Source of the DNA: Bacteroidales bacterium
GTDB lineage: Bacteria > Bacteroidota > Bacteroidia > Bacteroidales > WCHB1-69
Direction of reading: 5' to 3'
NCBI GenBank assembly: GCA_024400875.1
Contig: JAKSMB010000009.1
Span: 1-45,850, forward strand
Length of the DNA stretch: 45,850 nt
The position numbers and the translations under genes are program-made. Of the stretch, positions 1 through 45,850 are shown piece by piece; position 1 is the first letter of the stretch; the number at the start of each line of letters is the position of its first letter. The notes under the pieces are model-generated. The model saw only the letters and a program-made list of their open reading frames with translations, was not told the origin of the DNA and ran no database searches.

Positions 1-15
1 ATTGTATATATAACT

Positions 16-49
16 AAAAGGTCGCTGTGTTTCCACAGCGACCTTTTTT
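16..49 (+). terminator. Strong intrinsic terminator, probably bidirectional
   Basis: A 14-bp perfect stem (AAAAGGTCGCTGTG, loop TTTC, CACAGCGACCTTTT) is followed by a run of T on the plus strand. The A run before the stem would serve the minus strand too. It presumably ends a plus-strand gene lying to the left of the window, since no gene inside the window reads into it from the left. Confidence 0.85.
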
Positions 50-81
50 CTTCCTCATCACGATCTCCACTGACATCAAAT

Positions 82-128
82 AAAAAACCCGTTGAAGGCA
101 CCTATTTAAGAGTACTCTCAACGGGTTC
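82..128 (-). terminator. Intrinsic terminator of the DUF4412-like gene
   Basis: Read on the minus strand, AACCCGTTGA pairs with TCAACGGGTT around a long loop and is followed by TTTTTTAT. It lies 22 bp past the stop codon of the secreted-protein gene that ends at 151. Confidence 0.8.
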
Positions 129-150
129 GTATATATACGAAAGAGGATGA

Positions 151-861
151 TTACTCACCCATACCAAGCATTTGTTTCAAGCCATTCTTAACATCTTCTG
201 GAGCTTCATCCAATGGTTGAGCATCAGCTGGACGAAGGAAGCTGGAAGCTTTCACTTTCTTATCAGGTGTAACCGAACGTGCAATCTGTACCAATGTTAC
301 ATTTTCACCATTGATTTCGGATGCAACTTCCATACTCAATGGATAACCTTTCAAACCAGGATAAGTAGTGAAGTTTACATTTTCACCAGTATTAAGTTCA
401 TCAGTAACCCATACAACGAGTTCTTTTTCTTCATCTGTTTCAAGATCAGTAACCTTAACGTTTACTTTTTTGCAGTTATAACCGCAAATAGCCTTTGTAT
501 CACCAGTTGGAGTATAATCAAACTTGCTCATTTGCAAAGCTTTTTCAATATCCGCTGCTTTTTGTTCAACGTAATATTTACCAATACCTGTGATACCAAC
601 AACGGTAGTTACGATTTTATAATCACCGTTTGTAATATTAATGTAATCAAAACCAGGTTGGCTCATCACCGTCTTTGTGTTGTTACCCATCAAAGTAACC
701 TCTTGAACAGCGTCTGCCAATTCAGCAGCGATGTTAGGATCATCAGTACCTTCAGCGTGCATTTCAAAAACCACTTTACCTGCAAAAGGTTTTTGCGCAT
801 ACATGGTCAGAGTGCCAAGCATCATAACGATGGCTAATAACAAAAAATTTGTCTTTTTCAT
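151..861 (-). CDS. Exported DUF4412-like protein
   Basis: A 236-residue protein with a clear signal peptide (residues 1-22, hydrophobic core LLLAIVMMLGTL, cleavage after MYAQ). The mature part is a beta-rich domain that begins with the 'F.GKVVFEMH' type of strand seen in DUF4412 and GLPGLI-like Bacteroidota proteins. It has two cysteines close together (ICGYNCKKV, about residues 125-130) that could form a disulfide in the periplasm. The tail (ADAQPLDEAPEDVKNGLKQML) is helical. No enzymatic motif is visible. The gene is monocistronic: it has its own promoter boxes at 900-916 and its own terminator at 82-128. The family assignment rests on general resemblance; the molecular role is unknown. Confidence 0.75.
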   Translation of the reverse strand: MKKTNFLLLAIVMMLGTLTMYAQKPFAGKVVFEMHAEGTDDPNIAAELADAVQEVTLMGNNTKTVMSQPGFDYINITNGDYKIVTTVVGITGIGKYYVEQKAADIEKALQMSKFDYTPTGDTKAICGYNCKKVNVKVTDLETDEEKELVVWVTDELNTGENVNFTTYPGLKGYPLSMEVASEINGENVTLVQIARSVTPDKKVKASSFLRPADAQPLDEAPEDVKNGLKQMLGMGE

Positions 862-899
862 TTTATTTTAGTTTTAAAGTTAATAATCAAAAAAGCTTG

Positions 900-907
900 C
901 AAAAATA
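900..907 (-). promoter_or_regulatory. Promoter -7 box (TATTTTTG)
   Basis: On the minus strand this is a perfect TAnnTTTG Bacteroidetes -7 element followed by C, 38 bp before the start codon at 861. A second perfect copy lies at 909-916, so two start sites 9 bp apart are possible. Confidence 0.6.
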
Positions 908-908
908 G

Positions 909-916
909 CAAAAATA
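909..916 (-). promoter_or_regulatory. Second tandem -7 box (TATTTTTG)
   Basis: A further perfect TAnnTTTG element on the minus strand, 9 bp upstream of the one at 900-907. Only one of the two may be used; the sequence cannot say which. Confidence 0.4.
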
Positions 917-933
917 TAATACCAACGATTTTT

Positions 934-2043
934 CTATTTAGAGCCGTTAAGATACTCGTCATCCGTCAATGTTTCAAGAAAAGCCTTGATATCAGACAAT
1001 TCAGCAGGAGTCAGATGTCGTCCACCCTCCTCCAACTTATGCATCAGCGGACTTACATACGGTGAGAATTGCAATCCTTCGTTATAAAATGTGAGCACCT
1101 CATCAATATTTGTGAAACGGCCATCGTGCATATAGGGAGCCGACACCATCACATTGCGGAGTGACGGAGCGCGATAAGCGCCTTTGTCCATCACATCTCC
1201 TGTAAAAGCATAGCGATCATGATCATCCATGCACACAGCATCCAAGCCATTATTATAAAACAGATTAGTTGTAAACAGTGGAGATCCATCACTGCCGTGG
1301 CAGTGAAAGCAATCGGCACCTTCCTCTGTTGTAAAGAGAATATATCCGTGTAATTCCTGAGGAGTGAGCTGTTCTCTTCCTTTTAAATATCTATCGAATT
1401 TAGAGTTTCCAGACACAAGCGAACGCACATATTGTGCTATAGCTTTCTGGATACGAACCATCGTGATTTCCTCAGATCCAAACGCAGCTTTGAACATTTC
1501 CGGGTAACGGCTATCGGCACGAATGGCAGCCAGTGCACGCGCTTCCGTGCCACACATTTCATCATCTGCCAGAATAGCCATCCTAACAATATCCTCTATA
1601 GATGAAGCATTTGCATTTGCTGCACACACGCTACCATTCCAGAAGTAGCCCTCATTATTGAACACCAGGTTGGTGAGCGGCATCACATTGTGAATAGTCC
1701 TTTTTCCTGTAGAACGACCTTTAGCGATTCCATCTGGGAAATGAGGATTGTCGTCTCCGATATCATAATTGTGCGAGCGGACGTGGCAATAGGCACACGA
1801 CATCAGCGAATCCGGGTCGGAGCCCTGGTAGCCGCACAGATGTTCATCCTCAAAAAGGAGCTTTCCAAGAGCCACACCCTCCTCCGTCATCGGATTGTCG
1901 GCCGGTATATTCAATCGGGTTGGAAATCCAAATGGAATATCAATAACGTAAGGCGTTGGCTCTGTACGAGGTTTTCTACAAGACACCGTCAGCAATCCCG
2001 CCAACAAAAGCAGGCAAAAACCGGCAAGTTTTGTCTTATTCAT
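934..2043 (-). CDS. Di-heme cytochrome c peroxidase lipoprotein
   Basis: A CcpA/MauG-family di-heme peroxidase that reduces hydrogen peroxide with electrons from small c-type carriers. From the ATG at 2043 the protein has 369 residues. It begins with a lipoprotein signal (hydrophobic stretch, lipobox LLTVSC, Cys22), so it should be anchored on the periplasmic side of a membrane. Two covalent heme sites are visible: CAYCH (Cys83-His87) and CFHCH in the second half. Between and after them lie the usual family blocks (LGKLLFED; GAYRAPSLRNV; APYMHDGRF). An upstream in-frame ATG at 2103 would place 20 charged residues before the signal peptide and deep inside parC, so I chose 2043. Its ATG overlaps the parC stop by 8 bases, which suggests translational coupling. 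A terminator was not recognised. Confidence 0.9.
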   Translation of the reverse strand: MNKTKLAGFCLLLLAGLLTVSCRKPRTEPTPYVIDIPFGFPTRLNIPADNPMTEEGVALGKLLFEDEHLCGYQGSDPDSLMSCAYCHVRSHNYDIGDDNPHFPDGIAKGRSTGKRTIHNVMPLTNLVFNNEGYFWNGSVCAANANASSIEDIVRMAILADDEMCGTEARALAAIRADSRYPEMFKAAFGSEEITMVRIQKAIAQYVRSLVSGNSKFDRYLKGREQLTPQELHGYILFTTEEGADCFHCHGSDGSPLFTTNLFYNNGLDAVCMDDHDRYAFTGDVMDKGAYRAPSLRNVMVSAPYMHDGRFTNIDEVLTFYNEGLQFSPYVSPLMHKLEEGGRHLTPAELSDIKAFLETLTDDEYLNGSK

Positions 2044-4759
2044 CAAACAACGACATTTGCACGCTATTATCCTCACCCGAGCGGTTGTCGGATTGAATAT
2101 CAATCTCTATATCCTTGAAACGTTCCTTGGCTACAGCCTCGTCCACGGTTTCAGGATCGCCTTCAGGTTCTTCGAACTCCTCTTCCGGCTCCTCTTCTGG
2201 TTCCTCGTATGGAAGAGGATCTACAAACTGCACCTTCTTAATGCTTGGGAACGCGATACGTTTACCGCGTGCACGGAAGCTCATCACTTCTACATATTCT
2301 GCGCAGGAAAGGATAACCTCTGTATCTTCCTCCGCCTTCTTTTCACGATAAACCACCTTGATCTGAGGAAGATAATCAATAGAGATGCCCACAATAGACG
2401 AAGCGCCGTCATCAGGAACAAATTCTATCTTCTTACGCATATCATCTGGTGCAAAACGCTTGATGTAATATTTATCCTCCTTCTTCTGATAATAAACCAC
2501 TGTGATCAGGAGGTTTTTATTCCACTTACGAATCATGCCCAGATCATCCTCGAAGTGAGTGGACAATTCAAATCCCGTAATACGATAATTACCTGACTTA
2601 TAAACGGTCAGAATCTTATCATCTTCCTTGAATGCGCCCAAGAGAATACCGCGTCCATCGTTATTAAGACGCATCACCGATTCCTCATAATACACATTGA
2701 TAGCGCTCAACGTGGAGACGCCCTTTTGGCTAAGCGTAATGCTGGAAATCGGATAACGAGTCAACAGGTTACCTAAGGCGCTACGACCCTTTACCAAGAG
2801 TTGGCTGAAGTCGTAATCAAACTCACGTTTTTTGAGTTTAGCCTTTGGTTTAAGCTTCACACGAATCACCTCTGCCTCGCCATTCGGATTGGAAGTGAAA
2901 TAGATGACCTTTGAACCCGGCTTACCTTTTGTAAGGTCATACATCTTATCGCGGGAGATACCACCCACTGCAAAACGCTTCACCATTGCTGGTCCATTGG
3001 TACCATTTAAATATACTACATTATATATATGTCTGTCATCTCCTCTTTTGAAGACCTCGACATTGATAATATTCTTTCCAAAGAAATGTTTGCCGGCCAC
3101 CTTGCTAATAGAGAACTTTCCATCCTCGTGGAAGACAATGATCTCATCGATATCGGAGCAATCGCATACATACTCAACGCCCTCATCTTTCTTGAGAGAA
3201 GTTCCTACGAAGCCCTCTTTCTTGTCCACATACAACTTCTGGTTGGCAACAGCCACCGTTGACGCCACAATATTATCAAAACTCTTAAGTTCCGTAAGGC
3301 GTTCACGACCTGCGCCATATTTCTTCTTGAGCTGGCGGAAATAATTCACAGCATAATCCACCAAATGTTCCAGATGGTTACGAACCTCATCTATAGCCAG
3401 TTCGATGTCAGCAATATCCTGTTCAGCCTTCTTGATATCGAACTTAGAAATCTTACGCACCGGTTTTTCGCAGAGTGCCAACACATCCTCGCGAGTTATC
3501 TCCTGACGGAAAAGTTTACGATATGGATCAAAAGCACGTTCGATATTGTCGACCTGTGTATCCCAGGAAGGCACATCTTTTTCCAATTCCTTATAGATAC
3601 GCTTCTCAAAGAATATCTTCTCAAGGGAGATCTTATGCCATTTATTATCCAGTTCGGCCAACTCAATCTCAAGTTCGCGACGAAGCAGGTTGAGCGTATT
3701 CTCCGTGTTAATCCTGAGGATTTCCTTCACATTGGTAAACACCGGTTTGCCATTCCAGATCACGCAAGCATTTGTGGAATAGGTGATTTCGCAATCTGTA
3801 AAAGCATACAAAGCATCGATGGTCTGATCAGGAGAGACACCTGGTTGCAAATGGAGATAAATTTCAACGTGTTCAGCCGTATTATCATCAATCTTCTTAA
3901 TCTTCAACTTGCCCATTTCAACGGCAGCAGCAATAGAACTCTTCGATTCGGAAATCAGCTTTCCAGTCGTAGTACCAAATGGGATCTCCGTTATCACCAA
4001 TGTCTTATTATCCACGATGCTGATTTTAGCTCTGTTGCGAACCTTACCACCCTGGGCGCCATCTGCATATCTGCTCACATCGGCGGTACCGCCTGTTGGA
4101 AAATCAGGATATATTTCAAAATCCTCGCCACGAAGGATATGGATAGAAGCATCTATCAATTCATTGAAATTGTGCGGAAGGATTTTTGTTGACATACCAA
4201 CACCCACACCATCTACGCCTTGCGCAAGCAGCAACGGAAACTTCACTGGGAGAGCGATAGGTTCCTTGTTTCTACCATCGTAGGAGACTTGCCATTCCGT
4301 TGTTTTGTGATTGAAAACCACCTCTTGTGCAAACTTGGAAAGACGAGCCTCAATATAACGAGGTGCGGCCGCCGGGTCACCTGTCAAGATATTACCCCAG
4401 TTACCTTGCGTATCCACCACATAGTTCTTTTGTCCCATGGAAACCAAAGCAGAGTAGATGGACTGATCGCCGTGTGGGTGGTATTTCATCGTATTACCGA
4501 CAATGTTTGCCACCTTATTGAAACGGCCATCTTCCAATTCATCCATAGAATGCAAGATGCGTCGTTGCACAGGCTTCAAGCCATCGTACACATCAGGAAA
4601 AGCACGGTCCAGGATTACATAGGAAGCATAATCCAGAAACCATTCTTTATACATCGACTGGACAAAAATGACCTTATGAAGATCTGACGTCTCATTTTCT
4701 GCTACAGGAACAATGTCTTCTTCTGGAACATCGTTCTTGGATTTGGTATCATCTGACAT
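2036..4759 (-). CDS. parC: DNA topoisomerase IV subunit A
   Basis: The DNA-cleaving subunit of topoisomerase IV, which with ParE decatenates replicated chromosomes. It has 907 residues from the ATG at 4759; a longer start at 4792 would lie in the -7 promoter box and is rejected. The breakage-reunion domain covers about residues 25-480, with the active-site tyrosine at Tyr135 in AAPRYIEARL and the upstream PHGDQSIY motif. After a coiled-coil region (about 340-500) come beta-pinwheel-like repeats. The tail is very acidic (EEPEEEPEEEFEEPEGDPE). I call it ParC rather than GyrA because its overall form (RAFPDVYDGLKPVQRR, IYSALV) follows Bacteroidota ParC and no GyrA-box is evident. The alternative, GyrA, is less likely but not excluded. 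ParE is not in the window. Confidence 0.88.
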   Translation of the reverse strand: MSDDTKSKNDVPEEDIVPVAENETSDLHKVIFVQSMYKEWFLDYASYVILDRAFPDVYDGLKPVQRRILHSMDELEDGRFNKVANIVGNTMKYHPHGDQSIYSALVSMGQKNYVVDTQGNWGNILTGDPAAAPRYIEARLSKFAQEVVFNHKTTEWQVSYDGRNKEPIALPVKFPLLLAQGVDGVGVGMSTKILPHNFNELIDASIHILRGEDFEIYPDFPTGGTADVSRYADGAQGGKVRNRAKISIVDNKTLVITEIPFGTTTGKLISESKSSIAAAVEMGKLKIKKIDDNTAEHVEIYLHLQPGVSPDQTIDALYAFTDCEITYSTNACVIWNGKPVFTNVKEILRINTENTLNLLRRELEIELAELDNKWHKISLEKIFFEKRIYKELEKDVPSWDTQVDNIERAFDPYRKLFRQEITREDVLALCEKPVRKISKFDIKKAEQDIADIELAIDEVRNHLEHLVDYAVNYFRQLKKKYGAGRERLTELKSFDNIVASTVAVANQKLYVDKKEGFVGTSLKKDEGVEYVCDCSDIDEIIVFHEDGKFSISKVAGKHFFGKNIINVEVFKRGDDRHIYNVVYLNGTNGPAMVKRFAVGGISRDKMYDLTKGKPGSKVIYFTSNPNGEAEVIRVKLKPKAKLKKREFDYDFSQLLVKGRSALGNLLTRYPISSITLSQKGVSTLSAINVYYEESVMRLNNDGRGILLGAFKEDDKILTVYKSGNYRITGFELSTHFEDDLGMIRKWNKNLLITVVYYQKKEDKYYIKRFAPDDMRKKIEFVPDDGASSIVGISIDYLPQIKVVYREKKAEEDTEVILSCAEYVEVMSFRARGKRIAFPSIKKVQFVDPLPYEEPEEEPEEEFEEPEGDPETVDEAVAKERFKDIEIDIQSDNRSGEDNSVQMSLFDE

Positions 4760-4789
4760 AGTTAGGTAGTGTGGTTTTTCGAATGGCTG

Positions 4790-4797
4790 CAAAGATA
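4790..4797 (-). promoter_or_regulatory. parC promoter -7 box (TATCTTTG)
   Basis: A perfect TAnnTTTG on the minus strand, 30 bp before the parC ATG. A TTTG -33 element occurs on the same strand at 4818-4821 (20-bp spacer). It is back to back with the helicase promoter. Confidence 0.7.
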
Positions 4798-4833
4798 CGA
4801 CATTTTTTCCGTTTGCACAAAGTGAAAAAATTG

Positions 4834-4841
4834 TAAATTTG
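4834..4841 (+). promoter_or_regulatory. Helicase-gene promoter -7 box (TAAATTTG)
   Basis: A perfect TAnnTTTG with a TTTG -33 element at 4812-4815 (18-bp spacer). The leader before the ATG at 4917 would be about 70 nt. Confidence 0.6.
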
Positions 4842-4916
4842 CCACGTTATTTTTAACAAAAACTAAAGTACAAACTCAACCAATCTCACACAACGCACTT
4901 CTAATTTTCAACCAAC

Positions 4917-7070
4917 ATGAACATCTACGACATCGCCGAGCATTTTGCAAATCAGACCACACGATCAATCTTTCTTACTGGGAAAGCAGGCACTGGCAAA
5001 ACCACATTTCTGAGAAAAATCAAAGAGAACAGTCCCAAGCAGTTAGCCATCGTTGCACCCACGGGAGTAGCTGCGATCAATGCGGGTGGCGTGACCATAC
5101 ATTCCTTTTTCCAGCTACCATTCACACCCTTTGTTCCCACCGCCGAGGGACGTCGCAACCTGTTGTCAAAACTTAAGATGTCGGGTATCAAGCGCAAGGT
5201 GCTTCAAGAGCTCGAATTGTTGATTATTGACGAAATCAGTATGGTACGAGCCGACATAATGGACGAAATCGATGTTATCCTACGGCACTTCCGTTTCCGT
5301 TACAACGAGCCCTTTGGCGGAGTGCAGCTCATCTGCATCGGCGACCTATACCAGTTATCACCGGTTGCCATCCCTGAGGAATGGAGCGTATTAGCGTCCT
5401 ACTACCCCACCCCGTACTTTTTTGACAGTCAGGTCATCACCAACCATCCTCTACAATATTTGGAATTCGACAAGGTCTTTCGGCAGAGCGACGTCACCTT
5501 CATTCAATTATTGAATGCCGTAAGAGACAACCGGCTCACAAGCAACGAGTCGGCCATCTTACAAAAATGCGTTCAGCCGGCATTTGATCTTGACAAGCAC
5601 AAGGACCACATTCTCTTAACCACACACAACGCCAAAGCCGACCGCATCAACGACACGCAGATGGCGCGACTGAAAGGCAAGGAGCATCTGTTCCGTGCGC
5701 AGATCAAGGGCGAGTTCCCTGCAAAGAGCTTTCCCAACCACGAAGAACTGAAGCTCAAAGTGGGGGCAAAGGTGATGTTCATTGCCAACGACACCGACTT
5801 TCCGCGCAGATACTTCAATGGCAAGATCGGCACCATCAGCAACATCACCGACAAAAAGGAGATTTACGTTCACTGTGACGACCAAAAAGAAGACATCCTT
5901 GTAAAAACGGAAACTTGGGAAAACATCAAATACACTGTCAATCCCAAGACCAAACAAATTGAAGAAAAGCATCTTGGAGCATATATCCAATACCCACTCC
6001 GTTTAGCGTGGGCCATCACCATTCACAAAAGCCAAGGGCTCACTTTCGATAAAGCGGCAATCGACGTAGAATCGGCATTCACCTCCGGTCAAGTTTACGT
6101 TGCCCTAAGTCGTTGCCGAACATTAGAAGGTATGGTTTTGCTTAACGAACTACCCATACAAGCATTATATGTGGACCCCAATGTTACGCAATATTCCAAC
6201 CAGAAGCCAAGCGCCGATGTTTTAGAGGACATCTTAACTGAGGCTAAATCACAATACAACACGGAGATACTCCTTTCCATCTTCAACTTCAACTTCGTAT
6301 CCGGACTTTGTTCACAGGCCTACAATCTTATTTCGCAAGAACTTCCACTATTTGGATCAAATGCTATGAGCGATCTGAAACCCATACACGAATCTCTTCA
6401 GTCGCTGACCATTGTGGGAGCCAAATTCAGCCAGCAAATCATCCAGTTGACACAACAAAAAGATCATCAAATGCTGAAACAAAGGATAGCTTCTGCTTCC
6501 GATTACTTTGTAAAAGAGTTAGACAAGAACATTGACCCTTTGGAGGACTTACGCGTTCACGTGGATGATAAGGAGTTAGCCGCAGAATATGCGTTATCCA
6601 TTGAAACACTTCACGATGCATTAGTAAAGAAAAGTTACATCATCAGCAACATTCGTAAAGATTACAGTAGCGAGCACTACTTCAAATTGAACAACCGTTT
6701 CAAGATCAAACCATTCAAGGTTAAATTCGCCAAAGATGGCAAAAAAACTGACGACGAAAAAGAATTATCCCAGAAGAAAGAGAAGAAAGAAAACACTCTT
6801 GAAATAACCTTGAGGCTTTACAATGAAGGCTTCTCAGATGAGGGCATTGCCGAGCAACGTGGTTTAGCAGTTTCCACCATTGAAGGTCATCTTGCAAAGC
6901 TGGTTGCCAAGGGCAAGATTGACATCGAAGACTTTGCATCCAAGGACCAAATAGACGCCGTTGCCGAATGCTTTAAAGAAGGCATTGAGATTTCAGAAGT
7001 ATACGAACGCACCGGAGGCTGTTTAAGTTACAGTCTTCTACGTTTGATTCGAGACAAACAAAGCAAATAA
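4917..7070 (+). CDS. PIF1/RecD-like DNA helicase with C-terminal HTH
   Basis: A 717-residue superfamily 1B helicase. Walker A is GKAGTGKTT (residues 22-30) and Walker B is LLIIDEIS (101-108). There is a following Q-containing motif (CIGDLYQLSP), and the C-terminal helicase motif AWAITIHKSQGLTFDKA plus GQVYVALSRCR marks the second RecA-like half of UvrD/Pif1-type enzymes. After a linker of roughly 200 residues the protein ends with a lysine-rich hinge. A helix-turn-helix segment follows (EGFSDEGIAEQRGLAVSTIEGHLAKL, about 640-670), resembling HTH_40, found at the ends of other helicases such as RecQ. It probably unwinds DNA at forks or G-rich structures; the HTH may add DNA targeting. It is monocistronic and convergent with recJ, which ends only 8 bp away. 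Confidence 0.85.
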   Translation: MNIYDIAEHFANQTTRSIFLTGKAGTGKTTFLRKIKENSPKQLAIVAPTGVAAINAGGVTIHSFFQLPFTPFVPTAEGRRNLLSKLKMSGIKRKVLQELELLIIDEISMVRADIMDEIDVILRHFRFRYNEPFGGVQLICIGDLYQLSPVAIPEEWSVLASYYPTPYFFDSQVITNHPLQYLEFDKVFRQSDVTFIQLLNAVRDNRLTSNESAILQKCVQPAFDLDKHKDHILLTTHNAKADRINDTQMARLKGKEHLFRAQIKGEFPAKSFPNHEELKLKVGAKVMFIANDTDFPRRYFNGKIGTISNITDKKEIYVHCDDQKEDILVKTETWENIKYTVNPKTKQIEEKHLGAYIQYPLRLAWAITIHKSQGLTFDKAAIDVESAFTSGQVYVALSRCRTLEGMVLLNELPIQALYVDPNVTQYSNQKPSADVLEDILTEAKSQYNTEILLSIFNFNFVSGLCSQAYNLISQELPLFGSNAMSDLKPIHESLQSLTIVGAKFSQQIIQLTQQKDHQMLKQRIASASDYFVKELDKNIDPLEDLRVHVDDKELAAEYALSIETLHDALVKKSYIISNIRKDYSSEHYFKLNNRFKIKPFKVKFAKDGKKTDDEKELSQKKEKKENTLEITLRLYNEGFSDEGIAEQRGLAVSTIEGHLAKLVAKGKIDIEDFASKDQIDAVAECFKEGIEISEVYERTGGCLSYSLLRLIRDKQSK

Positions 7071-7078
7071 GATAAGCA

Positions 7079-8917
7079 CTATTTAAGATCCGTCATCACC
7101 TCTGGGTAATCGTTTGGATCATCATCGCAAGGATTCATCATCACATCCTCATCATCCTCACCGCCACGCACATCCTTCACATTGAGTTGAATGTTCACCA
7201 TATTATTCCACACATTCTCTTCCACGTGATAGAGAATATCAAACGGCTTGTTATCTTTAATGATAGGTAATTTATCCTTACGATTGAATGCGATCACATC
7301 GATAGGCTGACAAGAGCGGTCAGGATAGAGCACGCGACATTTGAGGTGTTTATCACCAACAATGCGACCATTTCCTTCATCAACGATACCCGTAGATTGG
7401 AAAACAGGTTCTGGGTTACCAGGGCCAAATGGTGCGAAGCGTTTCAGATGATTGAGGAAATCGTGCGTAATCTCCGTCAAATCGAGTGGCATATCCACTG
7501 CTATTTCAGGAACCGTAAAGGTTTCGGTCAGATTCTCAATAACATATTGTTCAAATTTCTCCGAGAACTCTTCCAGATTTTCCTCCTTCATAGAAAGGCC
7601 TGCGGCAAACTTGTGACCACCAAAGTGTTCCAACAAATCAGAACAAGAATCAATACCATTATAAATATCGAATTCCTTCACTGAGCGTGCAGAACCGGTA
7701 ATCAAGCCATCTGAAGATTTGGTAAGTACGATCGTCGGTTTGTAGAATTCTTCCACAAGGCGGGATGCCACGATACCGATGATACCCTTAAACCAGTTTG
7801 GATTATAGATGACAATACTTTTTCTATTGATATACTCGTGAGACTCCTTAATCATGTGGATAGCCTCTTCCGTAGCATTTCGATCTTGTTCCTTACGGAG
7901 GTCGTTCTGTCTATTGATCTGTTTACCAATTTCTACAGACTTATCCTCGTCTTCAACCAGGAACAATTTCACGGACTCGCGACCGGTATTCATTCTGCCG
8001 GCGGCATTAATACGTGGTCCCACATAGAACACAAGGTCTGATATTGAAATCACGCGAGTAAAAATGGTTTCCTCCTTAAACGGGTAATGGAGTTTAATAC
8101 CAGCTTGGTCAAGGATAGACTTGATACCCATACGAGGGAACTTGTTGATAATCTCAAGTCCGAAATGGGCCAGGATTCTATTCTCACCTGTAATGGCCAC
8201 GATATCAGATGCGATACTGATAGCCACCAAGTCGAGGCGAGAAAGCCACAACTGATCGGGCAACTGATACTTTTGGCAATAGCCTTGGATAAACTTAAAA
8301 CCCACGCCACAGCCGGAGAGTTCCTTATACGGATAACCACAATCGCTGCGTTTAGGGTCGAGGATTGCGACAGCATTCGGCAATTCATCACCTTCCAAAT
8401 GGTGATCGCAGATAATCACATCCACGCCATATTTATTAGCCAGGTCAACTTTATCGTTAGCCTTAATACCGCAGTCGAGAGAAATCAGCAAGTTAATGCC
8501 GTTATTACGGCAATATTCAATACCTTGGTCGGAGATGCCATACCCTTCCTTATAGCGGTCTGGGATATAGTATTCCACCAGTTTTTTATAATCAGATCCA
8601 ATGATTTCGCAGATGAAAGAATAGAGCAACGCAACGGCAGAAGTGCCATCAACGTCATAGTCGCCATACACCAAGATTTTTTCATTCTCGAGGATAGCTT
8701 GAGATAAGCGTTCCACCGCCTTATCCATATCTTTCATCAAGAAAGGGTCGTGTAGTTTCTTTATATCAGGATTAAAAAAATCAGCGGCAGCTTCGGGAGA
8801 ATCGATACCTCTCTGGATGAGCAAAGCGGCGAGCGGTTTCTCAATAGAAAGCTGCGCCGCGAGCTGAGTAGCAGCTGCGTCATCAGGAAGTTCTTTGCAA
8901 ATCCACCGTTTATCCAT
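7079..8917 (-). CDS. recJ: Single-strand-specific 5'-3' exonuclease RecJ
   Basis: A 612-residue DHH-superfamily nuclease that degrades single-stranded DNA 5' to 3' in recombination and mismatch or base-excision repair. The metal-binding motifs are in place: DYDVDG (86-91), the DCG motif (148-150), and DHH (171-173). These are followed by the DHHA1-type motif GGHKFAAGLSM near residue 430 and an OB-like C-terminal domain. The C-terminus carries an acidic extension (GGEDDEDVMMNPCDDDPNDYPE), making the protein somewhat longer than the usual 560-580 residues. The promoter box at 8939-8946 gives a short leader. The stop codon is 8 bp from that of the convergent helicase gene, leaving no room for a terminator between them. 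Confidence 0.95.
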   Translation of the reverse strand: MDKRWICKELPDDAAATQLAAQLSIEKPLAALLIQRGIDSPEAAADFFNPDIKKLHDPFLMKDMDKAVERLSQAILENEKILVYGDYDVDGTSAVALLYSFICEIIGSDYKKLVEYYIPDRYKEGYGISDQGIEYCRNNGINLLISLDCGIKANDKVDLANKYGVDVIICDHHLEGDELPNAVAILDPKRSDCGYPYKELSGCGVGFKFIQGYCQKYQLPDQLWLSRLDLVAISIASDIVAITGENRILAHFGLEIINKFPRMGIKSILDQAGIKLHYPFKEETIFTRVISISDLVFYVGPRINAAGRMNTGRESVKLFLVEDEDKSVEIGKQINRQNDLRKEQDRNATEEAIHMIKESHEYINRKSIVIYNPNWFKGIIGIVASRLVEEFYKPTIVLTKSSDGLITGSARSVKEFDIYNGIDSCSDLLEHFGGHKFAAGLSMKEENLEEFSEKFEQYVIENLTETFTVPEIAVDMPLDLTEITHDFLNHLKRFAPFGPGNPEPVFQSTGIVDEGNGRIVGDKHLKCRVLYPDRSCQPIDVIAFNRKDKLPIIKDNKPFDILYHVEENVWNNMVNIQLNVKDVRGGEDDEDVMMNPCDDDPNDYPEVMTDLK

Positions 8918-8938
8918 AATTCATTTTTTAACGACCCG

Positions 8939-8946
8939 CAAAAATA
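8939..8946 (-). promoter_or_regulatory. recJ promoter -7 box (TATTTTTG)
   Basis: A perfect TAnnTTTG followed by CGGG on the minus strand, 21 bp before the recJ ATG. It lies in the 73-bp recJ-dnaA gap and gives recJ a transcription start separate from dnaA. Confidence 0.65.
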
Positions 8947-8990
8947 AGTAATAATATTTACAAATGCAACCCTTTACGACCCTATAAAAA

Positions 8991-10442
8991 TTAAATTTTC
9001 ATTTTTTTATCGATATCATCCACGTAGAGTTTCATCTTCTTGTCTGTTTCGTACAAGTTTGAAACCGTTTTACAAGCATGGAGAACCGTTGCGTGATCTT
9101 TATTACCGCAATAAGCACCAATCAATGAGAGCGGTAGCTTCGTATATTTTTTAGCAAAATACATACTCAACTGACGCGCTTGAACAATCTCGCGCTTACG
9201 AGTATTCGCATTAATCGTGTCTGTTGGGATTTTGAAATAGTCGCAAATAATCTTCTGGATATACTCGATAGAGATCTCTTTCGCATTGGATTTCACATAC
9301 TTATCCACCATTTCCTTTGCCAGATCAACGGTAATGTCGCGGTGATTCAGGGAAGCTTGTGCGAGGATGGCAATCATAGCCCCCTCCAGCTCACGAGTGT
9401 TCGAAGTAACACGCAACGCCAAGTAGTCGATAACCTCTTTCGGGAATTTGATACCATTGTTTTCCAACTTCTGGGTAATGATGGCGATACGAGTTTCCAG
9501 ATCGGGGATCTGCAAATCGGCTGCCAAGCCCCATTTGAAACGGTTTAGCAGACGGGCTTCAAAACCAGCAATTTCCACTGGAGACTTATCTGCCGTGATG
9601 ATAATTTGCTTATTGCGTTGATGCAACCAGTTGAAAATATGGAAAAACTGCTCCTGCGTCTTACCTTTGGTCCCGGAAATGAACTGGATATCATCCATAA
9701 TAAGCACATCTACAGACTGATAGAACCACAGGAAATTGTTTGTATTGTTATTCTTCACTGCCTCCATATACTGCTGATAGAACATATCGGCAGAAACATA
9801 AACGACCGTCTTATCCGGATGGTTAATCTTCGTCTGAATACCAATAGCATTCACCAAATGGGTCTTACCCAAGCCAACTTCCGAGTAGATAAACAGAGGA
9901 TTAAACGCCGTCACACCAGGATCCTTGGCAACGGCATAACCTGCTGAGCGAGCGAGGCGATTGCAATCACCTTCCACATAATTCTCGAAAGTGAGCGATT
10001 CCACCAAATTGGACGGGATCTTTTTCTTTTGAATGCCCGGCAAAACAAACGGATCCGGGATATCGCGATTGGCCGTATTGAAGACGTCGATCGGGGCTTG
10101 CGTAGGAGGGTTGCTGACTGCTGGACGATTGTGTGACGGGAGCGTGATGGTTTGCGATTGCGTTGGTTCAGGTTTGCGTTCCATCACAATCTGATATTTG
10201 AGTTTTCCCGAAGGTCCCAGTTCTCTATGAATCACCCTCTTCAAAACGTCAACATACTTTTCTTCAAGAAATTCATAGTAAAGATGACTCGGCAACTGCA
10301 GCACCAAAGCATCCGCTTCCAGGGCTACTGGAACGATCGGCACGAACCAGGTTTCAAAAGCCTGAGGTTCCACAATGTCCTTGATCGTATCCATACAATT
10401 GGCCCATACTTGCTTATAGTCACGCGTGATTTTCGTCATCAT
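8991..10442 (-). CDS. dnaA: Chromosomal replication initiator DnaA
   Basis: The AAA+ protein that melts the replication origin. The order is standard: N-terminal DnaB-interacting domain I (1-90), a variable linker rich in Pro, Thr and Asn (about 90-145), then the AAA+ domain with Walker A around SEVGLGKTH (187-195) and Walker B LIMDDIQF (247-254). The C-terminal DNA-binding domain carries the family signature NKDHATVLHACKTV. Two consecutive ATG codons (10440-10442 and 10437-10439) could start it; neither has a Shine-Dalgarno sequence. dnaN and recF are not adjacent, as is usual in Bacteroidota. The upstream gap holds no convincing cluster of DnaA boxes, so I do not call an origin here. Confidence 0.96.
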   Translation of the reverse strand: MMTKITRDYKQVWANCMDTIKDIVEPQAFETWFVPIVPVALEADALVLQLPSHLYYEFLEEKYVDVLKRVIHRELGPSGKLKYQIVMERKPEPTQSQTITLPSHNRPAVSNPPTQAPIDVFNTANRDIPDPFVLPGIQKKKIPSNLVESLTFENYVEGDCNRLARSAGYAVAKDPGVTAFNPLFIYSEVGLGKTHLVNAIGIQTKINHPDKTVVYVSADMFYQQYMEAVKNNNTNNFLWFYQSVDVLIMDDIQFISGTKGKTQEQFFHIFNWLHQRNKQIIITADKSPVEIAGFEARLLNRFKWGLAADLQIPDLETRIAIITQKLENNGIKFPKEVIDYLALRVTSNTRELEGAMIAILAQASLNHRDITVDLAKEMVDKYVKSNAKEISIEYIQKIICDYFKIPTDTINANTRKREIVQARQLSMYFAKKYTKLPLSLIGAYCGNKDHATVLHACKTVSNLYETDKKMKLYVDDIDKKMKI

Positions 10443-10628
10443 ATACTCGTAAAGAATTATCTATTTTCCTATAATTTAACAAATTAACAATTTCAAATTG
10501 TCCATTTTTACGATTTGCAAAAATCAACAAAAAAAAGTTTAAAAAAAAGAGGTTTTAAACTTGTTTTTTAAAAAAATTATTCATAGGAAAATTGCAGATG
10601 ATTTAAAACAAATATCAGTTATATCACT
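10443..10628. other. AT-rich 186-bp gap upstream of dnaA
   Basis: It holds a weak hairpin (10535-10562) and a possible dnaA -7 box on the minus strand at 10518-10525 (GATTTTTG, one mismatch from TAnnTTTG). One near-match to a DnaA box lies at 10577-10585 (TTATTCATA, one mismatch). There is no gene. An autoregulated dnaA promoter is plausible; a replication origin is not supported. Confidence 0.4.
10531..10562 (-). terminator. Possible AT-rich terminator after the nucleotidyltransferase gene
   Basis: On the minus strand AAGTTTAAAA, an 8-base loop and TTTTAAACTT form a 10-bp stem followed by a long T run. The stem has only one G-C pair per side, so it is a weak hairpin. Its position between the nucleotidyltransferase gene and dnaA fits a terminator. 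Confidence 0.4.
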
Positions 10629-11348
10629 CTACGACAACACGTTTGACAAGACATTATACTTACCTACGTCCATCCATTCGTCTTGATCATGCAAATAGCC
10701 ATTTATTTTAAATTTGTTAACAACTTTCAGATAAAAAGGCGTAAGCGACATCTTCTCAACAGAAGGGATGGCCTTAACCACTGCTCTATTTACAAGATGT
10801 ATTCCGCTAAATGCCAAATCCATAGGGCATATTGGCTCAGACGACATATTAACATCTCCTGTAGCCACATTACGCCATCCGCAGAGGCGCATTGAATTTT
10901 GTTCAAAAACCAGATACCTGGACGTTTGACGCTGGCGCACGGCAAGAGTAACATCTGCTGCGGAAGTCAGATGTGCCTCTATCATCTTGCGGATATCGAG
11001 TGATGTCATTATATCCACATTATACAGCAAGAGCAATTCCGCATCCTCCAGCAAAGGTTCTGCGAATTTCAGTCCGCCCGCCGTATCACGCAGGTAAGCG
11101 CGTTCATCAGAGACACGGATGCGAGCCGGGAACGGATGTTGCCGAAGAAAGTCAATGATCTGATCCGCAAAATGATGCACATTCACGACAATGTCGGTAA
11201 TGCCGGCATCAATAATGCGTTCGACAACGTGTTGCAGAAGCGTCTTGCCTTGATATACCACCAAGGCCTTGGGCTTAGAAGCGGTAAGTGGATAGAGTCG
11301 TGTGCCCAATCCTGCCGCGAAAACGAAGGCTGTAATCTTTTTATCCAT
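10629..11348 (-). CDS. Sugar-phosphate nucleotidyltransferase, MurU/RmlA-like
   Basis: A 239-residue NTP-transferase that would join a sugar 1-phosphate to a nucleotide, giving an NDP-sugar. The signature is at the N-terminus: FAAGLGTRLYPL with the lysine in SKPKAL (Lys27). The metal-site region is YNVDIMTS and the sugar-binding block is LAFSGIHLVN. The compact length without a C-terminal beta-helix matches MurU (MurNAc-1-P uridylyltransferase of cell-wall recycling) better than full-size RmlA or GlmU. MurU usually sits beside its kinase AmgK, which is absent here, so the substrate stays open. The promoter box at 11359-11366 is so close to the ATG that the mRNA may have almost no leader. Confidence 0.8.
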   Translation of the reverse strand: MDKKITAFVFAAGLGTRLYPLTASKPKALVVYQGKTLLQHVVERIIDAGITDIVVNVHHFADQIIDFLRQHPFPARIRVSDERAYLRDTAGGLKFAEPLLEDAELLLLYNVDIMTSLDIRKMIEAHLTSAADVTLAVRQRQTSRYLVFEQNSMRLCGWRNVATGDVNMSSEPICPMDLAFSGIHLVNRAVVKAIPSVEKMSLTPFYLKVVNKFKINGYLHDQDEWMDVGKYNVLSNVLS

Positions 11349-11358
11349 AAGCAGAGCG

Positions 11359-11366
11359 CAAAAATA
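11359..11366 (-). promoter_or_regulatory. Nucleotidyltransferase promoter -7 box (TATTTTTG)
   Basis: A perfect TAnnTTTG followed by CGC on the minus strand, only 10 bp before the ATG at 11348. It is the left arm of an 11-bp inverted repeat shared with the divergent promoter. Confidence 0.65.
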
Positions 11367-11376
11367 ATATTTTTAC

Positions 11377-11384
11377 TATTTTTG
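11377..11384 (+). promoter_or_regulatory. Small-lipoprotein promoter -7 box (TATTTTTG)
   Basis: A perfect TAnnTTTG followed by CGC on the plus strand, 28 bp before the ATG at 11413. It is the right arm of the inverted repeat 11356-11387. Confidence 0.65.
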
Positions 11385-11412
11385 CGCCCCCAAACCAAAC
11401 CTATTTTTAAAT

Positions 11413-11796
11413 ATGAAGAAATTATTCTCTATCTGTTTGATTTTCTGCGCCGTATTACTCACAGGATGTCAACCGAAAAATATCACGACCGTTTACTCAA
11501 TTGGCTGTTTGGATTTCAATGTTAGCGCAAGTTCTGACGTCAATGGTTTCACAGAGTATATGAAATCCACCGTCGACTACAACCATACGCTTCAATTCAC
11601 TGGACTCACAATCGAAGAAAACGACGCCCAAGCAAAGAACTATTTCAACGAGCAACTTGCCAAAATCGACGCAGACTCAGCCTGTTCATTTCTCTATGGC
11701 AACGAGTTCATCGTATACGGTATCAACAGATCAGACGAAGAGAGAACTAGAATTATTGGGAAAGTCACCTATTCCGGAAATGGCGTTGTAAGATAG
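11413..11796 (+). CDS. Small lipoprotein of unknown function
   Basis: A 127-residue protein with a lipoprotein signal peptide (hydrophobic core FSICLIFCAVLL, lipobox LLTGC, Cys19). The mature part of about 108 residues is polar, with a C-terminal 'IGKVTYSGNG' strand. I recognise no domain. The region after the lipid anchor has further cysteines (GCLDF and SACSF) that could pair in the periplasm. The gene is transcribed from its own promoter at 11377-11384, divergent from the nucleotidyltransferase and convergent with pcm, 6 bp away. It is probably a real gene because of its signal peptide, promoter and codon pattern. Confidence 0.7.
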   Translation: MKKLFSICLIFCAVLLTGCQPKNITTVYSIGCLDFNVSASSDVNGFTEYMKSTVDYNHTLQFTGLTIEENDAQAKNYFNEQLAKIDADSACSFLYGNEFIVYGINRSDEERTRIIGKVTYSGNGVVR

Positions 11797-11802
11797 TCAG
11801 CG

Positions 11803-12450
11803 CTATTTCATACTCACCTTTTCTTTTAGCATTGGTACGAAGACGAAATCGCCAAAGGTTTCTTCTTCATAGTTATTGTCATCTAATTTGACTAGGCGTT
11901 TCATCACCTGAGCGTCCTCTCCTACTGGGATAACCATCACCCCTCCCACCGTCAATTGTTTCATCAACGTTTCAGGTACAACAGGGGCACCGCAGGTAAC
12001 AATCACCTTATCATACGGAGCATAGGTAGGAATACCATTAAAGCCATCGCCGTAGCGTGTAACCACATTTGGTGCCAGCTTACTCAGCAGTTTAGATGTT
12101 TTTTCATAGAGTCTTTGTTGGCGTTCAATAGAATAGACCTTGGCTCCCATTGCGTCAAGAATTGCCGCCTGGAAGCCAGAGCCCGTTCCTATTTCAAGTA
12201 CCTTTTCGCCTTTTTTCAGTTGCAGCAGTTGAGACTGGAACGCAACAGTAAAAGGATGTGATATAGTCTGTCCATTCATCAACTTAAGAGCCACATCCTC
12301 ATAAGCCTGATTCCACAGGAAAGATTCTACGAAGAGATGTCTGTCGACCTTATCAAAAGCCTCGAGCACATTTTCGTCATTAATCCCTTTATTCCTAAGT
12401 TTTTCAATCAGGCGTTTCTTCGCCCCGAGCATCAGATAGTTTACTGCCAT
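11803..12450 (-). CDS. pcm: Protein-L-isoaspartate O-methyltransferase
   Basis: It methylates isoaspartyl residues in aged proteins using S-adenosylmethionine, starting their repair. It has 215 residues, the usual size. The SAM-binding glycine motif is VLEIGTGSGFQ (84-94), followed by the acidic residue of SIERQ. The family block ISHPFTVAFQSQLL (63-76) precedes it. The later stretches RYGDGFNG and DKVIVTCGAP are characteristic. A -7 box at 12471-12478 gives it its own promoter, so it need not depend on clpB just upstream. The two genes share a protein-damage theme. Confidence 0.95.
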   Translation of the reverse strand: MAVNYLMLGAKKRLIEKLRNKGINDENVLEAFDKVDRHLFVESFLWNQAYEDVALKLMNGQTISHPFTVAFQSQLLQLKKGEKVLEIGTGSGFQAAILDAMGAKVYSIERQQRLYEKTSKLLSKLAPNVVTRYGDGFNGIPTYAPYDKVIVTCGAPVVPETLMKQLTVGGVMVIPVGEDAQVMKRLVKLDDNNYEEETFGDFVFVPMLKEKVSMK

Positions 12451-12470
12451 ACAACATTATATATATGATG

Positions 12471-12478
12471 CAAAAATA
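12471..12478 (-). promoter_or_regulatory. pcm promoter -7 box (TATTTTTG)
   Basis: A perfect TAnnTTTG followed by C on the minus strand, 20 bp before the pcm ATG, in the 51-bp gap after clpB. Confidence 0.65.
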
Positions 12479-12501
12479 CGAAAAATAGAAGTACTTTCCT
12501 A

Positions 12502-15099
12502 TCACTTTTTATAGAAGACAAACTTTCCGTCCTCTACAGAGTCGACCACAATCGTACAATCGCGATCTATATCTTCAGCCAGCAGTACTTTAGAAAGTTC
12601 ATTCAATATTCGTTTTTGTATCACACGCTTCAATGGTCGAGCGCCATACATCGGATCGTAACCCAAATCGAGCAGCAATTCCATTGCATAACGGCTAAAC
12701 TCAATCTTGATATTCCGTTGTTCAAGAAGTTGCCCCAACTGTTCCAATTGCAGGTTGATAATATCCTTAATCTCTCGTTTTGAGAGGGGCTGGAACATCA
12801 CGATTTCATCTATACGATTCAGGAATTCTGGTTTCAGAGTCTTCTTCAACAAATCCGTAACCTCTGCTTTTGTTCTCTCAAACACTTCGAAATCGGAATA
12901 ACGCGCCCTATCCGCATAGTTATCCTGAATGATGTTGGATCCCAAGTTAGATGTCATAATGATAATCGTATTTTTAAAATCGGCAACACGTCCTTTGTTA
13001 TCGGTAAGTCTACCATCATCAAGAACTTGCAGCAATATGTTAAAGACATCGGGATGAGCCTTTTCTATTTCATCAAACAAAATGACTGAATAGGGTTTGC
13101 GGCGTACTTTTTCTGTCAGCTGACCACCTTCATCGTAGCCCACATAACCCGGAGGAGAGCCAATCAGACGAGAAACAGAATAGGACTCCTGAAACTCGCT
13201 CATATCAAATCGGATCATCGCATCTTCCGTATTGAAGAGGTATTCCGCCAGCGCTTTAGCCAGTTCAGTCTTACCTACGCCAGTCGTACCCATAAAGATA
13301 AAAGAGCCAATAGGGCGTTTGGCATCCTGCAAGCCGGCGCGGCTTCTTCGTATAGCATCCGAAACAGCCCCGATGGCTTCCTCCTGGCCAACCACACGTT
13401 TATGCAGTTCCTCCTCCAAGTGCAGGAGCTTTGACTTTTCGCTTTGCATCATCTTGGCTACGGGTATACCCGTCCAACGTGCCACCACCTCAGCAATATC
13501 ATCACTGTCAACTTTCTCATCAATCATTGCATTGTCGCCCTGCAGCACCTCCAATTCTTGTTGAAGAGTCACAATCTGATCTTCAGCATTTTTTATCAAG
13601 CCATAGCGCAACTCAGCCACTCGACCATAATTGCCTTGGCGTTCCTGATCTGCCGCCTCCAACTTATAATCTTCAATCTGATCCTTCAGATGTTGTATCT
13701 TATCCATAATATCCTTCTCACTACGCCACTTCGTTGAGATCTCGTTGCGCACCTCCTGAAGTTCAGCAATTTTCTTGCTCAGCACTTCCACTTTTTCAGC
13801 ATCATTTTCCCGTTTAATAGCCTCACGTTCAATCTCCAGCTGACAGATCTTATGTTCCACATCATCCAGTTCTTCTGGCACAGAGTTGATTTCAAGCTTC
13901 AATTTGGCAGCTGCCTCATCGATCAGATCTATCGCCTTATCCGGCAAAAAACGGTCACCAATATAGCGTTGAGAGAGTTCCACTGCCGTAATGATAGCCT
14001 CATCCATAATTTTAACCTGGTGATGACTCTCATAGCGCTCCTTCAAACCTCGAAGGATAGATATAGCGTCGTACTTATCTGGTTCTTCAATCTTTACAGG
14101 TTGGAAGCGGCGTTCAAGCGCCTTATCTTTTTCAAAATATTTTTGATATTCGTTGAGGGTCGTTGCGCCTATGGAGCGAAGTTCACCGCGGGCGAGGGCA
14201 GGTTTAAGAATGTTGGCAGCATCCATTGCGCCGTCGCCGGAAGCACCTGCGCCTACCAACGTATGAATTTCATCTATAAACAATATTATCTCCCCATTTG
14301 AGCTAATCACCTCATTGACAACAGCCTTGAGACGTTCCTCGAATTCGCCCTTATACTTAGCGCCAGCAATCAAAGCGCCCATATCTAAAGAATAGAGCTG
14401 CTTCGACTTCAGATTTTCAGGAATATCCCCACTCACAAGACGTTGGGCAAGTCCTTCTGCAATAGCAGTTTTACCCACGCCGGCCTCACCAATAAGGATC
14501 GGGTTGTTTTTTGTTCTTCGAGACAGAATCTGAAGCACTCTACGGATTTCCTCGTCGCGTCCGATCACAGGATCGAGTTTACCCTTGCGTGCCATTTCAT
14601 TCAGATTCTTAGCATATTTATTTAACGCATTATAGGTTTCCTCATTGGAAGCACTTGTCACCTTGCCGCCTTTATGCAACTCATTGATAGCGCTTTGCAA
14701 ACCTTTTTCTGTCATACCAGCATCTTTCAGAATTTGAGCGCCCTTATCGTTCGCCATCAGGATTCCATAGAGCAGGTGCTCGATTGATACAAATTCATCG
14801 CCCGATTTTTCGCAAAATACGATAGCCTTTTGCACAGCAGTTTGCGCGCCACCTGCCAAATAAAAATCCCCGCCAGTAACTTTGGGCAAGCAAGCAATTT
14901 CGCGATCCACAACGGCGGCAACAGCCTTAGGATTGCACTCTTGTTTCTTCATCAGAAATGGCACAACATTATCGTCCACTTCCAACATAGACTTGATCAA
15001 GTGAAGTGTTTCAATCTGCTGGTTCTGATTACGCATAGCAATCATCTGAGCATTTGAAAGCACCTCTTGTGTTTTAATGGTTAGATTGTTTGGATTCAT
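12502..15099 (-). CDS. clpB: ATP-dependent disaggregase ClpB
   Basis: A Hsp100 chaperone that threads aggregated proteins through a hexameric ring together with DnaK. It has 865 residues, the normal length. The N-domain covers about 1-145. NBD1 has Walker A GEAGVGKT (204-211) and the [15 protein letters not shown] pore-loop region. A long coiled-coil middle domain spans about 400-530 ([18 protein letters not shown]). NBD2 has Walker [10 protein letters not shown] near 605 and the GYVGYDEGG pore loop. The M-domain separates it from ClpA and ClpC. The upstream region carries a sigma-54-type promoter and a palindrome instead of the ordinary TAnnTTTG box, suggesting separate stress control. Confidence 0.97.
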
Positions 15100-15138
15100 A
15101 TCACTTTTTCCTTTCTATTTTTTGACGGGGCGATTAAG

Positions 15139-15155
15139 TGCAATTACGTTGCCAA
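15139..15155 (-). promoter_or_regulatory. Sigma-54-type promoter of clpB
   Basis: Read on the minus strand: TTGGCAACGTAATTGCA. This matches the sigma-54 pattern YTGGCACG-N4-TTGCW with the invariant GG and GC doublets exactly 10 bp apart. A start about 12 bp past the GC gives a leader of roughly 30 nt before the clpB ATG at 15099. No TAnnTTTG box is present on this strand in the gap. Confidence 0.6.
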
Positions 15156-15166
15156 ACTTTCTTCAG

Positions 15167-15179
15167 TGACAAAATGTCA
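15167..15179. promoter_or_regulatory. Palindrome TGACA-AAA-TGTCA upstream of clpB
   Basis: A 5-bp perfect inverted repeat with a 3-bp spacer, centred about 20 bp upstream of the -24 element. Its position suits an operator or activator site for the clpB promoter, and possibly for the divergent DUF4230 genes. No binding protein is known from the sequence. Confidence 0.4.
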
Positions 15180-15238
15180 GCACTTAAACCTTTAGTCCTC
15201 TCACAAAGTCTACCCTGCTGTTTTTAAATTTCATTGTT

Positions 15239-15853
15239 ATGAATAGAACATTATTAATCTGCATACTTTGTCTTGGTGCATGGCTTACAGCCTGTAAATC
15301 CTCAACAGAGAACAGCAGCGAGGCACTTCCCCAACAAATCAAGAAAGCGTTGACGCTCAACGAGAAGGTCGCCCTTAAGATGTCTGAGCTCACCGACTTG
15401 GCAGACTTAGGAACCGTAGAGTACACCGTCACCAAAATCATCCAATCCAAGGATGACGACAAATGGTACAAGATTGGCGACCGTCGGGTGTTATTCAGCT
15501 GCACCGCCTATTTGAAAGCTGGCATTGATATGAGCCAGTTCAATCCTTCCAGCATCAGCATCAACGAAGAAAGCAAATCTATCACCATCACCCTACCCAA
15601 GGCTAAGTTATTATCCTTCAACATGCCACCGGAGAAATGCAAGTTGGAGTATGAAAAAGTTGGGTTCTTCCGTTCCAACTTCACCTCCGCCGACCGCAAC
15701 CAGCTGTTAAAATTAGGAGAGAAGCAAATCCGAGCAGGCATACCCGAAATGGGCATCTATCAGGAAGCAGAAGCCAACGCAACTCTTTTCTTCCGCAGCA
15801 TCTTTCAAGAGTTAGGATTTGAAAACATCACCATTAAATTCGCAAAGTTATGA
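15239..15853 (+). CDS. DUF4230 lipoprotein
   Basis: A 204-residue protein with a lipoprotein signal (CILCLGAWLTAC, Cys19). The rest fits DUF4230: early strand LGTVEYTVTKII, then the conserved core FSCTAYLKAGIDMSQF, the block SITITLPKAKLLS, and a C-terminal helical part ending in a beta strand (ITIKFAKL). The function of the family is unknown; it is widespread and often occurs in pairs as here. Its stop overlaps the start of the next DUF4230 gene by four bases (ATGA), so the two are translationally coupled and probably form a complex or act on the same target. The promoter is uncertain: only an imperfect box (TATTTTTTG, one base too long) lies at 15117-15125. Confidence 0.8.
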   Translation: MNRTLLICILCLGAWLTACKSSTENSSEALPQQIKKALTLNEKVALKMSELTDLADLGTVEYTVTKIIQSKDDDKWYKIGDRRVLFSCTAYLKAGIDMSQFNPSSISINEESKSITITLPKAKLLSFNMPPEKCKLEYEKVGFFRSNFTSADRNQLLKLGEKQIRAGIPEMGIYQEAEANATLFFRSIFQELGFENITIKFAKL

Positions 15854-16506
15854 AATCAATGAAATGTTGGATCAAAGTCACTATCGCAATTGCGCTTATG
15901 GCAGCGTTGACCTTCGGGATCATCTATTTGACAAAGAGAGCGAAGCAAGTCAATCTCAATCCATTCAAGCAAGAATTGCAAATTGAAAACACTCGTAACG
16001 TCATCACCGAGATACGTAAAATTTCAGAACTTACTACGGCATCATTTTTCGAAGAAGTTGTCATTCACGAAGAAAAGCCATCTGAGAGTTTGGGCGGCAA
16101 AACCATCAACACGGTTACTGGCATTTTCAAAAGCGACAAATCCGACGCCACCATCAAAGACAACATCGTCATCATTGCCCACGGCACCGTTCGCGCCGGC
16201 ATCGACTTGTCAAAGATTGAAGAAAGTGACCTTCAAGTCGTTAACGACAGCACCATCACACTAAGGATTCCAAAGGCAAGCATCCTAGACATCAGCATCA
16301 ACCCTTCCGACTTAGACATATACATCGAAGATGGGAAATGGAGTCATCTGCAAGTCACGCGGGTTGAACAGAAAGCTCAAAAGAAGATACAGGATGACGC
16401 CATCAAGGATGGTTTACTTGACAAAGCCACACAGTCGGCCCAACACAAGCTCACACAATTCTTAAAAGGTTTAGGATTCAAGAAGATAGACATCATCATC
16501 AAATAG
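15850..16506 (+). CDS. DUF4230 protein with N-terminal membrane anchor
   Basis: The second DUF4230 protein, 218 residues. Instead of a lipobox it has a transmembrane segment at about residues 8-26 (WIKVTIAIALMAALTFGIIYL) followed by KRAK, so the domain should face the periplasm. It repeats the order seen in the upstream partner: ASFFEEVVIHEE, then IVIIAHGTVRAGIDLSKI, then STITLRIPKASILD, and a final strand KKIDIIIK. The two proteins are clearly paralogous in layout but differ in anchoring. The 4-base ATGA overlap with the upstream gene and the strong terminator 9 bp past the stop make a two-gene operon. Confidence 0.8.
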   Translation: MKSMKCWIKVTIAIALMAALTFGIIYLTKRAKQVNLNPFKQELQIENTRNVITEIRKISELTTASFFEEVVIHEEKPSESLGGKTINTVTGIFKSDKSDATIKDNIVIIAHGTVRAGIDLSKIEESDLQVVNDSTITLRIPKASILDISINPSDLDIYIEDGKWSHLQVTRVEQKAQKKIQDDAIKDGLLDKATQSAQHKLTQFLKGLGFKKIDIIIK

Positions 16507-16514
16507 CAGAGATC

Positions 16515-16548
16515 AAGTCCATTCGCCTAGTGGCGAATGGACTTTTTT
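16515..16548 (+). terminator. Strong terminator of the DUF4230 operon
   Basis: A 13-bp perfect stem (AAGTCCATTCGCC / GGCGAATGGACTT) with a 3-base loop and a T run of six. It sits directly after the second DUF4230 stop codon. Confidence 0.9.
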
Positions 16549-16598
16549 CGTATCTGCAATCCACAACATACAATATATTATTATACATCTATTTTTAT

Positions 16599-16606
16599 TA
16601 TCTTTG
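16599..16606 (+). promoter_or_regulatory. Porin promoter -7 box (TATCTTTG)
   Basis: A perfect TAnnTTTG followed by CGC, 26 bp before the porin ATG at 16633 and 50 bp after the preceding terminator. It may also drive the fumC run downstream, since no promoter box is seen before fumC. Confidence 0.7.
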
Positions 16607-16632
16607 CGCAGTAATAAAAACAGCACGGATAT

Positions 16633-18585
16633 ATGAAGAAGGCATACTTTTGCAGGCTACTATTTCTGGTTTTAAGTATCGGATTATCAGGATGCTTCGC
16701 ACATTTGTACGCCCAAGAAAGTGATCAACACGAACAAAACAGTCACGCAAACCCGCACGTACACCACGTCGACTCTTCGATGGCAATTTCTCCCGCCTTC
16801 ATGCCCGTCAACTTCGCCTATCTTCCTGGCACATTCTTCAATCCCGTGGAGTATGAACCTGTTGACATCTCCATGTTTCACAAAACCGACTACGATCCTT
16901 TGTGCAGTAGTTCAAACCTTTATCAGCAGTTAGGCACATACTGTCAAGCGCACAAGAGTATGTTGTTCGACTATCAACATGAGCCAGGATTTTCGATGTT
17001 GCAATCCCCCTACCCTCTTTATTTCAAGCAATTGAAAGACTTGAAATATTACGACGTACAGACCTCCTTCACTGACCTTGCCTACACCATCGGTTTCGCG
17101 CCAGAGCATAATTTCAGTGCCACACATACACAAAAAATCAGACAATTCAACTACGCGGTCAACCTCAACGGCTACAGTAACAATGGGCAATTCATGAACC
17201 AAAAGACCCAAATGTTGGATTTGAATCTCATACTTCATTACGAAACGCCCAAAGACGTTTACGGCGTTACGGCCGCCTACATTCTCAACCACCTCAACTG
17301 TCAAGAGAATGGCGGCATCAGCGATTACTCACTTTTCACCAACCGCAATTTCTGGGAAGACATGCGCGATCCCAATAAGCCCATTGCCAATCCAAGTGCA
17401 TTCAGCGTAACATTTCCCAATGCGGTTTCGCGCATCAACACTCACGATGCATTTGTGCAACAGTACGTGAACCTCAAAGACAAAAAAGGGCGCTATTACG
17501 GAACGCTCGTTCACTCCACGGAATTCGGGAAGGTAAGCAGCAATTTCCTTGATTACAATCTCAACAACGACTTCTACCAGAATCAATACTACATAAACAC
17601 GGACACCACCAGTGACAGTTTGAACTATTACAATGTTGTCAACACCTTGCAATGGGCGAACTACAAACCATTATCACCCGTTTCCGACAACAATTATTTT
17701 ATCAGAATAGCAGCAGGCATTCGTCACGAATATGTAAATGCCGAGATGCCTTTCTATCGGGGCAACAACTTCACCACATTTGCGCGTACCAACATCCGTC
17801 TCTTCAAGGTTTGGGATTTGTACGGAAGCTTTGCCTATTCGTTCAACCACTACAACCGCAACGACGCCATTGCCAATCTGGCAGCCCAATTCACTATCAG
17901 CAAAAAAATGAAGCATTACATCGGTGGCGGCATTGATTTTTATAGGGTCTCGCCCGACTTCCTCTACACCTTCTACATTGGCAACAACAACGTGTGGTAC
18001 AACGATTTTAGAAAAGAAAACAATTTGAAAGTCAACGCATTTTGGACGATTTTCGACTATAAATTAAGTTTCAACTACTATCATCTTGGCAACTACGTAT
18101 ATCTCAACAGCCATTTTGAGCCTACGGTTTGTGAAAAGTCAGTTGATGTAGTGCAATTCAACTTTTTCGCCCCTGTTAGATACCACAATTTCTACATGGA
18201 TGCCAACTTAGCCCTGCAGCACTCCACACAAGGATGTGTAAGTGTGCCTCTGTTTGCCGGCAAGCTTCACGCTGCATACGCATTCAACATCTTCCGAAAA
18301 CGATTGAGGATTATGATCGGTGGCGACCTACTATACAATACGGCATACACTGCCGACGGATACAACCCAATCTTACATCAATTCTATGTGCAGAAGGATG
18401 TCAAAGTTGGCAACTTCTTATATTTTGATGCCAGTTTGACACTTCAAGTGCAGCGGATTTCCTTCTTCGTAAAAGGAGGAAATCTTATCGCTGGCGTTCT
18501 GAACTACAACTATTTCACCACGCCGTACTATCCTATGCAGGCACAAAGCGTGCGAATTGGTATTACGTGGAGGTTTTATGATTAG
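16633..18585 (+). CDS. Outer-membrane beta-barrel protein, Porin_10-like
   Basis: A 650-residue exported protein. The signal peptide ends at about residue 28 (AHLYAQ-E). An LSGC stretch within it also resembles a lipobox, so lipid modification is possible but less likely. A histidine-rich stretch follows (HANPHVHHVD). The body alternates aromatic and polar residues in the manner of outer-membrane strands, with many Y/F-rich ends (NYYHLGNYVYL, RYHNFYMDANLAL), and it ends with a strand closing in an aromatic residue (IGITWRFYD), as expected for BAM-inserted barrels. The opening block YDVQTSFTDLAYTIG is typical of Bacteroidota 'putative porin' proteins. No TonB box or plug domain is visible. The substrate is unknown. 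Confidence 0.75.
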   Translation: MKKAYFCRLLFLVLSIGLSGCFAHLYAQESDQHEQNSHANPHVHHVDSSMAISPAFMPVNFAYLPGTFFNPVEYEPVDISMFHKTDYDPLCSSSNLYQQLGTYCQAHKSMLFDYQHEPGFSMLQSPYPLYFKQLKDLKYYDVQTSFTDLAYTIGFAPEHNFSATHTQKIRQFNYAVNLNGYSNNGQFMNQKTQMLDLNLILHYETPKDVYGVTAAYILNHLNCQENGGISDYSLFTNRNFWEDMRDPNKPIANPSAFSVTFPNAVSRINTHDAFVQQYVNLKDKKGRYYGTLVHSTEFGKVSSNFLDYNLNNDFYQNQYYINTDTTSDSLNYYNVVNTLQWANYKPLSPVSDNNYFIRIAAGIRHEYVNAEMPFYRGNNFTTFARTNIRLFKVWDLYGSFAYSFNHYNRNDAIANLAAQFTISKKMKHYIGGGIDFYRVSPDFLYTFYIGNNNVWYNDFRKENNLKVNAFWTIFDYKLSFNYYHLGNYVYLNSHFEPTVCEKSVDVVQFNFFAPVRYHNFYMDANLALQHSTQGCVSVPLFAGKLHAAYAFNIFRKRLRIMIGGDLLYNTAYTADGYNPILHQFYVQKDVKVGNFLYFDASLTLQVQRISFFVKGGNLIAGVLNYNYFTTPYYPMQAQSVRIGITWRFYD

Positions 18586-18649
18586 AAGGATAGAAGGAAG
18601 GATTGAAGGATTGTAAGATAGAAACGATGATAAAGAAAAAAACGAATAT
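18586..18649 (+). other. Purine-rich spacer before fumC
   Basis: This 64-bp gap is almost all purine on the plus strand and is built from imperfect GAAGGAT units (about 18587-18618). It contains no TAnnTTTG box and no terminator, so fumC may be read from the porin promoter. Confidence 0.4.
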
Positions 18650-20020
18650 ATGGAATATAGAATTGAACACGACACGCTGGGTGATATGCGTGTGGAAGCC
18701 GACAAACTTTGGGGTGCGCAGACACAGCGCGCAATGGAAAACTTCGTAATTGGTAAAAAGAAGATGCCAATCGAGATTATTTACGGTATCGCTACTGCCA
18801 AGAAGGCAGCGGCATACGCCAACTACGATTTGGGCACCTTGCCCGTTGACAAGCGCGACCTCATCGCCACTGCCTGCGACGAAATCTTAGCTGGCCAATG
18901 GGACGAGCAATTCCCGTTGCACATCTGGCAAACCGGCTCCGGCACGCAAACCAACATGAACGTCAATGAAGTGCTGGCACACCGCGGACAGCAGTTGCAC
19001 GGCGGCAAGTTGGACGACTACCCACTCTACCTCTCCCCTAACGACGACTGCAACAAGTCGCAATCCACCAACGACATCTTCCCTACCGGCATGCGCATTG
19101 CAGCCACCAAGATGTTGTTGACGCACACCATTCCTGCCATCGAGCGTCTGATGGCCACCTACGCTGTAAAGATTGCTGAGTTTGCAGACATCAAGAAAAT
19201 TGGCCGCACCCACCTTATGGATGCCACACCACTCACCTTAGGTCAAGAGCTTTCCGGCCATCTGTCACAGATCGAACACGGCTTAGATGCCATCAAATAT
19301 AGCATGCAGCACATTATGGAGTTGCCTATCGGCGGCACGGCTGTGGGCAATGGCATCAATGCGCCAGAGGGTTACGACAAGTTGGCGGTTGAATACATCA
19401 ACAAGTTCACGGGATTGAACTTCACGATGGCACCGAACAAGTTTGAAGCGATGGCCTCCCACGATTCAATGGCTGAAGTTTCAGGCAGCTTAAAGCGCTT
19501 GGCCGTATCCTTGATGAAAATCGCGAACGACTTCCGTCTGTTGAACTCTGGTCCAAGATGTGGCTTGGGAGAAGTAGTACTGCCAGCCAACGAGCCAGGC
19601 TCTTCCATTATGCCTGGCAAGGTGAATCCAACCCAATGTGAAGCATTGTCACAAGTATGCTGCCAGGTTATCGGCAACGACGTAGCCATCAGCGCCGGCG
19701 CAATGCAAGGTCATCTGCAACTGAACGTATTTATGCCGCTTATCGGTCGTAACGTTTTGCAATCCTCCAGACTTTTGGCCGATGTCATCAATTCCTTCAA
19801 CGACCACTGTTTAGCTGGTGTTGTAGCCAACAAGGAACGCATTTCCATGCACCTCAACAACTCCCTGATGTTGGTCACCAAGTTGAGTCCGCACATTGGA
19901 TATTACAATGCTGCTAAGATTGCACAACACGCATTAGCTGAAGGTCTCACCCTGCGCGAATCCGCGCTGGCCTTGAATTTGGTGAGTGCCGAAGACTACG
20001 ACAAGTGGATGGTCATCTAA
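18650..20020 (+). CDS. fumC: Class II fumarate hydratase
   Basis: It interconverts fumarate and L-malate. It has 456 residues, as usual for FumC. The signature GSSIMPGKVNP lies near residues 314-324. The substrate-binding blocks TGSGTQTNMNVNE and NKSQSTNDIFPTGM and the block GRTHLMDATPLTLG are complete. These also occur in aspartate ammonia-lyase, but the N-terminus (YRIEHDTLGDMRV) and the overall pattern favour fumarase. It is iron-sulfur independent, so oxygen tolerant. It opens a tight run with prsW (12-bp gap) and, two genes on, malic enzyme, so its product malate can go straight to pyruvate. Confidence 0.93.
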   Translation: MEYRIEHDTLGDMRVEADKLWGAQTQRAMENFVIGKKKMPIEIIYGIATAKKAAAYANYDLGTLPVDKRDLIATACDEILAGQWDEQFPLHIWQTGSGTQTNMNVNEVLAHRGQQLHGGKLDDYPLYLSPNDDCNKSQSTNDIFPTGMRIAATKMLLTHTIPAIERLMATYAVKIAEFADIKKIGRTHLMDATPLTLGQELSGHLSQIEHGLDAIKYSMQHIMELPIGGTAVGNGINAPEGYDKLAVEYINKFTGLNFTMAPNKFEAMASHDSMAEVSGSLKRLAVSLMKIANDFRLLNSGPRCGLGEVVLPANEPGSSIMPGKVNPTQCEALSQVCCQVIGNDVAISAGAMQGHLQLNVFMPLIGRNVLQSSRLLADVINSFNDHCLAGVVANKERISMHLNNSLMLVTKLSPHIGYYNAAKIAQHALAEGLTLRESALALNLVSAEDYDKWMVI

Positions 20021-20032
20021 AACGATTGCCGT

Positions 20033-20722
20033 ATGTCCATCATCTTACTCGCCTCCTTAGCCCCTGTGTTTGTCTTGTTGTGTTACATCTACATCCACGA
20101 CAAGTACCAGAAAGAGCCATTGCCTATGTTGCTAAAGGCTTTGGCAGGTGGTGTATTGGCGGCGATATTGGACGTGGCCTTGTTAACCATCTTCCGATTT
20201 GCAGAAATCGAACAGTTCTCCGATGGGCTATACCAGGCCTTATACAAGGCCTTCTGTCAAGCGGCCATCCCGGAAGAGATCTGCAAGTTCTTCTTCCTAT
20301 ACCTCTTCATCTGGAAGAGTCGATATTTTGACGAGTATTACGACGGCATTGAATATGCTGCTTGCGTAGGACTCGGTTTTGCAGGATTAGAAAACATACT
20401 ATACGTATTTCAAGGTGGCATGGGAGTAGCCATCTCCCGTGCCATCTTTGCCGTTCCCGCCCACTTCTTCTTTGCCATCTTTATGGGCTACTTCTTTGCA
20501 TTCGCAAAGTTCCGCCCTTGGAAGAAACGATATTACCTCAGCTGGGCATTGATCGTGCCCATCCTATTGCACGGCATCTACGATTTCGTACTGATGTACA
20601 GCGACATTATCAACACCACCAACACCTCTCTGGCACTTTTACTTAACGGAGGATTCTTACTTTTCTTCATCTTTGTCTGGAGAATTGCCACACGAAGAGT
20701 AAAGACGATGGGTGGCAAGTAG
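20033..20722 (+). CDS. PrsW-family intramembrane metalloprotease
   Basis: A 229-residue multi-spanning membrane protein with about six to seven hydrophobic helices. The metal-site motifs of the PrsW/Abi-related family are present: PEE..KF (Glu81-Glu82), GLGFAGLEN (Glu120-Asn121), and histidines in VPAHFFFA (His144) and LLHGIYDF (His180). In Bacillus subtilis PrsW performs site-1 cleavage of the anti-sigma factor RsiW. No anti-sigma or ECF sigma gene is in this window, so the substrate here is unknown. It lies 12 bp after fumC and 27 bp before a secreted repeat protein, which is a possible but untested partner. Confidence 0.85.
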   Translation: MSIILLASLAPVFVLLCYIYIHDKYQKEPLPMLLKALAGGVLAAILDVALLTIFRFAEIEQFSDGLYQALYKAFCQAAIPEEICKFFFLYLFIWKSRYFDEYYDGIEYAACVGLGFAGLENILYVFQGGMGVAISRAIFAVPAHFFFAIFMGYFFAFAKFRPWKKRYYLSWALIVPILLHGIYDFVLMYSDIINTTNTSLALLLNGGFLLFFIFVWRIATRRVKTMGGK

Positions 20723-20749
20723 TTATTACAATATTTAAATTCTTAAATT

Positions 20750-23700
20750 ATGAAAAGAACGTTTCTCTTTATCGCAATCGCACTCTTGGCCTTATCAACA
20801 TTTGCCCAAGACACCAAGCATCTAAAAGTGATCGATGTCAACACTGCCCTTGATTTGACACGAAAAGGCATGAACCTTGTCAGACACGAGAAGTATGACG
20901 AAGCACTTTCCACCTTCAACTCCATCCCGTATGGTAATTCATTGTGGGACAATGCTCAGTACGAAAAGGCGTATATCTACGAGTTACAGGAGCAGTATAG
21001 CACAGCGCTTCAACTCCTGGAAGATCTGCTAAACGACCCATCCTGTTCCGTAAGTAAAAGCAATATACTGACCGAAATAGGCAATTGCTACGATGATATG
21101 GGCAACTATGACAAAGCCGCAGAAGCATACAGTAAAGCGTTGCAAGTCAGTCCTTACAACTACAACCTACACTTCAACAAAGGTGTTTCACTGCTTCGTC
21201 AGGGCAACTATGAAGAAGCGCTTGAGTGCTTCAAGCAATCGTTATTTCTGGCACCAGGCCATAAAGGCAGCCATCTGCAATATGGCGTTTGTTGTCTCCT
21301 GTTAGGCTATACCGTCCCTGGCATAATGGCCCTTAACTACAGCATATTATTGGGTGACGACAGCTACAAGACCTTGCTCGCCTTACAACATTTGAACACC
21401 TTATACACCCAAGGTATTCAAGCTTATAATGAAGCAAACGATGTGAAAATCTCCAATGAATACAAAGAAAAGAATCTATTCTACAAAGAGATAATGGATG
21501 AAATAGATTTATACTGTCGTACTTCCAAGACACCGAAAGCGCCTACAAAAGTGACGCATCCTGTTGCATCATTCAACTATCTTGTACTGTCAAACGTAAA
21601 AGCTCGTCCGAACTCCCTTGCTATCGAAGACCAATTATATGCAACTGCATTCCAACAAATCACAGCCAACAAGCAATATGATTTGCTGGCCTTATACCAG
21701 TTTATGGGCACCGATGTTGACAATGGGAAAGTGACCAAGCTTGCTGAAAAAAAATCCAATGACATCAACAAGTTCCTGACAAATCAAGGAGACCTTTTAG
21801 ATGAAATTATCACCAAAGGACTATTCCGCACTCCATCCGACACTGCCTACATCTATAAAGACTTCACCTTGACACATTGGGGCGTATTACACGCTGATGC
21901 TTCGGGTAAAAAAATACAAGATGGCCGATGGTACTTCATCAATCAGGATGGTCAACTCGAAGGATGTCGTGATTTCCGCAATGGAACGCCCAATGGACAA
22001 GAGATTTACTACACCAACAACAACATTGATCAATCGTACAACATCAAGAATGGCAAACCTGACGGGAAAGCTTATATGTATAGTTATTGTCCATTGTCAA
22101 GCGAGCAAAAGCTTAATGTTGAAGGTACTTTGAGCGATGGTGTTCTCCACGGGCCTCTCTCCCGATACAATAAAAGTGGTCAACTGGAATACGAGGCCAC
22201 CTACAGCTACGGCAAGCTTGAAGGAGAAACCCGCGCCTACTATTCAAACGGGCAGATCAAGGCCGTTGAGCATTACAAAGACGATGAACCCAATGGTACT
22301 TTCACGCAATACTATCCAAATGGACAGATAGAAACAACCTACAACGTTGGTGCAAAAGATGAAGTATTCTCCATCACGAGTTATAGCTGCACTGGCAAAA
22401 CAACAAGGGAAGGCCAAATTCGCAACAACGAGCTGTACGGGAAAAACATCTACAAATACCCCAATGGCACCATCAGTTCCATCGACAATTACAATGAGAA
22501 AGGTATGTTGGAAGGAGAATCTACAACATATTTCCGCAACGGCAATCCTGATCAAAAAATCATTTACAACAATGGTGATGTTGTAGGCATACAAACCTAC
22601 AGTACAAGTGGATTATTACGTTTCCGCACCATCTCCAAAAATGGCAACATCGTAAGTGCAGAATCCTTAAACCCTGACAACACTGTTAAAGAGACCTACC
22701 TTCCAAAGAACAAGCTGATCACCTACAACACCTATCGAGACAATGGCACACTATGTGCCACCCAGACTATTGACGTCAACGGGAAGATTCAAGGAACATC
22801 TAAAACTTACTATCCCAACGGACAAGTTAAAGACGAACGAAATTTCAAGGATAATCAATTGGATGGCACCGTCAAGAGCTATTCTCCTTCTGGAAACCTC
22901 ATCCTTCATAGCAATTATACAGATGGCAAACGAAACGGACTTTTCGTCACCTACTTTGACACTAAAGAACCGATTGTTAGTGCGGAGACATTCTGTCGCA
23001 ACGACACCATCACCGGTGCCCTCTACAATTACCATCAAAACGGTAGCATTCAAGAGATGATCTGTTACGATGACAATGGACAGATTGTATCCTACCATTC
23101 CTATCTGCCAGATGGTAAAAAGAACAGAACAATCCGTTTCTACGATGGAATGCCTCTCATTTACGACATCTACGATTTCAACGAGACAATCGTCCAAAGC
23201 GACACCTTGTGTTTTGGCAATGGAAAACAACATATTGAACTCTCCAAAAGAAACAGCAGAATTGTAGAAATACTCAATGGTGATGCAAATAGCATAGGTA
23301 TCGCGACACTTCAAACCAACGAAGGCACTATAGCAGACACCACCCACTACCTCTGCAAAGAAGTCTGGGGCAGCACCACACATCGTTTTCCTACGGGCGA
23401 AAAATATTCTGTAAGGAACTGGTTACACGATCAACAGAACGGCACATCGCGACTCTTTGATCCATCTGGTAAACTTCACGCTTCCATTGACTATGAAATG
23501 GACAAACTTCAAGGAGCATACTGCACCCACTATTCCAACGGCAAGACATTCATCAAGTTCAACTATTTGCAAGATGAATTAGAAGGCATCTCCTACATCT
23601 ACGCTCCAGACGGGAAAACCGTTTTGGCGGAATTATACTACACGGAAGGTGCTTTGTTCAAATGTGCTTTCTTGCAGAAAAACGGTAAGATGAGTGAACC

Positions 23701-24091
23701 TCAAGATGTAAACAACGAGAGCAAAACCATCCAAGCCTACTATCCTACGGGCAAGTTAGCCTTGGTATTGAACATCAAAGATTACGACGTCAACGGAGAA
23801 GTTGTTTCCTATTACAACAACGGCCACGCCGCAATATCAGTCAACTATCTTTTCCACAAATTGAATGGCGACTATATCTCCTACTACGAAAACGGAAAAA
23901 CCTACAAGAAAACCTCATACGTACTTGATGAACTCAATGGCAGCTATGAACTGTTCTACGACAATGGTCAACCCATGTACGTTGGTGCATACTATTACGA
24001 TACCGAAAATGGCCTTTTCAAATCCCTTGACAAAAATGGGAATGTCCTCAACCAGGCTGACATTTACTACGGAAAATTCAAAGATGAATAA
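20750..24091 (+). CDS. Large exported TPR and MORN/YwqK-repeat protein
   Basis: It has 1113 residues with a signal peptide (1-20, cleavage after STFAQ). Residues of about 35-230 form tetratricopeptide repeats (DNYDKAAEAYSKALQVSPYN-like units). From about residue 390 to the end there are around twenty degenerate 22-24-residue units of the form 'NG..-G-...-YYPNG-..' (for example KLEGETRAYYSNGQIKAVEH), matching the MORN_2/YwqK type, which forms an extended beta-solenoid. No enzymatic motif is seen. The protein should work in the periplasm or on the cell surface as a scaffold or binding platform. Some 'YwqK family antitoxin' labels apply to this repeat; that name says little here. It lies 27 bp after prsW and 24 bp before malic enzyme. 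Confidence 0.8.
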   Translation: MKRTFLFIAIALLALSTFAQDTKHLKVIDVNTALDLTRKGMNLVRHEKYDEALSTFNSIPYGNSLWDNAQYEKAYIYELQEQYSTALQLLEDLLNDPSCSVSKSNILTEIGNCYDDMGNYDKAAEAYSKALQVSPYNYNLHFNKGVSLLRQGNYEEALECFKQSLFLAPGHKGSHLQYGVCCLLLGYTVPGIMALNYSILLGDDSYKTLLALQHLNTLYTQGIQAYNEANDVKISNEYKEKNLFYKEIMDEIDLYCRTSKTPKAPTKVTHPVASFNYLVLSNVKARPNSLAIEDQLYATAFQQITANKQYDLLALYQFMGTDVDNGKVTKLAEKKSNDINKFLTNQGDLLDEIITKGLFRTPSDTAYIYKDFTLTHWGVLHADASGKKIQDGRWYFINQDGQLEGCRDFRNGTPNGQEIYYTNNNIDQSYNIKNGKPDGKAYMYSYCPLSSEQKLNVEGTLSDGVLHGPLSRYNKSGQLEYEATYSYGKLEGETRAYYSNGQIKAVEHYKDDEPNGTFTQYYPNGQIETTYNVGAKDEVFSITSYSCTGKTTREGQIRNNELYGKNIYKYPNGTISSIDNYNEKGMLEGESTTYFRNGNPDQKIIYNNGDVVGIQTYSTSGLLRFRTISKNGNIVSAESLNPDNTVKETYLPKNKLITYNTYRDNGTLCATQTIDVNGKIQGTSKTYYPNGQVKDERNFKDNQLDGTVKSYSPSGNLILHSNYTDGKRNGLFVTYFDTKEPIVSAETFCRNDTITGALYNYHQNGSIQEMICYDDNGQIVSYHSYLPDGKKNRTIRFYDGMPLIYDIYDFNETIVQSDTLCFGNGKQHIELSKRNSRIVEILNGDANSIGIATLQTNEGTIADTTHYLCKEVWGSTTHRFPTGEKYSVRNWLHDQQNGTSRLFDPSGKLHASIDYEMDKLQGAYCTHYSNGKTFIKFNYLQDELEGISYIYAPDGKTVLAELYYTEGALFKCAFLQKNGKMSEPQDVNNESKTIQAYYPTGKLALVLNIKDYDVNGEVVSYYNNGHAAISVNYLFHKLNGDYISYYENGKTYKKTSYVLDELNGSYELFYDNGQPMYVGAYYYDTENGLFKSLDKNGNVLNQADIYYGKFKDE

Positions 24092-24115
24092 ATTAAAAAA
24101 TTAACGTTACATACT

Positions 24116-25570
24116 ATGAATAAAACACTCACACTCGAGAACATTGAAGCGCTGTTTCCAGCCGACTTTACCGAAGAACAAAAAGCCAAGGCTAAAACAT
24201 TATTCTATAAGAAGATGTCTATCGCAGCGCACCGTTTCTACAACGGTAAGATGCAGACCTTACCTAAAGCACCTGTTTACGGCTTCAACTGGTTCAACGT
24301 ATGGTACACGCCAGGCGTTTCAGCCGTATCCACCTCCATTCGCGACAACAACGACCAGTCTTTCTATTTGAGCAACCGTGCCAACCTGGTAGCTGTTGTT
24401 AGCGACAGCACCCGTGTTTTGGGCGATGGCGACTGCACCGCACCTGGTGGGCTGGGCGTTATGGAAGGCAAAGCTATGCTTATGAAATACTTAGGTGGCG
24501 TAGATTCTGTGCCTCTTTGTATTGAAAGTCGCGACGAAAACGGCGAACACCAAGCCGACAAGATCATCGACTTCGTGAAGATGGTGCAACACAGTTTCGG
24601 TGCTATCAACTTGGAAGACATCTCCCAACCCAACTGTTACAAAGTATTGGACGTGCTGCGTGAAGAATGCAACATTCCAGTATGGCACGACGACGCACAG
24701 GGCACCGCTTGCGTAACGCTGGCAGGCCTTATCAATGCGCTGAAGATTGTTGACAAAAAGATGGAAGACATCAAGGTGGTACTTTACGGTGCCGGCGCTG
24801 CCAACACCACCATCGCACGCCTGATGATCACCGATGGCGTTGACCCTAAGAATATGGTCATCTTCGACACCAAGGGCACACTCCACAAAAATAGAACCGA
24901 CATTCGCGACGACAAGCGTTTCTATCGCAAATGGGAATTGTGCGAAAGCACCAACCCAAACTGTATCGAAGTAGAAGAAGAAGCTTTCAAGGGTGCCGAC
25001 GTACTGGTTGCCCTATCCAAACCGGGTCCTGACACCATCAAACCAGAATGGATTTCCCTGATGGCCGAAAAATCCATCGTATTTGTTTGTGCAAACCCTG
25101 TTCCTGAAATCTATCCTTACAAAGCAAAAGAAGCTGGTGCATACGTTGTTGCCACCGGTCGTGGCGACTTCCCGAACCAGGTCAACAATTCCATCTGCTT
25201 CCCAGCCATCCTGAAAGGTACACTTCTGGTTTCTGCAAGCAAGATCACCGACAATATGGCGATTTGCGCAGCCCACTCCATCGCCAACTATGCTGAAGAA
25301 AAGTTAGGTATCGAGGCCGACAAGATTATGCCTACGATGATGGACACCGATATGTTCCCAGCCGTTGCCGCCGATGTGGCAATGCAAGCCATCAAGGAAG
25401 GTGTTGCCCGCAAGCAACGCACCTGGCAAGAGGTTTACGACATCGCCAAGAAGGACATCGAAGAAACCCACGCATTAGTAGATTATTTCCAAAAAGAAGG
25501 ATATATCCAAGAATTTCCTGCTGAAGAGATTGAAAATCTTATGAAGGAAGTCTGCAACGAAGTAAAATAA
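24116..25570 (+). CDS. Malic enzyme, NAD(P)-dependent
   Basis: Oxidative decarboxylation of malate to pyruvate and CO2. It has 484 residues: malic N-terminal domain with VYGFNWFNVWYTPGVSAVS and the catalytic region GDGDCTAPGGLGVMEGKAMLMK, then the metal-binding block VWHDDAQGTACVTLAGL. The NAD-binding domain has a Rossmann motif in VVLYGAGAANTTIARL. The conserved ANPVPEI and NSICFPAILKG blocks follow. It lacks the phosphotransacetylase domain of the larger bacterial MaeB type. Cofactor choice cannot be read reliably. Together with FumC in the same run it links fumarate to pyruvate. The next gene starts 2 bp after its stop. Confidence 0.92.
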   Translation: MNKTLTLENIEALFPADFTEEQKAKAKTLFYKKMSIAAHRFYNGKMQTLPKAPVYGFNWFNVWYTPGVSAVSTSIRDNNDQSFYLSNRANLVAVVSDSTRVLGDGDCTAPGGLGVMEGKAMLMKYLGGVDSVPLCIESRDENGEHQADKIIDFVKMVQHSFGAINLEDISQPNCYKVLDVLREECNIPVWHDDAQGTACVTLAGLINALKIVDKKMEDIKVVLYGAGAANTTIARLMITDGVDPKNMVIFDTKGTLHKNRTDIRDDKRFYRKWELCESTNPNCIEVEEEAFKGADVLVALSKPGPDTIKPEWISLMAEKSIVFVCANPVPEIYPYKAKEAGAYVVATGRGDFPNQVNNSICFPAILKGTLLVSASKITDNMAICAAHSIANYAEEKLGIEADKIMPTMMDTDMFPAVAADVAMQAIKEGVARKQRTWQEVYDIAKKDIEETHALVDYFQKEGYIQEFPAEEIENLMKEVCNEVK

Positions 25571-25572
25571 CA

Positions 25573-26589
25573 ATGTCCAACGAAAATCTTGCTCCTTTTT
25601 TTGAGTTAGGGAAAAAACTTCGTCAAAAGGATTTTGTGGAGCGTACCTTTGGGGAAGCCATAAGCCTGCAGCAGCAGCTACTTCCCTGGTATCTTCCCAC
25701 CTTCGTAGAAGAAGCCATCACCAATATCGCAAACGCCCTGGTAGAAGAACAACTCCAGGCGTTTGCGAATTATAACAAGCCGTCTGCACCCAAGACAATC
25801 GGAGTCGTTCCTTCCGGCGTCACCCCGTTGGAGAACTTCTACGACCTGTTTTATGTTCTGGCGGCTGGCCACAACTACAGTTGCAAGCCAGCGCCCGGAG
25901 ATAAAACCTTGTTATCAATTATGGCAGAGCTACTTATCGAAATAGAGCCCTCTTGGCGGGAGCGCATTAGATTTTCGCAAAGCCTTGGCCGCCCCGACGC
26001 CATCATCCTCGACACGATGGCCGACCAAGGCGATGTACTTCATCAATATCTACACAAATTCAAGCACATCCTTCGGCATTCGACCAGCAGTGTCGCCATA
26101 TTGACGGGGGACGAGAGCGAGCAACAACTGCAAGCGCTGGCTCGCGACATCCATCTCTTTTTCGGAAGAGGCGAGCGCGGTGTCGCCAAGTTGTACGTCC
26201 CTTGCAACTACGACTTTGTGCCCCTACTCCACGCCATTCACGATAGCAGCACGGTAATTGCCGACAACAACTACTATCTCAATCATCTGGATTATCAAAA
26301 ATCCATACGCCTTATGAACAAATTGTTCTACATGGATTCTGGAACGTTCCTACTTTTAGAGAGCAGCGACCTCAACCCCGCACTTTCCATTGTAAACTAT
26401 CAATATTATGGCGACCTAACCGTGGTTACTGACGATATAGGTAGAAACTGCGAAAACATACAACATGTAATGTCAGAGGAAGTGTTGCCGAACATCAACA
26501 CATTACCTTTCGGCACCAGCCATATTCACCCACTCACGGATTACACAAGCAACATTAACGTATTTGAGTTTCTTAATCAATTGAACTAA
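25573..26589 (+). CDS. LuxC-like acyl-CoA reductase homologue, probably altered active site
   Basis: A 338-residue protein that follows Bacteroidota LuxC-type acyl-CoA reductases along its whole length: ENFYDLFYVLAAGH (87-100), RHSTSSVAILTGDE (168-181), LYVPCNYDFVPL, and a final PFGTSHIHPLTDY block. Family members, as I remember them, have 'FGxGCRNVSKLYVP'; here it reads FFGRGERGVAKLYVP, with Glu201 where the Cys is expected. The 'GSNNTARYF' NADP-contact stretch is also replaced (DTMADQGDVLHQYL). Reductase activity is therefore doubtful. It lies 2 bp after malic enzyme and 6 bp before the sensor kinase. The family call is good; loss of catalysis is inference. Confidence 0.7.
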   Translation: MSNENLAPFFELGKKLRQKDFVERTFGEAISLQQQLLPWYLPTFVEEAITNIANALVEEQLQAFANYNKPSAPKTIGVVPSGVTPLENFYDLFYVLAAGHNYSCKPAPGDKTLLSIMAELLIEIEPSWRERIRFSQSLGRPDAIILDTMADQGDVLHQYLHKFKHILRHSTSSVAILTGDESEQQLQALARDIHLFFGRGERGVAKLYVPCNYDFVPLLHAIHDSSTVIADNNYYLNHLDYQKSIRLMNKLFYMDSGTFLLLESSDLNPALSIVNYQYYGDLTVVTDDIGRNCENIQHVMSEEVLPNINTLPFGTSHIHPLTDYTSNINVFEFLNQLN

Positions 26590-26595
26590 ACGCGT

Positions 26596-28137
26596 ATGAA
26601 AAAGCGTATCATCATCACGTTGTTTTTTGTAGTAGGCATCTCCTCCATCCTACTTGCCTTAGCAATCTTCAAGCTATACACGGAGGCGGAAAAGGTGCAA
26701 CGCAGTATCTTTGTAAATGAAGTGCTCACAGCCGGTGACGACATCATCGACCGCCTGGACATTGCTCTGAAAAAAGACACCCTGGATCTGTCCATGGCCG
26801 ATTCTGTAGGATCCAACAAAGTTGACACAACAGGAATGCGCTATCTACAACGCAGTAGAAGATTTGTCATCGACTCCGTCAGTGGCCAGCCCACCGGTGT
26901 TATTTCAACGACCATCTACCTCAAAGACAACGATACACGAATATTATCGAACGACACCATACTTTTCAGCGAATCGTTCCGCAAGATGTTCCCCACCTCC
27001 ACCGATCCGTGGTCGCCTAAGAACAATAAAAACAGCAGTTCACCTGAAATCAAAGATAGGGATGCGAACTTGGCAAAACTCGACTCCAGTACACTTAAGA
27101 TGCTTAGCAGAGACAATTTAAAACTAATCATCAAAGATGCCCTGCAAGCCGAGAACATCGACAACCGTTTTGATTTTGCCCTATACAATGCTTTTTCTTC
27201 TGAATTTCTGGTTGAGCCAACCTCTGTATCAAAAGAGCAGATGCTCCAAAGCGAATATGTCTTCCGTCTGAAATACAATGAGAAGATCAGCTCTCCGATA
27301 TATGTCATCCTCCACTTCCCTGTAGAGCGCGGCATCTATCTTCAACGTATGAGCACATTGGTTATCTTAATCATCACACTATTGTTCGTAAGCTTTACGA
27401 TATCTTTTGTAGCCCTTTATTCACTCTACAGGCAGAAGAAATTGTCGGAAGTCACCAACGAATTTGTAAACAACATGACCCACGAATTCAAAACACCGAT
27501 ATCCACCATCTCATTGGCTTGTGAAGCACTTGCAGATCCGACAATGTTAGAGGACAAGTCCATGCGCGAGACCTACGTATCTATTATTGTTGATGAAAAT
27601 GATCGTCTTAAGAATATGGTCTCCAACATTTTGCAAATAGCACAATTGAAAAAAGGGCAAGTAAAGATGAACGTTGAATTGTTGGATATGCACGATGTCA
27701 TTCACAAAGTTACCGACAGCATCGCATTACAGATTAAATCGTCGCAAGGCACGCTCAATTTGGCACTCAATGCCGATGACCACAAGATCTTCGGTGACAA
27801 ATCTCATCTAGAAAACGTATTGGTTAACCTTATCGAAAATGCCATTAAATATTCGCAAAATGCACCTGAGATTCTGATCAATACGCAATCAAATCAAAAA
27901 TATTTCCTTATTTCCGTAACCGATAAAGGTATCGGTATTCCTAAAAAAGCCATTGCCAACATCTTTGAGAACTTTTATAGAGTGCCCAAAGGCAATGTAC
28001 ATAATGTCAAGGGATATGGATTAGGTTTGGGATATGTAAACAAGATCATCCATCTTCACAAAGGCAAGATTGAAGTGCAGAGTGAAGAAGGCAAAGGTAG
28101 TACCTTTATGATTTATCTGCCCATAAAGAAGCAGTAG
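26596..28137 (+). CDS. RprX-like sensor histidine kinase
   Basis: A 513-residue two-component sensor. TM1 is at about 5-25. A periplasmic sensor part of about 225 residues follows, then TM2 at about 252-276 (LVILIITLLFVSFTISFVALY). The HisKA domain has the phospho-acceptor His296 in NNMTHEFKTPIST. The ATPase domain has the N box ENVLVNLIENAIKYS, G1 DKGIGIP and G2 GYGLGLGYV. Length and layout resemble RprX of Bacteroides. A response regulator normally follows RprX directly; here the next gene is on the other strand and no regulator is in the window. The kinase could still pair with a regulator encoded elsewhere. It is co-directional with fumC to the LuxC-like gene, 6 bp after the latter. Confidence 0.88.
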   Translation: MKKRIIITLFFVVGISSILLALAIFKLYTEAEKVQRSIFVNEVLTAGDDIIDRLDIALKKDTLDLSMADSVGSNKVDTTGMRYLQRSRRFVIDSVSGQPTGVISTTIYLKDNDTRILSNDTILFSESFRKMFPTSTDPWSPKNNKNSSSPEIKDRDANLAKLDSSTLKMLSRDNLKLIIKDALQAENIDNRFDFALYNAFSSEFLVEPTSVSKEQMLQSEYVFRLKYNEKISSPIYVILHFPVERGIYLQRMSTLVILIITLLFVSFTISFVALYSLYRQKKLSEVTNEFVNNMTHEFKTPISTISLACEALADPTMLEDKSMRETYVSIIVDENDRLKNMVSNILQIAQLKKGQVKMNVELLDMHDVIHKVTDSIALQIKSSQGTLNLALNADDHKIFGDKSHLENVLVNLIENAIKYSQNAPEILINTQSNQKYFLISVTDKGIGIPKKAIANIFENFYRVPKGNVHNVKGYGLGLGYVNKIIHLHKGKIEVQSEEGKGSTFMIYLPIKKQ

Positions 28138-28173
28138 GCAAAGAAAAGAAAGCGAAAAGATAAAGACCGTTTC

Positions 28174-28890
28174 TTAATTCAGATCCCAACAAAGTGAAAA
28201 AATATCACAGAAAGGGATTCTCAAATGCTCTGCCATTTCGAAGTTACAGATCGTTCCTTCGAAGCAATACACCGAATTCATCAATGCCGGATCACGCTGC
28301 AGGGCAAAGCGCAGACGAGGTGAAAAGATTAGGCTCATCAGCAGTGGCAACACAAAATTGGAGATGGAAACATTCTTCATATCCAGAGATTGTGTTTCCG
28401 AGAGAATACGCATCAACTTTGAACGACCATCTGCCTCATTAACCATATTAATACCAAAGGCCGTCATTCGTTTTGTCTTCATCATTGTTGCATAGTCATT
28501 CGTCACATTTTCGATATACTGTGTAGAAAACAAAACTTGATTTTCCTTCATCAGTTCCAGTTGCTCCACTGTAAAAGGTTGACACTTAACCAATATTCTC
28601 GCCATTGAGCAAAGCATACCAAAGTCATCCACAAACTCCACGCCAACATTGGCGTAATCCATATCCGAATAAGCCGTAGATTCAGAAAAACCATGTTGCA
28701 TAAAGACCGTAATATTATTATCTACTAAGGTCTTCACATCATTTGGTGTCAACAAACTATAAGTTGACGTTGGCAACTCATCACGTATGAGTGCAACCGT
28801 CAGATCCGATTTACGATTTCCCACAGTTGCAAGTTGCTCCAGCGTGGTTATGGTAGGCGTAGCCTCTAATATGACATCCAGATCCGTCAA
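28174..28890 (-). CDS. Shortened alanine-dehydrogenase-like protein without NAD domain
   Basis: A 238-residue protein. Residues of about 30-167 follow the N-terminal lobe of AlaDH/PNT proteins (TVALIRDELP, LLTPNDVKTLVD, ILVKCQPFTVEQ with Lys102, MTAFGINMV, RILSETQSL). Residues of about 178-232 match the C-terminal end of the full-length family (SNFVLPLLMSL, VYCFEGTICNFEMAEHLRIPF). The Rossmann domain of about 160 residues that normally lies between is absent, and no frameshift explains this. Other losses: the Arg before 'LTP' is gone (STYSLLTP), and the 'LHLA' histidine is replaced (STQYIEN). It probably cannot bind NAD. It is the last gene of the nadE operon, 11 bp after tsaE. Confidence 0.75.
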   Translation of the reverse strand: MTDLDVILEATPTITTLEQLATVGNRKSDLTVALIRDELPTSTYSLLTPNDVKTLVDNNITVFMQHGFSESTAYSDMDYANVGVEFVDDFGMLCSMARILVKCQPFTVEQLELMKENQVLFSTQYIENVTNDYATMMKTKRMTAFGINMVNEADGRSKLMRILSETQSLDMKNVSISNFVLPLLMSLIFSPRLRFALQRDPALMNSVYCFEGTICNFEMAEHLRIPFCDIFSLCWDLN

Positions 28891-28901
28891 GAGAAAATCA
28901 A

Positions 28902-29312
28902 TTAAAAAATAAACTTTCGGGTTGCATCATCAACACGTTGGATATCGATTCTGATATAATCTCCTTGCAGAATCTCCTCCACCTTCTCCGTCCACTCAAT
29001 AAAGCAATAGCTACCGCTATACAGATACTCCTCAAACCCGATACGCGTTGCATCCTCAGGTTCATCAATACGGTAAAAATCAAAATGATAGAGTGGTCGA
29101 TTATCCTCTGTCCAATATTCATTCACGATAGCAAATGTTGGAGAAGAGGTCACATCCTGTACGCCCAAATAGTGGCACATCTCCTTGATAAGCGTAGTCT
29201 TTCCCGCGCCCATCTCGCCATAAAAGCCAAACACACGTTCTTGCGGATATTCCTTCAGTATGGCTTCGGCCACAGTAGCCAATTGTGTTTGATCTGCAAC
29301 TATTTCTTTCAT
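28902..29312 (-). CDS. tsaE: tRNA threonylcarbamoyladenosine synthesis ATPase TsaE
   Basis: The small ATPase that drives the TsaB-TsaD complex in making t6A37 on ANN-decoding tRNAs. It has 136 residues, the family length. The P-loop is GEMGAGKTT (32-40), followed by SSPTFAIVNEY (56-66), HFDFYRI (76-82) and the Walker B-like YCFIEWTEK. It lies 11 bp after the BadF-type kinase and 11 bp before the AlaDH-like gene. TsaE beside an alanine dehydrogenase gene is an arrangement I recall from Bacteroides. TsaB and TsaD are not in the window. Confidence 0.94.
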   Translation of the reverse strand: MKEIVADQTQLATVAEAILKEYPQERVFGFYGEMGAGKTTLIKEMCHYLGVQDVTSSPTFAIVNEYWTEDNRPLYHFDFYRIDEPEDATRIGFEEYLYSGSYCFIEWTEKVEEILQGDYIRIDIQRVDDATRKFIF

Positions 29313-29323
29313 AATATTCTCAT

Positions 29324-30169
29324 TTATATACTTTTATAATATTCCACCAACGATGTCATTGGAGAGGCAACAACATTTCCAATCTTACATTGTTGTTTTT
29401 CTGCGCTGATCCGAATCACCTCCTGAAAATGGAATGCCACCGAGCCAGACAGATGCCAACGCATTGACTCGTTCACAGGATAATGTACACGCTGTTTGGC
29501 AAAGAAATCTGAAAAGGCATCTTCCGACAATTGCCAAATCACCTCATTGTTGAGATGTTCGTGAACAAACGGGGCAAAGGAGGCCATAAAGCGATTGGGT
29601 TCAGATTCCTTATAGATGCGATGAATAACCTTGTCGAAGCTCACGTCGAAACTCTTTTCAAGCTCAAGGGATATATTTTCAGGGAGTTGTCGGTTCAGAT
29701 ATGCGGTCAACAATCGTTTTCCCAAGTTCGTACCGCTACCATCATCTCCCAACATAAAGCCCAACGATGGCGCGCGATGTTCCAGGTTTGTTCCATCAAA
29801 CAAGCACGATGCAGAGCCAGTTCCCAAAATGCAAACGATGGCTCTTTCCGCTCTACTGAGGGCATGACACACCGCTAACAAGTCGGAGTAAACCAGACAA
29901 TTCGCCATCGGGAAAAATGCCGACATCAACTGCTGCATATACAATTGGTTAGAAACCGAAGCACACCCTGCTCCATAGTAATAAATCTCTTCTATCAAAG
30001 AGCTATTGGGACAATGAGGCACGAAGTCGGCAAACACCTGCATCATCTCAGCTTCAGAACAATAGTTCGGGTTTATTCCCTTGCCAATATGATGCGCCAC
30101 CTCCACCCCACCGTTTAATACGATGAAGTCAGTTTTGGTAGCCCCCGCATCTATGATTATCCGATTCAT
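29324..30169 (-). CDS. BadF/BadG/BcrA-type kinase, probable N-acetylglucosamine kinase
   Basis: A 281-residue ASKHA-fold protein. The phosphate-1 loop is IIDAGATKTDF (5-15). The adenosine/phosphate-2 region is VCILGTGSASCLF. The block GFMLGDDGSGTNLGKRLL is typical of eukaryote-like GlcNAc kinases and their bacterial BadF/BadG relatives. The C-terminal LSGSVAFHFQEVI corresponds to the 'GGV' adenosine motif, here with Ser for the middle Gly. It probably phosphorylates an amino sugar taken from peptidoglycan or glycans; the exact substrate is not readable. It lies in the nadE operon (9 bp after nadE, 11 bp before tsaE). Confidence 0.82.
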   Translation of the reverse strand: MNRIIIDAGATKTDFIVLNGGVEVAHHIGKGINPNYCSEAEMMQVFADFVPHCPNSSLIEEIYYYGAGCASVSNQLYMQQLMSAFFPMANCLVYSDLLAVCHALSRAERAIVCILGTGSASCLFDGTNLEHRAPSLGFMLGDDGSGTNLGKRLLTAYLNRQLPENISLELEKSFDVSFDKVIHRIYKESEPNRFMASFAPFVHEHLNNEVIWQLSEDAFSDFFAKQRVHYPVNESMRWHLSGSVAFHFQEVIRISAEKQQCKIGNVVASPMTSLVEYYKSI

Positions 30170-30178
30170 CTTTTGAAT

Positions 30179-31018
30179 CTATTCAGCCATTAAATCAGCT
30201 CTTGAAATCCAAGCAGGATTGTGGCGTTTATATTCAGATGCAAAATAACGTTTGATCAACGGATGTTCGCGCAAAGATTCATCACCTTTGAAAAAGGCGG
30301 CAAACACCTTATCAGCTTCAAAATAGTTAGGTACGCCCAATTGTTCGCAATCGCACGAGCTTATGCCTAAACCATCAACAGGCGTTGCATCAATACAAGA
30401 TTGCAAAGCAGATTGTTGTTTCTCGTTTTCTTCCTTCAACAAGAAATTAGAAAGAGCATAAACCTCTGTTTTCCAAAGTTGTTGGATTGGAGCATAGTCA
30501 CCCACGTCACCGTGCAAAGTCCAGAAACCAGTCAACAGTTCCGTATAGTTATCCGTAGAAATAACCATACCACGATTAAGTTGTGCCAAGTCGAAAAGCA
30601 CCATCATACGCATACGAGCCTTCATATTTCCCTGACGCATCTTTGAAAGTTGGGAATCGTCGTAGTTAACCAGCAGTTTCTTGTTTTCCAGGAAAGTGCT
30701 TGTCAGATCAAGATGCTGGAAATCGTGACAGAAAGCTTCACCAACAGCAATTGAGCGAGCGATTTCATCCTCCTTATTCGTTTCAATCGTTATGGAACGA
30801 CCAATTAAAGGGATATTATGAGCTTCGCAAACAGGCATCAGCAGTGCAGCACAAAGAGCGCTATCGATACCACCGGAGATACCCAGCACCAAAGATTGCA
30901 GTTTGCTACTTTCGAGATATTCAGAAACCGTATTTCTAATACGTTTTGCTAACTTATCCATTGCCTCATCACCTTCGAGGAACGGAAAATAGAGTTGATC
31001 TGGTCGTGTCATTTGCAT
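30179..31018 (-). CDS. nadE: Ammonia-dependent NAD+ synthetase
   Basis: The last step of NAD+ synthesis: nicotinate adenine dinucleotide to NAD+. It has 279 residues. The ATP-pyrophosphatase P-loop is SGGIDSA (48-54). The metal and substrate stretches STDNYTELLTGF and GDVGDYAPIQQLWKTEVYAL complete the family pattern. The N-terminal nitrilase-like glutaminase domain found in many long NadE enzymes is absent, so ammonia is the likely amino donor. Two starts are possible, at 31018 and at 31012 (third residue, MTRPDQ). It heads a four-gene operon from the promoter box at 31045-31052. Confidence 0.93.
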   Translation of the reverse strand: MQMTRPDQLYFPFLEGDEAMDKLAKRIRNTVSEYLESSKLQSLVLGISGGIDSALCAALLMPVCEAHNIPLIGRSITIETNKEDEIARSIAVGEAFCHDFQHLDLTSTFLENKKLLVNYDDSQLSKMRQGNMKARMRMMVLFDLAQLNRGMVISTDNYTELLTGFWTLHGDVGDYAPIQQLWKTEVYALSNFLLKEENEKQQSALQSCIDATPVDGLGISSCDCEQLGVPNYFEADKVFAAFFKGDESLREHPLIKRYFASEYKRHNPAWISRADLMAE

Positions 31019-31044
31019 ATTGCGTTCATTTTTAAGGACGGCTG

Positions 31045-31052
31045 CAAAGATA
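31045..31052 (-). promoter_or_regulatory. nadE operon promoter -7 box (TATCTTTG)
   Basis: A perfect TAnnTTTG followed by C on the minus strand, 26 bp before the nadE ATG. It is divergent from the promoter at 31088-31095. Confidence 0.7.
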
Positions 31053-31087
31053 CAAAAGATAATACGTTAATGTATCTCGGTTTTTAA

Positions 31088-31095
31088 TACTTTTG
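31088..31095 (+). promoter_or_regulatory. -7 box (TACTTTTG) for the 757-residue protein gene
   Basis: A perfect TAnnTTTG followed by C, ending only 8 bp before the ATG at 31104. If used, the mRNA would be nearly leaderless. Confidence 0.6.
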
Positions 31096-31103
31096 CATCA
31101 CTT

Positions 31104-33377
31104 ATGACTATAAAAAAGAAAACCAAGCATATTCTATATTGGGGATGCGGAATCCTGCTATTGGCGATTGCAATCTTCAGTCTCACCGGGCGTCATTCCA
31201 AGGTCGTTGAAACCATCAAACAACAATCGGCCAGTCTTTTACACAAAGAGTACATTCCCAATCAGCACATTGATCTGAAAAGCACGATAGCTTTTCAAAA
31301 GCAAGATTCCGTTTATACTGTCTTTCGGAAAAACTTCCGGATGCATTACCAAACAATTGGTACGGCGAGTTTTTCAGACAGCAGTCGATTGATTCTCATT
31401 GCCGAGCCAGCTCCATTCTTCGAAATTGACAGTTTGGAAAGCATCTGCAAGCCCTACACTCACGAAACCATCAATCACACCTTCAAGATCGGATACGATG
31501 GAAGAATCACCGACCTGATGATCATCCTCGGGAATGCCACCTCCGAAAACGTAGACAGTTTGGTAAAGCGCATCTCCAAAAAGCTTTATTTATCCGATTA
31601 CAAGCCCAATGCCATCAATCTACTTTCAAAGCAAAAACGGGCCTACTATGCCTCCGCCGACCTTGATTATCAGATTTCTCTCAGTGATTTCGACAGTTGG
31701 TTTTTCAACGAAGAAGAACTTTTCATCGACAACAAAGACACATCCAAATCACTCACGGTCGACCAACTATTTCAGAAAAAAAAACGGGGCGTATTTTTCA
31801 GCAAAGCACCGGGACTGATAGCGTGGTGTTTGCAACGTAACGGCGACATCAGCAATCAGATAAAAGACATCCGTCAATTTGCACTAGACGGCGATCTCAT
31901 CTTAGGAGCCTTACGAGACTCTACCACCTTAATTGTCATCGCGCGCGAGCGAGAAATGCCGCTTGAGATGTTGCCCCCCTTACGAGTTGAAAGCATACTC
32001 CTTATCGCCAGCATTAGCGCCAAGGAACTCTCGCAAAGCTTAGACATCAACGATTGCATGGCAGGAAAGATGCCCAACGGTCAGGACTGGTGTCCCACTT
32101 ACTTAAGTAAAGAGTTAGAAAACACCGAATTAGGGCATCTGCTCACCATCACCGACATTCTACTCAAAGATTGGTCTGAAAGTGGAACCATAGCAGAAGC
32201 GTTCTACAGATACCCATCGCCCGGCCACTATCCTTTCGACAAACCCTTGTTCAAGAAATTAGGAATCAGCCAATTGGTGTATAACTGGAACACCGCCAAT
32301 ACAATGTACGCCATCGACCAACCTGCGCACACCATCTACACACTCAACAGGACGGGTGCATTGCCAGTCTCCTACTTCAATTCACAAGAACGTAGTGAAA
32401 GTGTTGGCAGCGTTTACGAGCGACAAGCTAGCAACTATTTCGCCCACTGTTGCAACACCGACCTTGCCCGTGTAGTTCAATATACGGCATTGTATCAACT
32501 TTTTATGGACAATGGAATACACTACAAAGGCAAGCTTATCCCCTCAACGTTCCCGCAGAACAAACCCTATTTACTTGCAAAACCGTGCCGTGAGTTACTG
32601 GACAAACTGAAATCACTGAGCGACGTTCAGATTGACAAAATCTGCGACACTCTCGCGCAGATTCATTTCAAGGCGTATGGTGAAAAAGAGGTTCGTGAGC
32701 AACTGCGTCAGAATGAGAAAAATTACAACTTCACCTATTCAGAGGACCATCAAAAAGAAATATATCGTTCTGTAAATCAACAGCAGAAGCAATATATGGT
32801 TAACGAATTCAGCAGCGTACGCACATTACTCAACGGACTATCGTTGGAGAAATATGACAAGCTCATACGTTATCTATCCTATCCACGCGGAACGCTCATC
32901 AACAACCAAGAACGTTACAACAGGATGTTACAAGCGCAGAAAGTAAATCAACTGTTACGGGCCATTGGAAAAAACAACCTTCCATTGCTCGGTTACAATC
33001 TCTCCAAAGTGCGGGATTATTACGTGGCCAACCTTAGCAATTCTGGCAGCCGCTATCTGAAGACGCCCTCTGTGATCATCACCTACAACGATATGCTCAC
33101 GACAGGAGGGCATAATATCTCATCAAAAATCAGCAGGGTAAGCAGCACCACGAACTACAAGTCGCAAAGTAGCGGTAGTACCTCAAAGCCTACGCCAAGT
33201 ACATCTCCCACGCCTGCAAGCAGCCCCCCCCCTTCAACGGCAAACAAGGGTACCAATGCTGTTAAAAGCGGTAGCACTACCAAAGCGCCCGCAACAAATA
33301 GCAATGCTACAAGTGGCAGTAGTAGAAGTCGTACCAGTGTGATTCCCAGTACAACTCGAACCACAAGAGGTTTCTAA
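31104..33377 (+). CDS. Large membrane-anchored protein of unknown function
   Basis: A 757-residue protein I do not recognise. A positively charged start (MTIKKKTKH) is followed by one transmembrane segment (about 9-27), so the rest should lie in the periplasm. Residues 40-670 look globular and mixed in structure; notable stretches are ENTELGHLLTITDILLKDWSESG and SNYFAHCCNTDLARVVQYTALYQLF. A coiled-coil-prone segment rich in Gln, Lys and Glu lies near 530-570. From about residue 678 the tail is almost purely Ser, Thr, Pro, Gly, Ala and Asn (about 80 residues), like a flexible or glycosylated linker, ending in RTTRGF. No catalytic motif was found. It is monocistronic, divergent from nadE and convergent with the small secreted protein gene. 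Confidence 0.75.
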   Translation: MTIKKKTKHILYWGCGILLLAIAIFSLTGRHSKVVETIKQQSASLLHKEYIPNQHIDLKSTIAFQKQDSVYTVFRKNFRMHYQTIGTASFSDSSRLILIAEPAPFFEIDSLESICKPYTHETINHTFKIGYDGRITDLMIILGNATSENVDSLVKRISKKLYLSDYKPNAINLLSKQKRAYYASADLDYQISLSDFDSWFFNEEELFIDNKDTSKSLTVDQLFQKKKRGVFFSKAPGLIAWCLQRNGDISNQIKDIRQFALDGDLILGALRDSTTLIVIAREREMPLEMLPPLRVESILLIASISAKELSQSLDINDCMAGKMPNGQDWCPTYLSKELENTELGHLLTITDILLKDWSESGTIAEAFYRYPSPGHYPFDKPLFKKLGISQLVYNWNTANTMYAIDQPAHTIYTLNRTGALPVSYFNSQERSESVGSVYERQASNYFAHCCNTDLARVVQYTALYQLFMDNGIHYKGKLIPSTFPQNKPYLLAKPCRELLDKLKSLSDVQIDKICDTLAQIHFKAYGEKEVREQLRQNEKNYNFTYSEDHQKEIYRSVNQQQKQYMVNEFSSVRTLLNGLSLEKYDKLIRYLSYPRGTLINNQERYNRMLQAQKVNQLLRAIGKNNLPLLGYNLSKVRDYYVANLSNSGSRYLKTPSVIITYNDMLTTGGHNISSKISRVSSTTNYKSQSSGSTSKPTPSTSPTPASSPPPSTANKGTNAVKSGSTTKAPATNSNATSGSSRSRTSVIPSTTRTTRGF

Positions 33378-33384
33378 ATGGGCA

Positions 33385-33431
33385 TAAAAAAACTGTCCGA
33401 GCAGCGATACAAGTCACCCTCTCGGACAGTT
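33385..33431 (-). terminator. Terminator between convergent genes
   Basis: The arms AACTGTCCGAG (33391-33401) and CTCGGACAGTT (33421-33431) form an 11-bp stem. The T run lies on the minus-strand side, so it mainly ends the small secreted-protein gene. The plus-strand gene stops 8 bp before this hairpin and may use it weakly. Confidence 0.75.
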
Positions 33432-33451
33432 ATAATAAAATATTACAGGAA

Positions 33452-34087
33452 TTACTTCACGCGACGACCTGTAAAGTCATACAAGTCACCATTACGTTCA
33501 ATGTAAACAACGCCATTGATGACAACTTTGCGAGTTGTAGAAGCGTTTTCCATATTACGATCTTGGATACCAACATTAGCACCTACAGTAATTGCAGCGT
33601 TAGGAGTTGCGTTATAATAAACTTTATCCCAAACAACGTTATTACCTTCGCGGTGAATCTTAGCGAAAGAGTAGTAAGATTGGCCAGAAACCGTATATTT
33701 GAAACCAACGTAAGAAGCTGTTGTGCTAATTTCGTTAATATCGTTGATATAGCCATCACCATAGCCACCTGTTGCGGTGCTGCTATTAATCACGTCACCA
33801 GCATTCAAGAGACGGAGAACATCCCAAGAATCGCCATCGATAACGAGTTGGATTTTAGAATCTGAATATTCGAGAGAAGATTTGCCACAAGCGTTTCCTG
33901 AGAAATCATAGCCATCTTTGATAGCGATTTCGAGATTGCCGTCATTGTTAAAATCGATACCGTATACGGTTGTGGTGTTGCCTGACCAGTCGGTATAGTT
34001 ACCTTGACCAAGGGTAGCGGGAGTAACCTGTGCAAAAGTGAAAGATGCAACCAGGAGAAGCATTACTAAAAAGGAGATTTTTTTCAT
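33452..34087 (-). CDS. Small secreted protein with T9SS-like C-terminal tail
   Basis: A 211-residue protein with a signal peptide (1-20, cleavage after FTFAQ). Near residue 45 it has an acidic Asp/Asn-rich loop (GIDFNNDGNLEIAI) like the calcium-binding loops of FG-GAP or dockerin-type repeats. A second Gly/Asp-rich stretch is GGYGDGYINDINEI. The last 26 residues (RKVVINGVVYIERNG, DLYDFTGRRVK) match the short C-terminal pattern 'K.I.nG.iyI.r.G..Yd..GrrV' common in secreted Bacteroidales proteins. I read this as a type IX secretion sorting tail; the inference is from pattern alone. Enzymatic activity is not evident. It has its own promoter (34124-34131) and terminator. Confidence 0.75.
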   Translation of the reverse strand: MKKISFLVMLLLVASFTFAQVTPATLGQGNYTDWSGNTTTVYGIDFNNDGNLEIAIKDGYDFSGNACGKSSLEYSDSKIQLVIDGDSWDVLRLLNAGDVINSSTATGGYGDGYINDINEISTTASYVGFKYTVSGQSYYSFAKIHREGNNVVWDKVYYNATPNAAITVGANVGIQDRNMENASTTRKVVINGVVYIERNGDLYDFTGRRVK

Positions 34088-34123
34088 AAAAATTGATTTA
34101 GTTAATTAAAATATTTAAAAATG

Positions 34124-34131
34124 CAAAGATA
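34124..34131 (-). promoter_or_regulatory. Secreted-protein promoter -7 box (TATCTTTG)
   Basis: A perfect TAnnTTTG followed by C on the minus strand, 36 bp before the ATG at 34087. It sits just downstream of the ribosomal operon terminator. Confidence 0.7.
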
Positions 34132-34151
34132 ATAATTTTTGAATGGGAAAC

Positions 34152-34179
34152 AAAAAAGGGAACTCATAAAGTTCCCTTT
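34152..34179 (-). terminator. Terminator of the ribosomal protein operon
   Basis: On the minus strand AAAGGGAAC, a 7-base loop and GTTCCCTTT form a 9-bp stem followed by further T. It lies 27 bp after the rpsE stop and marks the operon end where rpmD would normally continue. Confidence 0.85.
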
Positions 34180-34206
34180 CATATTGAATCGCATTAAAGC
34201 GTCATA

Positions 34207-34725
34207 TTAGCCATTGAAAACTTTGTCAAGGCCTACTCCACGAACTTGAGCAACTGCATAAGCGTCGCGCATTTTGGAGAGAGCGTCGATAGTAGCTTTC
34301 ACTACGCTGTGAGGGTTAGAAGAACCTTTAGACTTAGCCAACACGTTCTTAACGCCAACACTTTCGAGAACGGCACGCATAGCACCACCAGCGATAACAC
34401 CGGTACCAGGAGCTGCAGGTTTCATGAACACGCGAGCACCGCTATATTTACCTTCTTGAGCGTGAGGAATAGTACCCTTAAGGATAGGAACTTGGATAAG
34501 GTTTTTCTTAGCATCTTCTGTACCTTTAGAGATAGCAGTAGAAACTTCGCGAGCTTTACCAAGACCATAACCTACGATACCGTTTTCATTACCAACCACC
34601 ATAATGGCAGCGAAGCTGAAAATACGACCACCCTTGGTGACTTTTACAACTCTGTTTACAGCAACCATTCTCTCTTTGAGTTCAAGGTCAGCTGCTTTAA
34701 CTTTCTTTAAATTTACGTTTGCCAT
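34207..34725 (-). CDS. rpsE: 30S ribosomal protein S5
   Basis: It has 172 residues. The N-terminal double-stranded RNA-binding domain carries the S5 signature ([21 protein letters not shown], then [10 protein letters not shown]). The C-terminal domain includes [18 protein letters not shown] and [16 protein letters not shown]5 sits on the back of the 30S body and affects decoding accuracy. It is the last gene of this operon, 11 bp after rplR. Normally rpmD, rplO and secY would follow; here a terminator and an unrelated secreted-protein gene do. Confidence 0.97.
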
Positions 34726-34736
34726 TTTCTTGATGA

Positions 34737-35096
34737 TTAAAATTTGAGACCAGCTTCTCTAGCTGCTTCAGCTAAAGATTTAATTCTACCATGATACAAG
34801 TAACCGTTACGATCGAAAACAACTTCGTTGATGCCAGCAGCGATAGCGCGAGCGGCGATTTCTTTACCAACGAGAGCTGACTTTTCGCATTTGGTAACTT
34901 TTTGTTCAGCGATGCTAGCGATCTTTGAAGAAGCGGATGCTACAGTAACACCAGCAACGTCGTCAATCAACTGCACATAGATATCGCGGTTGCTTCTGAA
35001 CACGGACAATCTCGGGCGATTAGGAGTACCGCTGACGATTTTACGTACGCGGTTTTTAATCCTTTTTCTTCTATATTCTTTTTTATTGTAAGCCAT
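34737..35096 (-). CDS. rplR: 50S ribosomal protein L18
   Basis: It has 119 residues. The basic N-terminus ([18 protein letters not shown]) and the blocks [20 protein letters not shown] and [24 protein letters not shown] are the L18 pattern. L18 binds 5S rRNA with L5 in the central protuberance. It lies between rplF (18 bp) and rpsE (11 bp), the standard spc order. Confidence 0.97.
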
Positions 35097-35114
35097 AATA
35101 ATAATTTTACAGGA

Positions 35115-35675
35115 TTATTTTTCAGCTGATTTACCAGCTTTCTTTCTAACGACTTCACCTTCGAAGCGGATACCTTTACCTTTGTAAGGTTCAGGTTTTC
35201 TATAAGAGCGGATCTTATTAGCCACTTGACCGAGTAATTGTTTGTCGATACTGCTCAAGATAATGACAGGGCTTTTACCTTTTTCATTGATAGTTTGAAC
35301 AGAGATCTCGTTTGGGAAATCGAACAAAATGTTGTGTGAATAACCTAAGCCCATATCGAGTTGGTGTTCGCCTTTAGCTTCAGCTTTATAACCAACGCCG
35401 ATAACTTCCAACTTAATGGTAAAGCCTTGGGAAACGCCTGTTACCATATTGTTGATGAGGGCTCTGTAAAGACCATGCATTGCTTTGTCGCGTTTTTGGT
35501 CTGTTGGGCGAGTCAAATGGAGGTTGCCGTCTTCAATGTTGAGTTCGATACGAGGGTCAACATATTGAGTAAGTTCACCTTTCGGGCCTTTTACGGTTAC
35601 GATGTTAGACTTTTCGTCTCTTTTAATTTCTACGCCGCTTGGGATAGCGATTTGTAATTTACCTATTCTTGACAT
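35115..35675 (-). CDS. rplF: 50S ribosomal protein L6
   Basis: It has 186 residues. It starts MSRIGKLQIAIPSGVEI, contains KGPKGELTQ and ends with the L6 signature EPYKGKGIRFEGEVVRKKAGK. It binds 23S rRNA near the factor-binding site. Unusually for this organism, the start is preceded by a perfect AGGAGG Shine-Dalgarno sequence at 35683-35688, 7 bases before the ATG. It lies 14 bp after rpsH. Confidence 0.97.
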   Translation of the reverse strand: MSRIGKLQIAIPSGVEIKRDEKSNIVTVKGPKGELTQYVDPRIELNIEDGNLHLTRPTDQKRDKAMHGLYRALINNMVTGVSQGFTIKLEVIGVGYKAEAKGEHQLDMGLGYSHNILFDFPNEISVQTINEKGKSPVIILSSIDKQLLGQVANKIRSYRKPEPYKGKGIRFEGEVVRKKAGKSAEK

Positions 35676-35682
35676 AACAATT

Positions 35683-35688
35683 CCTCCT
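35683..35688 (-). promoter_or_regulatory. Strong Shine-Dalgarno sequence before rplF
   Basis: AGGAGG on the minus strand with 7-base spacing to the rplF ATG. Nearly all other starts in this window lack such a site, as expected in Bacteroidota. Confidence 0.75.
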
Positions 35689-35689
35689 A

Positions 35690-36088
35690 TTAACTAATGT
35701 AACAAATGACTTCACCACCAACGTTTTGAGCTTTAGCTTCCTTATCGGTCATCATACCGTGAGAAGTAGAGATGATAGCGATGCCGAGGCCGTTCATAAC
35801 GGAAGGCAATTCATCTACACCAGCATACTTACGGAGACCTGGACGGCTAACGCGTTGCAATGTGGAAATGGCGGATTGTTTAGTTGCAGGATGATATTTC
35901 AAAGCGATTTTGATCATCTTTGGGTGAACATCATCTACAAACTTATAATTGAGAATATAACCTTTTTCAAAGAGAATTTTTGTAATAGCTCTTTTCTCGT
36001 TAGAGGCAGGGATTTCCACTACCTTATGATTAGCGCGGATGGCGTTTCTCAAACGAGTCAAATAATCTGATATTGGATCGGTATTCAT
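35690..36088 (-). CDS. rpsH: 30S ribosomal protein S8
   Basis: It has 132 residues. It starts with TDPISDYLTRLRNAI and ends with the S8 signature GIAIISTSHGMMTDKEAKAQNVGGEVICYI. S8 binds helix 21 of 16S rRNA and, in Escherichia coli, represses the spc operon by binding its mRNA. Whether that control exists here cannot be read. It lies 23 bp after rpsN. Confidence 0.97.
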   Translation of the reverse strand: MNTDPISDYLTRLRNAIRANHKVVEIPASNEKRAITKILFEKGYILNYKFVDDVHPKMIKIALKYHPATKQSAISTLQRVSRPGLRKYAGVDELPSVMNGLGIAIISTSHGMMTDKEAKAQNVGGEVICYIS

Positions 36089-36111
36089 ACTGTAATCTTC
36101 TTAATTTAATG

Positions 36112-36411
36112 TTACCAACTTGCTTTTTTAACGCCTGGAAGCAAACCTGCCATAGCCATTTCTCTGAAATCGATACGAGAGAGGCCAAATTGACGCATAT
36201 AACCTTTTGGACGGCCGGACAATTTGCAGCGGTTGTGCATTCTGATAGGATTAGAGTTTGGAGGAAGTTTTTGGAGGGCGATGTCAGCAGCTCTTTTTGC
36301 ATCATAATCATCACCGTTCATGATCTTCTTCAACTCAGCACGTTTTGCACTATATTTAGCAACTAATTTTGCTCTTTTTACTTCTCTAGCTTTTAATGAT
36401 TCTTTTGCCAT
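36112..36411 (-). CDS. rpsN: 30S ribosomal protein S14, zinc-free long form
   Basis: It has 99 residues. The signature [20 protein letters not shown] and the C-terminal LPGVKKASW identify S14. It is the long form with a single cysteine, so it lacks the CxxC pairs of the short zinc-binding paralogue and should not depend on zinc. It lies 2 bp after rplE and 23 bp before rpsH. Confidence 0.97.
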
Positions 36412-36413
36412 AA

Positions 36414-36968
36414 CTATTTTTGATTTTTAAATGGTAAGCCAAACTCTTTCAATAATGCAAGACATTCTTTATCATTTTGAGCTGTGGTAACGAATGTAAT
36501 ATCCATACCGTTGATTTTAGCTACCTTATCGATATCGATTTCTGGGAAAATGATTTGTTCTGGGATACCGAGGGTATAGTTACCTCTACCATCGAAACCT
36601 TTGTCGCTGATACCTCTGAAGTCGCGGATACGAGGGATGGAAACAGATACGAGTCTGTCCAAGAATTCGTACATACGGTCGCCGTGCAATGTTACGCGAA
36701 CACCGATAGGCATACCTTTTCTCAACTTGAAGTTAGAGATATCCTTTTTAGACTTGGTTGCTACAGCCTTTTGACCAGCAATCATTGTCATTTCCTGTAC
36801 ACCAGCGTCAATCAATTTCTTGTCGGCGATGCCGAACTTACCGAGACCTTGGTTAAGGCATATTTTGGTAATGCGAGGAACACGCATTACAGACTTGAAA
36901 CCGAATTGTTCCTTAAGAGCAGGAAGAACTTCGTTCTGATATTTTTCTTTGTATCTTGGTGTGTACAT
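36414..36968 (-). CDS. rplE: 50S ribosomal protein L5
   Basis: It has 184 residues. The blocks [48 protein letters not shown] and [18 protein letters not shown] are the L5 pattern. It contacts 5S rRNA and the P-site tRNA. Its ATG shares one base with the rplX stop (TAATG), so the two genes are coupled. A GGAG sequence lies a few bases upstream inside rplX. Confidence 0.97.
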
Positions 36969-37282
36969 TATTTGATCTCCTCTCCAGATTTTTTAGAATA
37001 TCTTACTAATTTACCTTTGTCATTCATTCTTCTACCTACGCGGGTAGCATTTCCTTTAGCGTCAACAACCATAAGGTTTGAAATGTGGATAGGGGCTTCT
37101 TTCTTAATAATGCCACCGTTTGGGTTTTTAGCATTTGGCTTGGTGCTTTTGGAAACCATATTGCAACCTTCAACCAAAGCCTTGCAATCGCCAGGGATTA
37201 CTTCAAGTACTTTACCTTGAGAACCTTTGCTCTCACCGGTAGTGACTTTCACGATGTCGCCTTTCTTGATTTTAAGTTTCAT
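36968..37282 (-). CDS. rplX: 50S ribosomal protein L24
   Basis: It has 104 residues from the ATG at 37282 ([13 protein letters not shown]). An upstream in-frame ATG at 37309 would add nine residues unlike the family and is rejected. The KOW motif is in [24 protein letters not shown]. Downstream come [21 protein letters not shown] and [21 protein letters not shown]. It is an early assembly initiator of the 50S subunit. A 69-bp gap separates it from rplN. Confidence 0.96.
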
Positions 37283-37351
37283 TGATTTAATTTTTTTAAT
37301 GTTTACCAATTGGTCTTTGTCAATTGTATATAAATATGATTATTTACTATA

Positions 37352-37720
37352 TTACAATACTTCCGGTGCCAAAGACACGATTTTCATGAACTGTTTTTCA
37401 CGCAATTCACGTGCAACAGGTCCAAAGATACGAGTACCGCGGAGTTCGTCTGTTGGGGTCAACAATACAACTGCGTTGTCATCGAACTTGATATAAGAAC
37501 CATCAGCTCTGCGTACGTGTCTTTTTGTACGTACAACAACAGCCTTGGATACGGTACCGGCTTTAACCTGACCGGAAGGGATGGCGCTCTTAATAGCAAC
37601 CACAATCTTATCGCCTACGGAAGCGTAACGTTTCTTTGTACCACCCAAAACACGGATACAGAGAACTTCTTTTGCGCCGCTGTTATCGGCAACTGCTAAT
37701 CTTGATTCTTGTTGTATCAT
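37352..37720 (-). CDS. rplN: 50S ribosomal protein L14
   Basis: It has 122 residues. It starts [19 protein letters not shown] and has the L14 signature in the [20 protein letters not shown] region, ending [21 protein letters not shown]. It forms part of the intersubunit bridge near L19. It lies 2 bp after rpsQ. Confidence 0.97.
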
Positions 37721-37722
37721 AA

Positions 37723-37977
37723 CTATTTAGCTCTTTCTAAGATTTCTACTAATCTCCAGCATTTGTTCTTTGACAAAGGTCTGGTTTCCATAATTCTAAC
37801 TCTATCACCGATATGGCATTCGTTCTTTTCGTCATGAGCCATAAATTTGGTGGAACGTTTAAGGAACTTACCATAGATAGGGTGTTTCATCTTGCGTTCA
37901 ACCAAGATTACGATAGATTTATCCATTTTGTCGCTTACTACGACACCTTCTCTCACTTTTCTATTGTTTCTTTCCAT
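37723..37977 (-). CDS. rpsQ: 30S ribosomal protein S17
   Basis: It has 84 residues. It is a small OB-fold protein with [36 protein letters not shown] and the signature [20 protein letters not shown]. It is a primary 16S rRNA binder. It lies 17 bp after rpmC and 2 bp before rplN. Confidence 0.97.
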
Positions 37978-37994
37978 AATAATCCGGTGATATA

Positions 37995-38192
37995 TTATTT
38001 ATTTTCTAATTCACGTTTACGCAATTCTGTCATCAATCTTGCGATTGTTCTGCGTTGTGCTCTAATTGATTGAGGATTTTCCAGTGGAGAGATAGCGTGG
38101 TTCAGCTTCATCTTAACGAGGTTTTCTTTTTCAACTGCCAATCTTTCCTTTACTTCTGGAGTGGTGAGTTCATTTATAACTGTCTGTTTCAT
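37995..38192 (-). CDS. rpmC: 50S ribosomal protein L29
   Basis: It has 65 residues forming two long helices. The conserved tail [20 protein letters not shown] and the block [19 protein letters not shown] identify L29, which sits beside the peptide exit tunnel. It lies 11 bp after rplP. Confidence 0.95.
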
Positions 38193-38203
38193 ATCTTCAA
38201 TAA

Positions 38204-38629
38204 TTAAATTTCTGCTGAATAATCTCTTCTTACGACAAATTTAGTATGAACTGGCAACTTTTGAGCACCAAGTCTCATTGCTTCCTTTGCCACTTCCATT
38301 GGAATGCCGTCGGCTTCGAAAAGAATACGGCCTGGGCTTACGCGAGCAGCGAAGAATTCAGGGGTACCCTTACCTTTACCCATACGGACACCTAAACCCT
38401 TAGCGGTAACAGGACGATCAGGGAAGATACGAATCCATAATTGACCCTCACGCTTCATCTCACGGGTGATAGCTTGACGGGCAGCTTCGATTTGGCGGGC
38501 ACTGATCCAACATTGATCAAGTGTTTTCAATGCAAATGAGCCGAATGAAATTTCAGCACCACGTTTGGTGATAGATTTCATTCTACCTTTCTGCGGCCTT
38601 CTGTATTTGGTCTTTTTCGGTTGTAACAT
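38204..38629 (-). CDS. rplP: 50S ribosomal protein L16
   Basis: It has 141 residues. It starts [17 protein letters not shown] and contains the L16 signatures ([20 protein letters not shown], then [22 protein letters not shown]). It lies near the A-site tRNA elbow. The 51-bp gap to rpsC upstream is one of the longer ones in the operon. Confidence 0.97.
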
Positions 38630-38680
38630 TGCTTTTTAAATGTTTATTAGTTATTATTAACCGGCATCTTGGCGTCGGTA

Positions 38681-39427
38681 TTAGTTATTATTTCTTCTGT
38701 TATTGCGTTGAGCGTCGCCACCTTTGCGTGGACCACGACCCATGCGTTTTTGTGGACCTTTAGAATCCTTACCAGCTTCGGTGAGGGTGAAAAGATCACG
38801 CTTGCCATATACGAAACCACGGCAGATCCATACCTTGATACCGATGCAACCGTAAGTTGTATGTGCTTCAACCAATGCATAGTCAATGTCAGCTCTCAAA
38901 GTGTGCAATGGAATACGACCTTCTTTGAAGTGTTCTGCACGTGCCATTTCAGCACCACCGAGACGACCAGATGCTGTAACCTTGATACCGTCAGCGTTTG
39001 CACGCATGGTTGATGAAACAGCAGTCTTGATAGCTTTCTTATAAGCTACACGGCCTTCGATTTGCTTTGCAATATTTTGAGCTACCAACTGAGCATCCAA
39101 ATCAGGACGTTTTACTTCAACGATGTTGATTTGAATTTCCTTGCTGGTGATAACCTTGAGTTCTTCTTTTACTTTGTCAACTTCTTGACCACCCTTACCG
39201 ATGATAAGACCTGGACGAGCGGTTAAGATAGTTACAGTGACAACCTTGAGAGTTCTTTCAATGTAAATTTTTGAGATACCGGCCTTTGAGAATTTAGCAT
39301 TTAAATACTTTCTAATTTTGTCGTCTTCGACAATCTTACTGGCGAAATTTTTGCCGCCGTACCAATTAGAATCCCAGCCTCTGACAATACCAAGGCGAAT
39401 GCCTACCGGATTTACTTTCTGACCCAT
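38681..39427 (-). CDS. rpsC: 30S ribosomal protein S3
   Basis: It has 248 residues. It starts [20 protein letters not shown]. The KH domain has the [18 protein letters not shown] loop. The C-terminal signature runs [12 protein letters not shown]. The tail is extended and very basic and Asn-rich ([18 protein letters not shown]). S3 lines the mRNA entry tunnel. It lies 11 bp after rplV. Confidence 0.97.
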
Positions 39428-39438
39428 ACTTGATTAAA

Positions 39439-39870
39439 TTAATTTTGTGATTCTGTATTTGTATTGTTATTTTCTTCGTTTCTGTCAGCGATCACCAACG
39501 TGATGTGGTTGGAACGTTTACGGATACGGTTTGCACGGCCTTGAGGAGCTGTACGGATACGTTTCAACATACGTCCGCCATCTACCATGATGGTCTTAAC
39601 ATAAAGATCTGCATTCTCCAAACGGGCACCTTCATTCTTAACTTGCCAGTTTGCAACTGCTGATTTCAAAAGCTTCAACAGCTTTTCTGCGGATTCTCTG
39701 CGACTATACTTCAATACACTCATTGCATAGTCTACATTCTTACCACGAATCACGTTTGCCATGATTCTGGTCTTACGCGGTGAGGTTGGATTATCCACTA
39801 ATCGTGCCATGTACACCGTTTTGTTCGCTTCTTTACGAGCATCTGCTGCTTGTTTTTTGCTTGCACTCAT
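39439..39870 (-). CDS. rplV: 50S ribosomal protein L22, first gene of the operon
   Basis: It has 143 residues. The L22 core is clear (ARLVDNPTSPRKTRIMANVIRG; then DLYVKTIMVDGGRMLKRIRTAPQGRANRIRKRSNHITLVI). It has a short added N-terminus rich in Lys and Ala and an Asn/Glu-rich tail. L22 extends a hairpin into the exit tunnel. In other Bacteroidota it follows rpsS inside the S10 operon. Here it is the promoter-proximal gene, with its own -7 box at 39968-39975 and the opposite-strand sugar kinase beyond. Confidence 0.97.
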   Translation of the reverse strand: MSASKKQAADARKEANKTVYMARLVDNPTSPRKTRIMANVIRGKNVDYAMSVLKYSRRESAEKLLKLLKSAVANWQVKNEGARLENADLYVKTIMVDGGRMLKRIRTAPQGRANRIRKRSNHITLVIADRNEENNNTNTESQN

Positions 39871-39967
39871 TTTACTTTTTCTCTTTGTTTATTTTTATAT
39901 TTATCTAATTATCAATGGTTTAAACGCCATTTCATTTGACAATCACCTTGTATTATCAAATTGGCGG

Positions 39968-39975
39968 CAAAAGTA
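39968..39975 (-). promoter_or_regulatory. Ribosomal operon promoter -7 box (TACTTTTG)
   Basis: A perfect TAnnTTTG followed by CCGCC on the minus strand, 97 bp before the rplV ATG. It shows that this ribosomal block is an independent transcription unit. Confidence 0.65.
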
Positions 39976-40128
39976 ACATTTTTTTCTTTACAATCAGCTG
40001 TTTATAACTATTTTTTTTCAAGAAAATTACACGCCCTTTTTTCCTCCCTTCCAACACCTTGCACCCCCTACCCCTTCTTCTAAAAAAAACATCAAAATCA
40101 TCACAGACCTTTCTTCTTCTATTTTTTT

Positions 40129-40136
40129 TATCTTTG
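40129..40136 (+). promoter_or_regulatory. ROK kinase promoter -7 box (TATCTTTG)
   Basis: A perfect TAnnTTTG followed by CACG, 18 bp before the ATG at 40155. It shows that the longer in-frame ATG at 40059 is not the start. Confidence 0.75.
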
Positions 40137-40154
40137 CACGCAAATAATATAAAT

Positions 40155-41261
40155 ATGTATAACAACGACCAACGTATCGTCGTCACGCTCGACGCTGGCG
40201 GCACCCACTTCCGATTCAACGCCCTTCGCGGCAATAAAGCTATCACTGAGACTATCGAGACCTCCTCTGAAGCACACGACCTTAACAAGTGTCTCGCCAA
40301 CCTCGTCTACGGGTTCGAGCAAACCATCAACGCATTGCCTGAGAAACCTGTAGCCATCAGCTTTGCGTTCCCGGGACCTGCCGACTACCCGAACGGCATC
40401 TTCCCTACCCGATTGTCAAACTTCCCGGCATTCGAAGGCGGCGTTGCTCTCGGACCGTTCCTTGAACGCAAGTTCAACATCCCCGTATTCATCAACAACG
40501 ATGCCGACCTGTTCACCTACGGCGAAGCGCTGGCAGGTGCACTGCCGACCATCAACCGCCGTCTGCGTGACGCGGGTTCCGTGAAAGAATACAAGAACAT
40601 CATCGGCTTCATCTTAGGCACCGGCTTCGGCATTGGCGTCACCTCTAACAACAATATGTACATTGGTGACAACTGCTGCTCCGAAATCTATTGCACGCCA
40701 AACAAACTCCAACCTGAACTCATCGTTGAAGACGGCGTTTCCCTCCGTGCAATCTTACATTATTATAATATATATAGTAACGACCCTAAGGCGGCTAGTT
40801 ACACCGACTCTTTCGACATCTTCCAGATTGCGGAAGGCGTCAAGGAGGGCGACCAGGAAGCAGCACGCAAGGCGTTTGCCACCTTCGGTGAAGTTGCCGG
40901 ATATACCATTGCGCAATGCGTGACCGTACTCGACGGCATCATCGTACTGGGTGGCGGTTTGTCGAAATCGCACAAATACTATATGCCATCCCTGCTGAAA
41001 GAACTTCGTGCAAAGATGAAGACCCGCAGCGGCAACACCTTGCAGCGCGTACCATCCTACGTGTACAACCTGGAAGACGAGGCCGAATTTAAAGAATTTG
41101 CCAAGGGCAAACTTCAAGAGATCCCAATCTACGGCACCAGCGAGACCATCAAATGCGACACGCAGAAGCGCTTAGGCATCATCACCTCGCACATCGGGAC
41201 TTCAGAAGCCACGACCATCGGCGCTTACAGCTACGCCTTGCACAAACTGGACGAAAAATAA
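40155..41261 (+). CDS. ROK-family sugar kinase, probable glucokinase/hexokinase
   Basis: It has 368 residues from the ATG at 40155. The ATP-binding start is VVTLDAGGTHFRFNALRG. The catalytic aspartate lies in FINNDADLFTYGEAL. The second phosphate loop is GFILGTGFGIGV. The adenosine region is DGIIVLGGGLSKS. The zinc motif of classical ROK proteins (H...CxCGxxGC) is not there; the corresponding stretch reads CCSEIYCTPNKLQPELIVEDG, so this belongs to the divergent ROK subgroup. It probably phosphorylates glucose or a related hexose in the cytoplasm. The gene next door encodes a phosphohexomutase with its own promoter, which fits sugar entry and glucose-1-phosphate exchange. Confidence 0.85.
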   Translation: MYNNDQRIVVTLDAGGTHFRFNALRGNKAITETIETSSEAHDLNKCLANLVYGFEQTINALPEKPVAISFAFPGPADYPNGIFPTRLSNFPAFEGGVALGPFLERKFNIPVFINNDADLFTYGEALAGALPTINRRLRDAGSVKEYKNIIGFILGTGFGIGVTSNNNMYIGDNCCSEIYCTPNKLQPELIVEDGVSLRAILHYYNIYSNDPKAASYTDSFDIFQIAEGVKEGDQEAARKAFATFGEVAGYTIAQCVTVLDGIIVLGGGLSKSHKYYMPSLLKELRAKMKTRSGNTLQRVPSYVYNLEDEAEFKEFAKGKLQEIPIYGTSETIKCDTQKRLGIITSHIGTSEATTIGAYSYALHKLDEK

Positions 41262-41295
41262 CGTCCAGGGCTTCATTCATCGGCATCATATTTTG

Positions 41296-41303
41296 TATCT
41301 TTG
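41296..41303 (+). promoter_or_regulatory. Phosphohexomutase promoter -7 box (TATCTTTG)
   Basis: A perfect TAnnTTTG, 20 bp before the ATG at 41324, in a 62-bp gap. No terminator is seen after the ROK kinase gene, so read-through is also possible. Confidence 0.7.
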
Positions 41304-41323
41304 TACCCTAATTTTGAAACAAT

Positions 41324-43063
41324 ATGGAAGCAGCAATAGCAAACAAAATCGAGACCTGGTTGAACGAAGACTACGACCAGGAAATCAAGGAGCAAATTCG
41401 TTCCCTGCAAGAAAACAACCCACAGGAACTTATTGAATCATTCTATCGAGACCTTGAATTTGGTACGGGAGGTCTTCGAGGCATCATGGGCGTTGGATCC
41501 AACCGTATGAACAAGTACACCGTCGGATTTGCCACTCAAGGGTTAGCCAACTATCTGATTAAATGCTTCAAGAACCATTCAATCAGTGTTGCCATCTCCC
41601 ACGATTCCCGTCTGCAAAGTCGTGAATTCGCTGAGATTTCCGCATCGATTTTATCTGCAAACGGCATCAAGGTCTTCCTTTTCGAAGACCTTCGTCCAAC
41701 GCCAGAACTTTCCTTTGCCGTGCGACAACTTTCTTGTCAAGCCGGCATCATGATCACTGCTTCACACAACCCTAAAGAATACAACGGTTATAAAGTATAT
41801 TGGCAAGATGGTGGACAACTGGTGCCGCCACACGACAAGAACGTCATCAAGGAGGTGAATAAAATCACCTCCATACAGCAGGTGAAGTGGGAAGCTAACC
41901 CCTCTCTGATACAAGAGATAGGCGAAGATGTAGACAATATCTACCTTGACAAGATTGAAGCGCTCAGCATCAATCCAGAAGCCTGTAAGCGAGCCAAGAA
42001 CCTAAAGATCGTATATACGCCGCTGCACGGCACGGGCATCACGATGGTTCCTAAAGCGTTGGATCGTTTCGGATTCAAGAGCATCACCTTAGTGGAAGAG
42101 CAAGCCATTCCTGATGGCAATTTCCCAACGGTGAAATCACCCAACCCTGAAGAACATTCCGCACTGGAATTAGCGCTTCAGAAGGCCGACGAAATCGGCG
42201 CCGACCTCGTACTCGCCACCGACCCTGACGCCGACCGCGTGGGCATTGCCATTCGAGACATCGACGGCAAGATGATACTTCTTAACGGCAACCAGACCGG
42301 CTCACTTCTCGTACACTATGTCATCTCCCAATGGCAACAGAAAAACAAACTGACCGGCAACGAGTTCATCGTGAAGACCATCGTCACCACCGACCTCATC
42401 AAAACCATCGCCACAGACTTCAACATCGACTGTGACGATGTACTCACCGGCTTCAAATACATTGCCGAGGACATCCTGAAAAATGAGGGCAAGAAACAAT
42501 TCATCGTAGGCGGTGAAGAAAGTTACGGCTACCTCGCTGGCGACTTCGTTCGCGACAAAGATGCCGTTTCTGCATGTTGTCTTATTGCCGAGATGGCCGC
42601 ATACCATGCCACTTACGGAAAGCCTGGACACAAGTTGCTGATTGAAGTACTTCATGACATCTACCGTCAATACGGTTTCTACAAAGAGGGGTTGCTCTCG
42701 CTCACCAAGAAAGGCAAAGCCGGTCTGGAAGAAATCCAACAGATGATGAGCGATTTCCGCAACAACCCACCGAAATCATTAGGTGGCCAACCTGTCGTAA
42801 TGATGAAAGATTATGCCGTTTCCAAGTCTTACGACTACCGCAACAGCACCAACGAGGTCATTGACCTACCGACCTCCAATGTATTGCAATTCTTCCTATC
42901 CGACGGCAGCAAGGTGACAATACGTCCATCGGGCACAGAGCCGAAGATCAAGTTCTACTTTAGCGTTGTTGAATACATCAAGAAGAGAACCGACATCCGA
43001 GATGAAGAAGCCAAGTTGGATGCTAAAATCGAAATGTTAAAGAAAGACCTTGCAAAAGCATAA
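41324..43063 (+). CDS. Phosphoglucomutase/phosphomannomutase
   Basis: A 579-residue alpha-D-phosphohexomutase moving phosphate between C1 and C6 of glucose or mannose. The four domains show in order: phosphoserine loop MITASHNPKEYNG (Ser147), magnesium loop ATDPDADRVGIAI, sugar-recognition loop GGEESYGYLAGD, and the C-terminal phosphate-binding RPSGTEPKIKFYF. The length is that of the Bacteroidota and Firmicutes PgcA-type enzymes rather than the 450-residue ManB type. Substrate preference is not certain. It has its own promoter at 41296-41303 and a terminator directly after the stop. Confidence 0.93.
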   Translation: MEAAIANKIETWLNEDYDQEIKEQIRSLQENNPQELIESFYRDLEFGTGGLRGIMGVGSNRMNKYTVGFATQGLANYLIKCFKNHSISVAISHDSRLQSREFAEISASILSANGIKVFLFEDLRPTPELSFAVRQLSCQAGIMITASHNPKEYNGYKVYWQDGGQLVPPHDKNVIKEVNKITSIQQVKWEANPSLIQEIGEDVDNIYLDKIEALSINPEACKRAKNLKIVYTPLHGTGITMVPKALDRFGFKSITLVEEQAIPDGNFPTVKSPNPEEHSALELALQKADEIGADLVLATDPDADRVGIAIRDIDGKMILLNGNQTGSLLVHYVISQWQQKNKLTGNEFIVKTIVTTDLIKTIATDFNIDCDDVLTGFKYIAEDILKNEGKKQFIVGGEESYGYLAGDFVRDKDAVSACCLIAEMAAYHATYGKPGHKLLIEVLHDIYRQYGFYKEGLLSLTKKGKAGLEEIQQMMSDFRNNPPKSLGGQPVVMMKDYAVSKSYDYRNSTNEVIDLPTSNVLQFFLSDGSKVTIRPSGTEPKIKFYFSVVEYIKKRTDIRDEEAKLDAKIEMLKKDLAKA

Positions 43064-43064
43064 G

Positions 43065-43090
43065 AAAAGAGCCTAAACGGCTCTTTTTTC
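43065..43090 (+). terminator. Terminator of the phosphohexomutase gene
   Basis: AAAAGAGCC, loop TAAAC, GGCTCTTTT, then further T. It starts 1 bp after the stop codon. Confidence 0.85.
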
Positions 43091-43148
43091 TTTTAAAAAC
43101 AGGCGATCCCGCTCGTGCAATATCAACCATTGGCATTTATTTTTTTTA

Positions 43149-43156
43149 TATCTTTG
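43149..43156 (+). promoter_or_regulatory. Acetate-CoA ligase promoter -7 box (TATCTTTG)
   Basis: A perfect TAnnTTTG followed by CACG, 46 bp before the ATG at 43203. A leader of about 40 nt results. Confidence 0.7.
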
Positions 43157-43202
43157 CACGTTTATTGACACTTTAAGATAATTATTTAAAAATCAATACA
43201 AT

Positions 43203-45263
43203 ATGATTAATCCAAAACTCATTAATCCGAAGAGCATCGTTATCGTTGGTGCATCTTCCAACATCAACAAACCGGGCGGCAAGGTTTTACTTAACCTTCT
43301 TAACAGCAACTTCAAAGGTACTGTTTATGCCGTCAACCCAAAAGAAGATGAAGTTCAAGGTATCAAATGTTTCAAAACCGTTGAAGAACTTCCACAAGTA
43401 GATTGCGCCATCTTAGCCATCGCAGCCAAATTCTGTCCACACACCGTTGACGTATTGGCACATCAGAAAGAAACAGGTGGTTTCATCATCGTTTCTGCTG
43501 GTTTCGGCGAAGAGAATGAAGAAGGTGCTCGTCTCGAAAAAGAAATCGTAGATCATATCAACAGCGTTAATGGTTCATTGATCGGACCTAACTGTACGGG
43601 CTTCCTCAACGTTAACTATTGTGGTGCATTCGACGCTCCTATTCCAACCTTGGATCCTAAGGGTGTTGAATTCATCACCGGTTCTGGTGCTACCGCAGTT
43701 TTCATCAAGGAATACGGTATAACCAATGGTTTGACATTCAGTAGTGTTTGGGCAGTAGGTAACTCTGCACAAATGGGTATTGAAGAAGTTTTGGAACACT
43801 TGGATGAGACTTTCGACGCTGAAAAGAGTTCCCGCAACATCATGTTGTACATGGAAAAGGTTTCCAACCCACAAAAGTTGTTGAAACACTCCCGTTCATT
43901 GATCACCAAGGGTTGTCGCATTGCAGCCATCAAGTCTGGTAGCTCCGCAGCTGGTAGTCGTGCAGCATCTTCACACACCGGTGCGTTGGCAACATCCGAC
44001 GAAGCTGTTGAAGCACTCTTCCGCAAAGCTGGTATCGTACGTTGCCACAACCGTCAAGAATTGACCACCGTATGTGGTATCTTCACCTATCCTGAAATCA
44101 AGGGTAAAAACATCGCAGTCATCACCCACGCTGGTGGCCCTGCCGTTATGCTCACCGACGTGTTGTCAAACAACGGTCTTGACGTTCCACACATCGAAGG
44201 TCCTAAGGCTGATGAATTATTGAGCAAGTTGTTCGGTGGTTCTTCTGTTGGTAACCCTATCGACTTCCTCGCAACCGGTACAGCAGAACAATTGGGACAC
44301 ATCATCGATGCTTGTGAAAACGATTTCGACAACATCGACGCTATGTGTGTCATCTTCGGTTCTCCAGGTTTGTTTGCAAACTGGGAAGTTTACGACGTAC
44401 TCGACCAGAAGATGAAGACCTGCAAGAAACCGATCTTCCCTATCCTGCCATCCATCATCAACGTAAAAGACGAAATCCAAGATTTCATCACCAACAAGCA
44501 CCGTGTTAACTTCCCAGAAGAATGCGTATTCGGTAACGCATTGGCAAAGGTTGTCAACACTCCAAAACCACAACCTGTTGACGTAGAGCTTCCTGCTGTT
44601 GACAAGGATCGTATCCGCAAAGTCATCGACAGTTGCGAAAGCGGTTATATCGGACCAGACGCTATCACTGAATTGTTGGACGCTGCTGGCATCTCTCAAA
44701 AGCAAATCCGTGTAGTTGATCAAAAACAACAAGCTCTAGACTTCGCCAATGAAGTAGGTTACCCATTGGTAATGAAAGTCGTTGGTCCATTGCACAAGTC
44801 AGACGTTGGTGGTGTCACCTTGAACGTTATGGACATTGACACGGTAGCCAGCGAGTTTGATCGTCTGATGGCCATCAAAGACACCTACGCTGTTGAGATG
44901 TATCCAATGTTGGACGGTACTGAAGTTTACATTGGTGCCATCCGCGACGACAAGTTCGGTCACCAGATCTTCTACGGTTTGGGCGGTATCTTCATCGAAG
45001 TATTGAAGGACGTACAATCTGCCATCGCACCTATCACCCAAGAAGAAGCTAAGATCGGTTTGGGCAAGTTGCGTGGTTACAAGATCTTGGAAGGCGTTCG
45101 TGGTCAACAAGCAGTCAACTTGGACATTTACGCAGAGCAAGTTGCACGTGTATCCGCACTGGTACAGGCAGCTCCTGAAATCGTAGAAATGGACCTCAAT
45201 CCATTGCTTGGTACACCAAAGGCCGTTGTTGCCGTTGACGCTCGTATCAGAATTGAAAAATAA
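43203..45263 (+). CDS. ADP-forming acetate-CoA ligase, fused alpha-beta
   Basis: It converts acetyl-CoA (or another acyl-CoA), ADP and phosphate into the acid, CoA and ATP. It has 686 residues. The CoA-binding Rossmann domain starts at residue 10 (SIVIVGASSN). Two succinyl-CoA-ligase-like domains follow, with the phosphorylated histidine in SSHTGALATSDEA (His258). The C-terminal ATP-grasp domain has YPLVMKVVGPLHKSDVGGVTLNV and a final EIVEMDLNPLL. Both subunits of the archaeal enzyme are thus on one chain, alpha first. This offers one-step ATP production from acetyl-CoA in place of, or beside, Pta-AckA, neither of which is in the window. The acyl substrate is not certain. Confidence 0.9.
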   Translation: MINPKLINPKSIVIVGASSNINKPGGKVLLNLLNSNFKGTVYAVNPKEDEVQGIKCFKTVEELPQVDCAILAIAAKFCPHTVDVLAHQKETGGFIIVSAGFGEENEEGARLEKEIVDHINSVNGSLIGPNCTGFLNVNYCGAFDAPIPTLDPKGVEFITGSGATAVFIKEYGITNGLTFSSVWAVGNSAQMGIEEVLEHLDETFDAEKSSRNIMLYMEKVSNPQKLLKHSRSLITKGCRIAAIKSGSSAAGSRAASSHTGALATSDEAVEALFRKAGIVRCHNRQELTTVCGIFTYPEIKGKNIAVITHAGGPAVMLTDVLSNNGLDVPHIEGPKADELLSKLFGGSSVGNPIDFLATGTAEQLGHIIDACENDFDNIDAMCVIFGSPGLFANWEVYDVLDQKMKTCKKPIFPILPSIINVKDEIQDFITNKHRVNFPEECVFGNALAKVVNTPKPQPVDVELPAVDKDRIRKVIDSCESGYIGPDAITELLDAAGISQKQIRVVDQKQQALDFANEVGYPLVMKVVGPLHKSDVGGVTLNVMDIDTVASEFDRLMAIKDTYAVEMYPMLDGTEVYIGAIRDDKFGHQIFYGLGGIFIEVLKDVQSAIAPITQEEAKIGLGKLRGYKILEGVRGQQAVNLDIYAEQVARVSALVQAAPEIVEMDLNPLLGTPKAVVAVDARIRIEK

Positions 45264-45277
45264 AAATCATAATCACA

Positions 45278-45318
45278 GGGGTACAAGAGGAGGGGCATCC
45301 TTGCTTGTATCCCTTTTT
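45278..45318 (+). terminator. Terminator after the acetate-CoA ligase gene
   Basis: GGGGTACAAG (45278-45287) pairs with CTTGTATCCC (45304-45313) with one G-U pair and is followed by TTTTT. It ends 7 bp before the next start at 45326. No promoter box lies between, so the next gene may rely on partial read-through. Confidence 0.7.
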
Positions 45319-45325
45319 AACACAA

Positions 45326-45778
45326 ATGAATATGGAAAACAACATTGAAAATCAAGAATGTGCCGACATCAAAGGTACAACCGAATGCACTTCCAAAAAG
45401 AAATGCAATCGTAAGCATTGTATCGTTGCTGGCCTCATTGCTGTTGTAGTTCTCGTACTGGCATTCCTCATCCTGCGTAGCACACCGATGAAGATCCACA
45501 AGTTGGCCAAATTCACCAAGCAGGTAGAAGCCGACTATGCACAATATTCCAACTCCGAATTGGAGAAAGCTACAGCTAAATTCGAGAAACAACTCACCCG
45601 TTTAAACAAACGTGAACTGAACGGCAGACAAGAAGAGAAAGTTCGCGATCTTCGTAACGAATGCATCGGTTATTTCGCACAAGCTAAGGCTCGTTTAATC
45701 CTCCAGGAGTACAACAGCGCTGTTGATGCTGCTGGCGAAGCCGTAAAAGATGCTATCAAATCTATGAAGAACGATTAA
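45326..45778 (+). CDS. Small single-pass membrane protein of unknown function
   Basis: It has 150 residues from the ATG at 45326; the in-frame ATG at 45305 lies inside the terminator stem and is rejected. A second ATG follows at 45332. The N-terminal 30 residues are polar and cysteine-containing (QECADIKG, KKKCNRKHC). A transmembrane helix runs about 36-55 (IVAGLIAVVVLVLAFLIL). The remaining 95 residues are charged and helical (LEKATAKFEKQLTRLNKRELNG), likely a coiled coil facing the periplasm if the lysine-rich N-terminus stays inside. No domain is recognised. It follows the acetate-CoA ligase gene by 62 bp across a terminator and may be expressed by read-through. Confidence 0.65.
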   Translation: MNMENNIENQECADIKGTTECTSKKKCNRKHCIVAGLIAVVVLVLAFLILRSTPMKIHKLAKFTKQVEADYAQYSNSELEKATAKFEKQLTRLNKRELNGRQEEKVRDLRNECIGYFAQAKARLILQEYNSAVDAAGEAVKDAIKSMKND

Positions 45779-45850
45779 TAACGGTTATCGTTTGTAAACT
45801 ATTGGTGTCCGATAAAACTTTTTTTTGAGGGCAAAAAATAAGGGCTGATT

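Follow-up and report, generated by a model that had tools for sequence, protein, structure and literature searches.

Shared breaks divide the S10-spc-alpha ribosomal-protein cluster in a clade of Bacteroidales genera

A thirteen-gene ribosomal-protein block stands alone in the window

The window, a stretch of 45,850 nucleotides, is one whole contig of a metagenome-assembled genome (MAG) of a Bacteroidales bacterium (1.13 Mb, 11 contigs, estimated 51.3% complete). Minus-strand open reading frames (ORFs) between 34207 and 39870 encode 13 ribosomal proteins, rplV-rpsC-rplP-rpmC-rpsQ-rplN-rplX-rplE-rpsN-rpsH-rplF-rplR-rpsE, and their internal order is that of the canonical S10-spc-alpha cluster. 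ORFs and tblastn agreed with the preliminary description of exactly these genes. Tblastn with a reference set running from rpsL to eno matched no other gene of the set in the window, confirming that rpsJ through rpsS and rpmD-rplO-secY are missing, and the continuity of the cluster is lost on both sides (rpsJ..rpsS-rplV and rpsE-rpmD..rplQ). The features are as follows.

34152..34179, minus strand: intrinsic terminator 3' of rpsE, from the fold of a 62-base stretch (-20.2 kcal/mol, z -5.2; 0 of 200 shuffles as good)
34207..34725, minus strand: rpsE (S5), final gene of the block; ORF and tblastn
34737..35096, minus strand: rplR (L18); ORF and tblastn
35115..35675, minus strand: rplF (L6); ORF and tblastn
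35690..36088, minus strand: rpsH (S8); ORF and tblastn
36112..36411, minus strand: rpsN (S14); ORF and tblastn
36414..36968, minus strand: rplE (L5); ORF and tblastn
36968..37309, minus strand: rplX (L24); ORF and tblastn; the TTG start as listed may lie too far 5'
37352..37720, minus strand: rplN (L14); ORF and tblastn
37723..37977, minus strand: presumably rpsQ (S17), named from position and sequence; ORF, its own sequence being the tblastn reference
37995..38192, minus strand: presumably rpmC (L29), named from position and sequence; ORF, its own sequence being the tblastn reference
38204..38629, minus strand: rplP (L16); ORF and tblastn
38681..39427, minus strand: rpsC (S3); ORF and tblastn
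39439..39870, minus strand: rplV (L22); ORF and tblastn
39871..39968, minus strand: 5' leader region of the rplV operon, measuring about 98 nt when counted from the final base of the -7 box
39968..39975, minus strand: -7 promoter box of the rplV operon, TACTTTTG (TAnnTTTG), 105 to 98 bases 5' of the rplV start codon
40129-40136, plus strand: second box of -7 type, TATCTTTG, found by eye 5' of the divergent sugar kinase gene

We take TAnnTTTG to be the Bacteroidota -7 consensus. The -33 element of the rplV promoter looks weak by eye, with CTG in the window versus TTG in many relatives. As had been described, the upstream edge is formed by the -7 box and a divergent sugar kinase gene, which proved to be of the ROK family (PF00480), and the downstream terminator is indeed strong by its fold. 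The next gene beyond it (33452-34087) has no Pfam match and a start that by eye resembles a signal peptide, in keeping with its earlier naming as a secreted-protein gene. With a putative promoter at one end and a terminator at the other, the block reads as an operon of its own, as judged from sequence, and the bounds of this predicted transcription unit fall almost exactly at the 34152..39975 proposed at the outset. An Rfam scan of window positions 33000-41000 at E up to 1 returned one match, L20_leader, overlapping the terminator; at 23.4 bits against a gathering threshold of 58.7 it is sub-threshold and we judged it to be chance.

S19, SecY and S10 were not found in the host MAG, which says little because the assembly is only about half complete; relatives must therefore decide where the rest of the cluster lies.

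The same junctions are broken across one clade

Gene order was compared in the genus of the window (g1), in other genera (g numbers) of the same Bacteroidales family and in outgroups. A junction was judged only if both genes were present or at least 300 bases beyond the cut were available, and overly short stretches were omitted from the counts of junctions and signals. This comparison with relatives, proposed in the preliminary description, showed that both cuts recur in other genera of the family. The rpsS/rplV junction is broken in 36 of 36 g1 genomes and in all 25 genomes judged from nine further split genera, a cut seen from one side only in 9 and 22 of these, respectively, because nearly all the genomes look like draft MAGs of tens to hundreds of contigs. 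It is joined in all 18 intact genomes (15 from the family, 3 outgroups). Likewise, rpsE/rpmD is broken in 34 of 34 g1 genomes and 26 of 26 from eight other split genera (g41 gave no view of it), and joined in 16 of 16 genomes of intact genera and outgroups. Further afield, 23 genomes from the order's other families gave both S19 and L22, and rpsS/rplV is joined in all of them, as it is at all 72 loci with room to judge, of 75 outside the split group among the best 80 of 575 relatives. The statement that the cluster is contiguous in other Bacteroidota therefore holds at this junction.

The two cuts lie within the classical S10 and spc operons, respectively, and the seams between operons are joined where they could be read: rpsQ/rplN (S10/spc) in 31 of 31 g1 genomes and 24 of 24 others, and infA/rpsM (spc/alpha) in 28 of 28 g1 genomes. 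A third break, rpsJ/rplC, is present in 27 of 27 g1 genomes and 28 of 32 others; the four joined cases are two g40 and two g41 genomes. We refer to rplC..rpsS as module A, to the block in the window as module B and to the downstream genes as module C, which in g1 reads rpmD-rplO-secY-map-infA-rpsM-rpsK-rpsD-rpoA-rplQ. In g40 the upstream module, rpsJ-rplC-rplD-rplW-rplB-rpsS, remains joined to str. Genome G002 of g1 has module C directly 5' of module B, the reverse of the ancestral order, which may represent either an intermediate or a re-fusion. A scar joining rpsS to rpmD, as simple excision of the block would leave, was not seen; in both g40 genomes read, rpsS is followed by an opposite-strand gene. 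By eye, this gene is asparaginase-like.

All ten split genera group in a single clade, which has a FastTree support of 1.00 and an SH-aLRT value of 100. The FastTree tree omits five genomes with too few block genes (G008, G019, G020, G026 and G079), and the SH-aLRT tree was built with 12 of 32 g1 rows. On the tree, rpsS/rplV maps as a single change. Two changes are needed for rpsJ/rplC because g40 and g41, where it is joined, sit in a group (SH-aLRT 99) that leaves out the broken g1 and g34. An AU test, run after the tree was known, gave a p of 0.375.

Promoter- and terminator-like sites mark the cut ends

The ends created by the cuts carry sites that are nearly absent where the cluster is intact. 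All 55 split-clade genomes have the motif TAnnTTTGC within 220 bases 5' of rplV, versus 0 of 18 intact ones. Promoter-like sites were likewise found 5' of rpmD (48/48 versus 1/16) and 5' of rplC (54/58 versus 2/18), the four split-clade genomes lacking the latter belonging to g40 and g41 and having kept the rpsJ/rplC junction. At the opposite ends, a terminator-like site lies within 120 bases 3' of rpsE in 52 of 56 split-clade genomes and 3' of rpsS in 32 of 36, compared to 0 of 16 and 0 of 18 intact genomes. The rplV box and the first bases after it look alike across all ten split genera, mostly TATTTTTGC, two bases, CC and AATTT.

Because the breaks recur in all informative genomes, with end signals that intact genomes almost entirely lack, the original reading stands, namely that the rearrangement is old and does not reflect misjoined sequence. 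It was incomplete, having overlooked the rpsJ/rplC break, the spread across a whole clade and the leaders described below. The loss of co-regulation that it anticipated is likely, since the predicted promoters are separate.

Leaders precede rplC and rpmD in relatives

The rplV leader gave no consensus structure: RNAalifold predicted zero pairs for the 26 of 30 g1 leaders shorter than 110 nt (alignment A3). For rplC, 26 of 27 g1 leaders were aligned (A1), L157 being excluded as a g34-like contaminant. Covariation, counted within g1, amounted to 96 double-change cells versus 38.4 in shuffled alignments (matched in 0 of 500), with a double change in 12 of 16 pairs and a score of 0.574 versus at most 0.188 when the structure was slid. 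One alignment of all genera together yielded no structure, and the g1-derived model R1 fails to carry across genera: in 57 sources it found five matches, all at E 0.25 or worse (two g38 rplC leaders, one site 5' of rpsL in intact g37 and two in g32).

For rpmD, 30 of 34 collected leaders were aligned (A2), with four from g29 omitted by choice; five more g1 leaders missed by the search pattern were later matched by model R2. A predicted terminator lies between promoter and first gene, as in an attenuator, and its helices are 96-98% paired with 5 double-change cells. The candidate antiterminator pairing is formed in 94% of cells, with zero double changes, and is no better than shuffles. Matches to the rpmD leader model occur in 52 of 104 family genomes, at a single place in each, and come from 6 of 17 genera, every one of them split; 40 of the 41 matches with a known secY lie 1.04-1.13 kb upstream of it. 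At E 0.001 the model finds none in g26, g28, g35, g38 and 4 of 5 g29 genomes, with weak matches in g28 and g29, and it misses 7 of 40 g1 genomes, in which SecY was also not found. None of the rplC and rpmD leaders tested matched Rfam 15.

These features tentatively suggest that modules A and C gained feedback leaders of their own. Their ligands can be guessed from operon content, L4 for rplC and S4 or L15 for rpmD. That the split itself brought new, lineage-specific feedback RNAs, responding to L4 or another module protein before rplC and to S4, L15 or another before rpmD, and so restored autogenous control, is an idea to which we give slightly less than an even chance. If true, the clade would be an example of ribosomal leaders arising.

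A single ancestral split very probably accounts for the modules

Breaks, gene order and conserved end sites coincide in one supported clade, and we consider it very probable that the superoperon was split once, in the common ancestor of this clade, with each module now an independent operon. In the ancestor of at least ten genera of one Bacteroidales family, the str-S10-spc-alpha superoperon would have been cut at rpsS/rplV and rpsE/rpmD, leaving the 13-gene module B, an upstream rpsJ..rpsS module and the downstream module C. We infer a common origin for these two cuts, in a single ancestral event or several in close succession, and also that the expression of each module is now controlled separately. 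Each module would have a promoter at its new 5' end, with terminators at the new ends after rpsE and rpsS, and modules A and C may have acquired the structured rplC leader and the rpmD leader with its conserved terminator. The third cut would have left rpsJ closing the str operon in most of the clade, having occurred either once after g40 and g41 branched off or several times.

Gene order does decay elsewhere, and frequent decay could have produced the breaks repeatedly and independently. Genus g32, within the intact clade, is broken at rplW/rplB and rpsC/rplP, g41 has an additional break at rplN/rplX, and rpsJ/rplC is open, in one-sided view, in 2 of 3 g30 genomes and at two Apibacter loci. 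Flanks also vary widely within g1, with 14 nearest-ORF families among 30 loci 5' of rplV and 22 among 33 loci 3' of rpsE by a crude ORF caller. For rpsS/rplV and rpsE/rpmD, however, the cuts are exactly identical, the genera belong to one clade and the rplV promoters look alike, while the rpmD leader is common to g1, g34 and some of the genera nested in the rest. Repeated breakage is thus improbable as a general account, although it fits rpsJ/rplC better.

It is very unlikely that the modules are extra partial copies beside an intact superoperon elsewhere in each genome. Two L22 genes in G009, two S19 in G002 and two S5 matches in G003, both at contig ends, could be read in this way, but L22, S19, S5 and SecY are otherwise single wherever found in the first 35 g1 genomes, and no genome of the genus was seen with a contiguous rpsJ-rplQ cluster. 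In G009 the second L22 lies right at one end of a 3.7 kb contig, and its score resembles that of L22 from other families; in G002 the rplC leader on one of the two S19 contigs is almost the same as the g34 leader. Both of these extras look like contamination. An assembly or binning artefact, in which contig joins or ends mimic a break, might be suspected in an 11-contig, half-complete MAG whose window is a whole contig, but is very unlikely overall and refuted for the clade, because the breaks recur in all separate g1 genomes that are informative as well as in other genera. Beyond the cut these genomes show 300 bases or more of other sequence, and nearly all have promoter- and terminator-like sites at the cuts.

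Comparison with known systems

The reason for the cohesion of this cluster is debated, with shared regulation, position near the origin and history all proposed. Here a whole clade lives without the intact cluster, with cuts inside its classical operons, and close relatives from the same family keep it. Split and intact relatives are matched pairs for testing dosage, assembly and regulation, and thus a natural experiment on cluster cohesion. The promoter and leader changes that accompany the cuts suggest one way in which operons might split and still be regulated.

The rpsJ/rplC cut resembles the arrangement in cyanobacteria and plastids, where we take rpsJ to close the str operon away from rplC. 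Two Apibacter loci share this cut with the split clade, as rpsJ does not adjoin rplC, but differ in keeping rpsS/rplV and rpsE/rpmD joined.

For ribosomal leaders we drew on a survey by Eckert and Weinberg (2020). The systems in it resemble those here in placing a structured 5' leader ahead of a ribosomal-protein operon. For Bacteroidia, its Table 1 lists an L13 leader and, 5' of rpsD, an S4 leader, but none 5' of rplC or rpmD; an L4 leader at rplC is given for Archaeoglobi alone (PMC7247131). The portions covered of a set of candidate RNAs (PMC2864571) held nothing at the genes considered here. The TAACTGA repeats of Beggiatoaceae (PMC4679880) are tandem repeats and were judged unrelated.

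Asgard archaeal core clusters comprise a 14-gene S10+spc cluster and a separate 4-gene one (PMC10833476), and similarly keep a large L22-to-S5 block together, apart from the rest. They differ in belonging to another domain, in having S19 inside the big cluster and in running on into L30 and L15.

Few bacterial gene orders are as well conserved as that of the S10-spc-alpha cluster (PMC8046335). A published study of its breakage, whose main text does not contain the term 'bacteroid', found that in 75 of 115 rearrangements whole operons were parted from one another and left intact, with spc-alpha joined in every genome. That study and ours describe the same cluster broken, traced on trees, with operons then separating. 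Its cuts lie mostly between operons, whereas here the two shared cuts fall inside S10 and spc, and the S10/spc and (in g1) spc/alpha seams are kept.

Boundaries of the ribosomal-protein block

The gene set and order given in the preliminary description, rplV-rpsC-rplP-rpmC-rpsQ-rplN-rplX-rplE-rpsN-rpsH-rplF-rplR-rpsE, were confirmed at 34207-39870 on the minus strand, and the window contains no further gene of the reference set. Two signals flank this block:

39968-39975, minus strand: -7 box of Bacteroidota type, upstream of rplV
34152-34179, minus strand: strong intrinsic terminator, past the rpsE end

The box was named from TAnnTTTG, which we take to be the Bacteroidota -7 consensus. Upstream lies a divergent ROK kinase gene with its own box, and the downstream gene has a start resembling a signal peptide by eye and no Pfam match. 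The window is the entire contig C11 of a 1.13 Mb MAG (11 contigs); searching this MAG for S19, SecY and S10 found none, which is uninformative at 51.3% completeness.

Superoperon junctions in relatives

For the window's genus (g1), the comparison used stretches around L22, S19 and SecY; for the remaining genera (g26-g41) of the family it used those surrounding L22, and in some genomes stretches around rpsJ, rplC and rpmD were added. Genes were placed by tblastn, and a junction was counted only if at least 300 bases were present beyond the cut or both genes were present. Of the first 35 g1 genomes searched, 29 yielded L22 as well as S19, on separate contigs in 28 and 12.7 kb apart in the other (G028); in other families of the order the gap was under 150 bases in all 23 genomes having both.

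The rpsS|rplV junction was broken in 36/36 g1 genomes (27 seen from both sides) and, across nine further split genera, in 25/25 genomes (3 of them from both sides), and joined in 18/18 intact genomes (15 from the family and 3 outgroups). Likewise, rpsE|rpmD was broken in 34/34 g1 genomes and 26/26 from eight other split genera (not seen in g41), and joined in 16/16 intact genomes. The rpsJ|rplC junction was broken in 27/27 g1 genomes and 28/32 from other split genera, and joined in 16/18 intact genomes. The classical S10/spc seam, rpsQ|rplN, was joined throughout (31/31 g1, 24/24 others), as was the spc/alpha seam infA|rpsM in 28/28 g1 genomes, the one split genus in which it was read. Among 75 loci outside the split group, from the best 80 of 575 relatives, rpsS|rplV was joined in 72/72 judgeable cases, rpsE|rpmD in 67/67 and rpsJ|rplC in 63/65, both exceptions being Apibacter. 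At these two loci (L112, L114) rpsJ was not found in the roughly 6.9 kb preceding rplC, with the other two junctions joined.

The superoperon is split in ten genera (g1, g26, g28, g29, g31, g34, g35, g38, g40, g41) and intact in g27, g36, g37, g39, g33 (one genome, to the limit of its contig) and, except at rpsJ|rplC in 2 of 3 genomes, g30. In those two, G073 (L250) and G074 (L251), about 1.5 and 0.65 kb precede rplC without rpsJ while the remaining cluster is joined, probably an additional break. Genus g32 breaks elsewhere, at rplW|rplB and rpsC|rplP (G077, L254 and L290), and g41 has an additional break at rplN|rplX (L281, L291, L299); at these g41 loci rpsJ no longer adjoins fusA.

A concatenation of 18 ribosomal proteins gave a tree in which the ten split genera form a single clade (FastTree support 1.00, SH-aLRT 100), with g32 beside g30 inside the intact clade. 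This tree requires one change at rpsS|rplV and two at rpsJ|rplC. In g40, rpsJ-rplC..rpsS still follows str. The tree nests g40 and g41 in a group (SH-aLRT 99) excluding g1 and g34, but the AU test does not reject (p 0.375) an arrangement with all rpsJ|rplC-broken genera in a single clade. Thus g40 may retain an intermediate stage, or else this junction broke more than once.

Signals at the cut ends

The extended box TAnnTTTGC lies upstream of rplV in 55/55 split versus 0/18 intact cases (shuffles 1.2 and 0.3), of rplC in 54/58 versus 2/18, and of rpmD in 48/48 versus 1/16; the four split-clade rplC genes lacking it belong to g40 and g41 genomes with rpsJ|rplC joined. Terminator-like sites follow rpsE in 52/56 split versus 0/16 intact cases and rpsS in 32/36 versus 0/18, but rpsJ in just 4/14 versus 0/16 and rplQ in 7/26 versus 3/9. 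The rplV box and the bases following it look alike in all ten split genera, and one origin is therefore favoured. Even in g1 the neighbours of the modules are diverse (nearest-ORF families number 14 among 30 loci before rplV and 22 among 33 after rpsE), so the modules, A (rplC..rpsS), B (rplV..rpsE) and C (rpmD..rplQ), move as units carrying their own signals. Now and then two modules are neighbours in a new arrangement: C followed by B, C followed by A, and C and A in divergent orientation (L156 of G002, L323 of G104, L315 of G068).

Leaders of rplC and rpmD

Outside the window, 26 g1 rplC leaders (alignment A1; e.g. L145:7621-7713) share a fold of three nested helices, with double changes at 12/16 pairs, 96 double-change cells versus 38.4 in shuffles, and a score of 0.574 that fell to at most 0.188 when slid. 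This strongly covarying leader may be an L4-type feedback element.

Thirty rpmD leaders from g1, g34, g31 and g40 (alignment A2; e.g. L146:8621-8808) are invariant over extended stretches (AACT and TTTCACGGA among them); a helix is likewise common to them, and a terminator hairpin sits roughly 60 bases ahead of rpmD. A model of the 5' part matched 52 of 104 family genomes, once per genome (33/40 in g1, nine in g34, five in g41, three in g40, one each in g31 and g29). All 6 matching genera of 17 are split, and no intact genus among the 104 genomes matched. SecY was found in 0 of the 7 unmatched g1 genomes, which include the window's. Where the place of secY is known, 40/41 matches lie 1.04-1.13 kb upstream of it; the exception, G126 of g41, has its element (G126:C53:4236-4316) on a contig other than secY's. 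Being highly conserved, with a terminator at its end, this leader is a candidate attenuator. GYAACT could pair with the terminator's 5' arm (94% of cells pair, with no covariation).

Neither leader matched Rfam 15 at six g1 loci (gathering score) or at six short loci of other genera (E up to 1), and no consensus structure was found for the rplV leader. A loose motif, AA-N(3-6)-(C/T)TGA-N(1-4)-TCA, occurs in 20/55 rplV leaders (the window's lies at 39871-39968), 6/54 rplC leaders and 31/34 rpmD leaders (mononucleotide shuffles 0.8, 1.6 and 0.5).

Proposed history and comparison with known breakage

The best reading is that a single ancient event, or several in close succession, cut the superoperon within S10 and within spc, that promoters and terminators arose at the new ends and that the modules dispersed; we infer that feedback leaders arose on two of them. 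Published breakage of the cluster (PMC8046335) falls mostly between whole operons and spc is never parted from alpha, whereas the cuts in this clade lie inside operons.
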